Source: Halobacteriovoraceae bacterium (GTDB taxonomy: Bacteria > Bdellovibrionota > Bacteriovoracia > Bacteriovoracales > Bacteriovoracaceae). From it: DNA of 64,000 nt. Of this stretch, positions 1 through 64,000 are shown piece after piece (the first letter of the stretch is position 1; every line of letters starts with the position of its first letter). The notes below the pieces were generated by a model, which saw nothing but the letters and a program-made list of their open reading frames with translations, had not been told where the DNA came from and did not search any database. Where the stretch lies: the NCBI GenBank assembly GCA_002713145.1, contig PAVS01000013.1, forward strand, positions 62,001 through 126,000, in the 5' to 3' direction. Both the position numbers and the translations under genes were made by a program.

Positions 1-590
1 TGATTTTTCTGAGGATTGAGAATACGGTCGATAAGTTTATTCCACTGAACCTCGGACACTTTTGATTTAAGCTTTTCAACTTCTAGTGAGACTTTGGTAT
101 CACCGGCTCCTTCTCGAGGTGGTTTCATCGCTTGGTTCAGATCTTTTTTGTTTAAATTTCTAAAACGATCCATGAAACGAGTGGATAAAAGGTCTAGTTT
201 GTCTTTGAAGGTAAGCTTACCTTCATCGATATCAATCTCACCTTCGGTAAAAGTTTTGTTGTTGAAGGTGTAATCAAATTCATCTTCTTGATCAAGCTCT
301 TTTTTGGCACTTGCTGCAGCTTCTTGTTCCACCACTTCATCGATATCGTCGAAGTCTAAATCAGATTCATCTTCAAGAGGAGGGAGTTCATCTAAGCTGA
401 TTTCTTTGGTTGCATTATCTTCATCAAGGGCTTCATCATCTGAGTAATGTAGAGCAGAATCATCTTCTTCTAATTGTTGATCAAAAAATACTTCATCTAA
501 ATCATCAGACTTTTTATTTTTCTGTTTCAATTTATTTAATAAGTTGCGAATTTTACTCATTAACTTATTGTCCAAAAATTTTTTTAACAT
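1..590 (-). CDS. Acidic hypothetical protein, 3' part cut by window edge
   Basis: On the minus strand an open frame runs from an ATG at 590 to the left edge, about 196 residues, with no stop. It has a basic start (MLKKFLDNKLMSKIRN), then a long Asp/Glu-rich stretch at roughly residues 30-110 (for example DELPPLEDESDLDFDDIDE), then a more normal charged helical part. No signal peptide or membrane segment is visible, so it is probably cytoplasmic. A second in-frame ATG lies at 560. Neither start has a strong ribosome binding site. It diverges from the lipoprotein gene at 653. I do not recognise a family; the acidic bias suggests a disordered N-terminal half. The C-terminal domain lies outside the window. 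Confidence 0.65.
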   Translation of the reverse strand, partial: MLKKFLDNKLMSKIRNLLNKLKQKNKKSDDLDEVFFDQQLEEDDSALHYSDDEALDEDNATKEISLDELPPLEDESDLDFDDIDEVVEQEAAASAKKELDQEDEFDYTFNNKTFTEGEIDIDEGKLTFKDKLDLLSTRFMDRFRNLNKKDLNQAMKPPREGAGDTKVSLEVEKLKSKVSEVQWNKLIDRILNPQKN

Positions 591-617
591 AGCAAGTAAA
601 GAGTTGGTCAATATTAC

Positions 618-647
618 CTGACAGAACGAAATTCTTCTCGCTATAAT
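618..647 (+). promoter_or_regulatory. Sigma-70-like promoter of the VCBS lipoprotein gene
   Basis: CTGACA at 618-623, an 18-nt spacer and TATAAT at 642-647. The -10 box ends only 5 nt before the ATG at 653, so a transcript would start at or next to the start codon (leaderless). No ribosome binding site is present before this ATG. Confidence 0.5.
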
Positions 648-652
648 AACTT

Positions 653-2440
653 ATGAAGGAACTTCGATACTTGACTATATTACTCTTTCTGGTGAGTTGT
701 AGCTCTGGCCATCATAAAAATTCTGAAGTTAATTTTGATAAAACGCTAGATTCTATAGGAGAAGAGGTAAGTGAGAAGATTGAAAAGTCCGCTCCGGCCT
801 TTGTAGATCAGGCTCGGGAATTTGGACTTGAAAATATAGAGGCTTATAATTTTAACGTGGTTGATCTTAACGGAGACGATTACTCGGATATAGTCGTTAT
901 ACCTTCTTTTTACTCTCAGCCAGTTTTTTATTATTACAATATTTTTGAAAAAAAATTTATTAAGGGGGAAAGCCCTTTTGATAGTCCCATTAAAGCCAGC
1001 TACCTCCTTTTTTATGATTTAAATAAAGACAATATCTTAGACGTTATTGTAGGTGTGCTTAATCAAAAAACAGAATTAAGCACTGAGCCCTTTCGAATCT
1101 TTTATGGGGAAAAGAATAAACTAAATGAATTGAGTTTCAAGCCAAGCTCTCACAAATTTGATTCTTATCCCAATTCTTCAGTGGGTCTCATTGATTATGA
1201 TTTAGATGGAGATTTGGATCTTTATATTGGAAACTGGTTTTTTCGCTATAAAGGCAATCCTATTCCTCATAAAGACTTTTTGTTTGAAAATAAAAAAGAT
1301 AAGTATTTTGATGTCACGGAGTTATTGATTGGGGAGAATAAGCAAACTGAGTTTGAAACCATGCATGTAAATGCAACTCCAACTTATAGTGTTCAAATTT
1401 GCGATATGGATCAAAATGGATATCCTGATGTACTCACCACTTCCACGAATAGCTATCGCAATAATCTTTGGATAAATTCCTATAAATTCAGAGAGCAAAA
1501 ACGCTATTTTGCTAATGCAGGTATAAGCTCAGGCTTTGCTGCCGACCCAGAAGGACTCCTCAATACACAAGGGGGAGGGAGAACTTTTGGTCTCGCCTGT
1601 GCCGATTATAACAACGATGGCATTATGGATGTTTTCCTAGGAGAGTTAACCCATAACTACGATCACCAAGGGATTGATCGCTCAAGTATTCTTACGGGAA
1701 GAACCCTTAAAAATCATCCCCGCTTTTATCGGACAGAATACACTCAAGATTCGTTTGATCCTAATTGGCATCAAGCTGATAGACGTGCTTTATGGTTAGA
1801 CTTTAACAACGATGGATTATTAGATCTCATCATTGATAACTCCGGTTACCCTCCTTATTCTAAAATGATTGTGTTTAGACAACTTCCTGACCACTCCTTT
1901 ATGAGTGTGAGTGATGAATTAGGCTTGAATATTCTCAATCCTATCGCCACCGTGATGTTGGACGTCAATAGAGACGGGAAGATGGATATACTCACGGCTC
2001 AGACCTCAATTCGCGATGAAAAGATTAAACCAAGACTCTATCTCATGGTGAATAAACTTGATGTGGGCGAAAATAGAAGTTTAAGGTTTTTCTTACGGGG
2101 GCAAAACTCAAACTATCACGGTTTGAATGCAACAGTTATTTTAAAGACCCGTTCTGAAACGGATTCGAGATTTCAAAAACAAGTTGTGAGTTATTCCTAT
2201 GGGGCTCTTCCCCCACAGAATGAAGAAGGAATTCATTTTGGTATTCCTGCTAATGAGAAAATAGAATATGTGAAAGTCATCTGGCCCTATGCTAAAGAAA
2301 AAAATCAGGGGAGGATTCATATGGAAAAAGTCTATAAACTCAGTGATGAATTTGACTCTTTTCTCAATATCACCTTATGTGAAAATGGTGATTTCTTGAT
2401 TGGCAGAAGAGAGTGTTTTGCTAGCTATTCTTCTGAATGA
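653..2440 (+). CDS. VCBS/FG-GAP repeat lipoprotein with ASPIC/UnbV-like C-terminus
   Basis: 595 residues. The N-terminus has a lipoprotein signal (LLFLVSCSSG, lipidated Cys at residue 16). Seven Asp-rich calcium-loop motifs of the VCBS/FG-GAP type follow, including VVDLNGDDYSD, LIDYDLDGDLD, CADYNNDGIMD and WLDFNNDGLLD, which predict a beta-propeller. The C-terminal 120 residues resemble the ASPIC/UnbV domain: a YSYGALPPQ segment, then FGI and a VIWP motif. Such CRTAC1-like proteins are exported calcium-dependent binding proteins; the ligand is unknown. The 3' end overlaps the convergent LysR gene by 20 nt. The domain call is from visible motifs; no enzymatic role can be assigned. Confidence 0.85.
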   Translation: MKELRYLTILLFLVSCSSGHHKNSEVNFDKTLDSIGEEVSEKIEKSAPAFVDQAREFGLENIEAYNFNVVDLNGDDYSDIVVIPSFYSQPVFYYYNIFEKKFIKGESPFDSPIKASYLLFYDLNKDNILDVIVGVLNQKTELSTEPFRIFYGEKNKLNELSFKPSSHKFDSYPNSSVGLIDYDLDGDLDLYIGNWFFRYKGNPIPHKDFLFENKKDKYFDVTELLIGENKQTEFETMHVNATPTYSVQICDMDQNGYPDVLTTSTNSYRNNLWINSYKFREQKRYFANAGISSGFAADPEGLLNTQGGGRTFGLACADYNNDGIMDVFLGELTHNYDHQGIDRSSILTGRTLKNHPRFYRTEYTQDSFDPNWHQADRRALWLDFNNDGLLDLIIDNSGYPPYSKMIVFRQLPDHSFMSVSDELGLNILNPIATVMLDVNRDGKMDILTAQTSIRDEKIKPRLYLMVNKLDVGENRSLRFFLRGQNSNYHGLNATVILKTRSETDSRFQKQVVSYSYGALPPQNEEGIHFGIPANEKIEYVKVIWPYAKEKNQGRIHMEKVYKLSDEFDSFLNITLCENGDFLIGRRECFASYSSE

Positions 2441-3236
2441 TTTTAATCAATTCATCAATATGTTTGGGAAATTTTTTAAAGTTAAGAGTGTTTAAATATA
2501 TTTGAGGGCGCTTGATACCTTTAATCTCTTGAGTCACTAATTTGTCATCTTTTTTTATAGTATGTGCAGGAACGATGGCCACACCCACTCCTTCTTTTAC
2601 AAGTTGGATCATAGAAGTAATTGAGCCAACGGAGATTATTTGATTCGAGTGTTTTTTAAAAAGATCAAAGAAAAAGTCTTGCTCCCCAAAAGTAATCCAA
2701 GGATAGTTGGCCAAACTTCTGGTATCCACTTCTTTTTTACTAATGAGAACTATTTTTTCCTCAAACAATCTAAGAGAAGTAATCATTTCGTTTTGTATAT
2801 TCTCTGGGGTAAAGATCAAATCATAATTACCTGAAATAAGCTTGTGCTTGAGGTTAGAGGGCATATCCACTTCAATAGAGAGTTCATGAGAGGTAGACTT
2901 AACAAATTCCTTGATGATTTTAATAAACCAAGTTTCAAGCAAACCATGCAAAATCCCTATACGAATGAGCTGATTTGCATCATGGTTGATGATTTCATGA
3001 GTCAGGCTTTCAAATTGAGTGGTCGCTTGAAAAAGTGCTTTTCCCACTTCAGTAAGGAGGACTTTTTTACTAGAGCGAATAATCAATTGTTCGTTCATAG
3101 AATCTTCAAGTAATTTGATTTGTCTGGAAACCGCAGATTGTGCAATCCCTAATTCTTTAGCTGCTTGAGAGAAATTTAAATATTTAGCCGTGGTTTGGAA
3201 GGCTTTTAAATATCGAAAATCAATTTCAGATTTCAT
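2421..3236 (-). CDS. LysR-family transcriptional regulator
   Basis: 271 residues. The N-terminal winged helix-turn-helix is clear: DFRYLKAFQTTAKYLNFS, then QAAKELGIAQSAVSRQIKLLE, the LysR signature. The remainder (about residues 90-271) is the usual periplasmic-binding-protein-like effector domain, slightly short for the family (commonly about 300). It starts 3 nt after the stop of the IscA-like gene and is almost certainly cotranscribed with it, which is unusual because LysR regulators are more often divergent from their targets. The target and effector are unknown; self-regulation of the two-gene operon is a reasonable guess. Confidence 0.9.
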   Translation of the reverse strand: MKSEIDFRYLKAFQTTAKYLNFSQAAKELGIAQSAVSRQIKLLEDSMNEQLIIRSSKKVLLTEVGKALFQATTQFESLTHEIINHDANQLIRIGILHGLLETWFIKIIKEFVKSTSHELSIEVDMPSNLKHKLISGNYDLIFTPENIQNEMITSLRLFEEKIVLISKKEVDTRSLANYPWITFGEQDFFFDLFKKHSNQIISVGSITSMIQLVKEGVGVAIVPAHTIKKDDKLVTQEIKGIKRPQIYLNTLNFKKFPKHIDELIKIIQKNS

Positions 3237-3239
3237 GGA

Positions 3240-3617
3240 TTAGAACTGAGGAAGTTTAGTTTCATTTTTAAAGAATTTTCCGCGGTAACTTTTTTCGTTA
3301 GAGTTGATAAATTGAAACCCTTCGCGATCCACTTCAAAATCTTGAATATAGTCAAGTTCACCTTCTTGACAGTAAAAAGCAGTAAATGGGTCAATATGAA
3401 TATGAATAATTTTTTCGTTTAATTTCTTCTCGAGAACGATGTCGTCTTTTTCTTTGGGAGTAAAGCCAAGGGCGTAGTCGAAACCTCCACAGCCTTTTCC
3501 ATCTATTTTTAATCGAAACTCCATATCTGCAACTGTGTAGTCGTGCTCTTTAATAAGAGAGATCTGCGCCAGCGCATTTTCAGTTATATTTATCTTTATA
3601 TCGTTTTGAGTCATCAT
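3240..3617 (-). CDS. IscA/HesB-like protein lacking the C-terminal CxC
   Basis: 125 residues. The fold pattern of A-type iron-sulphur carriers is visible: ITENALAQI, then DGKGCGGFDYALGF with the first conserved Cys (residue 43), a DPFTAFYC segment and LDYIQDFEVDREGFQFINSN, equivalent to the DYVE...GF.F.NPN region. The two C-terminal cysteines of the usual CGCG motif are absent; SYRGKFF stands in that place. It has a second Cys at 83 that is not a standard ligand. It may therefore bind a cluster differently or be a non-cluster relative. It is the first gene of an operon with the LysR regulator. No strong ribosome binding site precedes the ATG. Confidence 0.75.
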   Translation of the reverse strand: MMTQNDIKINITENALAQISLIKEHDYTVADMEFRLKIDGKGCGGFDYALGFTPKEKDDIVLEKKLNEKIIHIHIDPFTAFYCQEGELDYIQDFEVDREGFQFINSNEKSYRGKFFKNETKLPQF

Positions 3618-3709
3618 GCTTTAGTTATTGGCCCTATTCATTTTCTTGAGTATTGGCTATTCTTATATCGAAATTTAGCTCGTTTTTAAACTAAATAGCA
3701 GGGGATAAA

Positions 3710-5428
3710 ATGGAAATAAAATATAGTGTTGAAATTACAGAGCCACAGACGCATCTCGTTAATGTCAAAATGACTCTAACGCGCAGTCAAGATAAGATGA
3801 CAGTCTTTCTGCCCAGCTGGTCTCCTGGTTCATATTTAATGCGGGAATATGCTCGCAATATTAGAGTGTTTAGAGCTCAAAGTTCAAATGGGGAATTCCT
3901 ATATTTTGAGCAAGTATCAAAAGGGGAATTTGAAATTGACTTTACCCAAAGTGAGCTCAAAAAAGACTGTCGTGAATTCACAGTCGAATATTCTATTTAT
4001 TGCCATGAACTCACAGTGAGAACCTCTCATGTGGATGAGTCCCATGCGTTTTTACACGGCCCTAGTTATCTTATGGGCGTAAAAGACTGTGATATTAAAC
4101 CTGTGATCCAGTTTAAGTTTCCAGGACTGTGGTCAAAATTGCATACCTCACTTAAAGATATCTCAGATCAGCGACAAGAGTTTATCTACACTGCTGATAG
4201 CTATGATGATCTCATCGATTGCCCGGTAGAAATTGGCTGTCATGAAAGTGATGGCTTCATGCATGAGGGAAAAGAACATCACCTGATATGGTATGGTGAT
4301 CAATACCCTCATGATAGAGACTTAAAAAGCGATATCAAAACAATTGTCGAAACTGTCGCCTCTCATTTTTCCAGCATTCCTTATGATAAATATATGTTTA
4401 TCACTCATTTTAAAAGAGGTCTCTATGGTGGACTTGAGCATAAGAGCTCAACTGCTTTGCATTTTGACGGACGCAGATTAGCGTGCAGAGAAGATTATAT
4501 CAATTGGCTAGGTTTAGTGGCCCATGAATACTTTCATACTTGGAATGTGAAAAGAATTAGGCCTCGTGAATTAGGTCCTTTTGATTACCTCAACGAAAAT
4601 TACACTAAAATGCATTGGCTAACAGAAGGGCTAACCAGTTTTATGGATGACCTTTTTGTCCTGCGCTCTGGTCTTTGTAGCTTAGAGGAGTATCTCAAAC
4701 TGCAAACAAAAAATCTGAAGAGATATTTTTCGACTCCAGGTAAGAAATTTCATTCCTTGGAACAGTCTTCATTTAATGCTTGGATCAAGCTCTATCGCCC
4801 AGATGAAAACTCTTTAAACTCTTCTATTAGTTATTATTTGAAAGGTGGACTTGTTTTTTCAACTCTTTATTTTGAAATGGTGAAACAAGGAAAAGATATA
4901 AAAGAGTTTCTAGAATTACTTTGGCAGCGTTACTTAGCTAACCCTGACGTGGGTATGGATTCTGAAGAAGTGCTCAAAATGATAGAAGATATGCTGGGGG
5001 CTGAAGCAAGGGGAGTCTTTGAGCAAAGAATTAGCACCACTGAGGATATCGATTTTGAATCCTATTATGCTGAGTTCGGTATGCGATTTTTATGGGAGCA
5101 AAGTGAAGCCGCACATTTAGGTGTTGATCTCAAATTCCAAGGAGATCGAGTCTTGGTAGACAATGTTCATTTAGATGGACCTGCTTATCAGTCCGGATTA
5201 AATGCCGGAGATGAAATATTATCTCTTAATAAAGTTCGTTTATTAAAGTCTGATATAAAAGAGCTTCCAAAAATGATCAAACCTAATAAAAACTATATGT
5301 TTCTGGTGAATAGACTGGGATCGATCATGAATATTGAGCTGCAAACCGGGAGAGCGCCTAAGGTTTTAAAATCAATTCTTATTGAAAATGAAGAGTTGGC
5401 GAAAAAGACCTTTTTAGGTGTGAATTAA
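3710..5428 (+). CDS. M61-family glycyl aminopeptidase-like metalloprotease with PDZ domain
   Basis: 572 residues, the usual length for the family. The zinc site is HEYFH at residues 272-276, inside HEYFHTWNVKRIRP, which is diagnostic of M61 peptidases; the third ligand is probably the Glu of LTEGLTSF (residue 306). An N-terminal beta domain precedes the catalytic domain, and a PDZ domain lies near residues 470-545 (VDNVHLDGPAYQSGLNAGDE). There is no signal peptide, so it is probably cytoplasmic. Members release N-terminal Gly or Ala from peptides. A ribosome binding site (AGGGGA) precedes the ATG. The 3' end overlaps the next, convergent gene by 4 nt. Confidence 0.9.
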   Translation: MEIKYSVEITEPQTHLVNVKMTLTRSQDKMTVFLPSWSPGSYLMREYARNIRVFRAQSSNGEFLYFEQVSKGEFEIDFTQSELKKDCREFTVEYSIYCHELTVRTSHVDESHAFLHGPSYLMGVKDCDIKPVIQFKFPGLWSKLHTSLKDISDQRQEFIYTADSYDDLIDCPVEIGCHESDGFMHEGKEHHLIWYGDQYPHDRDLKSDIKTIVETVASHFSSIPYDKYMFITHFKRGLYGGLEHKSSTALHFDGRRLACREDYINWLGLVAHEYFHTWNVKRIRPRELGPFDYLNENYTKMHWLTEGLTSFMDDLFVLRSGLCSLEEYLKLQTKNLKRYFSTPGKKFHSLEQSSFNAWIKLYRPDENSLNSSISYYLKGGLVFSTLYFEMVKQGKDIKEFLELLWQRYLANPDVGMDSEEVLKMIEDMLGAEARGVFEQRISTTEDIDFESYYAEFGMRFLWEQSEAAHLGVDLKFQGDRVLVDNVHLDGPAYQSGLNAGDEILSLNKVRLLKSDIKELPKMIKPNKNYMFLVNRLGSIMNIELQTGRAPKVLKSILIENEELAKKTFLGVN

Positions 5429-6870
5429 AGTCTCACTCGCTCTATTTTTGGTTCTCTTTTCACGAGCTCTTGCTTGATATTTTTGAGTAAAAATAAAAGC
5501 TGACTTCTTATAAGAATCCATGTTTCATCAGTCACGATGTCAGAGCTGAGAATATGAGAGAATTGAGGAGATAACTTCTCTCTAATATCTTCCTCTGCTC
5601 GTAGCACTAATATGTCCTTATTCTTTAAATAATACAAAACTTGATAGTAGCGATACATAAGATTGAGAGCTTTGATAAATTTTGAGCCAATAAGTGCCGT
5701 TTTCTGATCTAGGGAGCGAAAACGAATGACTTGGGTGAGAAAAAAATGGATGAGAGCGTGATCAAGTTGCTGAGAGTTATAATCTATAGAGGGCATTTTA
5801 TCGTTGATGGAATACGCGAGTTTATCTCTTAGCATGGGATCGAGGGGAAAAGCATAGAGATAATTTTGATTGAAAAAAACATAATGAAAACTCGGAAGAA
5901 CCCGGAGCCTGATTTTCAGGTCTTCGTTTTGCTGAGCTTTAATGAGCTCTCTCATATTTTCTTTGAGCTTGAGTGGCCTTTGTTTGGCAAAATCTTTATT
6001 CACTAAAATATCAATATATATTTTTTCTAAAAAGGCTTGCTGAGGATTGATGAGGGCAGGGGTGATCATAATATCATCGATCCAAGGGTTTTGTTTGAGC
6101 TGGGTGAGCACTTTTTCTAATATATCGGGGATAGGTAAGGATTCTTGTTCTTCAACATGAGGTTTTGTTTTTATTTCATGATACGTAAGTGACTTCCAAA
6201 TAAATCGCTCTATTTTTTGATGAAACCAAAAAGCAAGAAGGGGATAGCTTGAGATAAAGCGAAATTTTTTTTGAAAATTATCTGGCAAGGGGTAGAGCTC
6301 TGGAAAAAAATAATTCAGTGAATTGAGAGAGCGCATGAGTTTTTTTAGCTGGTTACGCTTAGAGAAAAAAGTATTTTTACGAAATAAAAAACTGTCGAGG
6401 TTTTTAAAAGCAAAATGAAGCATAGGGTAGATATTCTCAATGGGGGCTTGAAGTTTGTACTTTTTATGAAAGAGTAAACTGTCCCAAGTGATCATTTTTT
6501 GGGTGTAGTTCTGCAATATATAAGATTTGATAAAGTTTGTGTTGAACTCTTCTTTAGTTAAGATTGGGATATAATTATAATTAAAGACCAAAGAAGTGAG
6601 GGGGTGAGAGCGGATAAGATACCTCGCTCGTCTCAGGATAGTTTTCATTCGCTTTGGGTTTTTAGTGATAATCAACAAATTATAATCAGATTGACCAAAA
6701 ATGAATTGGCCGCTGGTAAAATCAGAAATGATAATAATATCTTCAATATTCTCTAGTTCAGAGAGTTGTGCCCTAAGTTTGTTTTTTGCAGCATGGTAGA
6801 TCAGTATAAGCAGTTTATTTACTAAGGGGATATAAGAAATAAATTTAATGATTTTAAATACAAACTTCAT
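5425..6870 (-). CDS. Unrecognised protein with a nucleotidyltransferase-like N-terminal segment
   Basis: 481 residues, rich in Lys, Phe, Leu and Tyr. A hydrophobic stretch lies near residues 5-27. Residues 45-70 (IIIISDFTSGQFIFGQ then SDYNLLIIT) look like the helix-turn of a polymerase-beta-type nucleotidyltransferase, G-S followed by a paired acidic motif, but here the pair reads DxN and not DxD, so activity is doubtful. The rest is helical with no motif I know. It overlaps the phosphopantetheinyl transferase gene by 4 nt (ATGA), so the two are translated together. Lipid or secondary-metabolite linkage would be an inference from that neighbour only. Confidence 0.6.
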   Translation of the reverse strand: MKFVFKIIKFISYIPLVNKLLILIYHAAKNKLRAQLSELENIEDIIIISDFTSGQFIFGQSDYNLLIITKNPKRMKTILRRARYLIRSHPLTSLVFNYNYIPILTKEEFNTNFIKSYILQNYTQKMITWDSLLFHKKYKLQAPIENIYPMLHFAFKNLDSFLFRKNTFFSKRNQLKKLMRSLNSLNYFFPELYPLPDNFQKKFRFISSYPLLAFWFHQKIERFIWKSLTYHEIKTKPHVEEQESLPIPDILEKVLTQLKQNPWIDDIMITPALINPQQAFLEKIYIDILVNKDFAKQRPLKLKENMRELIKAQQNEDLKIRLRVLPSFHYVFFNQNYLYAFPLDPMLRDKLAYSINDKMPSIDYNSQQLDHALIHFFLTQVIRFRSLDQKTALIGSKFIKALNLMYRYYQVLYYLKNKDILVLRAEEDIREKLSPQFSHILSSDIVTDETWILIRSQLLFLLKNIKQELVKREPKIERVRL

Positions 6871-7472
6871 GCTAAATTTTTAAACTCTACCGTGTGAACA
6901 TTTTTATTTTTAATATAGGACATAACAATAATCATAGACTCAGTTTTGGTAACTTGAAAGAGCTGATGGTGTGAATCTTTTTGATCTTGAAAATAAAATC
7001 TATTCTCATGCACAATTACCTGTTTGAGTAGCTTACATTCCGGGTGAAGAGAGTGCAGGGCCTTAAAACAAGCTTCTTTAATACACCATTTCTCAAGAAG
7101 AGTGTGGGATGCAAATTGATCCTGTTCATTAATAAAGTGACGATCTGACTCGGGAGCAATGGGGCGATTTATATCTTCTAGGTCCACCCCTAGACTTTTG
7201 AAATGGTTTATTGACCCCATGATAGCAATAGCCATTTTCCGATTATGAGAAAGGGAGCAGCTTAAGTGCTCATGTCCTTGGAGAGTTTGGTAGTTGGGGG
7301 TAAACTCTAATTGATAGGGGTTATGATCTTGTTGAAAATAATTTAGACAATGACCCAAAGTTTCTCTTCCCAAAAAATATTGCTTATTACGCTGTGGGTG
7401 AGAAAATTTCTGAGGTAGCTTTTGAGGTGAATAAGAATCCATGGATTGAGTTTTATAGATAATTTCTGCCAT
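6867..7472 (-). CDS. 4'-phosphopantetheinyl transferase (Sfp/EntD type)
   Basis: About 201 residues. It transfers phosphopantetheine from CoA to carrier proteins. The two family motifs are present: SLGVDLEDI (magnesium-binding Asp and Glu) and LEKWCIKEACFKA (the W..KE...K motif). The SCSLSHN segment matches the upstream conserved SxSH. I chose the ATG at 7472. An in-frame TTG at 7499 is also possible; a GAGGAG box at 7488-7493 lies 15 nt before the ATG, which is longer than ideal. The gene leads an operon with the unrecognised 481-residue protein. It could serve fatty-acid ACP or a polyketide-type carrier; the sequence does not tell. Confidence 0.85.
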   Translation of the reverse strand: MAEIIYKTQSMDSYSPQKLPQKFSHPQRNKQYFLGRETLGHCLNYFQQDHNPYQLEFTPNYQTLQGHEHLSCSLSHNRKMAIAIMGSINHFKSLGVDLEDINRPIAPESDRHFINEQDQFASHTLLEKWCIKEACFKALHSLHPECKLLKQVIVHENRFYFQDQKDSHHQLFQVTKTESMIIVMSYIKNKNVHTVEFKNLA

Positions 7473-7613
7473 GACATATTGTGACGACTCCTCAAACAAC
7501 TGAAAATTTGCACTGTGTTAGTTTTGTTTTGCACAAATTTTACTTTGCAAAAGTTGACGAATGTTTAAAATACAATTACTTCTTAAAATACCCATCACAA
7601 TCGGATTTTATAT

Positions 7614-10151
7614 ATGGATAAATATTTAGTTATCGTCGAGTCTCCCACTAAGGCCAAAACCATTCGAAAGTTTTTACCAAAAAACTATATAGTAGAGGCT
7701 TCTATGGGTCATGTTCGTGATTTACCTCAGTCTGCTTCGGATATTCCAGCTAAACTTAAAAAAGAAGAGTGGGCCAAACTTGGAGTGAATGTAAAAAAAG
7801 ATTTCGAGCCGCTCTACGTTATTCCTAAAGGAAAGAATAAAATTGTCACCAGCTTGCGCAAAAAAATGAAAGAGTGCGAAGCTATCTATCTCGCAACCGA
7901 TGAGGATCGAGAAGGAGAAAGTATATCTTGGCATTTAATGGAATTACTCAAGCCTAAAATTCCTGTGAAACGAATGGTTTTTCATGAAATTACTAAGTCT
8001 GCCATTAATAAAGCTCTTGAAGATACCCGTGAACTAGATGAACAGCTGGTTAAGGCACAAGAAGCAAGACGTATTTTAGATAGACTATATGGGTACACGC
8101 TCTCTCCTTTAATTTGGAAAAAAATCGCTTATGGACTAAGCGCGGGACGAGTGCAATCAACTGGTCTTCGCTTTATTATAGAGCGTGAAAGAGAGCGTAG
8201 AAAATTCGTAAAGTCAGAGTATTGGGATCTCAAAGCCAGTCTGCAAGCGGATAAAAAAGATTTTGAAGCAAAACTGACTTATGTCTCTGGAAAGCGAGTG
8301 GCCTCAGGGAAAGATTTTGATCCAGATACAGGAAAGCTGACCAAAAAAGATATCGCCCATCTCAATGAAAAAGAAGCTAAAGAGCTGCAAAATAAAATCG
8401 AATCTGGTGACTGGAAAGTTACTAAAGTAGAAGAAAAAGAAAGTAAAACCCATCCCACCAAACCTTTCATAACTTCTTCTCTTCAGATGGAAGGGGTAAG
8501 AAAACTTGGAATGAGTGCAAAGCAAACCATGCGTACCGCTCAAAAGCTTTATGAAGAAGGTCTTATCACTTATATGAGAACGGATTCACCCAATCTTTCT
8601 AAAGAAGCAATCAATGGGGCGAGAAGTTCTGTTGAAGAGCTTTTTGGTAAAGACTATTTATCTGATAAAGTGAGAAATTTTGCGGCTAAAACGAAAGGGG
8701 CGCAAGAAGCCCACGAAGCGATTAGACCTGCTGGGGCTGAGTTTACTCACCCGGATAAAACCGGTCTTACCGGCAAAGAAAAACAGCTTTATGAGCTCAT
8801 TTGGAAAAGAACTTTGGCCAGCCAGATGAAAGAAGCAACCAAAGCCAATATGCAAATACTGATCGAAGTAGATGGTCATCAATTTAATGCCAATGGTTCT
8901 CGAATTGTTTTTCCTGGGTTCTTAAGAGTTTATGTTGAAGGGAGTGATGACCCTGATAAGGCTTTGGATGATAAAGAAGTTATTCTTCCTACTATGAAAG
9001 AAGGCCAGTCCGTTAAATGTAGTTTTGTTGAAGCTCTTTCCCATGAAACAAAACCACCTGCGAGATTTACGGAAGCAAGTTTAGTTCAAAGATTAGAGAA
9101 AGAAGGGGTGGGGAGACCCTCAACTTATGCTTCTATTATTGCGACCATTCAAGATAGAGGATATGTGAGAAAAGAAGGAACTGCTCTTATCCCAACCTTT
9201 ACAGGTATGGCCGTTGTTCAACTGCTTGAGAAATACTTTGATGACTTTGTGGATTATGGTTTCACTTCAGAGATGGAAGAGAAACTAGACCTCATAGCAA
9301 CTGGCGAAGTTGATTACCTTAAATATCTAAAAGAATTTTATTCTGGAAAAAAAGGTCTCAAAAACGCTGTAGAGGCTAAAGAGAAATCGATTGTTCCAGA
9401 TGAATCCAGAACCATTCACCTTGGTGGGGTTAATGGGGAAGTGGATGTGAAAGTAGGACGATTTGGTCCTTATATTATCTCCCATGGCAGTGGAAAAGAC
9501 GAAGTCCATGCTTCCATTCCAGAAGATATTGCACCTGCAGATCTTAAAGATACAGATATAGATGAATTGATCGAACTTAGTAAACGAGGACCTGAGCCTA
9601 TAGGCACTCACCCTGAATCCGGTGAACCCATTTATTGTTTAGTCGGTCGTTATGGACCTTATCTCCAATTAGGAGAAGCCACTGAAGAGAATCCAAAACC
9701 TAGACGAGCCTCTCTACCTAAAGGAACAAGCCCTAAAAACGTAGAAATGGATGTGGCAGTCAAGCTTTTGAGTCTTCCGCGAGAGTTGGGTCTTCATCCT
9801 GAGACTAAAAAAATGGTTGCTGCCAATATTGGTCGTTTTGGACCATATGTTATGCATGATGGAGAGTTTCGTTCGATAAAAAAAGATGATGATGTGTATG
9901 AGATTGAATTACCTCGTGCTCTTGAGATATTGGCCCAGCCTAAATTTGGTCGCGGTGGTGATGTTCTGAAAGACTTTGGTAAGCTTGAAGAGGTAAAAAA
10001 ATCAGTTAAAGTGCTCGATGGTAAATATGGAGTCTATATCAAAGCCGGAACTAAGAATATATCTGTGCCGGATGAATTTAAGGATGTAGAAAAAGCGAAA
10101 AAAATAACCAAAGCCCAAGTACTTAAAATTGTTAAAGAAGCTTTAGAGTAA
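7614..10151 (+). CDS. topA: DNA topoisomerase I
   Basis: 845 residues. Type IA topoisomerase that relaxes negatively supercoiled DNA. The Toprim domain opens the protein (YLVIVESPTKAKTI, then ATDEDREGESI). The catalytic Tyr is residue 320 in GLITYMRTDS, matching the well-known position in E. coli. In place of C4 zinc fingers the C-terminal third carries repeated GRFGPY-type modules (VGRFGPYI, VGRYGPYLQ, IGRFGPYVM, DGKYGVYIK), the topoisomerase C-terminal repeat form found outside the gammaproteobacteria. It is a single-gene unit. I see no clear ribosome binding site before the ATG. Confidence 0.97.
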   Translation: MDKYLVIVESPTKAKTIRKFLPKNYIVEASMGHVRDLPQSASDIPAKLKKEEWAKLGVNVKKDFEPLYVIPKGKNKIVTSLRKKMKECEAIYLATDEDREGESISWHLMELLKPKIPVKRMVFHEITKSAINKALEDTRELDEQLVKAQEARRILDRLYGYTLSPLIWKKIAYGLSAGRVQSTGLRFIIERERERRKFVKSEYWDLKASLQADKKDFEAKLTYVSGKRVASGKDFDPDTGKLTKKDIAHLNEKEAKELQNKIESGDWKVTKVEEKESKTHPTKPFITSSLQMEGVRKLGMSAKQTMRTAQKLYEEGLITYMRTDSPNLSKEAINGARSSVEELFGKDYLSDKVRNFAAKTKGAQEAHEAIRPAGAEFTHPDKTGLTGKEKQLYELIWKRTLASQMKEATKANMQILIEVDGHQFNANGSRIVFPGFLRVYVEGSDDPDKALDDKEVILPTMKEGQSVKCSFVEALSHETKPPARFTEASLVQRLEKEGVGRPSTYASIIATIQDRGYVRKEGTALIPTFTGMAVVQLLEKYFDDFVDYGFTSEMEEKLDLIATGEVDYLKYLKEFYSGKKGLKNAVEAKEKSIVPDESRTIHLGGVNGEVDVKVGRFGPYIISHGSGKDEVHASIPEDIAPADLKDTDIDELIELSKRGPEPIGTHPESGEPIYCLVGRYGPYLQLGEATEENPKPRRASLPKGTSPKNVEMDVAVKLLSLPRELGLHPETKKMVAANIGRFGPYVMHDGEFRSIKKDDDVYEIELPRALEILAQPKFGRGGDVLKDFGKLEEVKKSVKVLDGKYGVYIKAGTKNISVPDEFKDVEKAKKITKAQVLKIVKEALE

Positions 10152-10175
10152 GTAGAGATAAAGTGAGATATTTTG

Positions 10176-10204
10176 TTGACTTATGTCATTAAAAATATTA
10201 AATT
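10176..10204 (+). promoter_or_regulatory. Probable promoter of rpmE2
   Basis: TTGACT at 10176-10181, a 17-nt spacer, and TAAATT at 10199-10204. A 7-bp inverted pair, ATGTCAT (10183-10189) and ATGACAT (10218-10224), overlaps and follows it and might be an operator; this is not a match I can name. Confidence 0.45.
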
Positions 10205-10245
10205 TCCTCCTACTTTTATGACATTATTTAAATAGGAATATAATT

Positions 10246-10494
10246 ATGAAAAAAGAGATTCATCCAGAGTACAGAGAAGTTTTATTTCACGATATCTCTG
10301 TAGATTTTAAAGTATTAACTCGTTCTACTATCAAAACAAAAGATACAATCGAGCATGAAGGACAAACATATCCTTATATAAAAGTTGATATTTCTTCAGC
10401 ATCTCATCCATTCTATACAGGAACTCAGAAGATTCTTGATAGTGAAGGAAGAGTTGATAAGTTTAAGAAGAAATACGCTCGCAGACGTTCATAA
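10246..10494 (+). CDS. rpmE2: 50S ribosomal protein L31 type B
   Basis: 82 residues. L31 of the zinc-independent type: starts [16 protein letters not shown], contains [13 protein letters not shown] and a basic end (KKKYARRRS), and has no cysteine at all, so it cannot carry the CxxC zinc ribbon of L31 type A. In other bacteria the type B copy is used when zinc is short, often under Zur control; whether this genome also has type A cannot be seen. An AGGAA ribosome binding site precedes the ATG. The gene stands alone and ends at a strong terminator. Confidence 0.95.
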
Positions 10495-10516
10495 TAAAGT
10501 TTTTGAGTATAAATTT

Positions 10517-10547
10517 AAAAAGCCTCTCTTACGAGAGGCTTTTTTTA
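10517..10547 (+). terminator. Rho-independent terminator after rpmE2
   Basis: A tract, then the perfect stem GCCTCTC / GAGAGGC around a 4-nt loop (10522-10539), followed by a run of T. In the other direction it can also serve the convergent merC-like gene. Confidence 0.9.
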
Positions 10548-10570
10548 TGTTTAAAATTTAAAAAAAAATC

Positions 10571-10993
10571 TTATTTATGAGAACAGCTTGGTTTATTTTG
10601 AGAACTCAGACATTTTCCATGTCTGACTTTCATATTCTTTACATGAGCAAAGATTAAGAAAAAAGAACCAAATATAGTGAGTCCATCAGCTAACATTATA
10701 TTGTGATGGGCCAAGAATACGGCTGATAAAATGAGAGTGATACCCACGAGAGCAATCGCGATAATGTCTTTGTGACCATGTTTACGACAATGAGGATAGA
10801 CGGCCAAAAGAATGGAGCTCACGACTATGACAGCGAAAATTTCATGAATATGAGAATGCTCACTAAAATAGAGCCTAAACCCTGGGAAAAAAAGCAAAAG
10901 TACAGGTGTGGCTAGGCAATGCACCAAACATATTGAAGAAGCACAGATTCCAATCTTATCCCAGATTTTATTTCGCATAGTTGTCATTTCCAT
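10571..10993 (-). CDS. MerC-domain membrane protein
   Basis: 140 residues with four likely membrane segments. The N-terminal segment IGICASSICLVHCLATPVL carries the C...HC pattern typical of the MerC family; the end is rich in His and Cys (HGKCLSSQNKPSCSHK) and could bind metal. MerC of mercury operons carries mercuric ions, but stand-alone homologues next to no mer genes are common and their substrate is unknown. The ATG at 10993 lies 6 nt after a TATATT box, so a leaderless start is possible; ATG codons at 10987 and 10978 are alternatives. Confidence 0.75.
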   Translation of the reverse strand: MEMTTMRNKIWDKIGICASSICLVHCLATPVLLLFFPGFRLYFSEHSHIHEIFAVIVVSSILLAVYPHCRKHGHKDIIAIALVGITLILSAVFLAHHNIMLADGLTIFGSFFLIFAHVKNMKVRHGKCLSSQNKPSCSHK

Positions 10994-11067
10994 CGATGCA
11001 ATATATCAGAAAAAAGTCGTAAATAAAGAAGAAATATAACGACTGCATGTTTTTCGCATTGCATGAC

Positions 11068-11418
11068 CTATATTTTATATATACCTAAATAAGCCGCAAA
11101 GAGAATAATAAGGATAAAAACTAAGCTTATCTTCTGCATAAGTTTTGGGGCTCTTTTATTGAGAATAGGAGGGATGATAGTAATAAGCATCCAGCATAAT
11201 ATTTTGACCCATAACCACAAGGGGTAATGTGAGATGTCAGCTGGGTTAAGTCCCGCCAGCTGGATCATGATGAGCCCTGAAATGAGTAAAAAGACAGTGT
11301 TGAGTCCGTAGAGGATTTTAAAGGCAATATTTTGAGGAGAGTTTGCTGCGTAGAGAAGGTTAGCTACGATTATGATAACCATTGCTATGTGAAAAAACTG
11401 ATAATCAAAAGTGTTCAT
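11068..11418 (-). CDS. Small four-helix inner-membrane protein
   Basis: 116 residues, almost entirely hydrophobic, with four predicted membrane helices (about residues 8-25, 32-52, 67-87 and 94-113). Its start overlaps the stop of pyrD by 4 nt, so it is cotranslated with pyrD. I do not recognise a family with confidence; the layout is like SirB- or YqjF-type small membrane proteins. The connection with pyrimidine synthesis is positional only. Confidence 0.6.
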   Translation of the reverse strand: MNTFDYQFFHIAMVIIIVANLLYAANSPQNIAFKILYGLNTVFLLISGLIMIQLAGLNPADISHYPLWLWVKILCWMLITIIPPILNKRAPKLMQKISLVFILIILFAAYLGIYKI

Positions 11419-12461
11419 AATTCCCTATAATATTGCCTAAGTTCGTTTATATTTTGCAATTGATGGTGCTCAATATCATCCAATATGTCATGTGAAATCT
11501 TTTTTATAATCTGAGGGCCTTGATAAATAAAGCTGGTGTAAATTTGAGCAAAGCTTCCTCCTTGTTTCCAAAAAGTTTTTAAATCCTCATAACCCTCGAT
11601 TCCCCCAACTCCAATAATAATTTTACTTGGGTCTTCCCTCAAGTATTCACAAGTCCATTCTCTCGTTTTAAAGGCATGGGGTCGTATCAAACGTCCAGAG
11701 ACTCCACCCACTCCTAAAGAATGTTGGATGGTGGTGTTAGTTGCGATAACGCCATCTATATTGAGCTCTTTGACTAACTCACAGAGAAGTTTAATATCCT
11801 CTTGATTCATATCAGGGGAGATTTTTACAAAAAGCGGCTTAGGGTGAAGACGTCTTTTTTCAATAACAGTTTCCAGTATAGGTTTTAATTGTTCCACTTT
11901 TTGAAAGTCACGAAGTCCAGGCGTATTAGGAGAGGAGACATTAACCACAAGATAATCGCTGAGCGGAGCGAAAAGTTGGTAGAGATCCGCATATTCATTA
12001 GCCGTCATTTCTGGAGGGGTGTTTTTGTTTTTACCAATATTACTTCCAATCACCATTTGTGATTTAGAGTAACGTTCAATTCTTTTGAAAATTTTCAGAG
12101 AGCCATCATTCGGAAATCCCATGGCGTTTCTCAGAGAATATTGATCACTGTGACGAAAAATACGGGGCTTAGGGTTTCCACTTTGGGGCTCTTTGGTAAT
12201 AGTTCCCAATTCAAGTGAGCCAAAGCCAATATTTTCAAAAAATTTGATACATTTCGCATTTTTATCAAAGCCAGCTGCAAGTCCGATGGGATGTGGCCAA
12301 GACATAATAGGGGTGGTCAATTTGAGCTTTGGGTTAAAGGGAGTCGGATTAAATAACTCGGATAACCAAGGAGCTTTTGAAAGTAAATTTATGGTCAAAT
12401 CATGAACTTGCTCGGCGTCAAGCTTAAAGGCTACGTGTTTAAATGCCGAATAGAAGTCCAT
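11415..12461 (-). CDS. pyrD: Dihydroorotate dehydrogenase (quinone), class 2
   Basis: 348 residues. Oxidises dihydroorotate to orotate in pyrimidine synthesis, passing electrons to membrane quinones. The class 2 features are clear: an N-terminal amphipathic membrane-binding extension (residues 1-35), HPIGLAAGFDKNA, RNAMGFPNDG, the catalytic serine in VNVSSPNTPGLR, FVKISPD, ATNTT and the GGVSGR flavin loop. The ATG at 12461 has no ribosome binding site, but a -10 box ends 6 nt before it, so the message may be leaderless. The next gene overlaps by 4 nt. Confidence 0.96.
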   Translation of the reverse strand: MDFYSAFKHVAFKLDAEQVHDLTINLLSKAPWLSELFNPTPFNPKLKLTTPIMSWPHPIGLAAGFDKNAKCIKFFENIGFGSLELGTITKEPQSGNPKPRIFRHSDQYSLRNAMGFPNDGSLKIFKRIERYSKSQMVIGSNIGKNKNTPPEMTANEYADLYQLFAPLSDYLVVNVSSPNTPGLRDFQKVEQLKPILETVIEKRRLHPKPLFVKISPDMNQEDIKLLCELVKELNIDGVIATNTTIQHSLGVGGVSGRLIRPHAFKTREWTCEYLREDPSKIIIGVGGIEGYEDLKTFWKQGGSFAQIYTSFIYQGPQIIKKISHDILDDIEHHQLQNINELRQYYREL

Positions 12462-12467
12462 ACTAAG

Positions 12468-12496
12468 TTTATATAATGGGGAACAAAATCAAGCAA
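12468..12496 (-). promoter_or_regulatory. Promoter of pyrD, probably leaderless
   Basis: Read on the minus strand: TTGCTT (12496-12491), a 17-nt spacer and TATAAA (12473-12468). Only 6 nt separate the -10 box from the pyrD ATG, placing the predicted transcript start at the start codon. Confidence 0.5.
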
Positions 12497-12541
12497 TTAT
12501 AAATTCTCACGAGTTTAAAATTATGTTAGAGTAAATAAATT

Positions 12542-12982
12542 ATGTTAAGAATATTATCGATTATTTTTTTAAGTTTTGTCTCCCTCTCAGCTTTTGCTCA
12601 AGTGACTCCCAAAGCCACTGACACCAAAGATTTACGTACTGAAAATGAAATGTTTTCCATACTCTTTATGGACGATAAAGAAAAAAATACAATAGTATTT
12701 AGTTCTGATTCCCTTGGTTCTTATCATCTCAATCATTCAGTTAATAGTAAGTTAGTTAAACGTAAAAAAGTTCCAACACAAACAGCACAAAAAATTGACG
12801 AGAACTTTGTCGATAAATTTATTACAATGAAATATATGATGGATACGAAAGTAATTGATGACTGTAAGTCTAAAACCACTTTATCTATGAGAGGTGAGAA
12901 GTTCAGCATTTGTCCAAAGGACACCGAAAGAACCAATGTCGTCAGCGAATTATTAAAATCTTTAAAGCAAGTCTTAATCTAA
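12542..12982 (+). CDS. Small exported protein upstream of the Prc-like protease
   Basis: 146 residues. A good signal peptide (MLRILSIIFLSFVSLSAFAQ) with a cleavage site after AFA gives a periplasmic protein of about 125 residues. Two cysteines (DDCKSKT and FSICPKD) could form a disulphide. The stop lies 10 nt before the start of the protease gene, and that gap holds the protease's ribosome binding site, so the pair forms an operon. I do not recognise the family. A role with the protease, for example as substrate or adaptor, is only an inference from position. Confidence 0.7.
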   Translation: MLRILSIIFLSFVSLSAFAQVTPKATDTKDLRTENEMFSILFMDDKEKNTIVFSSDSLGSYHLNHSVNSKLVKRKKVPTQTAQKIDENFVDKFITMKYMMDTKVIDDCKSKTTLSMRGEKFSICPKDTERTNVVSELLKSLKQVLI

Positions 12983-12992
12983 AGGAATAAAA

Positions 12993-15167
12993 ATGAAGTT
13001 GTCTCTAGTCTTAATCTTAATTTTAAGTAGTTTTGTCGCTTTTTCCCTGGACGAAAAAGAGGATAAAGAAGAAAAGAATAGCTCGATTCTCGGGGCTCTC
13101 ATACCGGGTAAACCTTCTAAAGATCAAATGCTGGGTGAAATTTTAAAAGGTGTTCTTGAAAATTACCACCTCACCAAAAAAGAACTGAACAATAAAGTTT
13201 CTGAAGATGCTTTCAAGCTTTATATTGAAAGATTAGATTATGGAAAACAATTTCTCCTAGAAGATGATGTGGAAGCACTTGAAAAATACAAAAAAGATTT
13301 TGATGATCAGTTGATGAGTGGGAATTTAGTGATCGCTAAAGAGACTTCAAAGTTGCTTAAAAAACGTATTATGTTTGTTAAGGGGCATGTGGAGAAAACA
13401 CTTAAAAAAGATTTCGATTTCTCTAAAGAAGAAGAGTATGAAACGGATGCAAAGAAAAGAGAGTTCGTTGATACCAAAAAAGAATTACTTCAAAGATGGG
13501 ATAAAATTTTAAAACTAGAAGTTTTGGTTCAGTACTTTGATTTGGAAGATGAACAAAATGGTGTTGGTGATAAAGACGATAAAGATAAAAAAGAGAAGAA
13601 GAAAAAGCAAAAAGCGGCTAAGAAAAAATCTGAAAAAGAGCTTATGAAAGAAGCAAGAGAAAAAGTCGCCAAAAGATATAAACGAATTTTTAAAAGACTA
13701 TTAGAAGAAGATCATAGCGATGAAGTTGATAAGTTTTATAACTCTGTGGCTCGAGTCTATGATCCCCACACACTCTATCTGATTCCTGAAGAAAAAGAGG
13801 ATTTTGATATTGATATGAGTGGAAAGCTCGAAGGTATTGGAGCTCTTCTCAGAGAAGAGGGGTCATTTATTAAAGTTGAGCGTATTATTCCCGGATCAGC
13901 TTCTTGGAAAGGCAAAGAGCTTAAAGCAGAAGATGTGATACTAGCGGTAGGACAGCAAAAAAATGAGTTCGTGGATATCGTTGATATGGGGATAAGAGAT
14001 GCTGTAAAACTAATTAGAGGACCTAAAGGAACAAAAGTTTTTCTTAAAGTTAAAAAGCCAGAAGGCCATACTAAAACCATCGAAATCATTCGTGATAAAG
14101 TTATTCTCGAAGAATCATATGTTAAAAGCTCACTTTTAGAGATGAAAGATAAGAAGACGAAAGTTGGTTATATCAAAGTGCCTAAGTTTTACCGTGACTT
14201 TCAAGATCCAAATGGAAGAAACTGTTCTGATGATGTGAAAAAAGAACTGATTAAGCTCAATAAAACTGATGCGAAAGCAGTCATTTTAGATTTAAGAAAT
14301 AATGGGGGAGGAGCGCTGGTTGATGCAACTCTTATGGCCGGTTTATTCATAGATAAAGGGCCGATTGTTCAAGTGAAAAGAACAGGAGCTCCCGATATCA
14401 AGTATGATGATGATAATAAAACTTTTTGGGATAAAGAGCTGATTGTCCTTGTGAACAGGTTCAGTGCTTCTGCTTCGGAGATTGTTGCAGGTGCGATTAA
14501 AGATTATCACCGAGGAATAATTGTTGGCTCTGGTGATCAAACTCATGGGAAAGGAACAGTTCAGGCTATCCTCAACCTTGATGAATTTGTTTCAACTAGA
14601 TTTATTAGACTGGATAGCTCTCTGGGAGCGATGAAAATTACCACAGATATGTTTTATCGTATCAACGGAATGTCCACTCAATTTAGAGGGGTAGAGCCTG
14701 ATATCAAGCTTCCTGATCCATTCGCGTTTATGGACACCGGTGAGAAATCTCTTGATCATGCAATTCCCTATGCAGAAGTTGATCAAGCTAAATATAAACT
14801 TTGGAAAAAAGACATAAGAAAGAATCTGGATAAAGTCGCCAAAATGAGCCAAGCCAGAGTGAAAAAAGATGATCGTTTCTCCAAGATTTTAGAAAGCATC
14901 GAGTGGTCAACCGAGAGAAAAGAACAGACCAAGAGACCTTTGAGTCTAAAGGCCATGAAAAAGTATCGAGAAGAGACGCAAAAAATGGCTGATAAGTTTG
15001 AAAATGAGAAAGTGAATGAAAATGTTCAGGTTTCTCATCTCTCAGATAAAAAGAAAAAAATGACAGAAGTTGAGAAAGAAAGCTTTAAAGAATTCAAAGA
15101 AGAGCTGCAAAAAGACCCTGTTATTGAAGAAACACTTTTCATTGTTGAGGACTTAATAAAGTCTTAA
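12993..15167 (+). CDS. S41 carboxy-terminal processing protease (Prc/Tsp type)
   Basis: 724 residues with a signal peptide (LSLVLILILSSFVAFS). Order: an N-terminal helical region, a Lys-rich low-complexity insert near residues 190-230 (KDKKEKKKKQKAAKKKSEKE), a PDZ domain near 285-365 (LEGIGALLREEG...), then the S41 core: LDLRNNGGGALVDA, catalytic Ser in NRFSASASEIVAGA and the Lys in HGKGTVQ. The extra C-terminal domain after the core is the Tsp/Prc form. In other bacteria Prc trims lipoproteins and peptidoglycan hydrolases in the periplasm. A good AAAGGA ribosome binding site precedes the ATG, and a terminator follows. Confidence 0.92.
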   Translation: MKLSLVLILILSSFVAFSLDEKEDKEEKNSSILGALIPGKPSKDQMLGEILKGVLENYHLTKKELNNKVSEDAFKLYIERLDYGKQFLLEDDVEALEKYKKDFDDQLMSGNLVIAKETSKLLKKRIMFVKGHVEKTLKKDFDFSKEEEYETDAKKREFVDTKKELLQRWDKILKLEVLVQYFDLEDEQNGVGDKDDKDKKEKKKKQKAAKKKSEKELMKEAREKVAKRYKRIFKRLLEEDHSDEVDKFYNSVARVYDPHTLYLIPEEKEDFDIDMSGKLEGIGALLREEGSFIKVERIIPGSASWKGKELKAEDVILAVGQQKNEFVDIVDMGIRDAVKLIRGPKGTKVFLKVKKPEGHTKTIEIIRDKVILEESYVKSSLLEMKDKKTKVGYIKVPKFYRDFQDPNGRNCSDDVKKELIKLNKTDAKAVILDLRNNGGGALVDATLMAGLFIDKGPIVQVKRTGAPDIKYDDDNKTFWDKELIVLVNRFSASASEIVAGAIKDYHRGIIVGSGDQTHGKGTVQAILNLDEFVSTRFIRLDSSLGAMKITTDMFYRINGMSTQFRGVEPDIKLPDPFAFMDTGEKSLDHAIPYAEVDQAKYKLWKKDIRKNLDKVAKMSQARVKKDDRFSKILESIEWSTERKEQTKRPLSLKAMKKYREETQKMADKFENEKVNENVQVSHLSDKKKKMTEVEKESFKEFKEELQKDPVIEETLFIVEDLIKS

Positions 15168-15171
15168 TAAC

Positions 15172-15197
15172 GGCTCTCGTAAGAGGGCTTTTCTTTT
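15172..15197 (+). terminator. Rho-independent terminator after the Prc-like gene
   Basis: Stem GCTCTC / GAGGGC with one G-U pair and a GTAA loop (15173-15188), followed by a T-rich run. It begins just after the stop codon at 15167. Confidence 0.75.
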
Positions 15198-15249
15198 TAC
15201 ATTTTAGGTGTTTATGACTAGAATGATGCCTTATACAAAAGGTGTAAAC

Positions 15250-16059
15250 ATGTCTAAAACTAAGTCTAAAGTCGATTTAAAACCCTTCAATAAATATTAT
15301 TATTATGAAAAAGCAGTTCAGAACCCTGAGAACGAAGTTGAGTTCTTTAATGAGAAGTATGAAGAAATTCGAGGCAAAGAACCTAAAACACTAAGAGAAG
15401 ACTTTTGTGGAACCGGTGCCATCAGTTGCGAATGGGTGAAGCAGGGAGAAGAGTATCAGTCGTGGGGGATTGATTTAGATCCTGAGCCAATTGAGTATGG
15501 GAAAGAATTTCATTTGGGAAGCTTGGATAAAGAAGAACAAAAAAGAGTTCATTATATTCTTGATGATGTCATGAAAGCTCAAACCCCAAAAACAGATGTG
15601 ATTTTTGCTTTTAACTTTTCCTATTTTATTTTCAAGAAAAGATCAGAGCTCATTAAATATTTTACAAGTGTAAAAAATTCTCTGAAAGACGATGGTGTTT
15701 TTTTTATAGATCTCTTTGGAGGACCCGATTCTCAAACTGTCATGACGGACGAGATTAAGCATCCTGGTTTTAAGTATTTCTGGGATTGCCAGTACTTTAA
15801 TGCCATCAATAATGATTGTCGCTTTGCTATTCACTTCAAACGCAAAGGGGAGAAAAAGCGTAAGGATGTTTTTGTCTATGAATGGCGTATGTGGGGAATG
15901 CGTGAGTTGAGAGACATTTTAGAAGAAGTAGGGTTTAGTCAGACCATTGGTTATTGGGAAGGTGAAGATGAAGATGGTGATGGCGATGGAAACTTCTTTG
16001 AGTGTGAAGATGCAGATAACTGTGATGCTTGGGTTACTTATATCGCTGCTATCAAATAA
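15250..16059 (+). CDS. SAM-dependent class I methyltransferase
   Basis: 269 residues from the ATG at 15250, which has a ribosome binding site (AAAAGGTG) 5 nt upstream; upstream in-frame starts at 15208 (GTG) and 15214 lack one. The Rossmann motif I is unusual but clear, LREDFCGTGAISCEW, followed by an acidic strand end (GIDLDPEPIEYG) and IFAFNFSYFIF, VFFIDLFGG. The C-terminus holds a very acidic stretch (WEGEDEDGDGDGNFFE). The substrate cannot be told. It stands between the protease terminator and mutA, with an 18-nt gap to mutA, so it may be cotranscribed with the mutase genes. Confidence 0.85.
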   Translation: MSKTKSKVDLKPFNKYYYYEKAVQNPENEVEFFNEKYEEIRGKEPKTLREDFCGTGAISCEWVKQGEEYQSWGIDLDPEPIEYGKEFHLGSLDKEEQKRVHYILDDVMKAQTPKTDVIFAFNFSYFIFKKRSELIKYFTSVKNSLKDDGVFFIDLFGGPDSQTVMTDEIKHPGFKYFWDCQYFNAINNDCRFAIHFKRKGEKKRKDVFVYEWRMWGMRELRDILEEVGFSQTIGYWEGEDEDGDGDGNFFECEDADNCDAWVTYIAAIK

Positions 16060-16077
16060 CTAAAACAAGGGATTTTT

Positions 16078-17682
16078 ATGTCAGACCAATTGCCTGATAC
16101 TCACGATTATAAAGTTTGGGAAGAAGCGGCTCTAAAATCTCTTAAAATGGAGTCCACAGAAGAGCTGGAAGAATTTTTAAAATCTATGTCTATCGAAGAT
16201 ATAGAACTTAATGCGCTTGTCACAAGATCAATTAAAGATTTTAATCTCAAAACATTTCCTAATGAGAGAATCTTAGCCCGTTATATCCACTCAGGTCTAG
16301 GCAGTCATGAACATCATGAAGATGGACTTGATTATGTCGTCACCAATAACCCAACAACGATCACCAAAGATCAAAAACTGATTCAGGTTATTCAAGATAA
16401 AAATGCCATCCTGTATGGTGATGAAATTCTTGTTGATATATTTGCTTTGCTCGAGTCTTTTAACTACGACAGTGATGATATTCAAAATTATTTAGAGAAA
16501 ATGGTTTCAAAAGATCATGTCCATTTACTCATCAATGGCTCTGAGTTACATAATTCAGGAGCAACAATTGTCCAAGAGTTAGCTGCAAGTCTCCACCTTA
16601 TGCTACGCTTTATGGAGCCCTTTATTAAGGCCCATCGAAAAATATGTTTTATGACATCTGTTGATTCATCTTATTTTCTACAAGTGGCAAAATTGCGAGG
16701 GATTCGATTCTTGCTCGAGAAATTATTTGATGAACTTGAAATAAAACATGATCGTTTTCTTATCATTGCACGCAGTTCATTGCGTGAAATAACTTTATAT
16801 GACTCATGGTCTAATATGATTCGTATTTCTGGCCAAGTTTCAAGTGCCTTGATCGGAGGGGCAGATGTCATTGTTCCTACTTGTTATGATGTCCTTAACC
16901 AAATTTACGCCTTAAAAGAAAGTTCTGCTCAAGCTCTAAGACATTCTCGTAATACTTTTCATGTTTTGGTTCAAGAATCTGGTCTGACTCGAGTCAAAGA
17001 TAGCGCCAAAGGTTCATTTGTCATAGCTGATCTGACTGATAAAATTACTCAGCAAACTCTGGAAGAATTAAAAGCCCATGCCCAACAAAAAAGTTTACTC
17101 TATGTGTTCGAAAAACTCAGCGACCAAGTTGCAGAAAAAAATAAACTGAGAGAAGAGCAATTATCTTTTAGAAAGAAAACAGTTTGCGGCATCAATAATT
17201 ACGCTCAAAATGCAGAAAGAGTGTCTCCTAAATTCACTTCAAAAATGCTACAAAAGCGCAGAGGAGCGAATTCACTATTTCCCTTTAGAAGAGACAGTGA
17301 AGATTTTGAATTGCTTCGCCTGAAGTTAGAAGAGAACCATCTCGCTGGAAAAAAAGTTTTACTTCTCCATTACGGGGATTTGAAAAAAATCAATGCTCGA
17401 ATCACTTTTTGCCAAAACTATTTTGAGTCACTTGGACTAGAAATTGAAGTTCTGCCCTTGAATGAAAACCTCTCTTGGGATCAAAACGATTACTTAGGGG
17501 TGATCTTTTGTGCTCAAGATAGTGAGTTTGATAAAGTTTTTGATTTGTATGATGAGCAAATAAATATTCCATGTTTTATCGCGGGAAAAAACTTTGTCAA
17601 AGACAAGATGACCAATATTTATCAAGGACAAAATGTTTTCAAGCTTTTGAATGACTTTAGTCAAGGGATTGGTGTGAAATGA
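16078..17682 (+). CDS. mutA: Methylmalonyl-CoA mutase, small (beta) subunit
   Basis: 534 residues. The non-catalytic partner of MutB. The mutase barrel is recognisable but divergent: [32 protein letters not shown] matches the D..NL.R.T....A..GGAD segment of the family, and a degenerate cobalamin-type C-terminal domain follows (about residues 395-530) without the DxHxxG motif. The small subunit does not bind B12 in known enzymes, so the missing motif is expected. The 3' end overlaps mutB by 4 nt. Ribosome binding site AAGGGA precedes the ATG. Confidence 0.85.
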
Positions 17683-19820
17683 AAAACTATAACGAAATAT
17701 TAGAAAGTTTTAGTCTCGATTATCAGAAACCAAAAACAAATGATATAAAGACAGTAGAGACCCCTGAAGGAATTAAAGTTAAGTCACAATACAGCTTAGA
17801 AGACTGTCAGGGAATCGCACATCTCGGTAAGCTTGCAGGAGTGCCTCCTTTTCTAGGAGGGCCCTATCCAACCATGTACCGATCAAGACCTTGGACCATT
17901 AGACAATATGCTGGTTTTTCTACCGCCCATGAGTCAAATCAGTTCTATCGAGAAAATTTAAGTAAAGGTCAAAAAGGTCTCTCGGTGGCTTTTGATTTAG
18001 CGACCCATCGTGGTTATGACTCCGACCATCCTCGAGTTGAAGGAGACGTGGGAATGGCAGGGGTGGCCATTGATTCCATTCTTGATATGAGAATTCTTTT
18101 TGATCAAATTCCTCTCGATGAAATTTCAGTTTCTATGACGATGAATGGTGCCGTTCTTCCCATACTCGCTCTTTATATTGTGGCTGCGGAAGAGCAAGGT
18201 GTTCCTCAGGACAAACTGAGTGGAACTATTCAAAATGATATTCTTAAAGAGTTTATGGTGCGAAATACCTATATTTATCCACCGGCTGCCAGTATGAAAA
18301 TTATCTCGGATATTTTTGCTTATACTTCAGAAAAAATGCCAAAGTTTAACTCTATCTCTATTTCAGGCTATCATATGCAAGAAGCTGGAGCGACCGCCGA
18401 TCTGGAGCTCGCTTATACTATCGCTGATGGAATTGAGTATATTAAAGCAGGTCTTGCTTCCGGGATTGATATTGATAAATTTGCTCCCAGGCTTTCCTTT
18501 TTTTGGGCGATCGGCATGGATTACTTTATGGAAGTAGCGAAGATGAGAGCAGCGAGAGTGCTCTGGTCTGAGTATGTGTCAGCTTTTCAACCCAAAAATC
18601 CAAAGTCCTTGAGCCTTCGCACCCATAGTCAAACCTCAGGTTGGTCGTTAACGGCCCAAGATGTTTATAATAATGTAACGAGAACTTGTATTGAGGCCAT
18701 GGCCGCCACCCATGGGCACACCCAATCTCTTCATACTAATTCTTTGGACGAAGCTCTTGCACTTCCCACAGCATTTAGTGCGAGGATTGCTCGTAATACT
18801 CAGCTCTATATTCAACACGAAACCGATACCACAAAATATATCGACCCTTGGGCCGGAAGCTATTATGTGGAGAAGCTCACTGATGAATTAATAAAAAAAG
18901 CAAAAGAACATATTGCTGAAATTAACGAATATGGAGGGATGGCCAAAGCGATAGAAGCTGGTATTCCTAAAATGAGAATAGAGCAGGCCAGCGCTAAGAC
19001 ACAAGCTAATATTGATAGTAAAAATAAAATCATTATTGGTGTGAATAAATATCCCTTACATGAGAAAGAAGATATTCCTGTTCTGAGTGTGGATAACAAA
19101 GCTGTTCGAGCTGGCCAAATTGAAAGACTTTCACAATTAAAGAAACTCCGAGATGAGCAAGAAGTAAAAAAAGCCCTGGATGCACTCAGTGAAGCGGCTA
19201 AGACCAATCAAGGAAATCTTCTTGATCTGTCTGTCCAAGCCGCTCGCGCCATGGCCACTGTGGGGGAGATCTCCAGTGCTCTGGAAGTTGTCTACGGCCG
19301 GCATCAAGCTGAAATTAAAACGATCAGTGGGGTGTATCAAAAAAGTTTAGGTGAAAGTGAGAAAATGAAAACAATAGAGAAAAAAATCAAACAATTTGAA
19401 ATCGTTTTAGGTCGAAGACCTAGAATTCTATTGGCCAAAATGGGTCAAGATGGACACGATAGAGGACAGAAAGTTATTGCCACTGCCTTTGCTGATATTG
19501 GTTTTGACGTTGATATAGGACCTCTCTTCCAAACCCCAGCTGAGAGTGCTAAGCAAGCGGTAGAAAATGATGCCCATATCATTGGGGTTTCCTCTTTAGC
19601 TGCGGGACATTTGACTCTCGTGCCTCAGCTTCAAGCTGAACTGGCTAAGTTTGAGCGCGAAGATATTATGATCGTGGTAGGAGGAGTTATTCCTCCTGAT
19701 GATTACCAAAAACTTAAAGATATGGGAGTGGCCGCAGTCTTCGGACCAGGAACCGTTATACCTGAAGCCGCAGAAAAACTTATTGACCAGCTTTTAAAAC
19801 AAAATGAAATCAACTCTTAG
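17679..19820 (+). CDS. mutB: Methylmalonyl-CoA mutase, large (alpha) subunit
   Basis: 713 residues, full length. Interconverts methylmalonyl-CoA and succinyl-CoA with adenosylcobalamin, feeding propionyl-CoA carbon from odd-chain fatty acids and branched amino acids into the TCA cycle. Barrel motifs include [38 protein letters not shown] and the catalytic region [11 protein letters not shown]. The B12-binding domain is intact: [14 protein letters not shown] (DxHxxG), SSLAAGHL and GGVIPPDDY. It overlaps meaB by 17 nt. No epimerase gene is seen in the window. Confidence 0.97.
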
Positions 19821-20763
19821 TTTAGAACAATACGTTGATGGTATAAAAAAGCAGAACAGGGCCATTCTGGCCAAGGCCATAACCTTAATTGAATCTTCTC
19901 TTAAAGAGCATCAACTCCTGGCCAGAGAATTGATTCGAGAAATCCTTCCTTTGACTGGGAACGCCCAAAGAATTGGAATCTCAGGAACCCCTGGGGTGGG
20001 TAAGTCCACTTTTATCGAGCATTTTGGGATGAAGTCTATTGAACAGGGTCACACCCTTGCCGTGCTTGCTATTGACCCCACTTCTCAGCTCACCGGTGGA
20101 TCAATTTTGGGTGATAAAACAAGAATGCAAAAATTAAGTGCCCATGCTGATGCCTTTATTAGACCAAGCTCCAATGGAGACTCTCTCGGAGGAGTGGCGG
20201 CGAAAACGTTTGAGGTGATGTTGCTTTGTGATGCTTTTGGTTTTGATCGTATCTTTATAGAATCAGTAGGAGTGGGACAATCTGAAATAGCTCTCTCAAA
20301 TATATGTGACTTTTTTATTCTCCTTATGCAACCTGGCAGTGGGGATGAACTACAAGGAATTAAAAGAGGTATTTTAGAAGTCAGTGATTTAGTGATCGTT
20401 AACAAAGCTGATGGAGACAATTTACCCCAGGCCAAGATTGCTAAACATGACTATGAGAATGCTCTTAGTGTCCTTAAAGCAAAAAGTTCATGGCCTCCCA
20501 AAGTTTTACTTTGCTCTAGCCTTGAAAAAACCGGGTTTGAGGCTATCGAAGAAACGATCCAAGAGTATTACTCAAAATATTTTCAAATTGATTTTAGACA
20601 CAAAAAAATTAAAGTGTGGTTAAAAGAAATTATGATTCAACAGTTTAAAACAAAAATTCTTAAATCCAAAAAAATTGAAGATCAAATTGATAAGATTATT
20701 CTCTCAAGTGAGGATATGCTTACTGATATAGATCGTTTATATGAGAGGTTGGTTCATGATTGA
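19804..20763 (+). CDS. meaB: MeaB/ArgK-family GTPase, mutase chaperone
   Basis: 319 residues. A G3E-type GTPase that protects methylmalonyl-CoA mutase and gates delivery of its B12 cofactor. The P-loop is [33 protein letters not shown] and [11 protein letters not shown] are the family switch motifs, and the base-recognition motif is NKAD. It overlaps mutB by 17 nt, the order expected for translationally coupled partners, and is followed at once by nth. Confidence 0.95.
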
Positions 20764-21418
20764 TTATACCACTTCAAAAAAAAGAAGAGCTGAATATGTG
20801 CTTCATAAACTAGAGGAGCTCTATCCGGAGACCCCCATTCCACTGGATCATAAAGATCCCTATACTCTGCTGATTGCCGTTCTTTTATCGGCCCAATGTA
20901 CCGATGAGAGAGTCAATCAAGTCACTCCGCATTTATTTAAAAAAGCAGACACTCCCCAAAAAATGGTGAAGTTAAGTGTGGAGGAGATTAAGGCCATTAT
21001 TCGTCCTTGTGGCCTTAGTCCCCGCAAGTCAAAGGCGATTTGGGAGCTCTCCGATATTCTTATCAAACAGCATGGAGGAGTTGTTCCCGCAAGTTTTGAA
21101 GATCTTGAAGCCTTGCCCGGCGTGGGACATAAAACAGCTTCCGTGGTGATGAGTCAGGCTTTTGATGTGCCAGCGTTTCCTGTTGATACTCATATTCATC
21201 GCTTGGCCCAGAATTGGAAGCTCACCAGTGGTAAAAACGTAGAGCAAACGGAAAAAGATCTCAAAAGACTTTTTCCCGAAGAGACTTGGAATAAGCTTCA
21301 TTTGCAAATTATTTTTTATGGCAGAGAGTACTGTACTGCCAGAGGTTGCAAGGGAATTGTCTGTCCTATCTGTACGACCCTTTATCCTAAAAGAAGAAAG
21401 CCCATTGAAAAAAAGTAG
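20756..21418 (+). CDS. nth: Endonuclease III (DNA glycosylase/AP lyase)
   Basis: 220 residues from the ATG at 20756, chosen over 20741 because GAGAGG sits 7 nt before it. Removes oxidised pyrimidines. The helix-hairpin-helix (EALPGVGHKTA) holds the catalytic Lys and VDTHIHRL the catalytic Asp. The C-terminal cysteines run C-x4-C-x4-C-x2-C (in YCTARGCKGIVCPICTT), not the classic C-x6-C-x2-C-x5-C of E. coli, so the iron-sulphur site is either rearranged or incomplete. The start overlaps the end of meaB by 8 nt. Confidence 0.93.
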   Translation: MIDYTTSKKRRAEYVLHKLEELYPETPIPLDHKDPYTLLIAVLLSAQCTDERVNQVTPHLFKKADTPQKMVKLSVEEIKAIIRPCGLSPRKSKAIWELSDILIKQHGGVVPASFEDLEALPGVGHKTASVVMSQAFDVPAFPVDTHIHRLAQNWKLTSGKNVEQTEKDLKRLFPEETWNKLHLQIIFYGREYCTARGCKGIVCPICTTLYPKRRKPIEKK

Positions 21419-21809
21419 TGAACTTCAAATTGTCTTTTTTGATGGGGTTTGCAATCTATGCAATGCCTCTGTTGATTTTATTATCAAACGCAATAAAAAG
21501 AAAAACCTGTATATCGCTCCACTCCAAGGGCAAACAGCTAAAGAGCTTTTAGATGTGAGATACAGAACCTTTTTTGGAAGCCTGATTTATTATGATCGTG
21601 GAAAGAGCTATATTGCATCTGAAGCGGCGCTAAGGATAGCGGGCCAACTCAAATTTCCATGGAGTCTTTTAAGATTTTTTCTTTTTGTTCCAAAGTTTAT
21701 CCGTGACCGAGTTTATTTTTTTATTGCAAAAAATAGATATCGTTTTTTTGGACAACAAGAAACCTGTAGACTCCCTCTCCCAGAAGAAAAAAAATACTTT
21801 TTAGAGTGA
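21405..21809 (+). CDS. DCC-family thiol-disulphide oxidoreductase-like protein
   Basis: About 134 residues. The family motif FFDGVCNLCN (D-x-x-C-x-x-C) opens the domain; the family is small, thioredoxin-fold-like and poorly characterised. I chose a TTG at 21405 as start: it lies just before the domain and overlaps nth by 14 nt, with AAGAAG upstream. The first in-frame ATG, at 21318, would overlap nth by 101 nt with out-of-frame nth sequence as its N-terminus, which is unlikely. The stop abuts the stop of the next, convergent gene with no gap. Confidence 0.8.
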   Translation: MKKSSELQIVFFDGVCNLCNASVDFIIKRNKKKNLYIAPLQGQTAKELLDVRYRTFFGSLIYYDRGKSYIASEAALRIAGQLKFPWSLLRFFLFVPKFIRDRVYFFIAKNRYRFFGQQETCRLPLPEEKKYFLE

Positions 21810-23429
21810 TTACTTTTGTCTCATTTGCCAAAGAAGTTGAGAGAGATATGGTCTTCGTTTTTCTTTGGTGGCCACCATCAACAATTTTGTAATCTTGAGA
21901 TTATCAGCATCAGTGTAGAGTAGAATCAGCAACTCTTGTAAGTAATTCGTCCCTAAGGTGATATAGTTATCCGTTCCAATTCCGAGAGAGACGCCTTTTT
22001 TCTCCCACCATGAAAAAGGATGATCTTTGTAGTCTTTAAAAGAGCCAGTCAGCCTTTTATTAGATGAAGGCAGGGCAATGAGAGACACACCTTTAGTGAG
22101 CATTCTATTGAGAACATCGTGTTGGTAATGCTCCACTTCTCTTGCGGTATGGAATTTTGTTTTCACAAAAATTGTTTTTTCTTTGGTTGTCAGAGGATCT
22201 CCTCGGTAGAGTTTCTCACGAACCATGATATGCTCTCGCCAATCCATTTCTTCTAACTCGTACCATTCACTTGAGCGCTCAATAATGGGAGTCTGTGCTT
22301 CGTTAAGCTCCAAGCATCTCTGAAAGAGTGAGTGATAATAAAAGTTAGGGTTTATCCCTAAACTAAGACCATGTTCAAGAGTGTCGATATGCCAAATATT
22401 CATCGCATTATCCACCGCTTGAACTCCTTTTTTAAGAGAGTACCAAGTTTCACCATGGTGAGAGCGAATAGAGAACCCCTTATAGTGGAGTTTTCTAAAA
22501 CCCATACGCATATCTTGGAAGTGACCTTTACGATAGAGGTCACGCTCATTTCCAACTGTATCAACGTCAGTTAAGTAAGGACCCAACTCCGGGTTGGTGT
22601 CTAAGATGGTAAGTATTTGTTCTATCTGATGGTCAAAATGATCTTTTTTAGAGCTAAAATTTTTACCATCAAAAAAGTCTGCTTCTTTTCTAAAACAAGG
22701 GGAGAGACAAAAATTAAAAGCTGGAACTTTGTTTTTAAATTCCATAAAGCCATCATATAAACCCATCACGACATCTTCTTCCGAGAGTCTTTCAATACCA
22801 GGAATCGTTTCAGATTCTGAGTTTGTGGCCCGTGAGAAAGTGAATTTCAATCTTACAAAACCCACGTTATATGAATGATAAAGCTCACTCGCCATATGAA
22901 AGGCAGCTGCTTTGTGAGCTTCTCTGTCCGTGAGTATAAGTTTTGGCAGCAAGAGAATTTCAAGGTAGCGATCAAATTTTTCATCTTCTTTTAAAACGAG
23001 AAGGTCTTCAACATCTTCTACGTCATTGATCTGAACATTTTCCCCATAGGTCTCTCTAATTTTTCTCCAATAGATTTCACCATTGGGTCCGTTCAGGAGT
23101 TCTTTTAATCTGGGGTAAACGAAGTCAGCGGTCAGAGAGCCTGTAAGGTGAATATGTTCTTCACAATAGGGAAGGGGGAATTTTTTAAAAAAGTTTTTAA
23201 AAGCATCTGAGACCGGATGTTGCAATAGGGTGTGAATATCAACTTCGCTTTCATGATACCCTGCAATAAGTCTTTTGAACTCTTGAAATGTCTTTGACAC
23301 CAACGGATTATCTTTGGCAAATTCTGCAGTGCAAGCTAATTGCAAAGTTTCCTTTAAAGTGATCCCATTGGTCTCAGAGATGATTTCTGTTAAATGCTTA
23401 GTTAATTGTTTTATTATTTTACTGTTCAT
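21810..23429 (-). CDS. Adenosine/AMP-deaminase-like metal-dependent hydrolase
   Basis: 539 residues from the ATG at 23429 (a GTG lies 9 nt upstream). The metallo-dependent hydrolase signature is visible in order: EEHIHLTGSL (HxH metal site), SIRSHHGET (His and catalytic Glu), DTLEHGLSL, ALPSSNKRLTGS (like CPxSN) and LGIGTDNY (the Asp). That is the adenosine deaminase arrangement, but the protein is about 200 residues longer than a usual adenosine deaminase, with a longer N-terminus and inserts before the HHGET. The substrate is uncertain; deamination of a purine nucleoside or nucleotide is the best guess. Confidence 0.75.
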   Translation of the reverse strand: MNSKIIKQLTKHLTEIISETNGITLKETLQLACTAEFAKDNPLVSKTFQEFKRLIAGYHESEVDIHTLLQHPVSDAFKNFFKKFPLPYCEEHIHLTGSLTADFVYPRLKELLNGPNGEIYWRKIRETYGENVQINDVEDVEDLLVLKEDEKFDRYLEILLLPKLILTDREAHKAAAFHMASELYHSYNVGFVRLKFTFSRATNSESETIPGIERLSEEDVVMGLYDGFMEFKNKVPAFNFCLSPCFRKEADFFDGKNFSSKKDHFDHQIEQILTILDTNPELGPYLTDVDTVGNERDLYRKGHFQDMRMGFRKLHYKGFSIRSHHGETWYSLKKGVQAVDNAMNIWHIDTLEHGLSLGINPNFYYHSLFQRCLELNEAQTPIIERSSEWYELEEMDWREHIMVREKLYRGDPLTTKEKTIFVKTKFHTAREVEHYQHDVLNRMLTKGVSLIALPSSNKRLTGSFKDYKDHPFSWWEKKGVSLGIGTDNYITLGTNYLQELLILLYTDADNLKITKLLMVATKEKRRPYLSQLLWQMRQK

Positions 23430-23555
23430 TGATTTCACACTTCTTTTAATTTCTTACACTGCTTTGCAAAGCCGAAAATATTTAGAATAATTTAGTCCTA
23501 CCAAAAACTTTATGGATGAAGCGTCTGACCATGGAAGGTCTCTTTTTTTCTCCCA

Positions 23556-24176
23556 CTAAGATTCGGAAATTAACTCATTATAGTAATCCCTATTAAAATT
23601 GTCACGGCCTTGTAAGTAGTTTTCTAGATCTTCAAGACTATCATTACCCCAGAAATACTCTTCTCCCACTAAAAATGTGGGGACCCCAAAGATATTATGT
23701 TCTTGGGCCAACTTGATATTTTGCTTCAACTCTTGTTTGGCCTCTCTCGCAAAAGCCTTTTCAAAGATTTCTGGGGGAAGTTGAGCTTCTGAGAGTACCT
23801 GTTTTATTTTCTCAGGGTCATCAAGTACCATAGATTCTTGCCATATTTTTTTAAACAGTAGATCGATGACTTGTTTTTGGTGCACACCTGCAGCACTTAG
23901 TGTAGCACAACGGTCAATGGCCAGGGGGTTAAAGGGAAAAACACGGGGGGGTTTGAAATCGATTTGGTTTTTAAAAGCATAGCGAAATGCTTTTTTTAGC
24001 TCATAGTTTCGTTTTACTTTTATTTCACCTGGGCCTTTAAAGTCAAAATAAGAAAAAAGTGATCCCATCAAGACGGGCTTGTAATCGAGCTCGACATCTT
24101 TTAGACGAGAGTGATTTATCCATGCAAAAAAGGAAAACGGGGAGAGAAGGTCAAAAAAATAAGTAAGTTTTTTCAT
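23556..24176 (-). CDS. 2-hydroxychromene-2-carboxylate isomerase-like (DsbA/GST-kappa fold)
   Basis: 206 residues. The family start YFFDLLSPFSFFAW carries the catalytic serine position in place of the DsbA CxxC, and the C-terminal NIFGVPTFLVGEEYFWGND holds the cis-proline loop and the usual WGxD. Members isomerise chromene carboxylates in naphthalene breakdown or act as glutathione-dependent kappa transferases; most genomic copies have unknown substrates. Nothing nearby suggests aromatic degradation. Confidence 0.85.
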   Translation of the reverse strand: MKKLTYFFDLLSPFSFFAWINHSRLKDVELDYKPVLMGSLFSYFDFKGPGEIKVKRNYELKKAFRYAFKNQIDFKPPRVFPFNPLAIDRCATLSAAGVHQKQVIDLLFKKIWQESMVLDDPEKIKQVLSEAQLPPEIFEKAFAREAKQELKQNIKLAQEHNIFGVPTFLVGEEYFWGNDSLEDLENYLQGRDNFNRDYYNELISES

Positions 24177-24398
24177 AGGTAATTCTTTAAAATATTTAAG
24201 TTTTTACCATAAATATCATAAAGCAATTGTGTTGGTAGGCAAATTTTGCTAATATAATGCTACGCACAACCGAATTGTTAATCATAACATTTATTAAAAT
24301 TTACTTCTTCGCTAGTGGCTGAACGTACGTGGAAAAGATCAAGTGGTAAGCTAGCAAGAACTATCCAAAAAAGCATTCGCTTTGTTTTAAGGATCATT

Positions 24399-25178
24399 AT
24401 GTACATTATTTCAAAACTGCCTAAGGCGCTGGTTCTTGGTGTCTTAACTCTGGCCCTAGTCTCATGTGGGGGCTCACAACCAATGGTCGACAATGTTTCG
24501 ATCAGCACTGACCAAATTGATGGGGATATTTATGTCGGCTTAGATGCTGATTTAAGCATCGGGAACCTCTCTCTTCCCAATGCAAGCTTTCCTATTATTT
24601 TGCCTAAGTCGGGAAAAGAAATTGGTCAACTCTCATTAATGACAACTCTTGAGGGGAAAAATCAATTGAGTGTTGATGTGAACGTTTCGGAAACGGCTAA
24701 CTTAGATCTAAGCTCAGTCGCACTTCCTAATGGATCAAAAGTTCCTCTTATTGGTGATAGACCTGTCATCGCAGTCCCCATAGGAAAGGGAGCTCAAGTA
24801 TATATTTCTCTTACCCAAGATAGCGCGGCGATTGGACTTTCCGTACCTATAAGTTCATTCGATGCCCTAGGTGCAAAAGTAGGAAAAACCTCACTTATGC
24901 CAGTCTTTAATACCAATGGGATTGTAGGTGCAGCAGGTATTTTTACATCTAGTAGTCCTGGACAAAATGGTTTTGCACTCGTGGCAGATGTCTCAGGAGC
25001 ACTTGGAAATCTTGTTAAATCTAATGTCTTAGAAGATCATTCCAGTCGTATGGTTGAAAAACAAATGGCAAGCGATGAACTTGATTTTAACTTAGAAGCT
25101 CCAACAAGATCACAGAAGAAAGTTATTGATCGTGAGCTTTATAGAATGCATAGAAGAGATCAACAACTTGAACTTTAA
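24399..25178 (+). CDS. Hypothetical lipoprotein
   Basis: 259 residues from the ATG at 24399, which has TAAGGATC upstream; the in-frame ATG at 24315 would add a basic stretch that spoils the signal. The signal ends in LTLALVSCGGS, with the lipidated Cys at residue 23. The mature part is low in aromatic residues and rich in Ser, Leu, Gly and Val (for example VGLDADLSIGNLSLPNASF), like a repetitive beta structure, with a charged tail (RELYRMHRRDQQLEL). I do not recognise the family. A TATAAT box lies at 24253-24258, 140 nt upstream. A perfect terminator follows. Confidence 0.75.
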   Translation: MYIISKLPKALVLGVLTLALVSCGGSQPMVDNVSISTDQIDGDIYVGLDADLSIGNLSLPNASFPIILPKSGKEIGQLSLMTTLEGKNQLSVDVNVSETANLDLSSVALPNGSKVPLIGDRPVIAVPIGKGAQVYISLTQDSAAIGLSVPISSFDALGAKVGKTSLMPVFNTNGIVGAAGIFTSSSPGQNGFALVADVSGALGNLVKSNVLEDHSSRMVEKQMASDELDFNLEAPTRSQKKVIDRELYRMHRRDQQLEL

Positions 25179-25206
25179 TAAGAAATAAATTTCTTAAAAA
25201 AACAAA

Positions 25207-25231
25207 GGGCCAAATTCTTGGCCCTTTTTTT
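25207..25231 (+). terminator. Rho-independent terminator after the lipoprotein gene
   Basis: Perfect 7-bp stem GGGCCAA / TTGGCCC with a 4-nt loop (25207-25224), then seven T. It also lies at the end of the convergent gene at 25230. Confidence 0.92.
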
Positions 25232-25613
25232 ATACTTTACACTCTCTTAGTTTCCCTCTCACGAGTCTCCAAAATTCTAGTTCATCAGTAAGTTGTAATT
25301 CATAAGGTGAACCCACATACCTTGAGATATAGCGATTAAGCATATTTATGGTTTCCGCCACCATCGCTTCCATGGGTTTAACTTTCATATAGATTTTTTC
25401 TTGGGCTTCTAGGTCAAGAGCATTAAATTCTGCGGCAGTCATACGGAAACTTTCGAAGCGCTCGCTTGAAAATGAGTTTTCCTCAATTTCTTCCCCCACA
25501 CTTTTATGGGCCACGACGACCAGCTTTCTACAACTAAGCTCAGCTGTAAATCCACTGAATGATATGAGTAATAATAAAAGTACTGACGCGTTGCGTCTGG
25601 CGGTGTTCTTCAT
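25230..25613 (-). CDS. Hypothetical exported protein
   Basis: 127 residues with a signal peptide (SVLLLLLISFSGFTAE). Mature part about 100 residues, mostly charged and helical, with two cysteines (LSCRKL and LRECKV) that could pair. A good AAGGGAG ribosome binding site precedes the ATG. I recognise no family; it stands alone and convergent with the lipoprotein gene. Confidence 0.65.
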   Translation of the reverse strand: MKNTARRNASVLLLLLISFSGFTAELSCRKLVVVAHKSVGEEIEENSFSSERFESFRMTAAEFNALDLEAQEKIYMKVKPMEAMVAETINMLNRYISRYVGSPYELQLTDELEFWRLVRGKLRECKV

Positions 25614-25721
25614 GCTCTCCCTTCTCGTTGAATTTCAACTGTTATAGAAGGGAGGAGACGGATTTATAAGATGTGATGTAAATATTTCAGGACGATGAGA
25701 GGAAATGTAAGAAAACTAAAA

Positions 25722-25955
25722 TTAGATTTTTTGTCTTACTCTTCTGGTTTTACTCATTGTTTTTCTACGTCTTTTCTCGGCTGCTTCACGCTTCTCTTTC
25801 GCTCTAATAGAAGGCTTATCATAAGCTTCTCTCGCACGATAGTTTTTCACAATCCCGTAAGCATCACACATTCTTTTGAATTTTCTCAGTGCTTTCTCAA
25901 CAGGGAAGCCTTCACCAATATTAATTTTAAAATTTTCGCCTTTTTTCTCAGACAC
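25722..25955 (-). CDS. rpsU: 30S ribosomal protein S21
   Basis: 77 residues. The S21 core is clear: GEGFPVEKALRKFKRMCDA, then AREAYDKPSIRAKEKR and a basic tail (KRRRKTMSKTRRVRQKI). I place the start at a GTG at 25955, 8 nt after AAGGAG. A longer ATG frame from 26069 would run into the YceI gene and has no support. The basic C-terminus is longer than needed for the core. S21 helps initiation by contacting mRNA near the platform. It lies 61 nt after the YceI gene stop. Confidence 0.93.
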   Translation of the reverse strand: MSEKKGENFKINIGEGFPVEKALRKFKRMCDAYGIVKNYRAREAYDKPSIRAKEKREAAEKRRRKTMSKTRRVRQKI

Positions 25956-26016
25956 GTATGAACTCCTTCGTTTTAACGTGGGCTTATTATAACAATTAAT
26001 TGTACGACGACAAGTT

Positions 26017-26508
26017 TCAATTTTTGATAGGAATGACTGCCGTAACTGCCACCACACCTTTAACTCCAACTCCTAAATATTTCAAGTCCTTAAGGGGGAA
26101 TTTTGTGACATCTAGCTTAAATTTGGCAGTAAAATCCTTAGAATTAGCTTTATAGACAAAATTAATTTTTTCTTTTTTACCTTTGATATGAATCACGCCG
26201 ATACCTTTACCGCCTTTGGCCTTAATATTCGTGACTTCGATTCTAGGGTATTTTTTTTCATTGAGTCGATTTTCTGCTTTCATATGCTCGTCTCTTAGAT
26301 CCATCCCGGTTTTTAAATCATCTACTTTGACGAAAATCTTGGAAGCGGTGTAAGCATCGCCACCCACTTTTTTTACTTTTCCTCTTATTTTATCTGCTTC
26401 AATTTGAAAAGAACCAGCAGGGCTCAATGGCACCAAAATATTAAGGTCACTGGCCAATGATAGAGTGGAGAACAGAGTGATAAAGCTTAAGAGCAAGAGG
26501 TGTTTCAT
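26017..26508 (-). CDS. YceI-family periplasmic protein
   Basis: 163 residues. Signal peptide MKHLLLLSFITLFSTLSLAS; then a single lipocalin-like YceI domain: GSFQIEADKIRGKVKKV, FVKVDDLKTGMDLRDEHMKAE and YPRIEVTNI match the family pattern of the Tg-rD-hl segment. YceI proteins bind isoprenoid or other lipid ligands in the periplasm. A good AAAGGA ribosome binding site precedes the ATG. The stop is upstream of rpsU. Confidence 0.85.
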   Translation of the reverse strand: MKHLLLLSFITLFSTLSLASDLNILVPLSPAGSFQIEADKIRGKVKKVGGDAYTASKIFVKVDDLKTGMDLRDEHMKAENRLNEKKYPRIEVTNIKAKGGKGIGVIHIKGKKEKINFVYKANSKDFTAKFKLDVTKFPLKDLKYLGVGVKGVVAVTAVIPIKN

Positions 26509-26538
26509 ACATTTTCCTTTTATATATTTATATAAGTT

Positions 26539-27420
26539 TTAAATATTCAGTACTATACATAAAGGGTAGTGATCACTTGGTTGCAATAACTTTTGGCCAA
26601 AGTCTGCAGGCAGTGTTTGACGTGTTCCCCCATGAAAGTCCAGTACAGAGCTGCTTTGATCTATGAGATGACCCCACCTTGAGCTCACTAAAAAGTAATC
26701 AAGTTGCATCAAGTGTACTTCACCTGCAGTATTATAATACAGGTATGTGGCACGATCAAAGATAGGCTTTTTTAAAACTTCAAAGGCATCAATTAGCCCA
26801 CTTTTATTGGCAAGAATTTCTAATTCGGGTTCATGATTATCCGGGCCATAAGTGGCGTTGAGATCACCACAAATAAAGACAGGGTTCTTCTCATTTTGAG
26901 AACAATCTTGAAAAATTTGATTGAGTTGCTGCACTTCTTCCGCTCTTTGAGCTCTCCCTTCAAAGTCATCTCCCTTGGAGAGTTTGCTTTTTAGATGGGT
27001 CAATAAAAAGGTATAGCGCTGCTGATCGATATCCATATCAAGTTGGTAGACACCTCTGGCAAATACCGAGTGTCGATGGAGATAAAGAGTGTAGGGGTGT
27101 TCTAGATGTTGAGGAACTAAGATGCCAAGATCAATCCCTCGGTCAGAGTTTGAAGCTTCACAATAAACCGAATATTTGGCGTCTAAAAAATGTTTGTTTA
27201 AATTTTTCAAACTCTCTTGACCACCCACTTCAGTGAATAAGCAAATATCAGGTGAGACGGATTTGATGACTTCGGCAATTGCACGGGTTTTGTCTAAACT
27301 TTTATTGGCCTTAAAGCTGGCCGTAAGCTGTTGCCATTTACCTTCAGCAAGACCCGACAGATCTTCATCTTGATACTTATCTAAGAATATAAAAAGATCC
27401 TGCAGATTCCATAAGAGAAT
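26539..27420 (-). CDS. Endonuclease/exonuclease/phosphatase (EEP) family protein, start unclear
   Basis: About 293 residues if begun at the ATT at 27420. The catalytic set of the EEP fold is complete only if this upstream part is included: WNLQD (Asn at 5), LFTEVGG (metal Glu at 64), CGDLNATYG, LDYFLVSS and the final SDHYPL His. The first ordinary start codon (GTG, 27228) lies after the metal-binding Glu, so it cannot be the true start. No ATG, GTG or TTG occurs in frame between the upstream stop near 27564 and that GTG. Either an ATT start is used or a frameshift joins it to the small hydrophobic frame at 27441-27542. The substrate could be nucleic acid or a phosphodiester lipid. Confidence 0.75.
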   Translation of the reverse strand: MLLWNLQDLFIFLDKYQDEDLSGLAEGKWQQLTASFKANKSLDKTRAIAEVIKSVSPDICLFTEVGGQESLKNLNKHFLDAKYSVYCEASNSDRGIDLGILVPQHLEHPYTLYLHRHSVFARGVYQLDMDIDQQRYTFLLTHLKSKLSKGDDFEGRAQRAEEVQQLNQIFQDCSQNEKNPVFICGDLNATYGPDNHEPELEILANKSGLIDAFEVLKKPIFDRATYLYYNTAGEVHLMQLDYFLVSSRWGHLIDQSSSVLDFHGGTRQTLPADFGQKLLQPSDHYPLCIVLNI

Positions 27421-27440
27421 TTTTAATTGCTTTTTTGGAG

Positions 27441-27542
27441 CTATAAAACGAGTCCTAGAGGAATCGCAAGTGCAAATCCTAGAGCCCCTAAAATAGCAGC
27501 ACCTACGAGAATGATAGCAATAGGCTTGAAGACGGCTTGCAT
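27441..27542 (-). CDS. 33-residue hydrophobic peptide, probable membrane anchor of the EEP protein
   Basis: A small frame with a proper start: ATG at 27542 and AAAAGGAA 8 nt upstream. It encodes MQAVFKPIAIILVGAAILGA and a further hydrophobic stretch ending IPLGLVL, one membrane helix. It stops (TAG) 20 nt before the EEP frame becomes conserved, and it lies in the other frame. One extra base in the TTTT run just before its stop would join it to the nuclease with no further stop, giving a membrane-anchored EEP protein. It could also be a genuine separate small membrane peptide. Confidence 0.55.
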   Translation of the reverse strand: MQAVFKPIAIILVGAAILGALGFALAIPLGLVL

Positions 27543-27612
27543 AATTTATGTTCCTTTTAATTCACTAATTTCTTTACTAATATATTTTAGCAAAGCCAGA
27601 GGAGTTCTCAAA

Positions 27613-28218
27613 ATGATAAAATTAGCTTTTTTCCCCTTGTTTATTCTTTTATGCCTCAATTCAGTGGCATTTGGAGCTCATAAAATTGTCTTTATAGGGG
27701 ATTCACTTACTGAGGGCTATGGGATTGAGCAAAAATATTCTTACCCACAATTAGTTGAACAAAAACTTAAAAAAGAAGGTGTCTCTGTAGAAGTGATTAA
27801 TGGTGGAGTGTCTGGCTCAACTTCTGCTTCCGGTTTAAGTCGTCTCAAGTGGTTTCTAAAATCAAAGCCGACTCATGTTTTTTTAGCCTTAGGCGCTAAT
27901 GATGGGCTAAGAGGGCTGAAGGTCAGTGAAACTCAAAAGAACTTGGCCAAGATTATTGAGATGGCCCAAGAGAAAAAGATTAAGGTTATTCTCGCTGGGA
28001 TGAAAATGCCACCCAATTATGGTAAAGAGTACACCGCAGACTTTAAAAAGATTTTTCCAGCACTGGCAAAAAAATATGATCTTCCCCTGGTGCCTCTTTT
28101 AATAGAGAAAACAGCCGGACGAAAAGAATATAATATTCAGGATGGTATTCATCCCAATCAAAAAGGCCATGAGCTTATTGCTCAAACTGTCTACCCTTAT
28201 ATAAAGAAGAATTTATGA
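27613..28218 (+). CDS. GDSL-type esterase/lysophospholipase (TesA-like)
   Basis: 201 residues from the ATG at 27613, which has AGAGGAG 8 nt upstream; the longer upstream frame is not coding. Signal peptide LAFFPLFILLCLNSVAFG. The SGNH motifs are present: FIGDSLTEGYG (catalytic Ser), NGGVSGSTS (Gly), LGANDGLRG (Asn) and DGIHPNQKGH (Asp and His). Periplasmic thioesterase/lysophospholipase I relatives. It overlaps the ABC ATPase gene by 4 nt; in E. coli tesA sits next to ybbA-ybbP in the opposite direction, whereas here all three are in one operon. Confidence 0.92.
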   Translation: MIKLAFFPLFILLCLNSVAFGAHKIVFIGDSLTEGYGIEQKYSYPQLVEQKLKKEGVSVEVINGGVSGSTSASGLSRLKWFLKSKPTHVFLALGANDGLRGLKVSETQKNLAKIIEMAQEKKIKVILAGMKMPPNYGKEYTADFKKIFPALAKKYDLPLVPLLIEKTAGRKEYNIQDGIHPNQKGHELIAQTVYPYIKKNL

Positions 28219-28877
28219 TTAGATTTAATAATGTGACTAAAACTTTCGAACAAGGAAGTAAAACAATACATGTTCTGGAGAATTTAGATTTTAATCTAGA
28301 CCTGCAAGGAACAGCTGCAGTGGTAGGAAAATCAGGAAGTGGAAAATCAACTTTTTTATCTCTTTTAGCCGGGCTCGATCGTCCTACCAGTGGAGATATT
28401 TATCTGAAAGACACAAAGATTTCTCACCTCGGTGAAAACGAACTCACAAAATTTAGAGCTCGTAATATTGGAATTGTTTTTCAAAACTTTCACTTAATTT
28501 CTAATTTTACGGCCTTGGAAAATGTGATGCTTCCCCTAGAAGTTTTAAATATTCCGGATGTGAGAAAAAAAGCAGAACAAGCGCTAGATTTAGTAGGACT
28601 AAGTGAGCGGATGGGACATTTCCCCTCTCAACTCAGTGGAGGGGAGAGCCAGAGAGTGGCCATCGCGCGGGCTTTTGTGTGCAGGCCCACGATCCTACTC
28701 GCTGATGAACCGAGTGGAAGTCTTGATCCTGAGACAGGTGAAAATGTTATGCGTATTCTTTTTGATACCGCCAAAGAGTTAGGACAGACTATGATCCTTG
28801 TCACCCATGACTTTGAGTTGGCAAAAAAATGCGATGTCACTTATGAAATTAAAAACCATATGATTTTTCAACAATGA
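28215..28877 (+). CDS. ABC transporter ATP-binding protein (YbbA/LolD group)
   Basis: 220 residues. Walker A VVGKSGSGKSTF, Q-loop GIVFQNFHLI, signature LSGGESQRVAIARA, Walker B ILLADEPSGSLD and H-loop VTHD are all intact. The short length and sequence type place it with the MacB/LolD/YbbA ATPases that pair with FtsX-type permeases. It overlaps both neighbours by 4 nt, so the esterase, ATPase and permease are produced together. Confidence 0.93.
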   Translation: MIRFNNVTKTFEQGSKTIHVLENLDFNLDLQGTAAVVGKSGSGKSTFLSLLAGLDRPTSGDIYLKDTKISHLGENELTKFRARNIGIVFQNFHLISNFTALENVMLPLEVLNIPDVRKKAEQALDLVGLSERMGHFPSQLSGGESQRVAIARAFVCRPTILLADEPSGSLDPETGENVMRILFDTAKELGQTMILVTHDFELAKKCDVTYEIKNHMIFQQ

Positions 28878-31435
28878 TAGCTGCTAAACTCGCCAGACGA
28901 GAAATAAAAAATAATGGTCGTTACTGGATGTTTTTTACTGCCAATCTTTGTATTGGACTGATGGGCTTTACTTTCATTTATTTATTTAAATCAAATGTAA
29001 CCAATGCCTTAGAGATGAGGGCCAAGACTCTACTGAGTTCAGATATTGCTCTTTCAGGTCGAAGAGATTTATCCCAGGAAGAAAAGCAAAAGCTATTCGC
29101 CTATATGGAAACTGTGAGCACTGACTCAACTCAGTTGCGCGAAGTTTACTCAATGACGAAAACCCAGAAAAAGAATAAGTCCATCTCTCGTCTTACCTTT
29201 ATAAAAGCGGTCCAAAAAAAATATCCTCTCATTGGTTCGGTTCAGCTTGAGAACTACGGAGTTCTAGATTCTGAACTGATTACAAAACTGCAAAATAAGC
29301 CATGGGTTATTATTAGCCCTGAAGTCGCTCATCAATTTAAAATAGGTGTCGGAGATCAGCTCACTATTGGGGAAGTCAATTTTAAAGTGTTTGATACTAT
29401 TCAAAGTGATACCACTTCCTCTTTGAGAGGGCTGGGACTGGCTCCCAAGGTTTATATCGGTGATAAGTATCTTACAAAAACTGAACTCTTAAGCTTTGGC
29501 TCAATCGCTTATTATTCTTATTATTTTAATATAGATAAAAAATATAAAGCAGATGATGTCAAAAATGAGATTTATCAACGAGTGACTGATCCAGCGCTTA
29601 GGGTAAAAACTCCTGAAAACTCTTCTGAGCAAATTGGAAGAGTCATTGGAAATCTATCTAATTATTTAGGACTGATCGGTATTGTGGCCCTACTTATCTC
29701 ATGTGTGGGGGCTTCCTATCTTTTCCAAAGTTATCTTTTTGATAGGCTTAAACAAATGGGAATATTAAAAGCCCTTGGAGTCGGGAAGAGAGACCAAACC
29801 CTCTCCTTTGTTTTAGTCATTTCATTTTTTGGCTTCTTAGCTACTTTATTGGCGATGGGGTTTGCCTATAGTTTATTACCTTTAGCTTTTCATTACCTTG
29901 AACAATGGATGAGTTTTCCTATTACAATGTCTATCGATATTCAGATGGTTCTCACTATGCTTGGTATTGGGGTTATTATAAATTTGCTTATTTGTACTCC
30001 GTTGATTAGAAGAGTTTTTAAAGGCACCACCATTGAGCTTATTAACACCCACATGACTCAAAGTTTTAGAGCAAAAGATGCTTTGTTTTATCTTCCAGCT
30101 CTTTTATTTATTTGGGGGCTATCTATATGGCAATCGAATTCTATCTTTATTGGCTCCATATTTATAGGTGGAATGGTTATTATTTTCTTGATCGTACTTT
30201 TAGTTCTACCTTTCGCGCTGAATGCCATATCCAATTACCTAAAAAACTTAGATATCAATAAGCCATTTAATTTATATGTGGCCTATGGACTAAGGTTGGT
30301 TTCCAGAAATAAACTTTCCACCCTCCTGACAGTTCTGTGTCTTGCCATTGGTGTTTCTCTTTTAAGTGTCATTGGTCAATTAGATAAAAGTTTAAAAAGT
30401 GAGTTGATTGGTGATGGTTCCCCTAAGCCTTCACTTTTTCTTTTTGATATTCAACAAGAGCAATATGACGAACTGATTGCATATGCAAAGTCTGAAAACA
30501 TTCCTCTCAATGATCCGGTGCCTATGATTAGGGCCAGGCTGCGCAAGAAAAACGGAGAAGTTGTTAAAAGACAACTCGAAGAAGAAGGCTTCACTACCAA
30601 TGAGGAAGAGAGAAGACGCCGCTTTAATAATAGAGGAGTCAATTTGAGTTATGCCAAGGGGCTTAACCCTTCCGAGAAACTCAGCGAAGGAGTTGAGTTT
30701 TCTGGAGTTTATTCAGGTGAAGGGCCGGCAGAGATAAGTCTCGAAAAAAGATATGCAAAAAGATTAGGGGTTGATATTGGGGACACCTTAACCTACGAGG
30801 TGCTAGGGGTGGAGATTACCGGTGAAGTTGTTAACTTGAGAAGCGTGAAATGGACAAGTTTTCTCCCTAACTTTTTTATCACATTTCAACCTGGTGTTTT
30901 AGATGATGCTCCGAAAACTTATTTAAGTGCTGTTTCAAAAGTAGACTTTCAAAGACAACTTGAAATTCAAGATCTGATTGTAGAAAAATTCCCAAATATA
31001 TCCATGATAAATGTGTCTGAGATTATAGAGAAAATGATGACTTTGTTTGCGGCCATGGCCATGGCCATTGGAGTTATGTCACTTTGCTGCATCAGTGTAG
31101 GAACTTTTGTTTTGTATTCGATCCTTCAAAGCCAAATGCATAAAAAGAAAAATGATTTTGCTCTCCAAAAAATCGTCGGCATGCAAAAAAATGAAATTTT
31201 TAAAACACTTCTCAGTGAATATGTCATTTTAGTTCTCACGGCTTTATTTTTAGGAACCAGTATTGGTTTTCTTCTTGCTCTGGGTGTTTCCTATTTTCTG
31301 CTTGATGGACTTTTTGTTGTGAATTATGAATTTCTCATTGCCTTTAATATGGGCTTATTGATTGTTTCATTGGGAGTGGTCTTGATCGCCTTCAAACAAC
31401 ATTACCGGAAAACAGTCTTAGAGTTGTTGAACTAA
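28874..31435 (+). CDS. FtsX-family ABC permease (YbbP-like)
   Basis: 853 residues with about ten membrane helices: one near residues 17-37, groups near 265-445 and 490, and a final group after 735. Two FtsX domains are visible (GASYLFQSYLFDRLKQMGILKALG and FVLYSILQSQMHKKKNDFALQKIVGM), with large periplasmic parts between. This double-FtsX layout with about 800 residues is that of YbbP/LolCE-like permeases that move or extract lipids or lipoproteins. With the periplasmic lysophospholipase upstream, a lipid substrate is a fair inference. Confidence 0.9.
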   Translation: MIAAKLARREIKNNGRYWMFFTANLCIGLMGFTFIYLFKSNVTNALEMRAKTLLSSDIALSGRRDLSQEEKQKLFAYMETVSTDSTQLREVYSMTKTQKKNKSISRLTFIKAVQKKYPLIGSVQLENYGVLDSELITKLQNKPWVIISPEVAHQFKIGVGDQLTIGEVNFKVFDTIQSDTTSSLRGLGLAPKVYIGDKYLTKTELLSFGSIAYYSYYFNIDKKYKADDVKNEIYQRVTDPALRVKTPENSSEQIGRVIGNLSNYLGLIGIVALLISCVGASYLFQSYLFDRLKQMGILKALGVGKRDQTLSFVLVISFFGFLATLLAMGFAYSLLPLAFHYLEQWMSFPITMSIDIQMVLTMLGIGVIINLLICTPLIRRVFKGTTIELINTHMTQSFRAKDALFYLPALLFIWGLSIWQSNSIFIGSIFIGGMVIIFLIVLLVLPFALNAISNYLKNLDINKPFNLYVAYGLRLVSRNKLSTLLTVLCLAIGVSLLSVIGQLDKSLKSELIGDGSPKPSLFLFDIQQEQYDELIAYAKSENIPLNDPVPMIRARLRKKNGEVVKRQLEEEGFTTNEEERRRRFNNRGVNLSYAKGLNPSEKLSEGVEFSGVYSGEGPAEISLEKRYAKRLGVDIGDTLTYEVLGVEITGEVVNLRSVKWTSFLPNFFITFQPGVLDDAPKTYLSAVSKVDFQRQLEIQDLIVEKFPNISMINVSEIIEKMMTLFAAMAMAIGVMSLCCISVGTFVLYSILQSQMHKKKNDFALQKIVGMQKNEIFKTLLSEYVILVLTALFLGTSIGFLLALGVSYFLLDGLFVVNYEFLIAFNMGLLIVSLGVVLIAFKQHYRKTVLELLN

Positions 31436-31545
31436 ATAGTCAGCTAGTGAGCAAAAGTTAGCTTTACATTTATTTGACATTTTTTTGCTATAAAACAACT
31501 CACTCCTTTGATATATTAAATTGTCTTAAGAATGAATGAATAAAT

Positions 31546-32208
31546 ATGCTAGAATTTGACATCGTTGCCTTTTTTGCAGAGTACGCTTACCAGCCCATGC
31601 TGGTCTATTCATTTATTATTCTTTTTATGACTGCCAGCTCGTTTGGCCTTCCTATCCCTGAAGAAATGACTCTTGTCAGTGCTGGTCTCGTGGCTTATAT
31701 GGCCAGAAACCCTCAACTTTATCCCCCTCCATCTCCAGATGCTGTAGGTGTGAATTTAACTTTTTTATCCATTGTTTGCTTTTTAGCCGTGATAGCGAGT
31801 GACTTACTCATTTATACTTTGGGTCGGGTCTTTGGGAGAAAACTCATACGAACAAACTTTTTTAACAAACGAATTGGTCAAACTCGATTTAATAAAATCA
31901 ACAAACTGTTTCAAAAGTATAGCTTTTGGGCCTGTGGACTTTTTCGCTTCACTCCAGGGATACGATTTCCAGGTCATCTCAGTTGTGGCTTGATGGGGAT
32001 TCCTATTTGGAAGTTTCTAACTGTGGATGGTATCGCTGCTCTTATCTCTGTTCCCACCCAAGTTATTCTCGTTGCTTACTACGGAGATGTTATTCTGGCC
32101 CAAATCAAAAAGTTTAAAATGATACTCTTAGTCATCATCGCTCTTGTGGTCTTATTTTATTTATCAAAAAAACTCTACGAATATTATCAAAAGAAAAAAG
32201 CTATTTAG
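31546..32208 (+). CDS. DedA-family membrane protein
   Basis: 220 residues. The DedA features are present: GLPIPEEMTLVSAG near the N-terminus, then SDLLIYTLGRVFGRK, FRFTPGIRFPGHLSCG (the F.R..PG.R motif) and membrane helices to the end, closing with a basic tail. DedA proteins are proton-linked lipid scramblases (undecaprenyl phosphate or phosphatidylethanolamine in known cases). It stands 71 nt before the ExbB-like gene and could be read with it. No strong ribosome binding site. Confidence 0.88.
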   Translation: MLEFDIVAFFAEYAYQPMLVYSFIILFMTASSFGLPIPEEMTLVSAGLVAYMARNPQLYPPPSPDAVGVNLTFLSIVCFLAVIASDLLIYTLGRVFGRKLIRTNFFNKRIGQTRFNKINKLFQKYSFWACGLFRFTPGIRFPGHLSCGLMGIPIWKFLTVDGIAALISVPTQVILVAYYGDVILAQIKKFKMILLVIIALVVLFYLSKKLYEYYQKKKAI

Positions 32209-32279
32209 TCAGGTGAGCTTAAATTGTCATCGGCGCTGATCTCTATTATCATTTAGAAAGATAAAAAAAGGATTTAGCT

Positions 32280-32810
32280 ATGAGACTGTTTGATTATATT
32301 CAACAAGGTGGACCCATTATGTACGTTCTCCTTATATTAAATATTATTGGTTTTGCATTATTGTTTTGGAAAACTTTTATGGTTGTTGATGCTCGTAAAA
32401 ATTTCAAAGGTAATCTTTCTCTGTTAAAAGAGAAGGTGGCAGATATAATTAGTCAAAAAGATCCGGCCGTAGCCATGAATATCTTAAAGGATGAAGTTCA
32501 ACTCAGTGTCCATTCTTTAGAATCAGGATTAAATACGATCAAAATTATCGCAAGCATCGCTCCGCTTCTTGGGTTGTTAGGGACGGTCGTGGGTATTTTA
32601 TCCGCTTTTAAAGTTATCTCTGACGTTGGGCTGAGTAATCCTTCACTTTTTGCAGGTGGCATTTCAATGGCGCTTTTGACAACTGTTGCTGGGCTTATTG
32701 TGGCGATCCCTCATTTTGTAGGTTATAACTATTTAGTCAGTGCCTTAGATGATTATGAAATTCAACTAGAGAAAGAACTTGTAAAAGAAGTTTTTAATAA
32801 AGCATCGTAA
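32280..32810 (+). CDS. MotA/TolQ/ExbB proton-channel family protein
   Basis: 176 residues, short for the family but with the three membrane helices: near residues 12-32, 95-118 and 135-155. The pore-lining signature IIASIAPLLGLLGTVVGILSAF and the TTVAGLIVAIPHFVGYNYL segment are intact. It forms the stator with the next gene product and couples proton flow to envelope work. Its stop and the ATG of the ExbD-like gene share one base (TAATG). Ribosome binding site AAAAAGGA. Confidence 0.92.
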   Translation: MRLFDYIQQGGPIMYVLLILNIIGFALLFWKTFMVVDARKNFKGNLSLLKEKVADIISQKDPAVAMNILKDEVQLSVHSLESGLNTIKIIASIAPLLGLLGTVVGILSAFKVISDVGLSNPSLFAGGISMALLTTVAGLIVAIPHFVGYNYLVSALDDYEIQLEKELVKEVFNKAS

Positions 32811-33214
32811 TGGCCAGAAAATCTAGAAGAGAACATTTAACACCTGAGCTTACTCCACTGATCGATGTTGTATTTCTCCTTCTCATCTTTTTTATGGTGT
32901 CTTCTGTTTTTAAAAAAGAAGAACTAGCTCTCTTGCTCAATTTACCTAAAGCAGAACAAGGAAAATCTCAAAAGACTCAAAAGCAAGTGGTTACCATTGA
33001 GTTATCTGACGACAGTGTTGCCTACGAAGGCGAGGAAGTCACCCTTGAAAACTTAACAGAGAAAGTGACACCTCTTGCGAAAAAGACACTTATCAACCTT
33101 AGAGTGGATGGCTCCGTAAAATATGAGAGGCTTGTTTCTATCTTAGACCTTCTTCAAAAAAATGAGCTAGAAAACTTATCTTTGATTACTGTGAGAAAAC
33201 CTTCAGAGAAATGA
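32810..33214 (+). CDS. ExbD/TolR-family protein
   Basis: 134 residues. A short cytoplasmic head, then one membrane helix with the essential Asp (LTPLIDVVFLLLIFFMVSSVF), then a periplasmic domain ending LENLSLITVRKP. This is the ExbD/TolR architecture that works with the ExbB-like protein upstream. It overlaps the FecR-domain gene by 4 nt (ATGA). No TonB or TolA gene is in the window. Confidence 0.92.
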   Translation: MARKSRREHLTPELTPLIDVVFLLLIFFMVSSVFKKEELALLLNLPKAEQGKSQKTQKQVVTIELSDDSVAYEGEEVTLENLTEKVTPLAKKTLINLRVDGSVKYERLVSILDLLQKNELENLSLITVRKPSEK

Positions 33215-34947
33215 AATATTTAGTCTGTCTCTTTTTTCTTTTCACATCTCATTATGTTTACGCTGATGTAAAAGCACAGGTTCTGGTCCTGAGTGGTGAT
33301 GTGACAAAACTCGAACCGAGAAGTCATAAAGCTCAAAAAGTAAAAAAAGGTGACTGGCTCATCCAAGACACTTCTGTTGTCACGAAGGATAAAAGTTTTG
33401 TAAAAATTCGATTTAACGATGGCTCACTTATGAATATTGGTCCCAATAGTATGGTGGCCATAAATAAAATGCCCACACAAAAAGCGAGTGTGATTAAACT
33501 TTTAACCGGCGCCATAAACTCTGAAGTCAAAAAAACGAATAAGAAAAAAACGAAGCTCATTATCCGCACCAGATCCGCCATCATGGGGGTGAGAGGAACT
33601 AAATTTCAAACCAGTTATAATCACGCTAACAAGAGAACCAGTCTCGTCACAGTAGAGGGCGAAGTGGCCATGACCAAAAAAGTGAATAACAACATCAATG
33701 ACGAAAAACTCGATGAGCTTGCGGAAGTTTTTGAAACAAACTCAACGGAAGTGGTTGAGGTTAAAGCAGGAGAGTATTCAGGGGTGGCGGAAAGTATAGA
33801 AAAGCCTTATGAGCCGGTTCGTATCGCTCCTGAGCAATACAATGCTCTGGCAAAAACCATGGACTCAAAGCTTACGGCCACTGATGTTATGAGTGCAAGC
33901 GAAGATAAAGATGCAGCTAATGCAAAATACAATGATAAAAAAATAAAAATAAAGCCAAAAGCAGGTGGCTATGTTGATTTCAATACAGGTCTTTATGTTG
34001 AGCCTCTTGCTACGGCAAAATTTGATGAGAGTACTGCGACTTATACTGCTACTGAAATTGGATCGATTAATACATCATCAGCTGATTATATTCCCCCTAA
34101 AGGGTTAAAAGTTGATGAGGTAAAAGGCTTTGTTGTTGATGAACGAGCGGAAGAGCCAGATCGAAAAGCTGCGAGTGAGAAATTGCAAGAATTAAATCAA
34201 AGTATCAAAGCGCAAGTCACGCCTGTTGAAAAAATCAATAAAAACTCAACCAAAAAGCCACAAGAGAAAAACCATTCTTGGGGACCAAAAGCTCAATCAT
34301 TTTCACTTGCATTCATGCCTTACGGTGAAAAAATGCACATTGTTGCCGATGATTTTGATCTAGATACTGAAGTTGAAAGTGAGAACGCCAATTGGCTGGT
34401 ATTTCATTGGCAGCATTATTGGAGTGAGAACTGGAGTACAAGTTTTAAGTTGGGGAAACAAGATTACCAATTTAAAGAAGAGTTTAGAAAAGATCACGAT
34501 GATAATGGGGATAGTTTATTTGCTCTTGGAGTTAAAAGAAAATTAACCCCAAAGCTTTGGGTTCAATTAGAATTTGAAAAGAGAAATGAAGTGGTGATCG
34601 TGCCTGAGTTTTTTGGTGATGAAGGTGAGGGAAGAATCGAGAACAATGAACTTGATTACTTTAATTTAAGATTAGAGTACTTGGCCTATCAAAAAGAAAA
34701 ATCAGCTTATTACCTTTTTCTTGCTTATCATAAAGCAGAAGATAAAAACTTTGCGACTCTAGATGAGTTCACTAAAGATTCACGCATTTCAGGATTTAGC
34801 TTTCTACTTAACTGGAATTATCAGTTCTCTCAAAAGTGGAGTTCTTCAGCGGGGTTTAGAATCAGACAAATTGATGTCATTAATAATGATGTCGAAATCA
34901 TGAAAGAAGAAGCTGGTTTGAACCTTGCTCTGACATATAGCATCTAA
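33211..34947 (+). CDS. FecR-domain protein with C-terminal outer-membrane-like barrel
   Basis: 578 residues. Signal peptide MKYLVCLFFLFTSHYVYAD. The FecR domain lies near residues 20-150 (VVTKDKSFVKIRFNDGSLMN, IRTRSAIMGVRGTKF, LVTVEGEV). A low-complexity linker runs to about 350. The last 220 residues alternate in beta-barrel fashion (aromatic-ended strands such as NWLVFHWQHYW, LDYFNLRLEYLAY, GFSFLLNWNYQF) and end in TYSI. It follows the ExbB/ExbD pair with 4-nt overlap, so this may be the energised envelope partner. The FecR-to-barrel fusion is unusual in my knowledge; no TonB box can be named. Confidence 0.8.
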   Translation: MKYLVCLFFLFTSHYVYADVKAQVLVLSGDVTKLEPRSHKAQKVKKGDWLIQDTSVVTKDKSFVKIRFNDGSLMNIGPNSMVAINKMPTQKASVIKLLTGAINSEVKKTNKKKTKLIIRTRSAIMGVRGTKFQTSYNHANKRTSLVTVEGEVAMTKKVNNNINDEKLDELAEVFETNSTEVVEVKAGEYSGVAESIEKPYEPVRIAPEQYNALAKTMDSKLTATDVMSASEDKDAANAKYNDKKIKIKPKAGGYVDFNTGLYVEPLATAKFDESTATYTATEIGSINTSSADYIPPKGLKVDEVKGFVVDERAEEPDRKAASEKLQELNQSIKAQVTPVEKINKNSTKKPQEKNHSWGPKAQSFSLAFMPYGEKMHIVADDFDLDTEVESENANWLVFHWQHYWSENWSTSFKLGKQDYQFKEEFRKDHDDNGDSLFALGVKRKLTPKLWVQLEFEKRNEVVIVPEFFGDEGEGRIENNELDYFNLRLEYLAYQKEKSAYYLFLAYHKAEDKNFATLDEFTKDSRISGFSFLLNWNYQFSQKWSSSAGFRIRQIDVINNDVEIMKEEAGLNLALTYSI

Positions 34948-34997
34948 TTTCAAGTACAGTCATAATGATACTTAAATTTCTTTAATCTTCTGCAATG

Positions 34998-35011
34998 CAA
35001 GGTGCACCTTG
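34998..35011. repeat. 14-bp perfect palindrome in the intergenic region
   Basis: CAAGGTGCACCTTG, perfect and GC-richer than its surroundings, in the 193-nt gap before the repeat-protein gene. It has no T run after it, so it is not a terminator; it may be an operator. It lies about 55 nt upstream of the sigma-54-like element. Confidence 0.5.
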
Positions 35012-35065
35012 ACCAATTGACTCATCGCTCGTGCATAAAAAGTTCCATAATGTCTCCAAAATTTA

Positions 35066-35079
35066 GGCACGAAAATTGC
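35066..35079 (+). promoter_or_regulatory. Candidate sigma-54 promoter of the Cys-rich/Arg-Pro repeat protein
   Basis: GG at 35066-35067 and GC at 35078-35079, exactly 10 nt apart, within AGGCACGAAAATTGCG. This matches the -24/-12 consensus (TGGCACG-N4-TTGC) except for an A in place of the first T. A start near 35091 would give a 50-nt leader. Confidence 0.45.
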
Positions 35080-35104
35080 GTTAGATAAAACTAAGACTAA
35101 TTGT

Positions 35105-35123
35105 TTAATTCATAATGAATTAA
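35105..35123 (+). promoter_or_regulatory. Leader hairpin just upstream of the ribosome binding site
   Basis: Perfect inverted repeat TTAATTCAT-A-ATGAATTAA, ending 3 nt before the GAAGGGGGAA ribosome binding site of the gene at 35141. As DNA it could be an operator; as RNA it is AT-rich with a 1-nt centre, so only part of it would fold. Confidence 0.4.
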
Positions 35124-35140
35124 TTGAAGGGGGAACTATC

Positions 35141-37096
35141 GTGCAGAGAGTTAGGAAGAATTTTTTACTATTGCTCTGTGTAATTTTCTCTATACCTGCA
35201 ACTACAATGGCTCAAGTGGATGATGATCTGATTTCAGATTTATTAGACATCCGGGAAGAAGACAAGTTTTTGGTATACGGTAATTATGCAGAAGTTGAAA
35301 TCACGTCAACTGAGAGTGTTGATGTTGAGTTCGCCAATGATCAAGTCGTTCCATACGGAATGGATTTAGAAAAAGTAAGTGACACATCTTTTCTTATTTC
35401 TGGTTATCCAGATTTCTTAGGAAAGTTATGTTTTTTAGTTAATGCTAGAAAATTAAATGGAAATCAAACCATTGAAAGACTTTGTCTTTATGCTGAAGAA
35501 AATGAAAACATCGAGTACCCAAAAATTTCTACGGATCGATTTTTAGATTCAGTAAAAGTTGGAAATTCTTTTAAGCAACAAGTTCTTGTGAGCTCACAAA
35601 AAAGAGTAGAGTCTCTTGTGATCACTGAACTTCCTGCTGGTGTTTATGAAACTCCAGGTCTATCAGGAGTTGAATTGAGTGGATCAGTTAACGAAGCTGG
35701 AAGTTATGAGTTTGTTATCATGGCCAAAGAGGTGGACTCAGATGTACGAAGCTATAAACAGTTCATCCTTGAAGCCTATCCTGAAACAAGAACTTATCAA
35801 TGTCCACTTGGCTACTACTACGATGAGTACCTAGGGTACTGTGTACAAGTTGGTGGTGTTCAATGTCCTAGTGGAACATTCTACGATAATAATAGAAATA
35901 CCTGTGTTAATTTTCCAAGCCATAGAAGTTGTAGAGTAGGTAGCTATTATGACACTTGGTTGAATCGTTGTGTAAGACTAAATCATAGAAGATGTCCTCT
36001 AAATTATGAATACGATAGTTTTTATGGAAGATGTACTAGGCTTCCTTATACCTGTTCTATTGGGCAACGCTATAACTATAACACTCGTTCATGTGTGAGA
36101 GTTTATAGAAGTAGGGCCTGTGGCATTGGAACTCACTACGACTCTTATAGAGGAAGATGTATTCCTAATTTCAATGCTTGTCGCAGAGGTGAGTTTTGGA
36201 ATGGTAGAAGATGTGAAGTGACCATTAGAGCGAATAGATGTCGTGGTAACACATATTATGATCCAAGAACGAATAGCTGTTTAAGACGTCATGTAAACAG
36301 AACATGCCGTGGGGGACAAGTTTGGAATCATAGACAAGCGAGTTGTGTGAGAAGACCTATTGTTGTGAATAGAACTTGTCGCGGTGGCACTCGTTGGTCA
36401 TCCAGGGCCAATAGATGTGTCTCTCATGATCCAACAAGAATTAACCGTCATCCAAGAAGACCGAACCGTCCAACAACAAGACCGGGTCAATCAAGACCGA
36501 ACCGTCCAACAACAAGACCGGGTCAATCAAGACCTAACCGTCCAACGACGAGACCAGATCGTCCAAGACCAAACCGTCCAACCACGAGACCGGATAGACC
36601 GAGACCTAACCGTCCAACAACAAGACCAGATCGTCCGAGACCTAACCGTCCAACCACAAGACCAGATCGTCCGAGACCTAACCGTCCAACCACAAGACCA
36701 GATCGTCCAAGACCTAACCGTCCGACAACAAGGCCTGATCGTCCGAGACCTAACCGTCCAACCACAAGACCAGATCGTCCAAGACCTAACCGTCCAACCA
36801 CAAGACCAGATCGTCCAAGACCTAACCGTCCAACGACAAGACCTGATCGTCCAAGACCTAATCGTCCAACGACGAGACCGGATAGACCAAGACCTAACCG
36901 TCCAACGACAAGACCGGATAGACCAAGACCTAACCGTCCGACAACAAGACCAGATCGTCCACGGAGAAGAGGTGGCTCAACCACTAGGCCAAGTCGACCT
37001 AGCAGAAGTAGCGGCTCAACAGCTAGGCCTTCAAGACCTAGTAGGGGAAGCAGTGGGAGTAGTGGAAGTAGAGGAAGAAGACGTCCCAGAGATTAG
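35141..37096 (+). CDS. Secreted Cys-rich protein with Arg/Pro 12-residue repeats
   Basis: 651 residues, GTG start with GAAGGGGGAA upstream. Signal peptide ends near residue 28 (IPATTMAQ). Residues 30-215 are beta-rich with no cysteine pattern. From about 218 to 432 about ten modules of about 20 residues each carry C-x-x-G-x(3)-YD-x(5-7)-C, for example CPSGTFYDNNRNTC. From 441 to 608 fourteen repeats of PNRPTTRPDRPR follow (first two end GQSR), then a Gly/Ser/Arg tail. The arginine content makes the tail strongly positive, so binding to DNA, lipopolysaccharide or another polyanion is a fair guess. I do not recognise the protein. A terminator follows. Confidence 0.85.
   Translation: MQRVRKNFLLLLCVIFSIPATTMAQVDDDLISDLLDIREEDKFLVYGNYAEVEITSTESVDVEFANDQVVPYGMDLEKVSDTSFLISGYPDFLGKLCFLVNARKLNGNQTIERLCLYAEENENIEYPKISTDRFLDSVKVGNSFKQQVLVSSQKRVESLVITELPAGVYETPGLSGVELSGSVNEAGSYEFVIMAKEVDSDVRSYKQFILEAYPETRTYQCPLGYYYDEYLGYCVQVGGVQCPSGTFYDNNRNTCVNFPSHRSCRVGSYYDTWLNRCVRLNHRRCPLNYEYDSFYGRCTRLPYTCSIGQRYNYNTRSCVRVYRSRACGIGTHYDSYRGRCIPNFNACRRGEFWNGRRCEVTIRANRCRGNTYYDPRTNSCLRRHVNRTCRGGQVWNHRQASCVRRPIVVNRTCRGGTRWSSRANRCVSHDPTRINRHPRRPNRPTTRPGQSRPNRPTTRPGQSRPNRPTTRPDRPRPNRPTTRPDRPRPNRPTTRPDRPRPNRPTTRPDRPRPNRPTTRPDRPRPNRPTTRPDRPRPNRPTTRPDRPRPNRPTTRPDRPRPNRPTTRPDRPRPNRPTTRPDRPRPNRPTTRPDRPRPNRPTTRPDRPRRRGGSTTRPSRPSRSSGSTARPSRPSRGSSGSSGSRGRRRPRD
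36461..36964 (+). repeat. 36-bp tandem repeat, 14 units, within the coding region
   Basis: Fourteen exact-length 36-bp units encoding PNRPTTRPDRPR (first two units end GQSR). Units differ mainly at third codon positions, so the amino-acid sequence is kept better than the DNA. This indicates selection on the protein, not only recent copying. The repeats create spurious long frames on both strands. Confidence 0.97.
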
Positions 37097-37126
37097 AAAA
37101 TAATCTCTAGTCCTAAATAAGTTTGG

Positions 37127-37154
37127 CCCTCGCTTTTATGAGCGAGGGTTTTTT
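37127..37154 (+). terminator. Rho-independent terminator after the repeat-protein gene
   Basis: Perfect 8-bp stem CCCTCGCT / AGCGAGGG with a 6-nt loop (37127-37148), then six T. Confidence 0.92.
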
Positions 37155-37286
37155 ATTGCCCATTTTTTGTGCAAAAAAAACCGAAGGAATAGCTCAAGTA
37201 TGCTTTTGTTTCAATAAAGAGTATTTAACAAACTCCTAATAATCTCTACAAAATATAGACTTAACATAGATTTGACATTTAATTAG

Positions 37287-37314
37287 TTGAGATTTGTGCC
37301 AATACCTTTATTAT
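37287..37314 (+). promoter_or_regulatory. Candidate promoter of the 89-residue exported protein
   Basis: TTGAGA at 37287-37292, a 16-nt spacer and TATTAT at 37309-37314. The box ends 7 nt before the ATG at 37322, so the message could be leaderless; the AGAGAGG that touches the ATG is too close to act as a normal ribosome binding site. Confidence 0.35.
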
Positions 37315-37321
37315 AGAGAGG

Positions 37322-37591
37322 ATGAAAATTTTAGCACAGTTATTTTCAATTTTAATCGTGGTTTGCCTTTCTTTGGCCATTCAATTGCCGTCTAACGTTA
37401 TTGTTGAAAATGTGGAATCTAGCTTTAATGTTCCCTTCGAAGAAGAAGTTAAGCATGAAACGAAAGTTATTGCTTCATTAGAGAGCTTTGAGTTAACTTA
37501 TCAGAATATTTTTTATTCCACTTTGGAGACAAGTATCAAATACATTCCCTTAGAAGTTATCACTCCACCTCCTGATCAGTTTTCTGTTTAA
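37322..37591 (+). CDS. Small exported protein upstream of carbonic anhydrase
   Basis: 89 residues. A plausible signal peptide (MKILAQLFSILIVVCLSLAI) and an acidic mature part of about 65 residues ending in PLEVITPPPDQFSV. No cysteines in the mature part and no family I know. It lies 53 nt before the carbonic anhydrase gene on the same strand. Support is the signal-like start and its position between a terminator and an operon; I am only moderately sure it is real. Confidence 0.5.
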   Translation: MKILAQLFSILIVVCLSLAIQLPSNVIVENVESSFNVPFEEEVKHETKVIASLESFELTYQNIFYSTLETSIKYIPLEVITPPPDQFSV

Positions 37592-37644
37592 ATCTTTATA
37601 AATTCAAACAAACTTATTAAACAAACTTATTTAGGAGAAGAACT

Positions 37645-38211
37645 ATGTACGCTTACAAAGGCTACGAGAAATATAAAAACGAAAAATTAAGTGATAAAGC
37701 TTCTGAACTTGCAAAGCTTAAAGACGGGCAAAGTCCCAATACACTTTTCATCACATGTTCAGATTCAAGAATCTGTCCTAACGAGATGACTTCCACTAAA
37801 GAGGGGGAGCTTTTTGTTATCCGAAACGCAGGAAACTCAATTCCTCACGAAAGATCTTCACAAGGTAATGCAGATGCCGCAACTTTAGAATACGCTGTAA
37901 AAGTATTAGGAGTAAAAGAGATCGTGGTTTGTGGTCATAGTCATTGTGGAGCTGTCAACGCTCTTCTTGGTGGAGTTGATGCCACAGAATTACCGGTGAT
38001 TGCAAGTTATCTTCAACACCTTAATGAATTAAAAAGTCTTAGTTTAGAGAAAAAACTCTCTCCAGCAGAGTCCATAAATGAAAATGTACGTTTTCAAATT
38101 GCGAACATTAAATCTTATGATTTTGTTCAAAAAGCAGTTGATAACGGTTTAAAAATTTATGGATGGCTCTACCATATTGAAAATGGTGACGTCGAAGTGC
38201 TGGAGGATTAA
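37645..38211 (+). CDS. Beta-class carbonic anhydrase
   Basis: 188 residues. Zinc ligands are Cys38 (in TCSDSR, with Asp40 and Arg42 as the catalytic pair), His98 and Cys101 (CGHSHCGA). The length matches compact beta-class enzymes. Interconverts carbon dioxide and bicarbonate. The SulP transporter starts 2 nt after its stop, so both are made together for bicarbonate supply or pH control. Ribosome binding site TTAGGAG. Confidence 0.95.
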   Translation: MYAYKGYEKYKNEKLSDKASELAKLKDGQSPNTLFITCSDSRICPNEMTSTKEGELFVIRNAGNSIPHERSSQGNADAATLEYAVKVLGVKEIVVCGHSHCGAVNALLGGVDATELPVIASYLQHLNELKSLSLEKKLSPAESINENVRFQIANIKSYDFVQKAVDNGLKIYGWLYHIENGDVEVLED

Positions 38212-38213
38212 AA

Positions 38214-39695
38214 ATGAAATTACATTATTCGAAGAACGAGTTCTGGCATGACTTTCTTGCCAGTCTAGTTGTCTTTTTAGTGGCCCTACCATTGTGCTTA
38301 GGGATCGCTCTTGCATCTGGTGTTCCACCTATTGTCGGGCTTATGGCCGGAATCATTGGGGGATTAGTGGTAGGAACTTTTACAGGATCTCCCTTACAAG
38401 TTTCTGGTCCCGCTGCTGGTCTAGCGGTAATGGTTTACGAAGTCGTTCAAGTTCACGGGCTTGAAGCATTGGGAATCGTATGCTTAATAGCTGGGCTAGT
38501 TCAAGTAGCCGGTTATTTTTTAAAACTTGGAAACTATTTCAAAGCGGTGTCACCTGCAGTTGTAAAAGGGATGCTCTCAGGGATTGGTCTTCTTATTTTC
38601 GCTTCCCAGTTTCATGTTATGCTAGATCATGCTCCTAAGAGTTCGGGAACACAGAATTTGATCACCATTCCAGAAGCGTTTATTGATATCTTTGGAGCAA
38701 GCTTTCCTATTCAACATATGCAAGCAGCGACCATTGGTTTGATCACACTTATTATCTTGGTGGGGTGGAATTTTGTTAAAGATAAAATTAAATTACCTAT
38801 ACCTGCACCCCTGATTGCCATAGTAAGTGCATCGTTAATAGCAAATCTTAGTGGTCTCCAAATTAACTATATTGAGTTGCCGGATAATTTATTAGCAGGA
38901 ATGAATTTTATAGGCCTTGATAGTTTTGGCTCAATCAACCTCGATTTAATTATTGCAGGGATAGGGATGGCCTTAGTTGCCACCACGGAAACCCTGCTCT
39001 GTGTGACCGCTGTTGACAGTATAAAACCAGATCATAAGTCCGATTATGATCAAGAGCTTTTGGCCCAGGGACTAGGAAATAGTCTCGCTGGTATTATTGG
39101 AGCTATGCCTATCACGGGTGTTATTGTGCGAAGTTCGGCAAACCTTGAATTTGGAGGAAGGACCAGAGGCTCAACCATTATGCATGGACTTTGGTTAGTT
39201 GCCTTTTTATTCTTGTTCTCTGAGTTATTAGGTTATATTCCCACATCAGCACTCGCAGCTATTCTGGTTTACACTGGTTATAAACTTTTTGATATCAAAG
39301 CTTTTGCTAAATTTTCTGAGTTTGGAAAGTTTGAAGTCTTTATCTATGTGGCCACCATTGCAAGTATTGTAACAATCAATCTTCTTTATGGAGTCATTAT
39401 TGGTTACGCCTTGGCCCTCGTTCAACTCATCTATAAGCTTAATCATTGTGAAGTCAATTTCACTGAAGAAGAAGGTGCCTTAAGAGTTGATATTCAAGGA
39501 TCAATGACTTTTTTAAGTCTTCCTAAGTTGTCAGAGGAAATTGATAAAAAACTTGAAGGACACACAGGAGATATTTACGTAAATACCAAAGAATTAAGGT
39601 TTATGGATAGTGCCAGTCATGAGTTTTTGGAAGTTTTAAACAAAAACCTTGGTTCATCCATGAAAGTGATTTCGGAGGACAAAAAAATTGCCTAA
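38214..39695 (+). CDS. SulP-family anion transporter (bicarbonate or sulphate)
   Basis: 493 residues. SulP motifs: LALASGVPPIVGLMAGIIGG near the N-terminus, TGSPLQVSGPAAGLAVMV, and a long series of membrane helices to about residue 405; the C-terminus carries a short STAS-like domain (VDIQGSMTFLSLP...LRFMDSASHEFL). Because the gene follows a carbonic anhydrase by 2 nt, bicarbonate is the likely substrate (as in BicA and related pairs), but sulphate cannot be excluded. Confidence 0.92.
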   Translation: MKLHYSKNEFWHDFLASLVVFLVALPLCLGIALASGVPPIVGLMAGIIGGLVVGTFTGSPLQVSGPAAGLAVMVYEVVQVHGLEALGIVCLIAGLVQVAGYFLKLGNYFKAVSPAVVKGMLSGIGLLIFASQFHVMLDHAPKSSGTQNLITIPEAFIDIFGASFPIQHMQAATIGLITLIILVGWNFVKDKIKLPIPAPLIAIVSASLIANLSGLQINYIELPDNLLAGMNFIGLDSFGSINLDLIIAGIGMALVATTETLLCVTAVDSIKPDHKSDYDQELLAQGLGNSLAGIIGAMPITGVIVRSSANLEFGGRTRGSTIMHGLWLVAFLFLFSELLGYIPTSALAAILVYTGYKLFDIKAFAKFSEFGKFEVFIYVATIASIVTINLLYGVIIGYALALVQLIYKLNHCEVNFTEEEGALRVDIQGSMTFLSLPKLSEEIDKKLEGHTGDIYVNTKELRFMDSASHEFLEVLNKNLGSSMKVISEDKKIA

Positions 39696-39713
39696 GTCAT
39701 CACTAAATTCCTA

Positions 39714-39745
39714 GGGGAGGGTGTCTGACCGTGCCCTCCCTGTTT
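39714..39745. terminator. Possible terminator between convergent genes
   Basis: Stem GGGAGGG / CCCTCCC (39715-39721 and 39734-39740) around a 12-nt loop, followed by a weak T-rich stretch. It lies between the SulP gene and the convergent hydrolase gene (stop at 39744). Confidence 0.6.
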
Positions 39746-40820
39746 ATTTAGTGAGAAAATATAACATATAATCTAATTGAAAATGTAGAGTTGGGTTGAG
39801 GAACACATCCTCATGCCCTTGAATAGGAAATACTTCTAAGATTTTTTGCTCACTTCCAATTTTTGGAAAACTGACATTTTGAATCAGCTCCGCAGGTGAA
39901 ACCGGATCGGCTCCATTTGCATGTTGGTAGACTTTGACTTTTATATTCTCAAGAGCATTGGTATAACTCTCAAAACCAATACTCATAAGTTCCCCTGCAA
40001 GAACCCCTTGAGTGAACTGGTCTAAAATTCCCACAGATGTTGCGTCAACTGTATTTTTTAAAAGCATCACTTTAGCTTCATCACTGACATTGTCTTCATT
40101 CACCACCAAATCAAAAATATTCACATGACCCAAGCTCCTAAAAACCTTTGCTAAGATTTTTATAGGTAATTTGTCGTTAAAAAATAATGTTGGTCTTACA
40201 AACTGATAAGTCTTACTCGCGACTCTGATGGGGGAATTCTCTTCTAGCTCTAGTTTGGTGTAACCAGCTAGAAAACCAAGACCTTTAAGTTTTTGTTGCC
40301 GAAACTGAGCCCTCTTTTTATTAAAACAATTATGAGTTTCACAACGAGTTAAACCACTGGCATAAGCACCGAGAGTTATGGCCCCCTGGGAGTGGCCTAT
40401 GACCACAAGTTTTTGTTGGTAAATTGAATACAAGCTATTAACCACAATATTTATATCATCGATGGCAAGGTCATCTAAGTTCGTTCTAGGCAGATAATCG
40501 GATTTTCCAACTGTCCTTGGGTTCATAATATAAATATCGAGATTAAATTTTTGAGCAAGATAACGTGCTAGGGAAATATTATTGTCTGGATCTAAATCAA
40601 AAATGTTTCCGTTTTGTAACAGCCCGGGAATGAGTAGTAAGGGTTGCTTCTGATTTTTAGTGTCGGTCGCTATTTTTATAAGTTCTAAACAATAATATCG
40701 ATTGAGTCTAGAGTCGATACCACAGGCTTTTGTTTGAGACCTCACCACCTCAGTAGCTCCGAGACTCAATACCATAAGGAGGTTGAGCAGAATAAAAATT
40801 TTAGGGCCTAAATAAATCAT
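39744..40820 (-). CDS. Exported alpha/beta hydrolase (lipase-like)
   Basis: 358 residues from the ATG at 40820; an in-frame TTG at 40835 is an alternative. Signal peptide IFILLNLLMVLSLGATE. The fold signals are LLLIPGLLQNG (oxyanion loop), NPRTVGKSD, the nucleophile elbow VIGHSQGAITLG (GxSxG) and a late His in FPIQGHEDVFLNP; the Asp is probably in HANGADPVSP. Similar to secreted lipases or esterases; the substrate is unknown. Downstream there is only the convergent SulP gene. Confidence 0.85.
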   Translation of the reverse strand: MIYLGPKIFILLNLLMVLSLGATEVVRSQTKACGIDSRLNRYYCLELIKIATDTKNQKQPLLLIPGLLQNGNIFDLDPDNNISLARYLAQKFNLDIYIMNPRTVGKSDYLPRTNLDDLAIDDINIVVNSLYSIYQQKLVVIGHSQGAITLGAYASGLTRCETHNCFNKKRAQFRQQKLKGLGFLAGYTKLELEENSPIRVASKTYQFVRPTLFFNDKLPIKILAKVFRSLGHVNIFDLVVNEDNVSDEAKVMLLKNTVDATSVGILDQFTQGVLAGELMSIGFESYTNALENIKVKVYQHANGADPVSPAELIQNVSFPKIGSEQKILEVFPIQGHEDVFLNPTLHFQLDYMLYFLTK

Positions 40821-40907
40821 AAAAATATTGTCCAATATCTTTCAAGTTTACCTTAGATTAAGACACTTTGCGTCGCCTTCTTTCTTATTTTCATACCGTA
40901 TAATTCT

Positions 40908-40936
40908 TTGACACATATCACATAAATGTTTAATAT
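40908..40936 (+). promoter_or_regulatory. Strong sigma-70-like promoter of hppA
   Basis: TTGACA at 40908-40913, exactly 17 nt, TAATAT at 40931-40936. This is the closest to consensus in the window and fits a highly expressed membrane pump. Confidence 0.75.
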
Positions 40937-40983
40937 CTTACGGTTTTTATAAATTATTAATGAAGAAAATAGGTGGTTATTTA

Positions 40984-43212
40984 ATGGAATCAACAGTTCT
41001 GTATTTAATTCCAGCGTTGGGGTTATTAGGTTTAGTAGTAATGGCGGTTAAGTCGTCATGGGTTTCCAAGCAATCAAGTGGTGATGACAAAATGGTCGAA
41101 CTCTCTACTTATATTGCTGAAGGGGCTATGGCGTTTTTAAAAGCTGAGTGGAAAGTTCTTGGTTATTTTTCAGTGGTTGCAGCGGCTCTGCTAGCATGGT
41201 CAGGAACCATGGTAGAAACTTCTTCACCAGTCATAGCTATATCTTTTCTTATTGGAGCAATCTTCAGTGCAACTGCAGGTTACTTTGGGATGAATATTGC
41301 CACTAAGGCCAATGTTCGAACCACTCAAGCAGCAAGAACGGATCTTAAATCTGCTCTTAAAGTTGCCTTTACTGGCGGGACAGTTATGGGGCTTGGAGTT
41401 GCTGGGTTGGCAGTGCTTGGGCTTGGATCACTTTTTATCATTTTTTATAATATGTATGTTGTTTCAACTGGCGGATCTGTAAATGGGATGGCGATGGAAA
41501 AAGCCATTGAAGTTCTCGCAGGTTTTTCACTAGGTGCTGAATCTATTGCACTTTTCGCTCGTGTGGGTGGTGGTATTTATACTAAAGCTGCTGATGTTGG
41601 AGCGGACTTAGTAGGGAAGGTAGAAGCTGGTATTCCAGAAGATGATGTTCGAAACCCTGCGACGATCGCTGATAACGTTGGAGATAACGTAGGTGATGTT
41701 GCTGGTATGGGAGCAGATCTTTTTGGCTCTTATGTAGCAACTATCCTTGCGACGATGGTGCTTGGACGTGAAATTGCAGTTAGTGATAACTTTGGTGGAC
41801 TTTCACCTATTCTTCTTCCAATGGTTATTGCAGGAATTGGAATTATCTTTTCTATCATTGGTTGTGCCATGGTGAGAATTTCTGATGACAAAGGCGATGT
41901 ACAAAAAGCACTTAATATTGGGAACTGGTCTTCAGTTATTTTAACGACTATTGCTTGTTACTTTTTAGTTATGTGGATGCTTCCTCAGAATATGACACTG
42001 AGGGGTCACGAATTTACTAATATGGGAGTCTTTTGGGCTATCTTGGTTGGTTCAATTGTTGGTGCTCTTATGAGTATCGTAACTGAGTTTTATACAGCTA
42101 TGGGTAAGAGACCTGTTAACTCTATTGTACAGCAGTCTGATACAGGTGCTGCCACTAATATTATTGGTGGTCTTTCAGTAGGGATGGAATCAACACTTAT
42201 TCCTACTATTATTCTTGCAGCTGGTATCTATGCTTCTCACCATTTTGCTGGTCTTTATGGGGTTGCGATTGCTGCTGCTGGTATGATGGCCACAACAGCG
42301 ATGCAACTTGCGATCGATGCCTTCGGTCCTATTGCTGATAATGCTGGTGGTATTGCTGAGATGAGCGGTTTACCTAAAGAAGTAAGAGAGAGAACAGATA
42401 TTTTAGATGCGGTTGGAAACACGACAGCAGCCACTGGTAAAGGTTTTGCTATTGCTTCAGCTGCGTTAACTGCATTAGCTCTTTTTGCTGCCTTTGTTGG
42501 GTTAGCGGGAATTGATTCAATTGATATTTATAAAGCAGATGTTCTTGCAGGTTTATTTATTGGAGGGATGATTCCTTTTATCTTCTCTTCTCTTGCCATT
42601 GCAGCTGTTGGCCGTGCAGCGATGGAGATGGTTAAAGAAGTTAGACGTCAATTCAAAGAAATCCCTGGAATCATGGAGCATAAAGCGAAGCCTGAGTACG
42701 ATAAGTGTGTTGCTATTTCTACTCAAGCAAGTATTCGCGAGATGATGCTTCCTGGAGCTATAGCTCTTATTACTCCTGTTGTGGTTGGATTTGCTTTTGG
42801 ACCTGAAGTTTTAGGGGGTCTTCTTGCAGGTGTAACTGTTTCAGGTGTTCTTATGGGGATGTTTCAAAATAATGCCGGTGGAGCTTGGGATAACGCTAAG
42901 AAATCTTTTGAAGCGGGTGTTGAGATCAATGGTCGTATGGAATACAAGGGAAGTGAAGCTCACAAAGCAAGTGTAACTGGTGATACGGTTGGTGACCCCT
43001 TTAAAGATACATCTGGTCCAAGTATGAATATTCTTATTAAGCTTATGAGTATTGTTGCCTTAATCATCGCACCTCATATATCTGTTGCTCCTCATGCTGC
43101 AGATCACTCTGATAGTTCAATTTATGAAACTAATACAGTGATCGAGCAAGAGCTAGAAGAATCATTTACTGATGAAGAACAAGAAGACTTAGATGAAAAA
43201 ATAAGTAACTAA
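40984..43212 (+). CDS. hppA: Membrane pyrophosphatase (K+-dependent signature)
   Basis: 742 residues from the ATG at 40984, which has AGGTGG 8 nt upstream (an ATG at 40960 is also in frame). Pumps H+ or Na+ using pyrophosphate. Substrate-binding motifs [23 protein letters not shown] (in parts), [12 protein letters not shown] and DNAGGIAEM are intact. The residue pattern [10 protein letters not shown] (A, not K) is that of the K+-dependent class, which includes Na+ pumps. About 16 membrane helices. An acidic tail after the last helix ([19 protein letters not shown]) looks additional. A strong promoter and terminator flank it. Confidence 0.96.
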
Positions 43213-43218
43213 TTAATG

Positions 43219-43240
43219 GCCCTCGCAAGAGGGCTTTTTT
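43219..43240 (+). terminator. Rho-independent terminator after hppA
   Basis: Perfect stem GCCCTC / GAGGGC with a GCAA loop (43219-43234), then six T, 7 nt after the hppA stop. The M14 peptidase gene starts 15 nt later, so it needs read-through or its own promoter. Confidence 0.9.
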
Positions 43241-43254
43241 ATTGGGAGATGTCT

Positions 43255-44289
43255 ATGAAAAATATAATTTTGCTTTTATCTATCCTGATGATTATTCACT
43301 ACGCTTATGGTGAATGTGTACATGAAGAAACTCTCTTAGGAAGTTCTCTTCTGGATATTACTGATCTTGATCATCAGTACATGGTAGAGCAAAACGATGG
43401 TATCTATCTTCCCTTGGGCAAAGTAAGTATTAATCCTCTCAAAGTTTATCACGTACAAAAAATTGCCAAAAACCACAATCGCAAATTAAAGGGTGATTTC
43501 GATCAATATAATCGAGATTATTTAAAATACTACCGCTACCATCATGTCCAAAAACTTATGGCGGCAATTACTCCTGATTTTAATCAATTTGGATATGAGA
43601 CAGTCATTGTTGGGAAAAGTCTTGAAGGACGTGATCTCTATAGTGTGCGACCTAAAAACTTAGTACCTGGCAAAAAAACTATTCTCATGTTTGGTAGACA
43701 TCATGGAGATGAAGGGACAGCCAATTGGATTATCGAAGGATTTTTAAAACAAATTATAAACATGAATGAAAAATTTCATGATGAGTTTCAACTAATACTT
43801 TACCCTATGGTTAATCCCGATGGGGCAGAGGCGGGAACTCGTTATAATAAAAATAATAGAGACCTCAATCGAAGTTGGGCCTATAACTTAGATCAAAGCT
43901 ATGATGAAGCCAAGATCATTCACAGCGATCTTAAAAATTATCTCTCAGGAAAAAAAGACATCGTCATCATGCTCGATATGCACGGTTCTTTTACTGATGA
44001 CTTTATTTATAGAGTCAAAAGAAATTATATCAACCCTGCTTTTTACGAGTTTCAGCAAAACTTTATCGATGAACTCGGCGCTCTCGATTCTTTCCAAAAG
44101 GGTAACTTTATTCTTTCTAATGGCCATCCAAAGATGGCAAGAATCGTGATGATTAAGAGTTATGGTCTCAATGCTCTAACGCACGAGACACCTAAGAATA
44201 TTAAAATTCAAAATAGCCAGAACAGAAGCCTTCTCAGCTTAGAAGATCAAGGGAGCGCAGTCTTACAAGCGATCCTTAGACAATATTAA
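43255..44289 (+). CDS. M14-family zinc carboxypeptidase
   Basis: 344 residues from the ATG at 43255 (GGGAG 6 nt upstream). Signal peptide NIILLLSILMIIHYAYG. The zinc and substrate sites appear in order: GRHHGDEGTANW (His and Glu), RDLNRSW (Asn-Arg), LDMHGSFTD (His) and THETPKN (likely catalytic Glu). Such enzymes remove C-terminal residues from peptides or trim peptidoglycan stems; the substrate here is unknown. No promoter is seen between it and the hppA terminator. Confidence 0.88.
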   Translation: MKNIILLLSILMIIHYAYGECVHEETLLGSSLLDITDLDHQYMVEQNDGIYLPLGKVSINPLKVYHVQKIAKNHNRKLKGDFDQYNRDYLKYYRYHHVQKLMAAITPDFNQFGYETVIVGKSLEGRDLYSVRPKNLVPGKKTILMFGRHHGDEGTANWIIEGFLKQIINMNEKFHDEFQLILYPMVNPDGAEAGTRYNKNNRDLNRSWAYNLDQSYDEAKIIHSDLKNYLSGKKDIVIMLDMHGSFTDDFIYRVKRNYINPAFYEFQQNFIDELGALDSFQKGNFILSNGHPKMARIVMIKSYGLNALTHETPKNIKIQNSQNRSLLSLEDQGSAVLQAILRQY

Positions 44290-44320
44290 GTCATTGATAT
44301 CATTGGTGAAAAATTAAAAA

Positions 44321-44338
44321 TTCAAACAAGTGTTTGAA
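44321..44338. promoter_or_regulatory. TetR-type operator 1
   Basis: TTCAAAC-AAGT-GTTTGAA, an 18-bp palindrome overlapping the -35 box of the efflux operon promoter. It matches operator 2 exactly in both arms. Confidence 0.75.
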
Positions 44339-44361
44339 GAAAACTTGATTTATGTTATATT
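44334..44361 (+). promoter_or_regulatory. Promoter of the efflux operon
   Basis: TTGAAG at 44334-44339, 16-nt spacer, TATATT at 44356-44361, with a TG before the -10 (extended type). It lies between and overlaps both operators, so a bound repressor would cover it. Confidence 0.6.
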
Positions 44362-44377
44362 CAAACAAACGTTTGAA
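44360..44377. promoter_or_regulatory. TetR-type operator 2
   Basis: TTCAAAC-AAAC-GTTTGAA, same arms as operator 1 and 39 bp from it (centre to centre), covering the end of the -10 box and the start of transcription. The TetR gene at the end of this operon is the likely binder. Confidence 0.75.
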
Positions 44378-44392
44378 TCACATGGAGATTTT

Positions 44393-45886
44393 ATGAAAAT
44401 CGCACCTCTGCTCTTTTGTATTGGACTGATGACTTTTCAGATTAATGCAGAAGAATTTTTAATAACAGAAGACGCCCTTCTCGATATGGCCCAAGCTGAA
44501 AACCCAACTCTCGCTGAAATGGAAGCTAGTTTTCTTGCAAGTAAAGTTCAGGCCGAAGAGCTAAAAGACAAATTCGGTTTTGAAGCTTACGGGGGATATA
44601 ATCATCTGGAAACCAATGAGAGAGCCATCATCTCTTTTCAACCTGTCTTCAGTAATATCAATCAATATACTGTAGGGGTAAAAAAATATTCTAAATACGG
44701 ACTTGTTCTCGATGCCAATACTTCTGTAGATCAGAGAAGTGGAGCGTCCGTCGCAGGCTCTGATTATAAAGATATTCATACCACACGTATGGAGCTGGGG
44801 TTACAGATGGATCTTTGGAAAGATTTCTGGGGGAGAACCACAGCTAGACAATTAAAAAATGTTGAAGACCAGAAAAAAAAGGATGAACTACAACTATCCA
44901 TTTCCAAAAAAACATTTCAAATAAACGTGAGAAAACTCTACTGGGCACTGGTGGCCAATGCAGAAAAAATTAAAATTAATAAAAGACTTATCGCTACTGC
45001 AGGTAGACAACTCAAAGATGCACGCAGGAGAAGGGCCAATTCAATTTCCGATAGTGCAGAAGTTTCACGTTTTGAATCCCTCGTGCATCAACGAAATGGA
45101 CAAATGCTTGCTCTTCAATATGAAAAAAGTGTTCTAGAAAAAAACTTAAAAGATCTTTTCCCAAACCTTAATAGCAAAGAAATAAAGTTATCGAATTATA
45201 ATATTGATAAAACAATTTTAGAGGTGCTCACTTGCTCACAAGCCATTGGAGGAACTACAAATGCACCACTAGAACATACTTCATATGATGAAGTCACAAA
45301 GCTGCTAAAAGGCATGCAGGAGCGCCAGTATAAGGTTGACCAAACCTATGATGATATAGATCTCAAATTTGATCTGAAGCTCGCTCAAGTCGGTGTTTCT
45401 TCAGATACAGATAATGATACAGATTTCTACGGAGACTTTGATAGCTCATTGGATGATATAAGAGAAAACGATAGAAGTGCTATGAGTGCAGGGCTTATGC
45501 TCACAATTCCATTTGGAGAAAAGAGAGCTGAAACCACAAAAGTAAAAGAAAAGCTCACCGAAAATAAATTTAAAGCTAATATTCAAAACTTAGAAACCCA
45601 GGTTGTCACCACTCATAGTCTTACTCAAAATAATGTTCTTATTCTTAGAGACCTTGTTCGTGCACAACGTGCCAACTCAAAAGCATTGAATGTCAGAGTA
45701 AGAGAGATGAGAAAAAAATACAATCAAGCTAGGATACCAGAGTATGCTTTGATCCAAGATCAGGATTCATTGCTACAAAGTGATCTAGGGGTGATTGATA
45801 CCCAACTCCAGATGGTGAACACCATTTTAGATTATTTTACTATCTTTAACTCTTTTCCTTGCTCATTTAATAGGGGAATCAAATGA
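44393..45886 (+). CDS. TolC-family outer-membrane efflux protein
   Basis: 497 residues from the ATG at 44393, which has GGAG upstream (the ATG at 44330 lies inside operator 1 and is not used). Signal peptide MKIAPLLFCIGLMTFQINAE. Two long helical-hairpin blocks (about residues 30-240 and 290-480) with coiled-coil character, for example LLDMAQAENPTLAEMEA and VVTTHSLTQNNVLILRDLVRA, match the TolC fold. It is followed with 4-nt overlap by an RND pump, so it is the outer duct of that system. Confidence 0.85.
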   Translation: MKIAPLLFCIGLMTFQINAEEFLITEDALLDMAQAENPTLAEMEASFLASKVQAEELKDKFGFEAYGGYNHLETNERAIISFQPVFSNINQYTVGVKKYSKYGLVLDANTSVDQRSGASVAGSDYKDIHTTRMELGLQMDLWKDFWGRTTARQLKNVEDQKKKDELQLSISKKTFQINVRKLYWALVANAEKIKINKRLIATAGRQLKDARRRRANSISDSAEVSRFESLVHQRNGQMLALQYEKSVLEKNLKDLFPNLNSKEIKLSNYNIDKTILEVLTCSQAIGGTTNAPLEHTSYDEVTKLLKGMQERQYKVDQTYDDIDLKFDLKLAQVGVSSDTDNDTDFYGDFDSSLDDIRENDRSAMSAGLMLTIPFGEKRAETTKVKEKLTENKFKANIQNLETQVVTTHSLTQNNVLILRDLVRAQRANSKALNVRVREMRKKYNQARIPEYALIQDQDSLLQSDLGVIDTQLQMVNTILDYFTIFNSFPCSFNRGIK

Positions 45887-48800
45887 ATAAACTTACTCAA
45901 TTTTTTGTTGATAATTATAAACTCACTATCATTCTCTCATTGATGATGGTTGTATTTGGTTTGATGGGGCTCGCTAGTATTAATGCTGAGTCTTACCCCA
46001 ATGTTAATTTTGCCATGGTTCAAATAGAAACCCGCTATGAAGGGGCTACAGCTGAAGATGTGGAAACAAAAATCACGAGACCTATAGAAGATAAAATTCG
46101 AGAAGTTTCAGGGCTCAAAGATGTCCGCTCAGTTTCCAAATCAGGTCTCTCATCTATTTTTGTTCGGGTGGATATGGATAATGAAGATGAAGATGAGGTT
46201 CTCGATGAACTGCAAAAAGCAGTCAAGTCTGTCAATGACCTTCCAGCTGATTTAAGAGATGAGCCAGACTATATGGAAATTAACTCAGAAGAATTTCCGG
46301 CTATAGAATTTGCGATTATAGGTGATAACACCAATCGTGCTCGTGATCTTCTCGCCGATGAATTACAAGAAGAATTAGAAGATTCAAAAAAAGTAAAAGA
46401 GGTACGAGAAGTTGGCTTTTTAAAGAGACAATTTAATATTCGATTAGATGAGAAAAAACTGGCAAGTTTTCATATTGGTCTTGAAGAGGTTCTCAATAAA
46501 ATAAGACAGCGGAATATTGATATCCCTGGAGGAGATCTCATAAATGAGGGGACTCAAAAATTAATTAGAATTGAAGGAAAAGTTTCTAATGTAGAAGAGC
46601 TAGGAAACGTCGTGATTAGGTCAAATTTCTCAGGACAAAAAATTCTGCTCAAAGATATTGCTGTGGTTGAAGATGGTGCAGAGGATCCTCAAGTACTCGC
46701 ATCGTATAATGGCAAGCCAGCGACTCTACTCGTTGTCACTAAGAAAGCTGGGGCGGATACACTTGCCCTCGTCGAGGAAGTGACAGTTATTTTAGATAAA
46801 TTTAAAAAGAAAACCGAAGGTAATTATCAGATCATTACTTATAATAACGAAGCAGTTAAAGTAAAAAAGAAATTAGAAATTCTCAGTTCTAATGCTATCT
46901 CTGGATTGATTCTCGTGATTTTCTTTCTTTTTCTTTTTTTACCGGGAAAAGTTGGTTTGGTGGCAAGTATGTCCTTGCCTCTGGCAGTTATGGCCACCAT
47001 GGGGTTTATGCCTTCCATGGGGATGAATCTTGATGCTATTACAATTCTTGCCCTGGTTATAGCCCTTGGTATGCTGGTGGATAACTCTGTTGTTATTTCT
47101 GAGAACTTTGTCAGGCTCCGTGATGAAGAAAAAATGTCACCTAAAGATGCCGCACTTAAATCCGTTGATCAGTTATGGCTTCCTATTACTTCAACCGCTT
47201 TTACTACTATTGCGGCATTCTTACCCATGCTCGTGACAAAAGGTATTATGGGACAATTTATCAAATGGATTCCCATCATTGTGACCTTGTCTTTATTAAT
47301 TTCACTGATAGAAAGTTTCTTTTTACTTCCTATGAGACTTAAATTTGCGGGAAAACAAACAAAAAAACAAAAAGAAAATCATAAAAAAGATTGGTTTGAT
47401 AAGTATATCAAAAAGTTTGAGTCTTTTATGCTCTTTTGTATTCGTAAAAGATATTGGGCCCTTGGAGTTTTTCTTTTAACTATGGTGGGCTCTTTTGCTT
47501 TAATGGGGGTAGGAAATAAATTTATTCTCTTTCCCGCTGAGCAAACTGAAATCTATCTCGGTAGACTAGAGATGCCACGAGGAACAACCATTGAGCAAAC
47601 TAAAAAAGAGCTGCTAAGAATTGAAGACGATATTGCAGAAGCTCTAGGTGATTGGCAACGAGCGGTGGTGGCCCGGGCTGGTATTTCCAAGATGGGGCCT
47701 ACGGATCCTAAAGGGGCCAATGGTGACAATCATGGGCTCATTACTATTTATGCTTCAGATTATGCAAAATATAATGTGGACTACCAAAGAGTACTGGATA
47801 AGTTGAGAACAATTGAAGGGGAGAAGGCCAAGAGTCTCACCTTTGAAGTCCAGGCCAATGGACCTCCTGTAGGAGAAGCTATTAATGCCACCTTTAGATC
47901 CAACGATACTGAAAGTTTAAATCAAATGATCAATAATATTAAAAATGATCTCTCTCAGATTGATGGAGTGAGAGACCTTAAAGTTAATGATATTTTAGGT
48001 GAAGAAGAAGTCAAAGTGAAAATTGATTATGCTAAAGCCGATCAACTGGGTCTTAGTGTGGACTCAATTGGTAACGCGATTAGAACGGCTCTCTCTGGAA
48101 CGATGATCTCAAAAGTTACTCTGAATAACAAAGAGGTAGATTTAAATGTTCGCTATTTAGATAAATACCGCACCAATGATCAAGACATTAGTGAAATTAG
48201 AGTTATGGATGGCCAAGGCAATCTTGTACCAGTTAAAACTGTTGCTCAAACCGAGCTGAGTCAAGGACAGTATGAAATTAAACGCTATGATTTCAAACGC
48301 TCTAAGACTATAACAGGCGATGTGGTTGAATCCAAAATTACCAGTTTTGAGGCTAATCAAAAACTAAAAGAACTGTTTGAGAAGTATTCCAAAGAAATTG
48401 GTAATGTGAGCTTAGTATTTGGAGGGCAAGAAGAGTCGACTAAAGAATCCATGCAATCTCTAGGGCAAGCTTTAATTCTCGCTTTAATGGGAATATTTGG
48501 TCTTCTGGTTTTTCTCTTTAACTCGTACATTAGACCTTTTATTATTATGACCACTATTCCTCTCGGACTCGTCGGGTTTTCTATTGCTTTCTTTTTACAC
48601 GATAGACCGATCTCCTTTTTGGCCATGATCGGCGTGATTGGTCTTGCCGGAATTATCGTTAATGCGGGTATTATTCTCATATCTTTTATTGATGAATTGA
48701 AAGCAGAAGGTAAATTAGAGATGGATCAAATTCTAGCAAAAGCTTCTGGTATGAGACTTCGTGCGGTGTTTGTGACCTCTCTCACCACCATATCAGGACT

Positions 48801-49044
48801 TATCCCTACGGCTTACGGAATAGGGGGAAGTGATTCAATGCTGGTGCCTATGACTCTTGCTATGGCCTGGGGGCTCACTTCTGGAACAGTTCTGACGCTG
48901 ATTTGGGTTCCTTGTGCTTATGCCATTTTAGAAGATTGGACCAAGCTTATGGCCAGAATCTTTAAAAGATCTGAGGATGAAGAAGAAGATGTCTACTATC
49001 CCTCTGACAGAGATGCAGTGAGAGTGGAGGCGTACGATGAATGA
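45883..49044 (+). CDS. RND-family efflux permease
   Basis: 1053 residues, twelve membrane helices with two large periplasmic loops. N-terminal FVDNYKLTIILSLMMVVFGL helix, porter domain YEGATAEDVETKITRPIEDK, and the fourth-helix motif ALGMLVDNSVVISENFVRL, in which the proton-relay Asp is kept and the second acidic position is Asn. A second permease half carries GLAGIIVNAGIILISFID. Substrate could be drugs or lipids. No membrane-fusion (HlyD-type) adaptor gene lies in the operon, which normal three-part pumps need. The end overlaps the tetR gene by 8 nt. Confidence 0.93.
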   Translation: MNKLTQFFVDNYKLTIILSLMMVVFGLMGLASINAESYPNVNFAMVQIETRYEGATAEDVETKITRPIEDKIREVSGLKDVRSVSKSGLSSIFVRVDMDNEDEDEVLDELQKAVKSVNDLPADLRDEPDYMEINSEEFPAIEFAIIGDNTNRARDLLADELQEELEDSKKVKEVREVGFLKRQFNIRLDEKKLASFHIGLEEVLNKIRQRNIDIPGGDLINEGTQKLIRIEGKVSNVEELGNVVIRSNFSGQKILLKDIAVVEDGAEDPQVLASYNGKPATLLVVTKKAGADTLALVEEVTVILDKFKKKTEGNYQIITYNNEAVKVKKKLEILSSNAISGLILVIFFLFLFLPGKVGLVASMSLPLAVMATMGFMPSMGMNLDAITILALVIALGMLVDNSVVISENFVRLRDEEKMSPKDAALKSVDQLWLPITSTAFTTIAAFLPMLVTKGIMGQFIKWIPIIVTLSLLISLIESFFLLPMRLKFAGKQTKKQKENHKKDWFDKYIKKFESFMLFCIRKRYWALGVFLLTMVGSFALMGVGNKFILFPAEQTEIYLGRLEMPRGTTIEQTKKELLRIEDDIAEALGDWQRAVVARAGISKMGPTDPKGANGDNHGLITIYASDYAKYNVDYQRVLDKLRTIEGEKAKSLTFEVQANGPPVGEAINATFRSNDTESLNQMINNIKNDLSQIDGVRDLKVNDILGEEEVKVKIDYAKADQLGLSVDSIGNAIRTALSGTMISKVTLNNKEVDLNVRYLDKYRTNDQDISEIRVMDGQGNLVPVKTVAQTELSQGQYEIKRYDFKRSKTITGDVVESKITSFEANQKLKELFEKYSKEIGNVSLVFGGQEESTKESMQSLGQALILALMGIFGLLVFLFNSYIRPFIIMTTIPLGLVGFSIAFFLHDRPISFLAMIGVIGLAGIIVNAGIILISFIDELKAEGKLEMDQILAKASGMRLRAVFVTSLTTISGLIPTAYGIGGSDSMLVPMTLAMAWGLTSGTVLTLIWVPCAYAILEDWTKLMARIFKRSEDEEEDVYYPSDRDAVRVEAYDE

Positions 49045-49648
49045 TACGACCAAAAAAAAGATTTTAGAGGTCGCTCACAAGCTCTTTGCTGATAAAGGTT
49101 TTCAAGCAGTGAGTATACGAGAACTTGCAAAAGCTTGTGATGTAAATATTGCTGCGATTAACTATCATTTTGAAAATAAAGCCAAGCTTTATCAGGAAAC
49201 AATTAAACATTCAGTCGCAGATATGACTCGAGATATAAAAGAAATCTATGAAGCTCAGAGCAGCTGTTCCATAGAGGACTTATCCATAAAAGTTTATAAC
49301 TTGTTTATAGCTAAATCAGAAAATCTAAGGTCATCATTTAGGTTGATTCTCACAGTGTCAGAGAACCATGAGGCTTTTGGTGACTCACTTATTGAACATC
49401 ACGGTCCTCCTGGGGGAGAATATTTTTATGAGTGTCTCAAACAGGAATTGCCTGGGGTAGAGCAAGCGGATCTCGATTGGGCGGTTCGATCTATTTTTAC
49501 TCAAATTATTCATAAGTCTCTTATTAAATGTAACTCCACTATTTGCAAGTCTCTAGAGGAAATTGGAATTACCCATTCAGTTATTGAAGAAGATATCAGA
49601 AGGCTCATTAGGGTGATTCGCCGTGAGTTGAGCGAACCGGTCAAATAA
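49037..49648 (+). CDS. TetR-family regulator of the efflux operon
   Basis: 203 residues. The helix-turn-helix is typical: KKILEVAHKLFADKGFQAVSI, RELAKACDVNIAAINYHF and ENKAKLY. Its ligand domain (about residues 60-203) is close in layout to CecR/YbiH regulators. The gene is last in the TolC-RND operon and overlaps the pump by 8 nt. The two TTCAAAC-N4-GTTTGAA operators at the operon front are its probable targets, giving negative autoregulation. Confidence 0.92.
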   Translation: MNDTTKKKILEVAHKLFADKGFQAVSIRELAKACDVNIAAINYHFENKAKLYQETIKHSVADMTRDIKEIYEAQSSCSIEDLSIKVYNLFIAKSENLRSSFRLILTVSENHEAFGDSLIEHHGPPGGEYFYECLKQELPGVEQADLDWAVRSIFTQIIHKSLIKCNSTICKSLEEIGITHSVIEEDIRRLIRVIRRELSEPVK

Positions 49649-49660
49649 TTGCCAGCCTCA

Positions 49661-49686
49661 CTTAAATAAGGGAGACTTTATTTAAG
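49661..49686 (+). promoter_or_regulatory. Hairpin covering the ribosome binding site of the MFS-acyltransferase gene
   Basis: CTTAAATAA (49661-49669) pairs perfectly with TTATTTAAG (49678-49686). The right arm includes the first bases of the AAGGAG box (49684-49689) before the ATG at 49696. No T run follows, so this is not a terminator. Confidence 0.45.
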
Positions 49687-49695
49687 GAGCTATTC

Positions 49696-51570
49696 ATGAG
49701 TCGAAGTTTATTTTTTCAGAAGAAATTCTGGCCTACTTATTGGACGATGTTTTTTGGGGCCTTCAACGATAATGTTTTTAAAAACGCTCTGGTGATTCTT
49801 ATAACATTTAAGGCCTACGGTCTTGGGAGTCTTTCTCCTGAAATGATGGTTTCTCTTTGCGGGGGAATATTTATTCTTCCCTTTTTTCTCTTCTCTTCAA
49901 CTGCAGGACAAATTTGTGATAAATATCCCAAAAACCAACTTATGCTCTATATCAAATTATGGGAAATCGGTGTCATGCTACTTGGGGCCTACGGTTTTAT
50001 CACAGAACAAATAGGGCTTCTCATCATCACCCTGTTTCTAATGGGGTTACAGTCAACATTTTTTGGTCCTGTGAAATACTCCATTCTTCCTGAGCTTCTG
50101 CCAGAAGAGAAGCTGGTTGAGGGGAATGCTTTTTTTAGCATGGGGACGTTTGTATCTATACTTTTAGGTACTATTCTTGGAGGTTCATTAATTGCCATTG
50201 AGGGGGTTGGCGAAACCTATGTGGCCATTGCCGTGATGAGCTTTGCAGTGATAGGTTCTCTTTTTTCTCTGTTTATCTTAAAATTACCTGCAGGTGAGCC
50301 AGAGTTAAGAATTAATAAAAATCCTTTTTCTTCTATGATTGAAATATTAAAGATCACTAAGGAGGGGAGAGGTGTTTTTCTCGCTATCTTAGCTTTATCC
50401 TGGTTTTGGTTTTTAGGAGCAGCTCTGCTCTCTATGTTTCCCGTCTATGTTAAAGACTATATTGGGGGGAATGAATATGTTGCCACATTCTTTTTAGCTC
50501 TTTTTTCAATTGGTGTAGCCGTGGGAAGCATTATCTGTATGAAACTGAGTCGAAGAGGTTTAGAACTTGGGCTCGTTCCGTTTGGCACCTTTGGTATGAG
50601 TCTGTTTATTTTTGATCTGTATCTGATTGGAGGTTTTCCTCACGGCAGTGAGACTTATTTTGGTGTTTGGGAATTTATTACGAGAACTGAAAATACCAGA
50701 ATTATGATCGATATTTTTTGTCTTTCCGCTTTTGCTGGCTTTTTTACTGTTCCACTTATGACTTATGTCCAACAATTCTCGCCTAAGACAAAACGCTCAA
50801 GAATTATATCTGGTCTTAATATCATTAATGCTCTTTTTATGGTGATCTCGGCCGTAACATTAGTGGCGCTTTATGCTCTTAAGCTTACTGTTCCACAAAT
50901 ATTTGGTGTCTGGTCAGTTTGTAACCTTTTAGTGGGATTGTATATTTACAGTGTCATCCCAGAATTCTTTTTAAGATTTCTCGCCAAGTTTGTTTTAAAG
51001 TTTATCTATCGCATTAAAGTGAAGGGAAGAGAGCATATTCCTAAGGATCAAGCTTGTATCCTCACATGCAATCATGTGAGCTTTATTGACTGGCTTGTAA
51101 TTTATGGCTGTATTGACCGTCCCGTTCGCTTTATTATGTCTCATAAATATCATTCGCTCCCTATCATAGGTTTTCTCTTTAAAGACGCGGGGGTCATTCC
51201 TATAGCGACACGAAGTGAAAATGAAGAGCTTTTAGAAAAAGCTTACCTAGAAATTCAAAAGGCTTTAAATAATAACGAACTCATCTGTATCTTTCCTGAG
51301 GGTGGAATTACTTTAGACGGTGAACTTGCGCCTTTTAGAAAAGGAATAGAAAAAATACTCACAAAAAATCCCGTTCCTGTTATTCCTATGACTCTGCAAG
51401 GTCTGTGGGGGAGTTTTTTCTCCCGCATTCATAATAAGAAAGCACTGAATCGTCCAAGTCTTATTATAAAGAGATGGTTTTCAAAAGTAGAACTCACACT
51501 TCATGAGCCCTGGCAGCCTCAGGAAGTGAGTGCTGAAAAGCTAGAAGCTTTTACGAGAGATAAACTTTAA
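49696..51570 (+). CDS. MFS transporter-PlsC acyltransferase fusion (Aas/LplT-like)
   Basis: 624 residues. The first 400 are a 12-helix MFS domain (KKFWPTYWTMFFGAFNDN, LLGTILGGSLIA); the last 200 are a PlsC-type acyltransferase with CNHVSFIDWLVIYG (H-x4-D) and FPEGGIT. In Aas-type proteins MFS, PlsC and an acyl-ACP synthetase are joined; here the synthetase domain is absent. Likely flips lysophospholipids inward and re-acylates them. AAGGAG precedes the ATG. The stop TAA coincides with the TTAA at the left edge of the insertion sequence. Confidence 0.9.
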   Translation: MSRSLFFQKKFWPTYWTMFFGAFNDNVFKNALVILITFKAYGLGSLSPEMMVSLCGGIFILPFFLFSSTAGQICDKYPKNQLMLYIKLWEIGVMLLGAYGFITEQIGLLIITLFLMGLQSTFFGPVKYSILPELLPEEKLVEGNAFFSMGTFVSILLGTILGGSLIAIEGVGETYVAIAVMSFAVIGSLFSLFILKLPAGEPELRINKNPFSSMIEILKITKEGRGVFLAILALSWFWFLGAALLSMFPVYVKDYIGGNEYVATFFLALFSIGVAVGSIICMKLSRRGLELGLVPFGTFGMSLFIFDLYLIGGFPHGSETYFGVWEFITRTENTRIMIDIFCLSAFAGFFTVPLMTYVQQFSPKTKRSRIISGLNIINALFMVISAVTLVALYALKLTVPQIFGVWSVCNLLVGLYIYSVIPEFFLRFLAKFVLKFIYRIKVKGREHIPKDQACILTCNHVSFIDWLVIYGCIDRPVRFIMSHKYHSLPIIGFLFKDAGVIPIATRSENEELLEKAYLEIQKALNNNELICIFPEGGITLDGELAPFRKGIEKILTKNPVPVIPMTLQGLWGSFFSRIHNKKALNRPSLIIKRWFSKVELTLHEPWQPQEVSAEKLEAFTRDKL

Positions 51571-51591
51571 ACCGACTGACTATTATGGTGA
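51571..51591. repeat. Left terminal inverted repeat of the insertion sequence
   Basis: ACCGACTGACTA, then TTA, then TGGTGA, pairing with the right repeat except at two of the three central bases. Confidence 0.9.
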
Positions 51592-51633
51592 TAAACCTTT
51601 ATAAGATTATCTCTAGGCTAAAAATATTTATTT

Positions 51634-52500
51634 TTAAATAAGCTTAGTATTATGAAACTTCATATAAAGATCAAGATGGAGTTGTAGTTTTTCTATAGAT
51701 TGAGTGACACACCAGCTTTTTCTGACGAGTCGAGAGATATTGTCTCTAAGCATGGCACAAGTATGGTTGAGAGCAAAAAGTGGATCTCTTCTTAGCTTTT
51801 TAAGCTCTCCTTGTCCGGCTATACAGCCACGACCTCCCTTATGCCTAATATAGGTAGCATTAGGAAAGAAAGCTTGTACAAACTCGGGATAGAACTTGTG
51901 TTCATCTGAACGGATCAAAGCGTCTTTTGCTATAACATTTTCAATAGTTTGAAACATTTGCTTCAATCCCAACTTGTGCTCACTTTTACGATATCCATAT
52001 TTTGCTCGTGATTTTTTTGCCAAAAGACCGAAAGCCGGTATCTGAGTTGCGACTAGGGAGAGTATTCTTCGAGTATCTGCATCAACAGCAACGCTAATAG
52101 TGACGGGTAACATTTTCGTACGCTCTTTGGTTATCAAATCATCAAACTGTAAATGCTCAACGGGATTATTTCTGAGTTTTTGAAGGTATTTTAAATTGAA
52201 CTTTCTCGCCTGAAGGCCTAAAAACTCTACTTTTCTGGCCACCGTTTTCTTATCGACGTTTAAATTTAAAGCGATTCTTCGCATTGATACTTTGGAGCAA
52301 TACATCGACTCAATGAGATGATTTATCGTTCTTTTTTTTTGACGGTAGCATGGAGAGAGCCTTGCTGTTGAAGTCCGCCTGCCACAAACTTTGCAACGAT
52401 AACGTTGAATATATTTGGAATCGCTTTTTCGAAAATAAAAGCCGTCTTTTTGGAAAAACTTATTATTTTGACAGGAAATTTCTGAGCAAGTGAGTTTCAT
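51634..52500 (-). CDS. Transposase (zinc ribbon, HTH, DDE-like core)
   Basis: 288 residues from the ATG at 52500; a longer frame to 52572 lacks support. N-terminal zinc ribbon (CSEISCQNN, then YRCKVCGRR), then a helix-turn-helix (SMRRIALNLNVDKKTVARK). The core has possible catalytic acids in LQFDDL and LIRSDEHKFYPEF, and an IS1-like end (ALNHTCAMLRDNISRLVRK). The third catalytic acid is not obvious at the position I would expect. The frame is intact and not degraded, so the element may still move. Confidence 0.8.
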   Translation of the reverse strand: MKLTCSEISCQNNKFFQKDGFYFRKSDSKYIQRYRCKVCGRRTSTARLSPCYRQKKRTINHLIESMYCSKVSMRRIALNLNVDKKTVARKVEFLGLQARKFNLKYLQKLRNNPVEHLQFDDLITKERTKMLPVTISVAVDADTRRILSLVATQIPAFGLLAKKSRAKYGYRKSEHKLGLKQMFQTIENVIAKDALIRSDEHKFYPEFVQAFFPNATYIRHKGGRGCIAGQGELKKLRRDPLFALNHTCAMLRDNISRLVRKSWCVTQSIEKLQLHLDLYMKFHNTKLI

Positions 52501-52620
52501 ATGAAATTTATTGCAACTATTGTTAAAGTTATAAAAATATAAGCTATTGAAATTAAAAAAGTAAAAACTCAAGTTTAAGTAAAATATTCTTTAAATGTCA
52601 GATAAAGAGGAAGCCAAGTC

Positions 52621-52641
52621 TCACCAGACTAGTCAGTCGGT
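52621..52641. repeat. Right terminal inverted repeat of the insertion sequence
   Basis: Inverted copy of the left repeat (19 of 21). On the minus strand it reads in frame with the PAP2 gene and supplies its last codons (Pro-Thr-Asp) and TAG stop at 52631-52629. Confidence 0.9.
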
Positions 52642-53273
52642 TTAATCTTGATATGGGTTTTGGCCCTAAAGAACACATAAATTAAAGTCGAGAGCAGAAA
52701 TCCCGCCAAGATGTCCAAAAAATAATGCTGTTTCGTGGTTAGGGTGGAAATAGCAATAAGTGTAGAGCTCGCAATCGCGATGATAAATTTCTTTCTACTC
52801 TCTGTAAGCAGTCCATAAGCAAATAAGTAGCATAACCCCACATGTAGGCTAGGAAGGCAATTGCTGGGATTATCTAGCTTGCGCATGCCTCTGAATAAGA
52901 GAGTTGTGATGTCATTATCCAAAGGCAGGGGGAAGAAGCTTCTGGGATAAGTGATGGGGAAGAGAACAAAGATTAAACACGAGATGACAGTGAGGATGAT
53001 AAACCCATAAAGAGTTTTATTCATTTGCACTTCATCTTGATAGTTATAAAGCGCCCATATTAAATAGAGGGGATAAAAGACGATATAGATCCAAATCGTC
53101 CAAGGCAAAAAAGGGATAGCAGATTCCCAAGAACTCAAAGGCAGCATTCCCGCGGATTTAATGCTTAAAGCTCCACTGCCACTATAGAGGATGAGAAAAA
53201 CCATCGTGAGCAATGGAATATAGATATTCTTATTTTTATGGGTTACAAGTCCCTGTAATTGCATAACTGTCAT
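52629..53273 (-). CDS. PAP2-superfamily membrane phosphatase, C-terminus altered by the IS
   Basis: 214 residues with about six membrane helices. PAP2 motifs are NCLPSLHVGL (the PSGH-like His) and KQHYFLDILAG (the second His and Asp). Similar to inositol-phosphoceramide or phosphatidate phosphatase-type enzymes acting on lipid phosphates at the membrane. The last codons PTD-stop come from the insertion sequence. With the IS and one TTAA removed, the frame would continue as VYLS-stop and overlap the MFS-acyltransferase gene by 20 nt. The active-site part is intact, so function is probably kept. Confidence 0.85.
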   Translation of the reverse strand: MTVMQLQGLVTHKNKNIYIPLLTMVFLILYSGSGALSIKSAGMLPLSSWESAIPFLPWTIWIYIVFYPLYLIWALYNYQDEVQMNKTLYGFIILTVISCLIFVLFPITYPRSFFPLPLDNDITTLLFRGMRKLDNPSNCLPSLHVGLCYLFAYGLLTESRKKFIIAIASSTLIAISTLTTKQHYFLDILAGFLLSTLIYVFFRAKTHIKIKPTD

Positions 53274-53325
53274 AATTTTTTACACTTTTTTCGGTTCACT
53301 AAAAATTTTACGTTTGAAATTGAAA

Positions 53326-53344
53326 CTTGTCACGCTTCTTGCAT
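53326..53344 (+). promoter_or_regulatory. Sigma-54-like element before the barrel-protease operon
   Basis: CTTGTCACG-CTTC-TTGCAT resembles TTGGCACG-N4-TTGCA with one change (the second G of the -24 GG is T). A sigma-70 reading (TTGAAA at 53320-53325 with a poor -10) is also possible, so this is uncertain. Confidence 0.3.
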
Positions 53345-53402
53345 ACTAGAATATATAGCTCCGAAATGGATTTTGGTTAAAACAAGCAGCTAAAGGGAAG
53401 AT

Positions 53403-54560
53403 ATGAAATATTATGCTCTCTGCTTAACGCTGGTTTTTACCTTAAGTGGGTTAAGAAAAGCACAAGCAGAAAACGCGCAACAGCTTAATTATTCTGAAGC
53501 AAATCCGCAAATGAAGGATGGAGGATTGCTGCGTTCGTTGATTCAAGCGAGTAAAAAAGATGAGAAAAAATACTCTGAAGCACTTCAATCGGTAGCAACG
53601 GATAGTGCCAAAATACCCCCAAGTCATGCCTTTGATGATGGGGCCATTGTGACCAAAAAGAAAGCGGTTGTAAAAAAAGTAGTCACTAGGCCAGTTAGAA
53701 AAAAAGTGATAGCGAAGAAAAGAAAATCTCCAAGAAGACTTAATAAGACAGAAGATAAAATCTCAACTTCTCAGGCAGCAGTAACCAAATCTGTCGTCAA
53801 AATCGTGGAAAAACCAAATACTCTCAGTGAGACTAAGTTTGGAGGGGCCCTAAGAATTGATACAGAAACAGACACGAACGATATTGATAACGATGATAAA
53901 ACCTTTGGAACTATTTTCAATCTTTCTTTAAGGTATCAATTAAATGAGACCTACACCACTGGGGCGATCATTATCGGAGAAAAAGATCTCTCTAAAAGTT
54001 ATGAGCAGAAATTCTCTGGTCTAGATTCACGAGTGTTTATTTCAAGGGTTCCTTGGGAGCTTACAGATAATCTCTCACTCGCGCCTTCTTTAAGATTGAT
54101 TTATCCAACGAGTAACGCAAGTAAGGTTAGAGATGAAATGATCACAGGAATTGAGTATGATTCCAGGTTTTCCTATGCAGCGACGGACAAACTTTCTTTT
54201 TCTTATCTACCTAGGCTTCGAAGAGACTTTCATAAGTTTGAAACCAATAGAGAAAATAAAATGAATAGTGAATATAGAGTCCTGCAATTTTTGACAGGAA
54301 GCTACAATATATTAGAACAACTGAGTTTTTCCTCTACCTTACTTTTTTCAAAGAGATGGTCATACACGGGAAGACAGCAAAGTGATTCTTATTTAACAAT
54401 ATTAAATTTAAGTTATGTTATTAACTCCAGGTTTTCAGTAGGTGCTTACACGCTTACAGGTGGTCGCTATGAAAATAGAGAGCGCGGTCCCGATCAAACA
54501 GTTGAATTGTATGATCCAGAGGGAACAACTTGGGGTTTAAGCACACGGTTTGCATTTTAA
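53403..54560 (+). CDS. Outer-membrane beta-barrel-like protein with Lys-rich linker
   Basis: 385 residues. Signal peptide LCLTLVFTLSGLRKAQAE. Residues 85-145 are very basic (KKKAVVKKVVTRPVRKKV..., KKRKSPRRLNK), then about 240 residues with alternating strands of barrel type (GTIFNLSLRYQLN, LSFSYLPRLRRDF, RFSVGAYTLTGGRY), ending in the aromatic signal STRFAF typical for BAM-inserted proteins. It is 18 nt upstream of the metalloprotease gene, so they form an operon. Family not recognised; an anchor or export role for the protease is possible. Confidence 0.75.
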   Translation: MKYYALCLTLVFTLSGLRKAQAENAQQLNYSEANPQMKDGGLLRSLIQASKKDEKKYSEALQSVATDSAKIPPSHAFDDGAIVTKKKAVVKKVVTRPVRKKVIAKKRKSPRRLNKTEDKISTSQAAVTKSVVKIVEKPNTLSETKFGGALRIDTETDTNDIDNDDKTFGTIFNLSLRYQLNETYTTGAIIIGEKDLSKSYEQKFSGLDSRVFISRVPWELTDNLSLAPSLRLIYPTSNASKVRDEMITGIEYDSRFSYAATDKLSFSYLPRLRRDFHKFETNRENKMNSEYRVLQFLTGSYNILEQLSFSSTLLFSKRWSYTGRQQSDSYLTILNLSYVINSRFSVGAYTLTGGRYENRERGPDQTVELYDPEGTTWGLSTRFAF

Positions 54561-54578
54561 AAATATTGAGGAGGATAT

Positions 54579-57500
54579 ATGAATACTAAAATTTTATCTC
54601 TAACAGTTATGACAGTTCTTGTCTTTAGCTGTGCCAAAGAGAAAAAGTATGATGAGGTCTACAAAGCACCTGAGCAGGAGAGTCGATCTAGGTTTAAGAC
54701 CACTCGAACTGTAACAGATAAAAATGGTGTTACCAGAGAAGAGCCCATCAAATACATGTATGTTCCTATGACTTTAGGGAGTCCTCGTGAAGTAAAAGGG
54801 GCGAGACCTTTTTATCAAGGAGATGAGAAAGTAGTCAGACTGGAGTGGAGTAGTGAAGGTCTCAACGTTCTTGAGATTGAGAAAGATGAGCGCTTTACAG
54901 AGAACTCTCACAACGAAACCCCAGTTTTAACCATTCCTGGTGAATATAGTGAATATCGTTGTAAAGAAGATGAGTTTGGTGACTGTACGAATGCTGAAGA
55001 AGAAAATACTGAAGTCGAGTGGCATGATAAAGATTATTTCACTCCTGATTATGCAGGTCTTAAAGTTAAAGAGCTAAACTTTCTTGATGTCATTGGAGTA
55101 AGTAACCCAGAGTGTTTATCAATTACTGATACTAAACTAAAAGATTATGAAATCTCTGATGGAGTTATCAATATAGAGCTTGAAAAAACATTTAAAGTTA
55201 ATAACTCTTGGAGATGCTATAGGTTAAACTATTACCAAGATAAATTCTCATTTAATAGTTTTAAAGTAAGCTATTTTTATTCAATGGTAGAGTTAGATAA
55301 GTTGGCCAGTCCTGATTATGAGCCTATTGATTATCCAATCAAAGACCAAGATGTCTTTGGTTTCTTTAAAACGAAAAACTCAAAACTTACTGATGATATG
55401 GATCATGCCAGAACGGATGATACTTATTTAGTCAATAGATTCAATCCCAATCAACCCAATGGTGAGCTAGTTTACTACTTATCTAAGGAATTTAATAAAC
55501 CTAAAAATAGTCTGTTTAAAAGAGCGACTTTTGATGGAGTTAGAATCTTTAATAAAGGTCTTGCTGCTGCAGATGTTCCTTTTAAAATTGTTCTGAAAGA
55601 ACAGGGACCTAATGACAATATAAGCGCCGGTGATCTTCGTTATAATCAAATTGTTCTTATCGATGATCCTCTAGCCAGTGGACTTCTTGGATATGGCCCT
55701 TCTGTTAAAAACCCTTATACCGGAGAAATTCTTAAGGCCCATACAAATATGTATGGAGGTGTTTTAACTAAAATTGTAAGACATACCTATGAAGCGGCAG
55801 TGGATATTTCTGAAGAAAGAAGCCAGAAGAAAGGTAAATCTATAACTGGAGAGATCAAAGTTGACCCTAAGATTTTTGAAGGTCTTCCGCAGAAGCTCAT
55901 CAGCGATATGCTACCTGCTGAGATGACTCATGTTGATGCTGAGGAGAGTTCTAATGCAGCCAATGTGGCAGAGGCAAAAATAGAAGTGGCCAAGGATGTA
56001 TCGAGAGATGAAGCTGAAGCTCGTGAGTATAGACGTGAGCTTGAACGAGCGATAGACATTCCTCACAGCCGATTAGAAAAGATGATGGAGCAAAACCTCT
56101 TGCGCAAAAGAGATTTTATTAAAGAGTACGGTCAGCTCCTTGATGGCGATCATGAAGGTCTTGATGTTCTAGAAGTAGAAGAATTTAAAAGAGAAAAAGA
56201 GCAAGGACAAATTCATCTAGCACATAAGCATCAACCAGAGTTTTTTCCCATTGCTAATACGGTTAAAATTATTCACCCTGAACTTTTAGAAGTAGATGGT
56301 ATTTTTAAAGAAGATGGTAAAACTCTTAAAAGATGGGATGAACTCACCTCTAATCAAAAAGATGAGGTTAGAGATATTATTCTTTATCATTCTTATATTG
56401 GTACTTTCATCCATGAGTTAGGACATAATATGGGGCTGAGACATAATTTCATCGCTTCATTTGATAAGGATAACTACTATACAGAAGAAGAAGCTAAGGC
56501 GATGGGACTTGCGTCTCCACCAGCTTATACCTCAATGATGGACTATGCTTACTCTGATTTTAACCAACTTCCAGTGCTGGGAAAGTATGATGTCGCAGCA
56601 CTTAGATTTGCTTATAAAAGAGAAATTGAACTCAATACCGGTGAGTTTGTAAAAACTTATAGAGTTGAAAAAGATGCTCTTGGTAAATCACGAAAGGTGA
56701 GTCTCTCTGTCTATGACATGCAAAAAGAGCGTCAAAGCGCAGTAGAATCTGAACTTGAGCGTGCGAGTGAGCTTAGACAAGAGGCGAGAGCTGAGTATAT
56801 TCAGAAAAAACAGGAAAATCCTAACCTTACAGCAGATATGTTTATGGCCAATTCCTCTAAAATTCAAGAGGCCAAGGCTATCGAAGATGCCGCTGAGAAA
56901 AACCAACTCAAAGACTATATGTTTTGTACTGATGAAAACGCAGGACTAAGTACTCGTTGTAATAGACATGATGAAGGTTCGAGCTTAGTTGAGATCGTTA
57001 AACATAAAATCCAACGCTACGAGCAGTATTATAGATATAGAAACCTAAGAAACGGTAGATTAGACTTTAATGCTTATGATATTGTGGGTTATTATTTTGC
57101 TCGAAATAATGAGTTTGGCTTTATCCGTGATGTTCTAGAAGACTATGAAACATTTGCAGGCTTTTTTAATCCAAGTTTGATGGAGCAAGGGTGTAATGAA
57201 GCGACACTTGATATTCTAAAAATCTTAGGTTCAAAGAACTGTGAGATGATTGAAGATAGAAGAAAAGCTGTCGAAATTGCATCAGACTTTTTGGTGGGTG
57301 TTATTAAAACTCCGGATCATCAATGTGCTCTGGCAACCACTGATAAGCCAAATGTTGTGCGTAAGTTAGCTCCATTAAAATCACTTTATGATATGGTTAA
57401 GTACGACTTAGACTACGTACCTATGTCTTGTTTTGATGAAGGACTTAAAGAAGCTTTAGTGAGTCAAGGGGAGCGTGATGAAGTCAAATCACCTTATATT

Positions 57501-58544
57501 GTTGTAGGTGAGAACGGAAAATTTCTCAATGGTTTCAAAGATACTGACCCTAACTTTAAATACGTCACTGATAGAGCAGTACAAGGAGTGTGGGTGGATA
57601 AAATGGTAGCCTTTAAGCAACTCTTTAAGCGTCGCTGGGGTAATCGTTCTACAGATAGAAACCATATGGCCTTAGTTGACATTGGTTTTGTTCAAGAAAA
57701 AGTTTATAACTTGATCGGTCATTTAATGATGGGTGTTCCACTTGCTGATCCTAATGCTTTTCAAACCAATGAAGGAAACACATTTCAAATTCCTTACGTA
57801 TTAGGTAGAGGTGAGATGGTTGACCAAGTTGAAGATGCTTTTTGGTGGTTTAAAGATCGACTTGGACTTACTAGAAATGGTAATACGAGACTGACAGAAT
57901 TGTTAAACAAACAAGTCTTAAAACTTGGTTTTAACTTTAACCATGAAGTCCGTGAAAAAGCTGTGGATCAACTCCAATTAATTTCTGTAAAAGCTGAGTC
58001 AGGGTATATTGCAGAAAATGATAGAAATCCAAAGTATCAATACTTAGATAGTGATGATTATACTTATGTGGCCAAGCCGGAGAACGCTCTTGCCTATAAT
58101 ATGATCAGCACGATCCATAACACTATCACTATGGCACAAATGGAAGATAATGAATTGATTGCAGCTGTCTTTAAAAGAAGAACTGATCCTGAAGTGCCAG
58201 AAGGTTTAACTCCAGAACAAGCGGCTTTCTTTAAAACTCCAGCGAACTTGCATTCAGTGATGTTAAATAACCCTAACTTCTCTGAAGCGGTGTTTGTCAA
58301 AACGTTTGGACCAGAAATTGGACCACTTGCTTATAAACTATATAAGCAAGGACCGGAAGCTATGTTACCGATTGCACAACTTAAAGAAGAGATTATGACT
58401 AAACCGAAAAATCCTCTTAATGAAAATGAGCGCAAACTCTATGAGATGCCTGTTGGTCAATTAGGTGACTTTGTTGATGGTAAGCTTAATGAGGAACTAC
58501 TTAATTATTATGCAGAACAATTAGAGCTTTTAGTCTTTCTATAA
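54579..58544 (+). CDS. Large zinc metalloprotease lipoprotein
   Basis: 1321 residues. Lipoprotein signal MNTKILSLTVMTVLVFSC (Cys 18). The zinc motif HELGHNMGLRH is at residues 612-622 (HExxHxxGxxH), followed by TSMMDY as Met-turn. This is the layout of long bacterial zinc-dependent metalloproteases of the DUF5117/DUF4953 type, with N-terminal beta regions and a long C-terminal helical part (cysteine-containing). Ribosome binding site GAGGAGG. Located in the outer envelope or outside; its substrate is unknown, digestion of external protein (prey) is a guess. A terminator follows. Confidence 0.85.
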   Translation: MNTKILSLTVMTVLVFSCAKEKKYDEVYKAPEQESRSRFKTTRTVTDKNGVTREEPIKYMYVPMTLGSPREVKGARPFYQGDEKVVRLEWSSEGLNVLEIEKDERFTENSHNETPVLTIPGEYSEYRCKEDEFGDCTNAEEENTEVEWHDKDYFTPDYAGLKVKELNFLDVIGVSNPECLSITDTKLKDYEISDGVINIELEKTFKVNNSWRCYRLNYYQDKFSFNSFKVSYFYSMVELDKLASPDYEPIDYPIKDQDVFGFFKTKNSKLTDDMDHARTDDTYLVNRFNPNQPNGELVYYLSKEFNKPKNSLFKRATFDGVRIFNKGLAAADVPFKIVLKEQGPNDNISAGDLRYNQIVLIDDPLASGLLGYGPSVKNPYTGEILKAHTNMYGGVLTKIVRHTYEAAVDISEERSQKKGKSITGEIKVDPKIFEGLPQKLISDMLPAEMTHVDAEESSNAANVAEAKIEVAKDVSRDEAEAREYRRELERAIDIPHSRLEKMMEQNLLRKRDFIKEYGQLLDGDHEGLDVLEVEEFKREKEQGQIHLAHKHQPEFFPIANTVKIIHPELLEVDGIFKEDGKTLKRWDELTSNQKDEVRDIILYHSYIGTFIHELGHNMGLRHNFIASFDKDNYYTEEEAKAMGLASPPAYTSMMDYAYSDFNQLPVLGKYDVAALRFAYKREIELNTGEFVKTYRVEKDALGKSRKVSLSVYDMQKERQSAVESELERASELRQEARAEYIQKKQENPNLTADMFMANSSKIQEAKAIEDAAEKNQLKDYMFCTDENAGLSTRCNRHDEGSSLVEIVKHKIQRYEQYYRYRNLRNGRLDFNAYDIVGYYFARNNEFGFIRDVLEDYETFAGFFNPSLMEQGCNEATLDILKILGSKNCEMIEDRRKAVEIASDFLVGVIKTPDHQCALATTDKPNVVRKLAPLKSLYDMVKYDLDYVPMSCFDEGLKEALVSQGERDEVKSPYIVVGENGKFLNGFKDTDPNFKYVTDRAVQGVWVDKMVAFKQLFKRRWGNRSTDRNHMALVDIGFVQEKVYNLIGHLMMGVPLADPNAFQTNEGNTFQIPYVLGRGEMVDQVEDAFWWFKDRLGLTRNGNTRLTELLNKQVLKLGFNFNHEVREKAVDQLQLISVKAESGYIAENDRNPKYQYLDSDDYTYVAKPENALAYNMISTIHNTITMAQMEDNELIAAVFKRRTDPEVPEGLTPEQAAFFKTPANLHSVMLNNPNFSEAVFVKTFGPEIGPLAYKLYKQGPEAMLPIAQLKEEIMTKPKNPLNENERKLYEMPVGQLGDFVDGKLNEELLNYYAEQLELLVFL

Positions 58545-58554
58545 GATAACTCTC

Positions 58555-58587
58555 AAGCTAGGGGTCACAAAGACCTCTAGCTTTTTC
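58555..58587 (+). terminator. Terminator after the metalloprotease
   Basis: A 12-bp stem, AAGCTAGGGGTC (58555-58566) and GACCTCTAGCTT (58572-58583), with one G-U pair, a 5-nt loop and a T run. It overlaps the end of the convergent nadD-like gene. Confidence 0.85.
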
Positions 58588-59143
58588 TTAACTCAGTAGA
58601 ACTGAGATGTTCAAAATTATGATGTCCTAAAAATTTAATCTCGAGCTTATTTTCAGCAGGGTAGAGCTGTTGGGCATCTTCGGAATGGTGCTGATCATTT
58701 TCTAGTCTTGAAGCCACATACAAGCAATCTAAGTCTTTCAGAAGCTTCTCGATATTGATCCATTTGGGCATGGCCATAAAGGTGTCATAGCCCACGAGAA
58801 AGGATATTTTAGTCATAGGTAGGTGAAGCTTAAGTTCGTTGATCCAAACATTTGTAGGATTTTTTTCTTCTCGAATAAAAAAGCCATCGTAGATAAAGAT
58901 ATTTCTATTGAGAAACTGGATTTGCTTTACAATCTGAGCAGGGCTTGTGAGCTTTTCATGGGTCTTAGTGAGTTTTTTAAAGGGGTTGTGATCCGGAACA
59001 ATGACGATGGGAAGATCAGCTGGTAATAACCTGATGCAACTGGTGTGCCCTTCATGCCAGGGATTAAAACTGCCTCCAAAAAAAACTATTTCCTGGGCCT
59101 TGGCCAGTTCATCATATTGAAGTATGTAGTCACTTATTTTCAT
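58577..59143 (-). CDS. Nicotinate-nucleotide adenylyltransferase-like protein
   Basis: 188 residues. The nucleotidyltransferase motif FFGGSFNPWHEGH (GGSFNPxHxGH) and the C-terminal SSTELRKS (SSTxxR) are those of NadD, which makes NaAD in NAD synthesis. The motif sits about 18 residues further in than in NadD, so there is an N-terminal extension. The protein is a little short, and the exact substrate (nicotinate or other nucleotide) is uncertain. It overlaps sfsA by 4 nt. Confidence 0.8.
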   Translation of the reverse strand: MKISDYILQYDELAKAQEIVFFGGSFNPWHEGHTSCIRLLPADLPIVIVPDHNPFKKLTKTHEKLTSPAQIVKQIQFLNRNIFIYDGFFIREEKNPTNVWINELKLHLPMTKISFLVGYDTFMAMPKWINIEKLLKDLDCLYVASRLENDQHHSEDAQQLYPAENKLEIKFLGHHNFEHLSSTELRKS

Positions 59144-59835
59144 AATTCTATCGGTAGGGGTCTGTGAAGAACTATTTCTTCAGGGGATAATTTACATTGA
59201 TAGGCCAGCACTTGAACACCTTGTTTTGAAGCTTCTTTTAGCAGCTGAGAGTATTCTGAATCGATGTCTTCGGCCGGAGCAAATCGCTCAACATCCTCTC
59301 GGTTAATAACGTAAAGCATAACAGCATTGTGTCCCTCTTGTTTCAATTTGATGAGATCCTTAAGATGCTTTTGTCCTCTGGTGGAAACAGCATCGGGAAA
59401 GAGAGCATAGCCATCATGGCCTTTGAGAGTCACATTTTTCACTTCTATATAAATCTTTTTATCTTCAGTAGTAGTCAGCATAAAGTCTAATCTAGAGTCA
59501 TGGACTTTGACCTCTGATTTTACTTCTTCATATGCTGGCAATTCTTTGATGGTGCGCTCTTCCAAGGCTTCAGCCACGATTTTATTGGTCAGGGAGGTGT
59601 TCACGCAAATGAGAGACTCCCCATTATCTGTTAGTTCAAGAGTGTATTTGAGCTTTCTTTTAGGGTTATCGGACTTTGAAATATAGACGTCCCAGTTCTC
59701 AGCCCAGCAAGTTGTCATACTGCCTGTATTAGGGACATGAGCACAAATTTCTTCCCCCTCAAAAACTAAATCACTAAGAAATCGTTTGTATCTTTTGAGT
59801 ATTTTTGCTTTTTTAAGTGGAGCAGAGAATTTCAT
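59140..59835 (-). CDS. sfsA: SfsA-family protein
   Basis: 231 residues. Family motifs: a KRFLSDL segment, CAHVPNTGSM, the acidic DSRLDFML-to-VEVKN-like IYIEVKNVTL, FPDAVSTRGQKHL and MLYVINRED. SfsA was named for sugar-fermentation stimulation and has a nuclease-like fold with DNA binding; its role is not settled. It is first of the pair with the nadD-like gene. AAGGTAAT precedes the ATG. Confidence 0.93.
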   Translation of the reverse strand: MKFSAPLKKAKILKRYKRFLSDLVFEGEEICAHVPNTGSMTTCWAENWDVYISKSDNPKRKLKYTLELTDNGESLICVNTSLTNKIVAEALEERTIKELPAYEEVKSEVKVHDSRLDFMLTTTEDKKIYIEVKNVTLKGHDGYALFPDAVSTRGQKHLKDLIKLKQEGHNAVMLYVINREDVERFAPAEDIDSEYSQLLKEASKQGVQVLAYQCKLSPEEIVLHRPLPIEL

Positions 59836-59867
59836 ATTACCTTGTGTTTTAGTCGACTAATCTCAGT

Positions 59868-59895
59868 TTGTTTTATTTAGCTAATCATTTATACT
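59868..59895 (+). promoter_or_regulatory. Candidate promoter of the 310-residue exported protein
   Basis: A weak -35 (TTGTTT at 59868-59873), 16-nt spacer, TATACT at 59890-59895, ending 6 nt before the ATG at 59902. No ribosome binding site: another possible leaderless gene. Confidence 0.35.
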
Positions 59896-59901
59896 TAAGC
59901 T

Positions 59902-60834
59902 ATGAAAATCATTTTAATCGCTAGTTTGTTGTTAATCAACTTTTCTTCTGCTTTTGCTTCCAAGGGACTGGGAGTAAACTTCTATACTCGTTATCTAAAA
60001 TACGAACATAAACCTGCTAAAAGAATTAAGATTAGAACGAAAGGGGATATGCTTAATTATAGAGATAGGGTGTTTGATAGATTACGAGATAAGATCTCAC
60101 CACTTCTCGAGCACTTTAGTAAAATTAGCAAACACTCACAAACTCAGGGCTTTCCCATAGAAAACTTTAACCCTCATCTACCAGTCCACTTTATTGACGA
60201 AAATAACTTAAAAAAACTCGCTGGACTGGTTTATCCTACTAATTTGGCTTTTCTTCTCAAGCGCGAGGGAGAAAAAGATATTGAGACCATCACCTTTAGT
60301 TTAAAAAGTGTTCCTTCTCGAGAGCATATTCAAAATTTTATGACATCACTAGGACAGGTATTTGATCTAGGGCTTAGAGCGGAAAAACTCTCTAAGAAAC
60401 TCTCAGCTGCTGAAAAAGAGATGTTACAAGTGATTAGAAAAAAAGAAATTCACTTTCAAAAAATTCATACCTATTTTGGTCTCCAGCTTAAACACACCGT
60501 TTTTGTTGAGGCGAATTATTTTAAAGAATTGAATAAAAGCTATGAAGATCTTTTTGTGAAACTTCAAAAAGATTTCAAGTTCTATTTCTACCAAAATAAA
60601 AAGATTGAATTGGCCATTAAGAATGAGCAAATGCAAAACTTAGAGAAGGTGATTGAAAAAAATAACTTCAAAGACCTAAAGCAGCCTTTTAAACTTAACC
60701 CTAATGTTGAAGTTTTGAAATCAATAGAAAAATCTGAAGATGAGTATACGATGACTTATTTATTTGCCTTTGATAAAAATCAGTCATCTCTTAAAAATGA
60801 AATCAATTCTGTCATAAAAAAAGCCTCCCCGTAG
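59902..60834 (+). CDS. Hypothetical exported protein
   Basis: 310 residues. Signal peptide MKIILIASLLLINFSSAFA. The mature part is basic and mostly helical (Lys, Phe, Leu-rich; coiled-coil propensity around residues 150-260) with no cysteine. No family recognised. The last codons (KKASP-stop) form the left part of a terminator hairpin used by the opposite gene. Confidence 0.65.
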   Translation: MKIILIASLLLINFSSAFASKGLGVNFYTRYLKYEHKPAKRIKIRTKGDMLNYRDRVFDRLRDKISPLLEHFSKISKHSQTQGFPIENFNPHLPVHFIDENNLKKLAGLVYPTNLAFLLKREGEKDIETITFSLKSVPSREHIQNFMTSLGQVFDLGLRAEKLSKKLSAAEKEMLQVIRKKEIHFQKIHTYFGLQLKHTVFVEANYFKELNKSYEDLFVKLQKDFKFYFYQNKKIELAIKNEQMQNLEKVIEKNNFKDLKQPFKLNPNVEVLKSIEKSEDEYTMTYLFAFDKNQSSLKNEINSVIKKASP

Positions 60835-60840
60835 GGAGGC
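60816..60840 (-). terminator. Terminator of the lipoprotein gene, overlapping the convergent gene end
   Basis: Read on the minus strand: GCCTCCC / GGGAGGC stem (60823-60829 with 60834-60840) with a 4-nt loop, followed by seven T. The stop of the plus-strand gene at 59902 (TAG, 60832-60834) is inside it; on that strand the T run is weak. Confidence 0.85.
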
Positions 60841-60868
60841 CTGTTTTACTTAGAATTATTGTCTTAAA

Positions 60869-61438
60869 TTATAAGTTAATTCCGTTGGCTTCTAGAGCAC
60901 TTCCGTGAAGAGCTTTAAGAAGACCTTTTGCATTATCAACTGTAATGTTGAAGTCTTTAGCTTTTGCTTCAATCATAGATTCAAGTTCAGCATTTTGACC
61001 AACTTGTGCTTTACCAACAGCTGATACGACATCAGTAGGGTTCACACCGTACATTTTTTCAGCGAAGTCAGCGATATCATTTTCAGTTCTATCTTCTAGA
61101 GCTGCAAAGTCATAAACGTTCTGAGAAAGTTTAGTTGCATCAGCTACAGAAAGACCAAACTCTTGAGTATATTTAGAAGCTAGTTTTTCAACTTTTAAAG
61201 TTTCAACATCAGCAACTTCTGCAGAGATATCTAATTCAGAAGCAACTAATTCACCTTGGTTATAGTACTCCCAATAACAATCATCATAAAGGTAGTAACC
61301 CCAAGCATCGTATACTGGATAACAGTTATAGTACCAATCTGGTTCGTCATAATAATAACCTCCACCTGTACCGCTACAAGATACAAATGAAGTTGCTAAA
61401 ACTGTGAGTGCTAATAATTGCAACATAATTTTTTTCAT
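60869..61438 (-). CDS. Tyr/Trp-rich lipoprotein
   Basis: 189 residues. Lipoprotein signal ending ATSFVSCSG. After it comes an aromatic-rich stretch of about 40 residues (YYYDEPDWYYNCYPVYDAW, WEYYNQGE) with two cysteines, then an all-helical domain with alternating acidic residues (LDISAEVADVETLKVEKLA, IEAKAKDFNITVDNA). No family recognised. AAGGAG precedes the ATG; a strong terminator follows. Confidence 0.75.
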   Translation of the reverse strand: MKKIMLQLLALTVLATSFVSCSGTGGGYYYDEPDWYYNCYPVYDAWGYYLYDDCYWEYYNQGELVASELDISAEVADVETLKVEKLASKYTQEFGLSVADATKLSQNVYDFAALEDRTENDIADFAEKMYGVNPTDVVSAVGKAQVGQNAELESMIEAKAKDFNITVDNAKGLLKALHGSALEANGINL

Positions 61439-61501
61439 AATTTTCTCCTTAAAGGTTCCCGTTCTTTTCGAGTTTGGCTCGTTCGTTTTTTCTTATCTAG
61501 T

Positions 61502-61528
61502 AAAAAGTAATTGTTCAAGTTACTTTTT
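61502..61528. repeat. AT-rich inverted repeat between lipoprotein and subtilase
   Basis: AAAAAGTAA (61502-61510) and TTACTTTTT (61520-61528), perfect 9-bp arms around 9 nt. It may act as a weak terminator of the subtilase or as an operator for the lipoprotein gene. Confidence 0.35.
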
Positions 61529-61563
61529 TCTTTTTTACTTAGCAGTGTCAAAATGACTCTGAA

Positions 61564-64000
61564 TTATCTATTAATTTTTATCAATTTTATTTTTTGGTCT
61601 TGCTTACATGCAAATCCCAAATAGTCATGGGTTGCCTTTTCAACAATTCCAAACTCTTCACAACCATTTACCCCAAGTACACGGTAGCGTCTATGAGCTA
61701 CCAGTTTTTCTGAATTTTTTACAACCACAACTTCACTGGTCATTCCTGGGGATTCGACCGCTGGTAAGTAGAGGGCCTGGCTCTTGAGAAGGGGCGTATA
61801 CTTACGTCTGCGGGTGTCTACCTTGGAATTTATCCAATTTAGTGGCTCACCGTTGGGGCTGGACAGTACTAATTTATGATTTGTTTGAAAAATAATAAAT
61901 CTATTTGTGAATAAATTTACAAATTTAAAACTCTCATTTTTAAGTGGATTTTTTAATTTGGTAAACTGCCCCTCATATCCATGATCCTGTTTTGAAATAG
62001 AATAAACATTGGCATTTCCTCCAATAGAATCCTCTGCAAAATAAGCGTTGCTCATTTTTTGAGTAAAAGGAAGGGGTCTATTATCAAAGATGTCAAAAAA
62101 ACGCTGGGATTGGATCTGCCCCTTGGAGTGAAGCTGCTCTGTGAGACTTAAGACCTCATATTGTTTTACAAAACCCAATTGTTGAGAGGTGATGATATCA
62201 ATATTTCCTCTCACCTTATCTTCATCAGATTGGTAGAGTAGGTGAAGCACATTGCGCTCATCAGGCATATCTATCTTTGTGAGCCCGGTTGGAGTTAGCA
62301 CATACAGGAAGTTACTCAAACTAGAATTTGCTTGTACCCAGGGGCTAGGGTTAGGAGTGGGGTCTTCACCATATCCTACCCACGCAGGCATCATTCTTTG
62401 GTCTCTTTTGATCCAAACAAACTTACCAGGCATAAACGTTTTTTGATTTTTAAAGGTATTCTCTGGTGATAGAAAGATACGTTTAGGTTTTAAATCATGA
62501 TCAAAGATTAAAAACTTCGTTGTTTTATTAGAATCACTATCTACTACCACATACATGATGACATAATCACTTTTTTCATCAAGATCGATATCAACTTTAG
62601 TGAGATTGAGAATGACAGGATTTTTTTCTCTTATTTTTAACTCTTTAGATCTTATATAGTCACCATCAACTTGTTTTAATAAGCTTATAAAATCACTCAT
62701 ATTGTCTTTACGGTGGATAATAAAATCGACTGATTTTTGGGCATCTATATTTTCAAATGGTCTTAGGGCAAAAGCATCTTGGGGAAGTTCTGCGGAAAAA
62801 TCATAGATATCATCAGCTTCACTATCACTTTGAATGATACGGATAAACTGTGTTTTAATGAGGTAGGTATACTTCTTATCACCTTGTAAGACTTGCAATG
62901 TGAAATTAATTTCTGAGGCAAGAGTATCACTATCTTGAAAATGAATATCAAGTTCCAGCTCCTGATTCGGAAGGACCTGTGAGATATGATGTTCTGGATT
63001 AAGAACCGTTTGCTGCCCACTTTGGGCCATGACTTTAATTTTTAGATCACTTTGTTTATGACCATAATTTTTTAGCCTGAGTTTGAATTTATGCTGAGAA
63101 TTCTCAGACCATTTAATTAGAAAAGGCGTTTTATTTAAAGGGTAGAGCAGGCTTTTACCTTGATGCTTGAGAGAGCGAGCGAAGTCAATATTTCCAAAAC
63201 GAATAGGAGTTGGTTGTCGTTTTTCTCTCGCCCCTAGTGCAAGAGAGACAAATATATCTTTTTTCGAAACACCCGCATTTAAGAGTTTGGCAACGACACC
63301 TGCAGCAAGTGGTGCTGCCTGAGAGGTTCCTGAGAGGTATTCATAATTATCATCTTGGGTAAATTGTTTTGAGCGCAAATGAGTGGGCCAGGTGCTAAGG
63401 ATTCGATCTCCAGGGGCGATAACATCTACTTGCGTTCCTCTGTTTGAGTAACTCGTAAGCTCTCCTGCTGGATCATGGGCCCCAACACAGATCACATCAT
63501 TATAGGCACATGGGTAACTAATATCTTCATGTGCATTATTTCCGGCAGCCACGACGACAATGATATTACGCTCCACGGCCTTAGCGATTAAGTCTCGCAT
63601 GAGCTGGAGGTCAAATTGAGAACTCCAACCAAGAGATAGATTGATCACATCTACGTTATTTTGAATGGCATAGAGAACTCCACGGGCCATGTTTTCAATA
63701 GGGTTGCTGGCAGCAGAGTTCATTGCAACTTGGATAGGAAGTATTTTTACATTTTGTAACACGCCTCTCACTCCCAAATGATTTTCTTTTGCGGCGATAA
63801 TTCCGGCCACATGGGTTCCATGGCCATTACTATCAAAGATCTCAGGGTTACCTGTAGATTTGGAAGTAGGGTAAGCATTATTGGTAAAACTCCAGCCTTG
63901 GCAATCTAGGGGATAGCCGTTGTTATTGGTATCTTTATTAACGTACTCGTTATGACAGCTCTCTTTATCCGCTTCTCTTTGCAAGCATTGCTTATAAAGG
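61564..64000 (-). CDS. Subtilisin-like serine protease (S8), 5' end cut by window edge
   Basis: At least 811 residues; the frame continues in reverse past the window end (LYKQCLQREADKE). An internal TTG at 63984 is not the true start. Within the window the S8 His is in DSNGHGTHVAGII, the oxyanion Asn in VVVAAGNNAHEDIS, and the Ser in LSGTSQAAPLAAGVV; the catalytic Asp must lie upstream of the window. The C-terminal 500 residues are beta-rich with no motif I know, ending with a Cys-containing segment. Probably exported. Confidence 0.9.
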   Translation of the reverse strand, partial: LYKQCLQREADKESCHNEYVNKDTNNNGYPLDCQGWSFTNNAYPTSKSTGNPEIFDSNGHGTHVAGIIAAKENHLGVRGVLQNVKILPIQVAMNSAASNPIENMARGVLYAIQNNVDVINLSLGWSSQFDLQLMRDLIAKAVERNIIVVVAAGNNAHEDISYPCAYNDVICVGAHDPAGELTSYSNRGTQVDVIAPGDRILSTWPTHLRSKQFTQDDNYEYLSGTSQAAPLAAGVVAKLLNAGVSKKDIFVSLALGAREKRQPTPIRFGNIDFARSLKHQGKSLLYPLNKTPFLIKWSENSQHKFKLRLKNYGHKQSDLKIKVMAQSGQQTVLNPEHHISQVLPNQELELDIHFQDSDTLASEINFTLQVLQGDKKYTYLIKTQFIRIIQSDSEADDIYDFSAELPQDAFALRPFENIDAQKSVDFIIHRKDNMSDFISLLKQVDGDYIRSKELKIREKNPVILNLTKVDIDLDEKSDYVIMYVVVDSDSNKTTKFLIFDHDLKPKRIFLSPENTFKNQKTFMPGKFVWIKRDQRMMPAWVGYGEDPTPNPSPWVQANSSLSNFLYVLTPTGLTKIDMPDERNVLHLLYQSDEDKVRGNIDIITSQQLGFVKQYEVLSLTEQLHSKGQIQSQRFFDIFDNRPLPFTQKMSNAYFAEDSIGGNANVYSISKQDHGYEGQFTKLKNPLKNESFKFVNLFTNRFIIFQTNHKLVLSSPNGEPLNWINSKVDTRRRKYTPLLKSQALYLPAVESPGMTSEVVVVKNSEKLVAHRRYRVLGVNGCEEFGIVEKATHDYLGFACKQDQKIKLIKINR

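Follow-up and report, generated by a model that had tools for sequence, protein, structure and literature searches.

What does an exported protein that joins a string of cysteine modules to a long arginine- and proline-rich tail do for a bacterial cell, and which of its parts carries that role? The question is raised by a gene in a 64,000-nucleotide stretch of the genome of a Halobacteriovoraceae bacterium (GenBank assembly GCA_002713145.1, contig PAVS01000013.1, positions 62,001 to 126,000), hereafter called the window. A preliminary description of the locus took the positively charged tail to be an extracellular binder of polyanions such as DNA, LPS or cell wall, possibly an adhesin used on prey or surfaces. 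Our analysis confirmed what that description had observed and partly supported its interpretation. The gene belongs to a family without a Pfam or NCBIfam name that is found phylum-wide in Bdellovibrionota.

Architecture of the exported protein

The open reading frame coincides exactly with the limits of the gene (table), begins with a GTG start codon and encodes 651 amino acids. From the N to the C terminus the protein comprises a signal peptide, two Ig-like domains, ten hairpins and a 219-residue Pro/Arg tail, and the 22 Cys of the mature form consist of C97/C115 in the first Ig-like domain and the ten hairpin pairs. The aligned orthologs have a hydrophobic N-terminal stretch that is closed in most of them by an A-x-A type site (AYA/Q, SFA/Q or TMA/Q, the slash marking the cut). 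Export of the window protein and its orthologs, as the preliminary description proposed, is a prediction well supported by these sequences. A missing export signal or a gene absent from all relatives had been named as grounds for dropping that description; the signal is present and the gene occurs in relatives.

Features of the hairpin-string gene, its neighbours in the window and the partner membrane protein loci in other genomes
Feature	Location	Strand	Basis
Gene for exported Ig/hairpin-string/Pro-tail protein	35141..37096	+	single gene with own terminator; orthologs
Shine-Dalgarno-like AAGGGGG	35127..35133	+	direct sequence reading
Signal peptide, residues 1-24, predicted cut TMA/Q	35141..35212	+	predicted from sequence; orthologs mostly have an A-x-A site too
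First Ig-like (He_PIG/cadherin-like) domain, residues ~35-122, with invariant pair C97/C115	35243..35506	+	AF2 pLDDT ~85-90; Foldseek to Ig tandems; invariant Cys
Second Ig-like domain, residues ~143-213	35567..35779	+	AF2 pLDDT ~90; profile similarity to 6dms and 4m03 Ig-like modules
Ten predicted disulfide hairpins, residues 221-426, partial CBM_14 matches	35801..36418	+	sequence; AF2 models with a hairpin per Cys pair
Pro/Arg tail, 219 aa, 27% Pro, 32% Arg, pI 12	36437..37093	+	composition
Fourteen 12-residue (36-bp) tandem repeats within tail	36461..36964	+	Tandem Repeats Finder and codon comparison
Intrinsic terminator, strong (hairpin and T-run)	37125..37150	+	
ExbB and ExbD genes, syntenic upstream neighbours (context)	32280..33214	+	Pfam; synteny
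FecR-domain/beta-barrel-like protein, immediate upstream neighbour (context)	33211..34947	+	Pfam
Partner membrane protein, other genomes	L023 11558-14749; L027 2733-5876; G307:C56:90939-94031; G248:C121:4160-7231		downstream of Met-rich-tail orthologs
Partner membrane protein at contig starts, other genomes	G142:C12; G277:C9; G234:C109; G287:C249; G081:C65		

The Ig-like domains, which occupy residues ~35-213 or one third of the window protein, were absent from the preliminary description. In an AF2 model built from an alignment of 13 orthologs the tandem has a pLDDT of ~85-92, Foldseek returned many Ig tandems as neighbours of this region (E <= 1e-7), and the region is predicted to adopt an Ig-like beta sandwich. 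The He_PIG model (PF05345) did not match the window protein, and the best E value obtained, in 3 of 13 members, was 0.012. The Ig fold and an LPxGl...Gtp..aG.y.f pattern are shared with He_PIG/cadherin-like Ig domains such as those of SraP (4m03) and GH107 fucoidanase (6dms); unlike them, the window family is weak against Pfam and carries an invariant Cys pair of its own in the first domain.

The ten Cys modules counted in the preliminary description stand, although the spacing of their motif had to be corrected. Residues 219-428 hold 10 occurrences of the pattern C-x2-[GND]-x2-[YFW]-[DNS]-x3-5-C; when the same residues were shuffled 5,000 times, the mean count was 0.012 and no shuffle had more than 1. 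The modules read C-x2-G-x2-[YFW]-[DNS]-x5-C, with C-x12-C in nine of the ten and C-x10-C in number 7; N replaces G in two, and YN, WN or WS replaces YD in four. Two Cys were present in every one of 310 full-length modules of the family. Each Cys pair brackets two strands (strand-turn-strand) in AF2 models of moderate confidence. The model of the hairpin string is of low confidence (pLDDT 67, pTM 0.35), and no significant neighbour emerged when modules 1-5 were used for a fold search, the weak ones being Cys-rich rods (megalin, insulin receptor, TNFR) at E > 0.1.

Hairpin 1 is nearest to hairpin 1 of other genomes in 81% of comparisons and hairpin 4 to its counterparts in 69%, where ~10% is expected by chance; for hairpins 6-9 positional identity is little above chance. 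The front of the array is thus ordered and individually conserved and the back is looser, and the positional identity of hairpins 1 and 4 across the phylum makes the array more than mere repetition. The core can be aligned across the phylum, and the alignment contains invariant Cys, G, P and Y positions.

The window tail holds 71 Arg and 13 acidic residues and ends in a Ser/Arg-rich stretch. Its fourteen 12-residue Arg/Pro repeats, reported earlier, are in perfect 36-bp register, with two copies of PNRPTTRPGQSR followed by twelve of PNRPTTRPDRPR, and Tandem Repeats Finder gave a period of 36 and 14.0 copies. Minority bases are distributed 6/4/36 over the three codon positions, and units 3-14 are identical in protein (pS 0.38), almost all of their DNA differences being silent. 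The claim that the repeat DNA varies mostly at third positions therefore holds, and selection on the protein sequence of the repeats is supported by this codon comparison.

Comparison of the hairpin with CBM14 and other disulfide folds

The Pfam CBM_14 model (PF01607) matches 13 of 13 family members. The whole window protein scores 43.5 bits and its hairpin region by itself 51.2 bits, both above the cut-off of 22.1, but these scores are sums of partial, half-domain matches, and in a six-frame search with the model no single stretch scored, the window gene included. The match was gone in five shuffles with the Cys fixed, so the resemblance is sequence-specific. The family modules have the C-x12-C hairpin that is a feature of the C-terminal part of CBM14, where human chitotriosidase CHIT1 forms the disulfide C450-C463 (PMC4844120). 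The sugar-contact Trp of CHIT1, W465, lies two residues past the last Cys (PMC4844120); Trp is found at this position in 1.6% of the 310 modules and any aromatic residue in about 5.5%. Of the six Cys and three disulfides that a CBM14 domain holds in ~50-70 aa, the family modules, with two Cys each, can retain only one. CBM14 membership was rejected on the Cys count and the missing conserved Trp, despite the sequence-specific match. What the family shares with CBM14/peritrophin-A domains (tachycitin, 1DQC; CHIT1, 5HBF) is the C-terminal hairpin, with C-x12-C, G at +3, an aromatic residue at +6 and D/N at +7, whereas it has neither the other two disulfides nor the three-stranded sheet, nor the conserved Trp that follows the last Cys.

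Against the PDB the module profile gave weak matches to the Aplysia polyphenol-binding protein 8in3 (E 0.0014), contryphan-Vc1 (E 0.085) and the CBM14 protein Blo t 12, 2mfk (E 0.52). The solved contryphan-Vc1 (2n24/5kkm) is a stand-alone hairpin with the same pattern (C-x12-C, G+3, Y+6, N+7); it is a free cone snail peptide, in contrast to the 6-15 tandem hairpins of these bacterial proteins, and no common origin is claimed. The stand-alone single-disulfide hairpin fold is named among the references of PMC9963005. By its sequence, we class the module as a single-disulfide hairpin whose likeness to the CBM14 hairpin reflects either relatedness or convergence, and not as CBM14. Peritrophins and intestinal mucins combine Cys modules (hairpin/CBM14) with Pro/Thr-rich low-complexity tracts, a layout like that of the window family, which differs in being bacterial, in having Ig domains in front and in carrying an Arg/Pro tail instead of O-glycosylated Thr.

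Hairpins of this type are not confined to the family: unrelated exported proteins of the phylum carry one or a few of them, often with Pro-rich linkers. An exported protein that is DUF4360-like by eye (L116, 2115-2999) has an (RP)n linker followed by one C-terminal hairpin, CPPGFRWNPRRQIC. Other exported proteins of two genomes (L145, L146, L147, L148 and L149 in G341 and G350) carry 1-5 such hairpins, mostly with Pro-rich linkers, and no recognised enzyme domain was attached to them. Genome G002, from the same genus as the window, is without the hairpin-string gene; at L115 it has a different exported Arg/Pro-repeat protein (NRPHRPDRDRTV, 6042-6989) near a protein that starts with a single hairpin (KECQDGHRYDSNLNRCV, 3128-5128).

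Distribution, neighbourhood and tail chemistry of the family

An alignment-based search recovered the family from 35 of 369 Bdellovibrionota genomes, representing 32 of 182 genera and about 15 families, and a search of its own family with the window protein as query found the gene in 13 of 129 genomes. The architecture is constant, with two Ig-like domains, 6-15 hairpins (usually ten) at C-x12-C spacing and a Pro-rich tail. Named carriers are uncultured Halobacteriovoraceae, Bacteriovoracaceae, Bdellovibrionaceae and Bdellovibrionales and one Oligoflexales; an alignment scan of named genomes gave 12 loci and a single-sequence scan gave no match. None of the NCBIfam families reached E <= 0.1 with the window protein or with either of two orthologs, plasmid and viral collections contained no relatives, and a literature search found no prior description of the family.

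ExbB-ExbD genes lie upstream of the hairpin gene in six genomes, and outside part of family f1 the gene does not adjoin them. In G018, G012 and G139 the permease-DedA-ExbB-ExbD-FecR-PPase block is intact and the hairpin gene is absent; G140, congeneric with two of these, has the gene there. At three syntenic empty sites (L112, L113 and L114) a membrane pyrophosphatase directly follows ExbB-ExbD-FecR/barrel with no hairpin gene. The hairpin-string gene is an accessory gene. The FecR protein, whose C-terminal half is predicted to be beta-barrel-like, is matched in 103 of 125 genomes of the family, making it a common envelope protein of the family in its own right. A partnership with ExbBD/FecR was rejected on this frequency and on the persistence of the block without the hairpin gene in the three genomes above.

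The tail unit differs between species, being RPTTRPDRPRPN in the window and KKPGP, RPEPRPQPVP, RRPTARPTRSPS, PTSTRPP, MPMPDPMPFP or MPMPPGP elsewhere. Many tails are incomplete because several draft contigs break inside them, and the complete ones have 122-266 residues. Pro content in the 29 readable tails is 15-63% (median 40%), and net charge per 100 residues exceeds +5 in 24 and is -7 to +3 in the other five. Neutral or acidic tails follow the same core in L050 (pI 4.1), L043 (pI 4.9) and L060 (pI 4.1), and the unit MPMPDPMPFP occurs at pI 4.1. Since unit and charge vary while the tails stay Pro-rich, it is Pro-richness that is conserved, Arg being one solution among several, and a family-level constraint on Pro-richness and length argues for an extended spacer. 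The step from a positive tail to a polyanion binder is not supported as a family function, as five of the 29 tails are near neutral or negative and all are Pro-rich. Short two-Cys motifs (CRGRDC, CTGGRC, CRDRRNC) were seen at the C-termini of the L018, L058, L061 and L013 proteins, where they possibly add a further disulfide or a cross-link to the tail tip.

In four genomes, all with Met/Pro tails, the hairpin gene is directly followed by a gene whose ~1,050-residue product combines MFS, spermidine-synthase-like and TPR regions. In G142, G277, G234 and G287, where the partner gene is on another contig, that contig opens with what reads as a Met/Pro tail end, and in G081 such a tail end likewise precedes the partner gene; these tail ends at contig starts make the two genes adjacent in nine genomes. 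The G081 contig start (L192, 1-700), in which polyphenol-oxidase-like coding sequence is joined to the tail end in another frame, is probably an assembly chimera. G209 has two Met-tail copies and the partner gene elsewhere. The partner was also present in the remaining Met-rich-tail genomes, and the non-Met genomes searched yielded none but one weak partial match. Where tail Met is at least 10% the partner is present in 9 of 9, and below that value it is absent in 21 of 21. Phylum-wide, 10 of 12 genomes with a close partner homolog carry the hairpin gene against 1.1 expected (p 9e-10), the remaining two being cut by contig ends, and a test for independent origins did not reject a single clade (p-AU 0.235). 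The window's own genome is without the partner. In the SpeE-like domain of the partner GYGGGYT stands for GGGDGG and SQPSHSW for DSSDP, and with these catalytic motifs replaced canonical aminopropyl transfer, as in a spermidine synthase, is unlikely. A literature search turned up no described role for this membrane protein family.

Proposed role and alternatives

Our tentative proposal is an exported rod, stiffened by disulfides, in the envelope or on the surface of the cell; a stiff rod is probably a better description than simply a DNA- or LPS-binding polycation. The constant architecture, the Ig tandem and hairpins of the AF2 models, the 22 Cys, the positional identity of hairpins 1 and 4, the CBM_14 matches that shuffling abolishes, the stand-alone contryphan-Vc1 hairpin, tails that are all Pro-rich with different units and the joint occurrence of hairpins and Pro-rich linkers elsewhere count in its favour; the low-confidence model of the hairpin string and its lack of a significant fold neighbour count against it. 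The protein would be exported by Sec, and its ten C-x12-C pairs and C97-C115 would oxidise in the periplasm. The Ig domains and hairpins would then form a semi-rigid string, the specific binding part, whose Tyr/Trp-rich hairpins may make many weak contacts, most likely to sugars, for example GlcNAc polymers from peptidoglycan or chitin. The rarity of aromatic residues at the CBM14 contact position speaks against sugar contact, as does the finding of no fusion of hairpins to a glycan hydrolase. The tail would be extended and polyproline-II-like, with a length of at most ~68 nm if each residue adds 0.31 nm, and would span the wall/LPS layer as a spacer or tether. In the window species its Arg probably adds electrostatic holding to LPS phosphate or other polyanions; the positive charge would be a lineage-specific addition and not the core function.

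The earlier reading makes the Arg/Pro tail itself the binding part, which would hold DNA, LPS or teichoic acids and attach the cell to prey or surfaces. It draws on the excess of Arg over acidic residues in the window tail, the net positive charge of 24 of the 29 tails and the purifying selection on the repeat protein sequence. It has to contend with the same-core orthologs that have neutral or acidic tails and with a distribution that, as far as genome names tell, does not follow predation, the carriers including the Oligoflexales genome and many environmental genomes without known predatory habit. We consider it unlikely in general; for the window species it is possible, and it is not what the family conserves. 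Peritrophins and cyst-wall lectins cross-link GlcNAc polymers, and every hairpin might likewise be a working CBM14-type site in a multivalent chitin or peptidoglycan lectin. The CBM_14 scores, the CHIT1-like disulfide spacing and the retrieval of 8in3 and 2mfk point in this direction. The summed half-domain nature of those scores, the single remaining disulfide and the missing Trp point away from it, and such a lectin seems to us quite improbable.

Proline-rich antimicrobial peptides have an (RP)-rich composition that the window tail resembles, and a secreted antimicrobial was considered on that account. It is very improbable given the acidic and Met/Pro tails of orthologs and the attachment of the tail to a large conserved folded core with no processing site seen. 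Pro-rich spacers are a hallmark of TonB, and a periplasm-spanning coupler powered by the adjacent ExbB-ExbD would fit both the X-Pro repeats, which TonB and other Pro-rich periplasmic spacers use as an extended spacer, and the six genomes with ExbBD upstream. The topology largely refutes it, as the protein has a cleavable-type signal peptide in place of a TM anchor, gave no Pfam TonB match and has a free C terminus without the TonB C-terminal domain; the gene also lies away from ExbBD outside part of family f1, and ExbBD-FecR is retained where the hairpin gene is absent. A coupler of this kind is extremely improbable.

The envelope rod might also be modular, with tail chemistry swapped between lineages and matched to a partner, although we regard this extension as a long shot. 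Arg/Pro or Lys/Pro tails would need no partner, whereas Met/Pro tails would be modified, charged or secreted by the MFS/SpeE-like/TPR protein, for example by alkylation of Met to a positive sulfonium, and encoded and added charge would serve the same function. The link between Met tails and this protein provides a concrete, testable partner for MFS/SpeE-like/TPR membrane proteins. In the family, an ordered hairpin array is deeply conserved while the sequence and charge of the tail are free and its proline content alone is kept. The family is a natural experiment in the requirements of a disordered tail, and it cautions against inferring function from the tail charge of one species.
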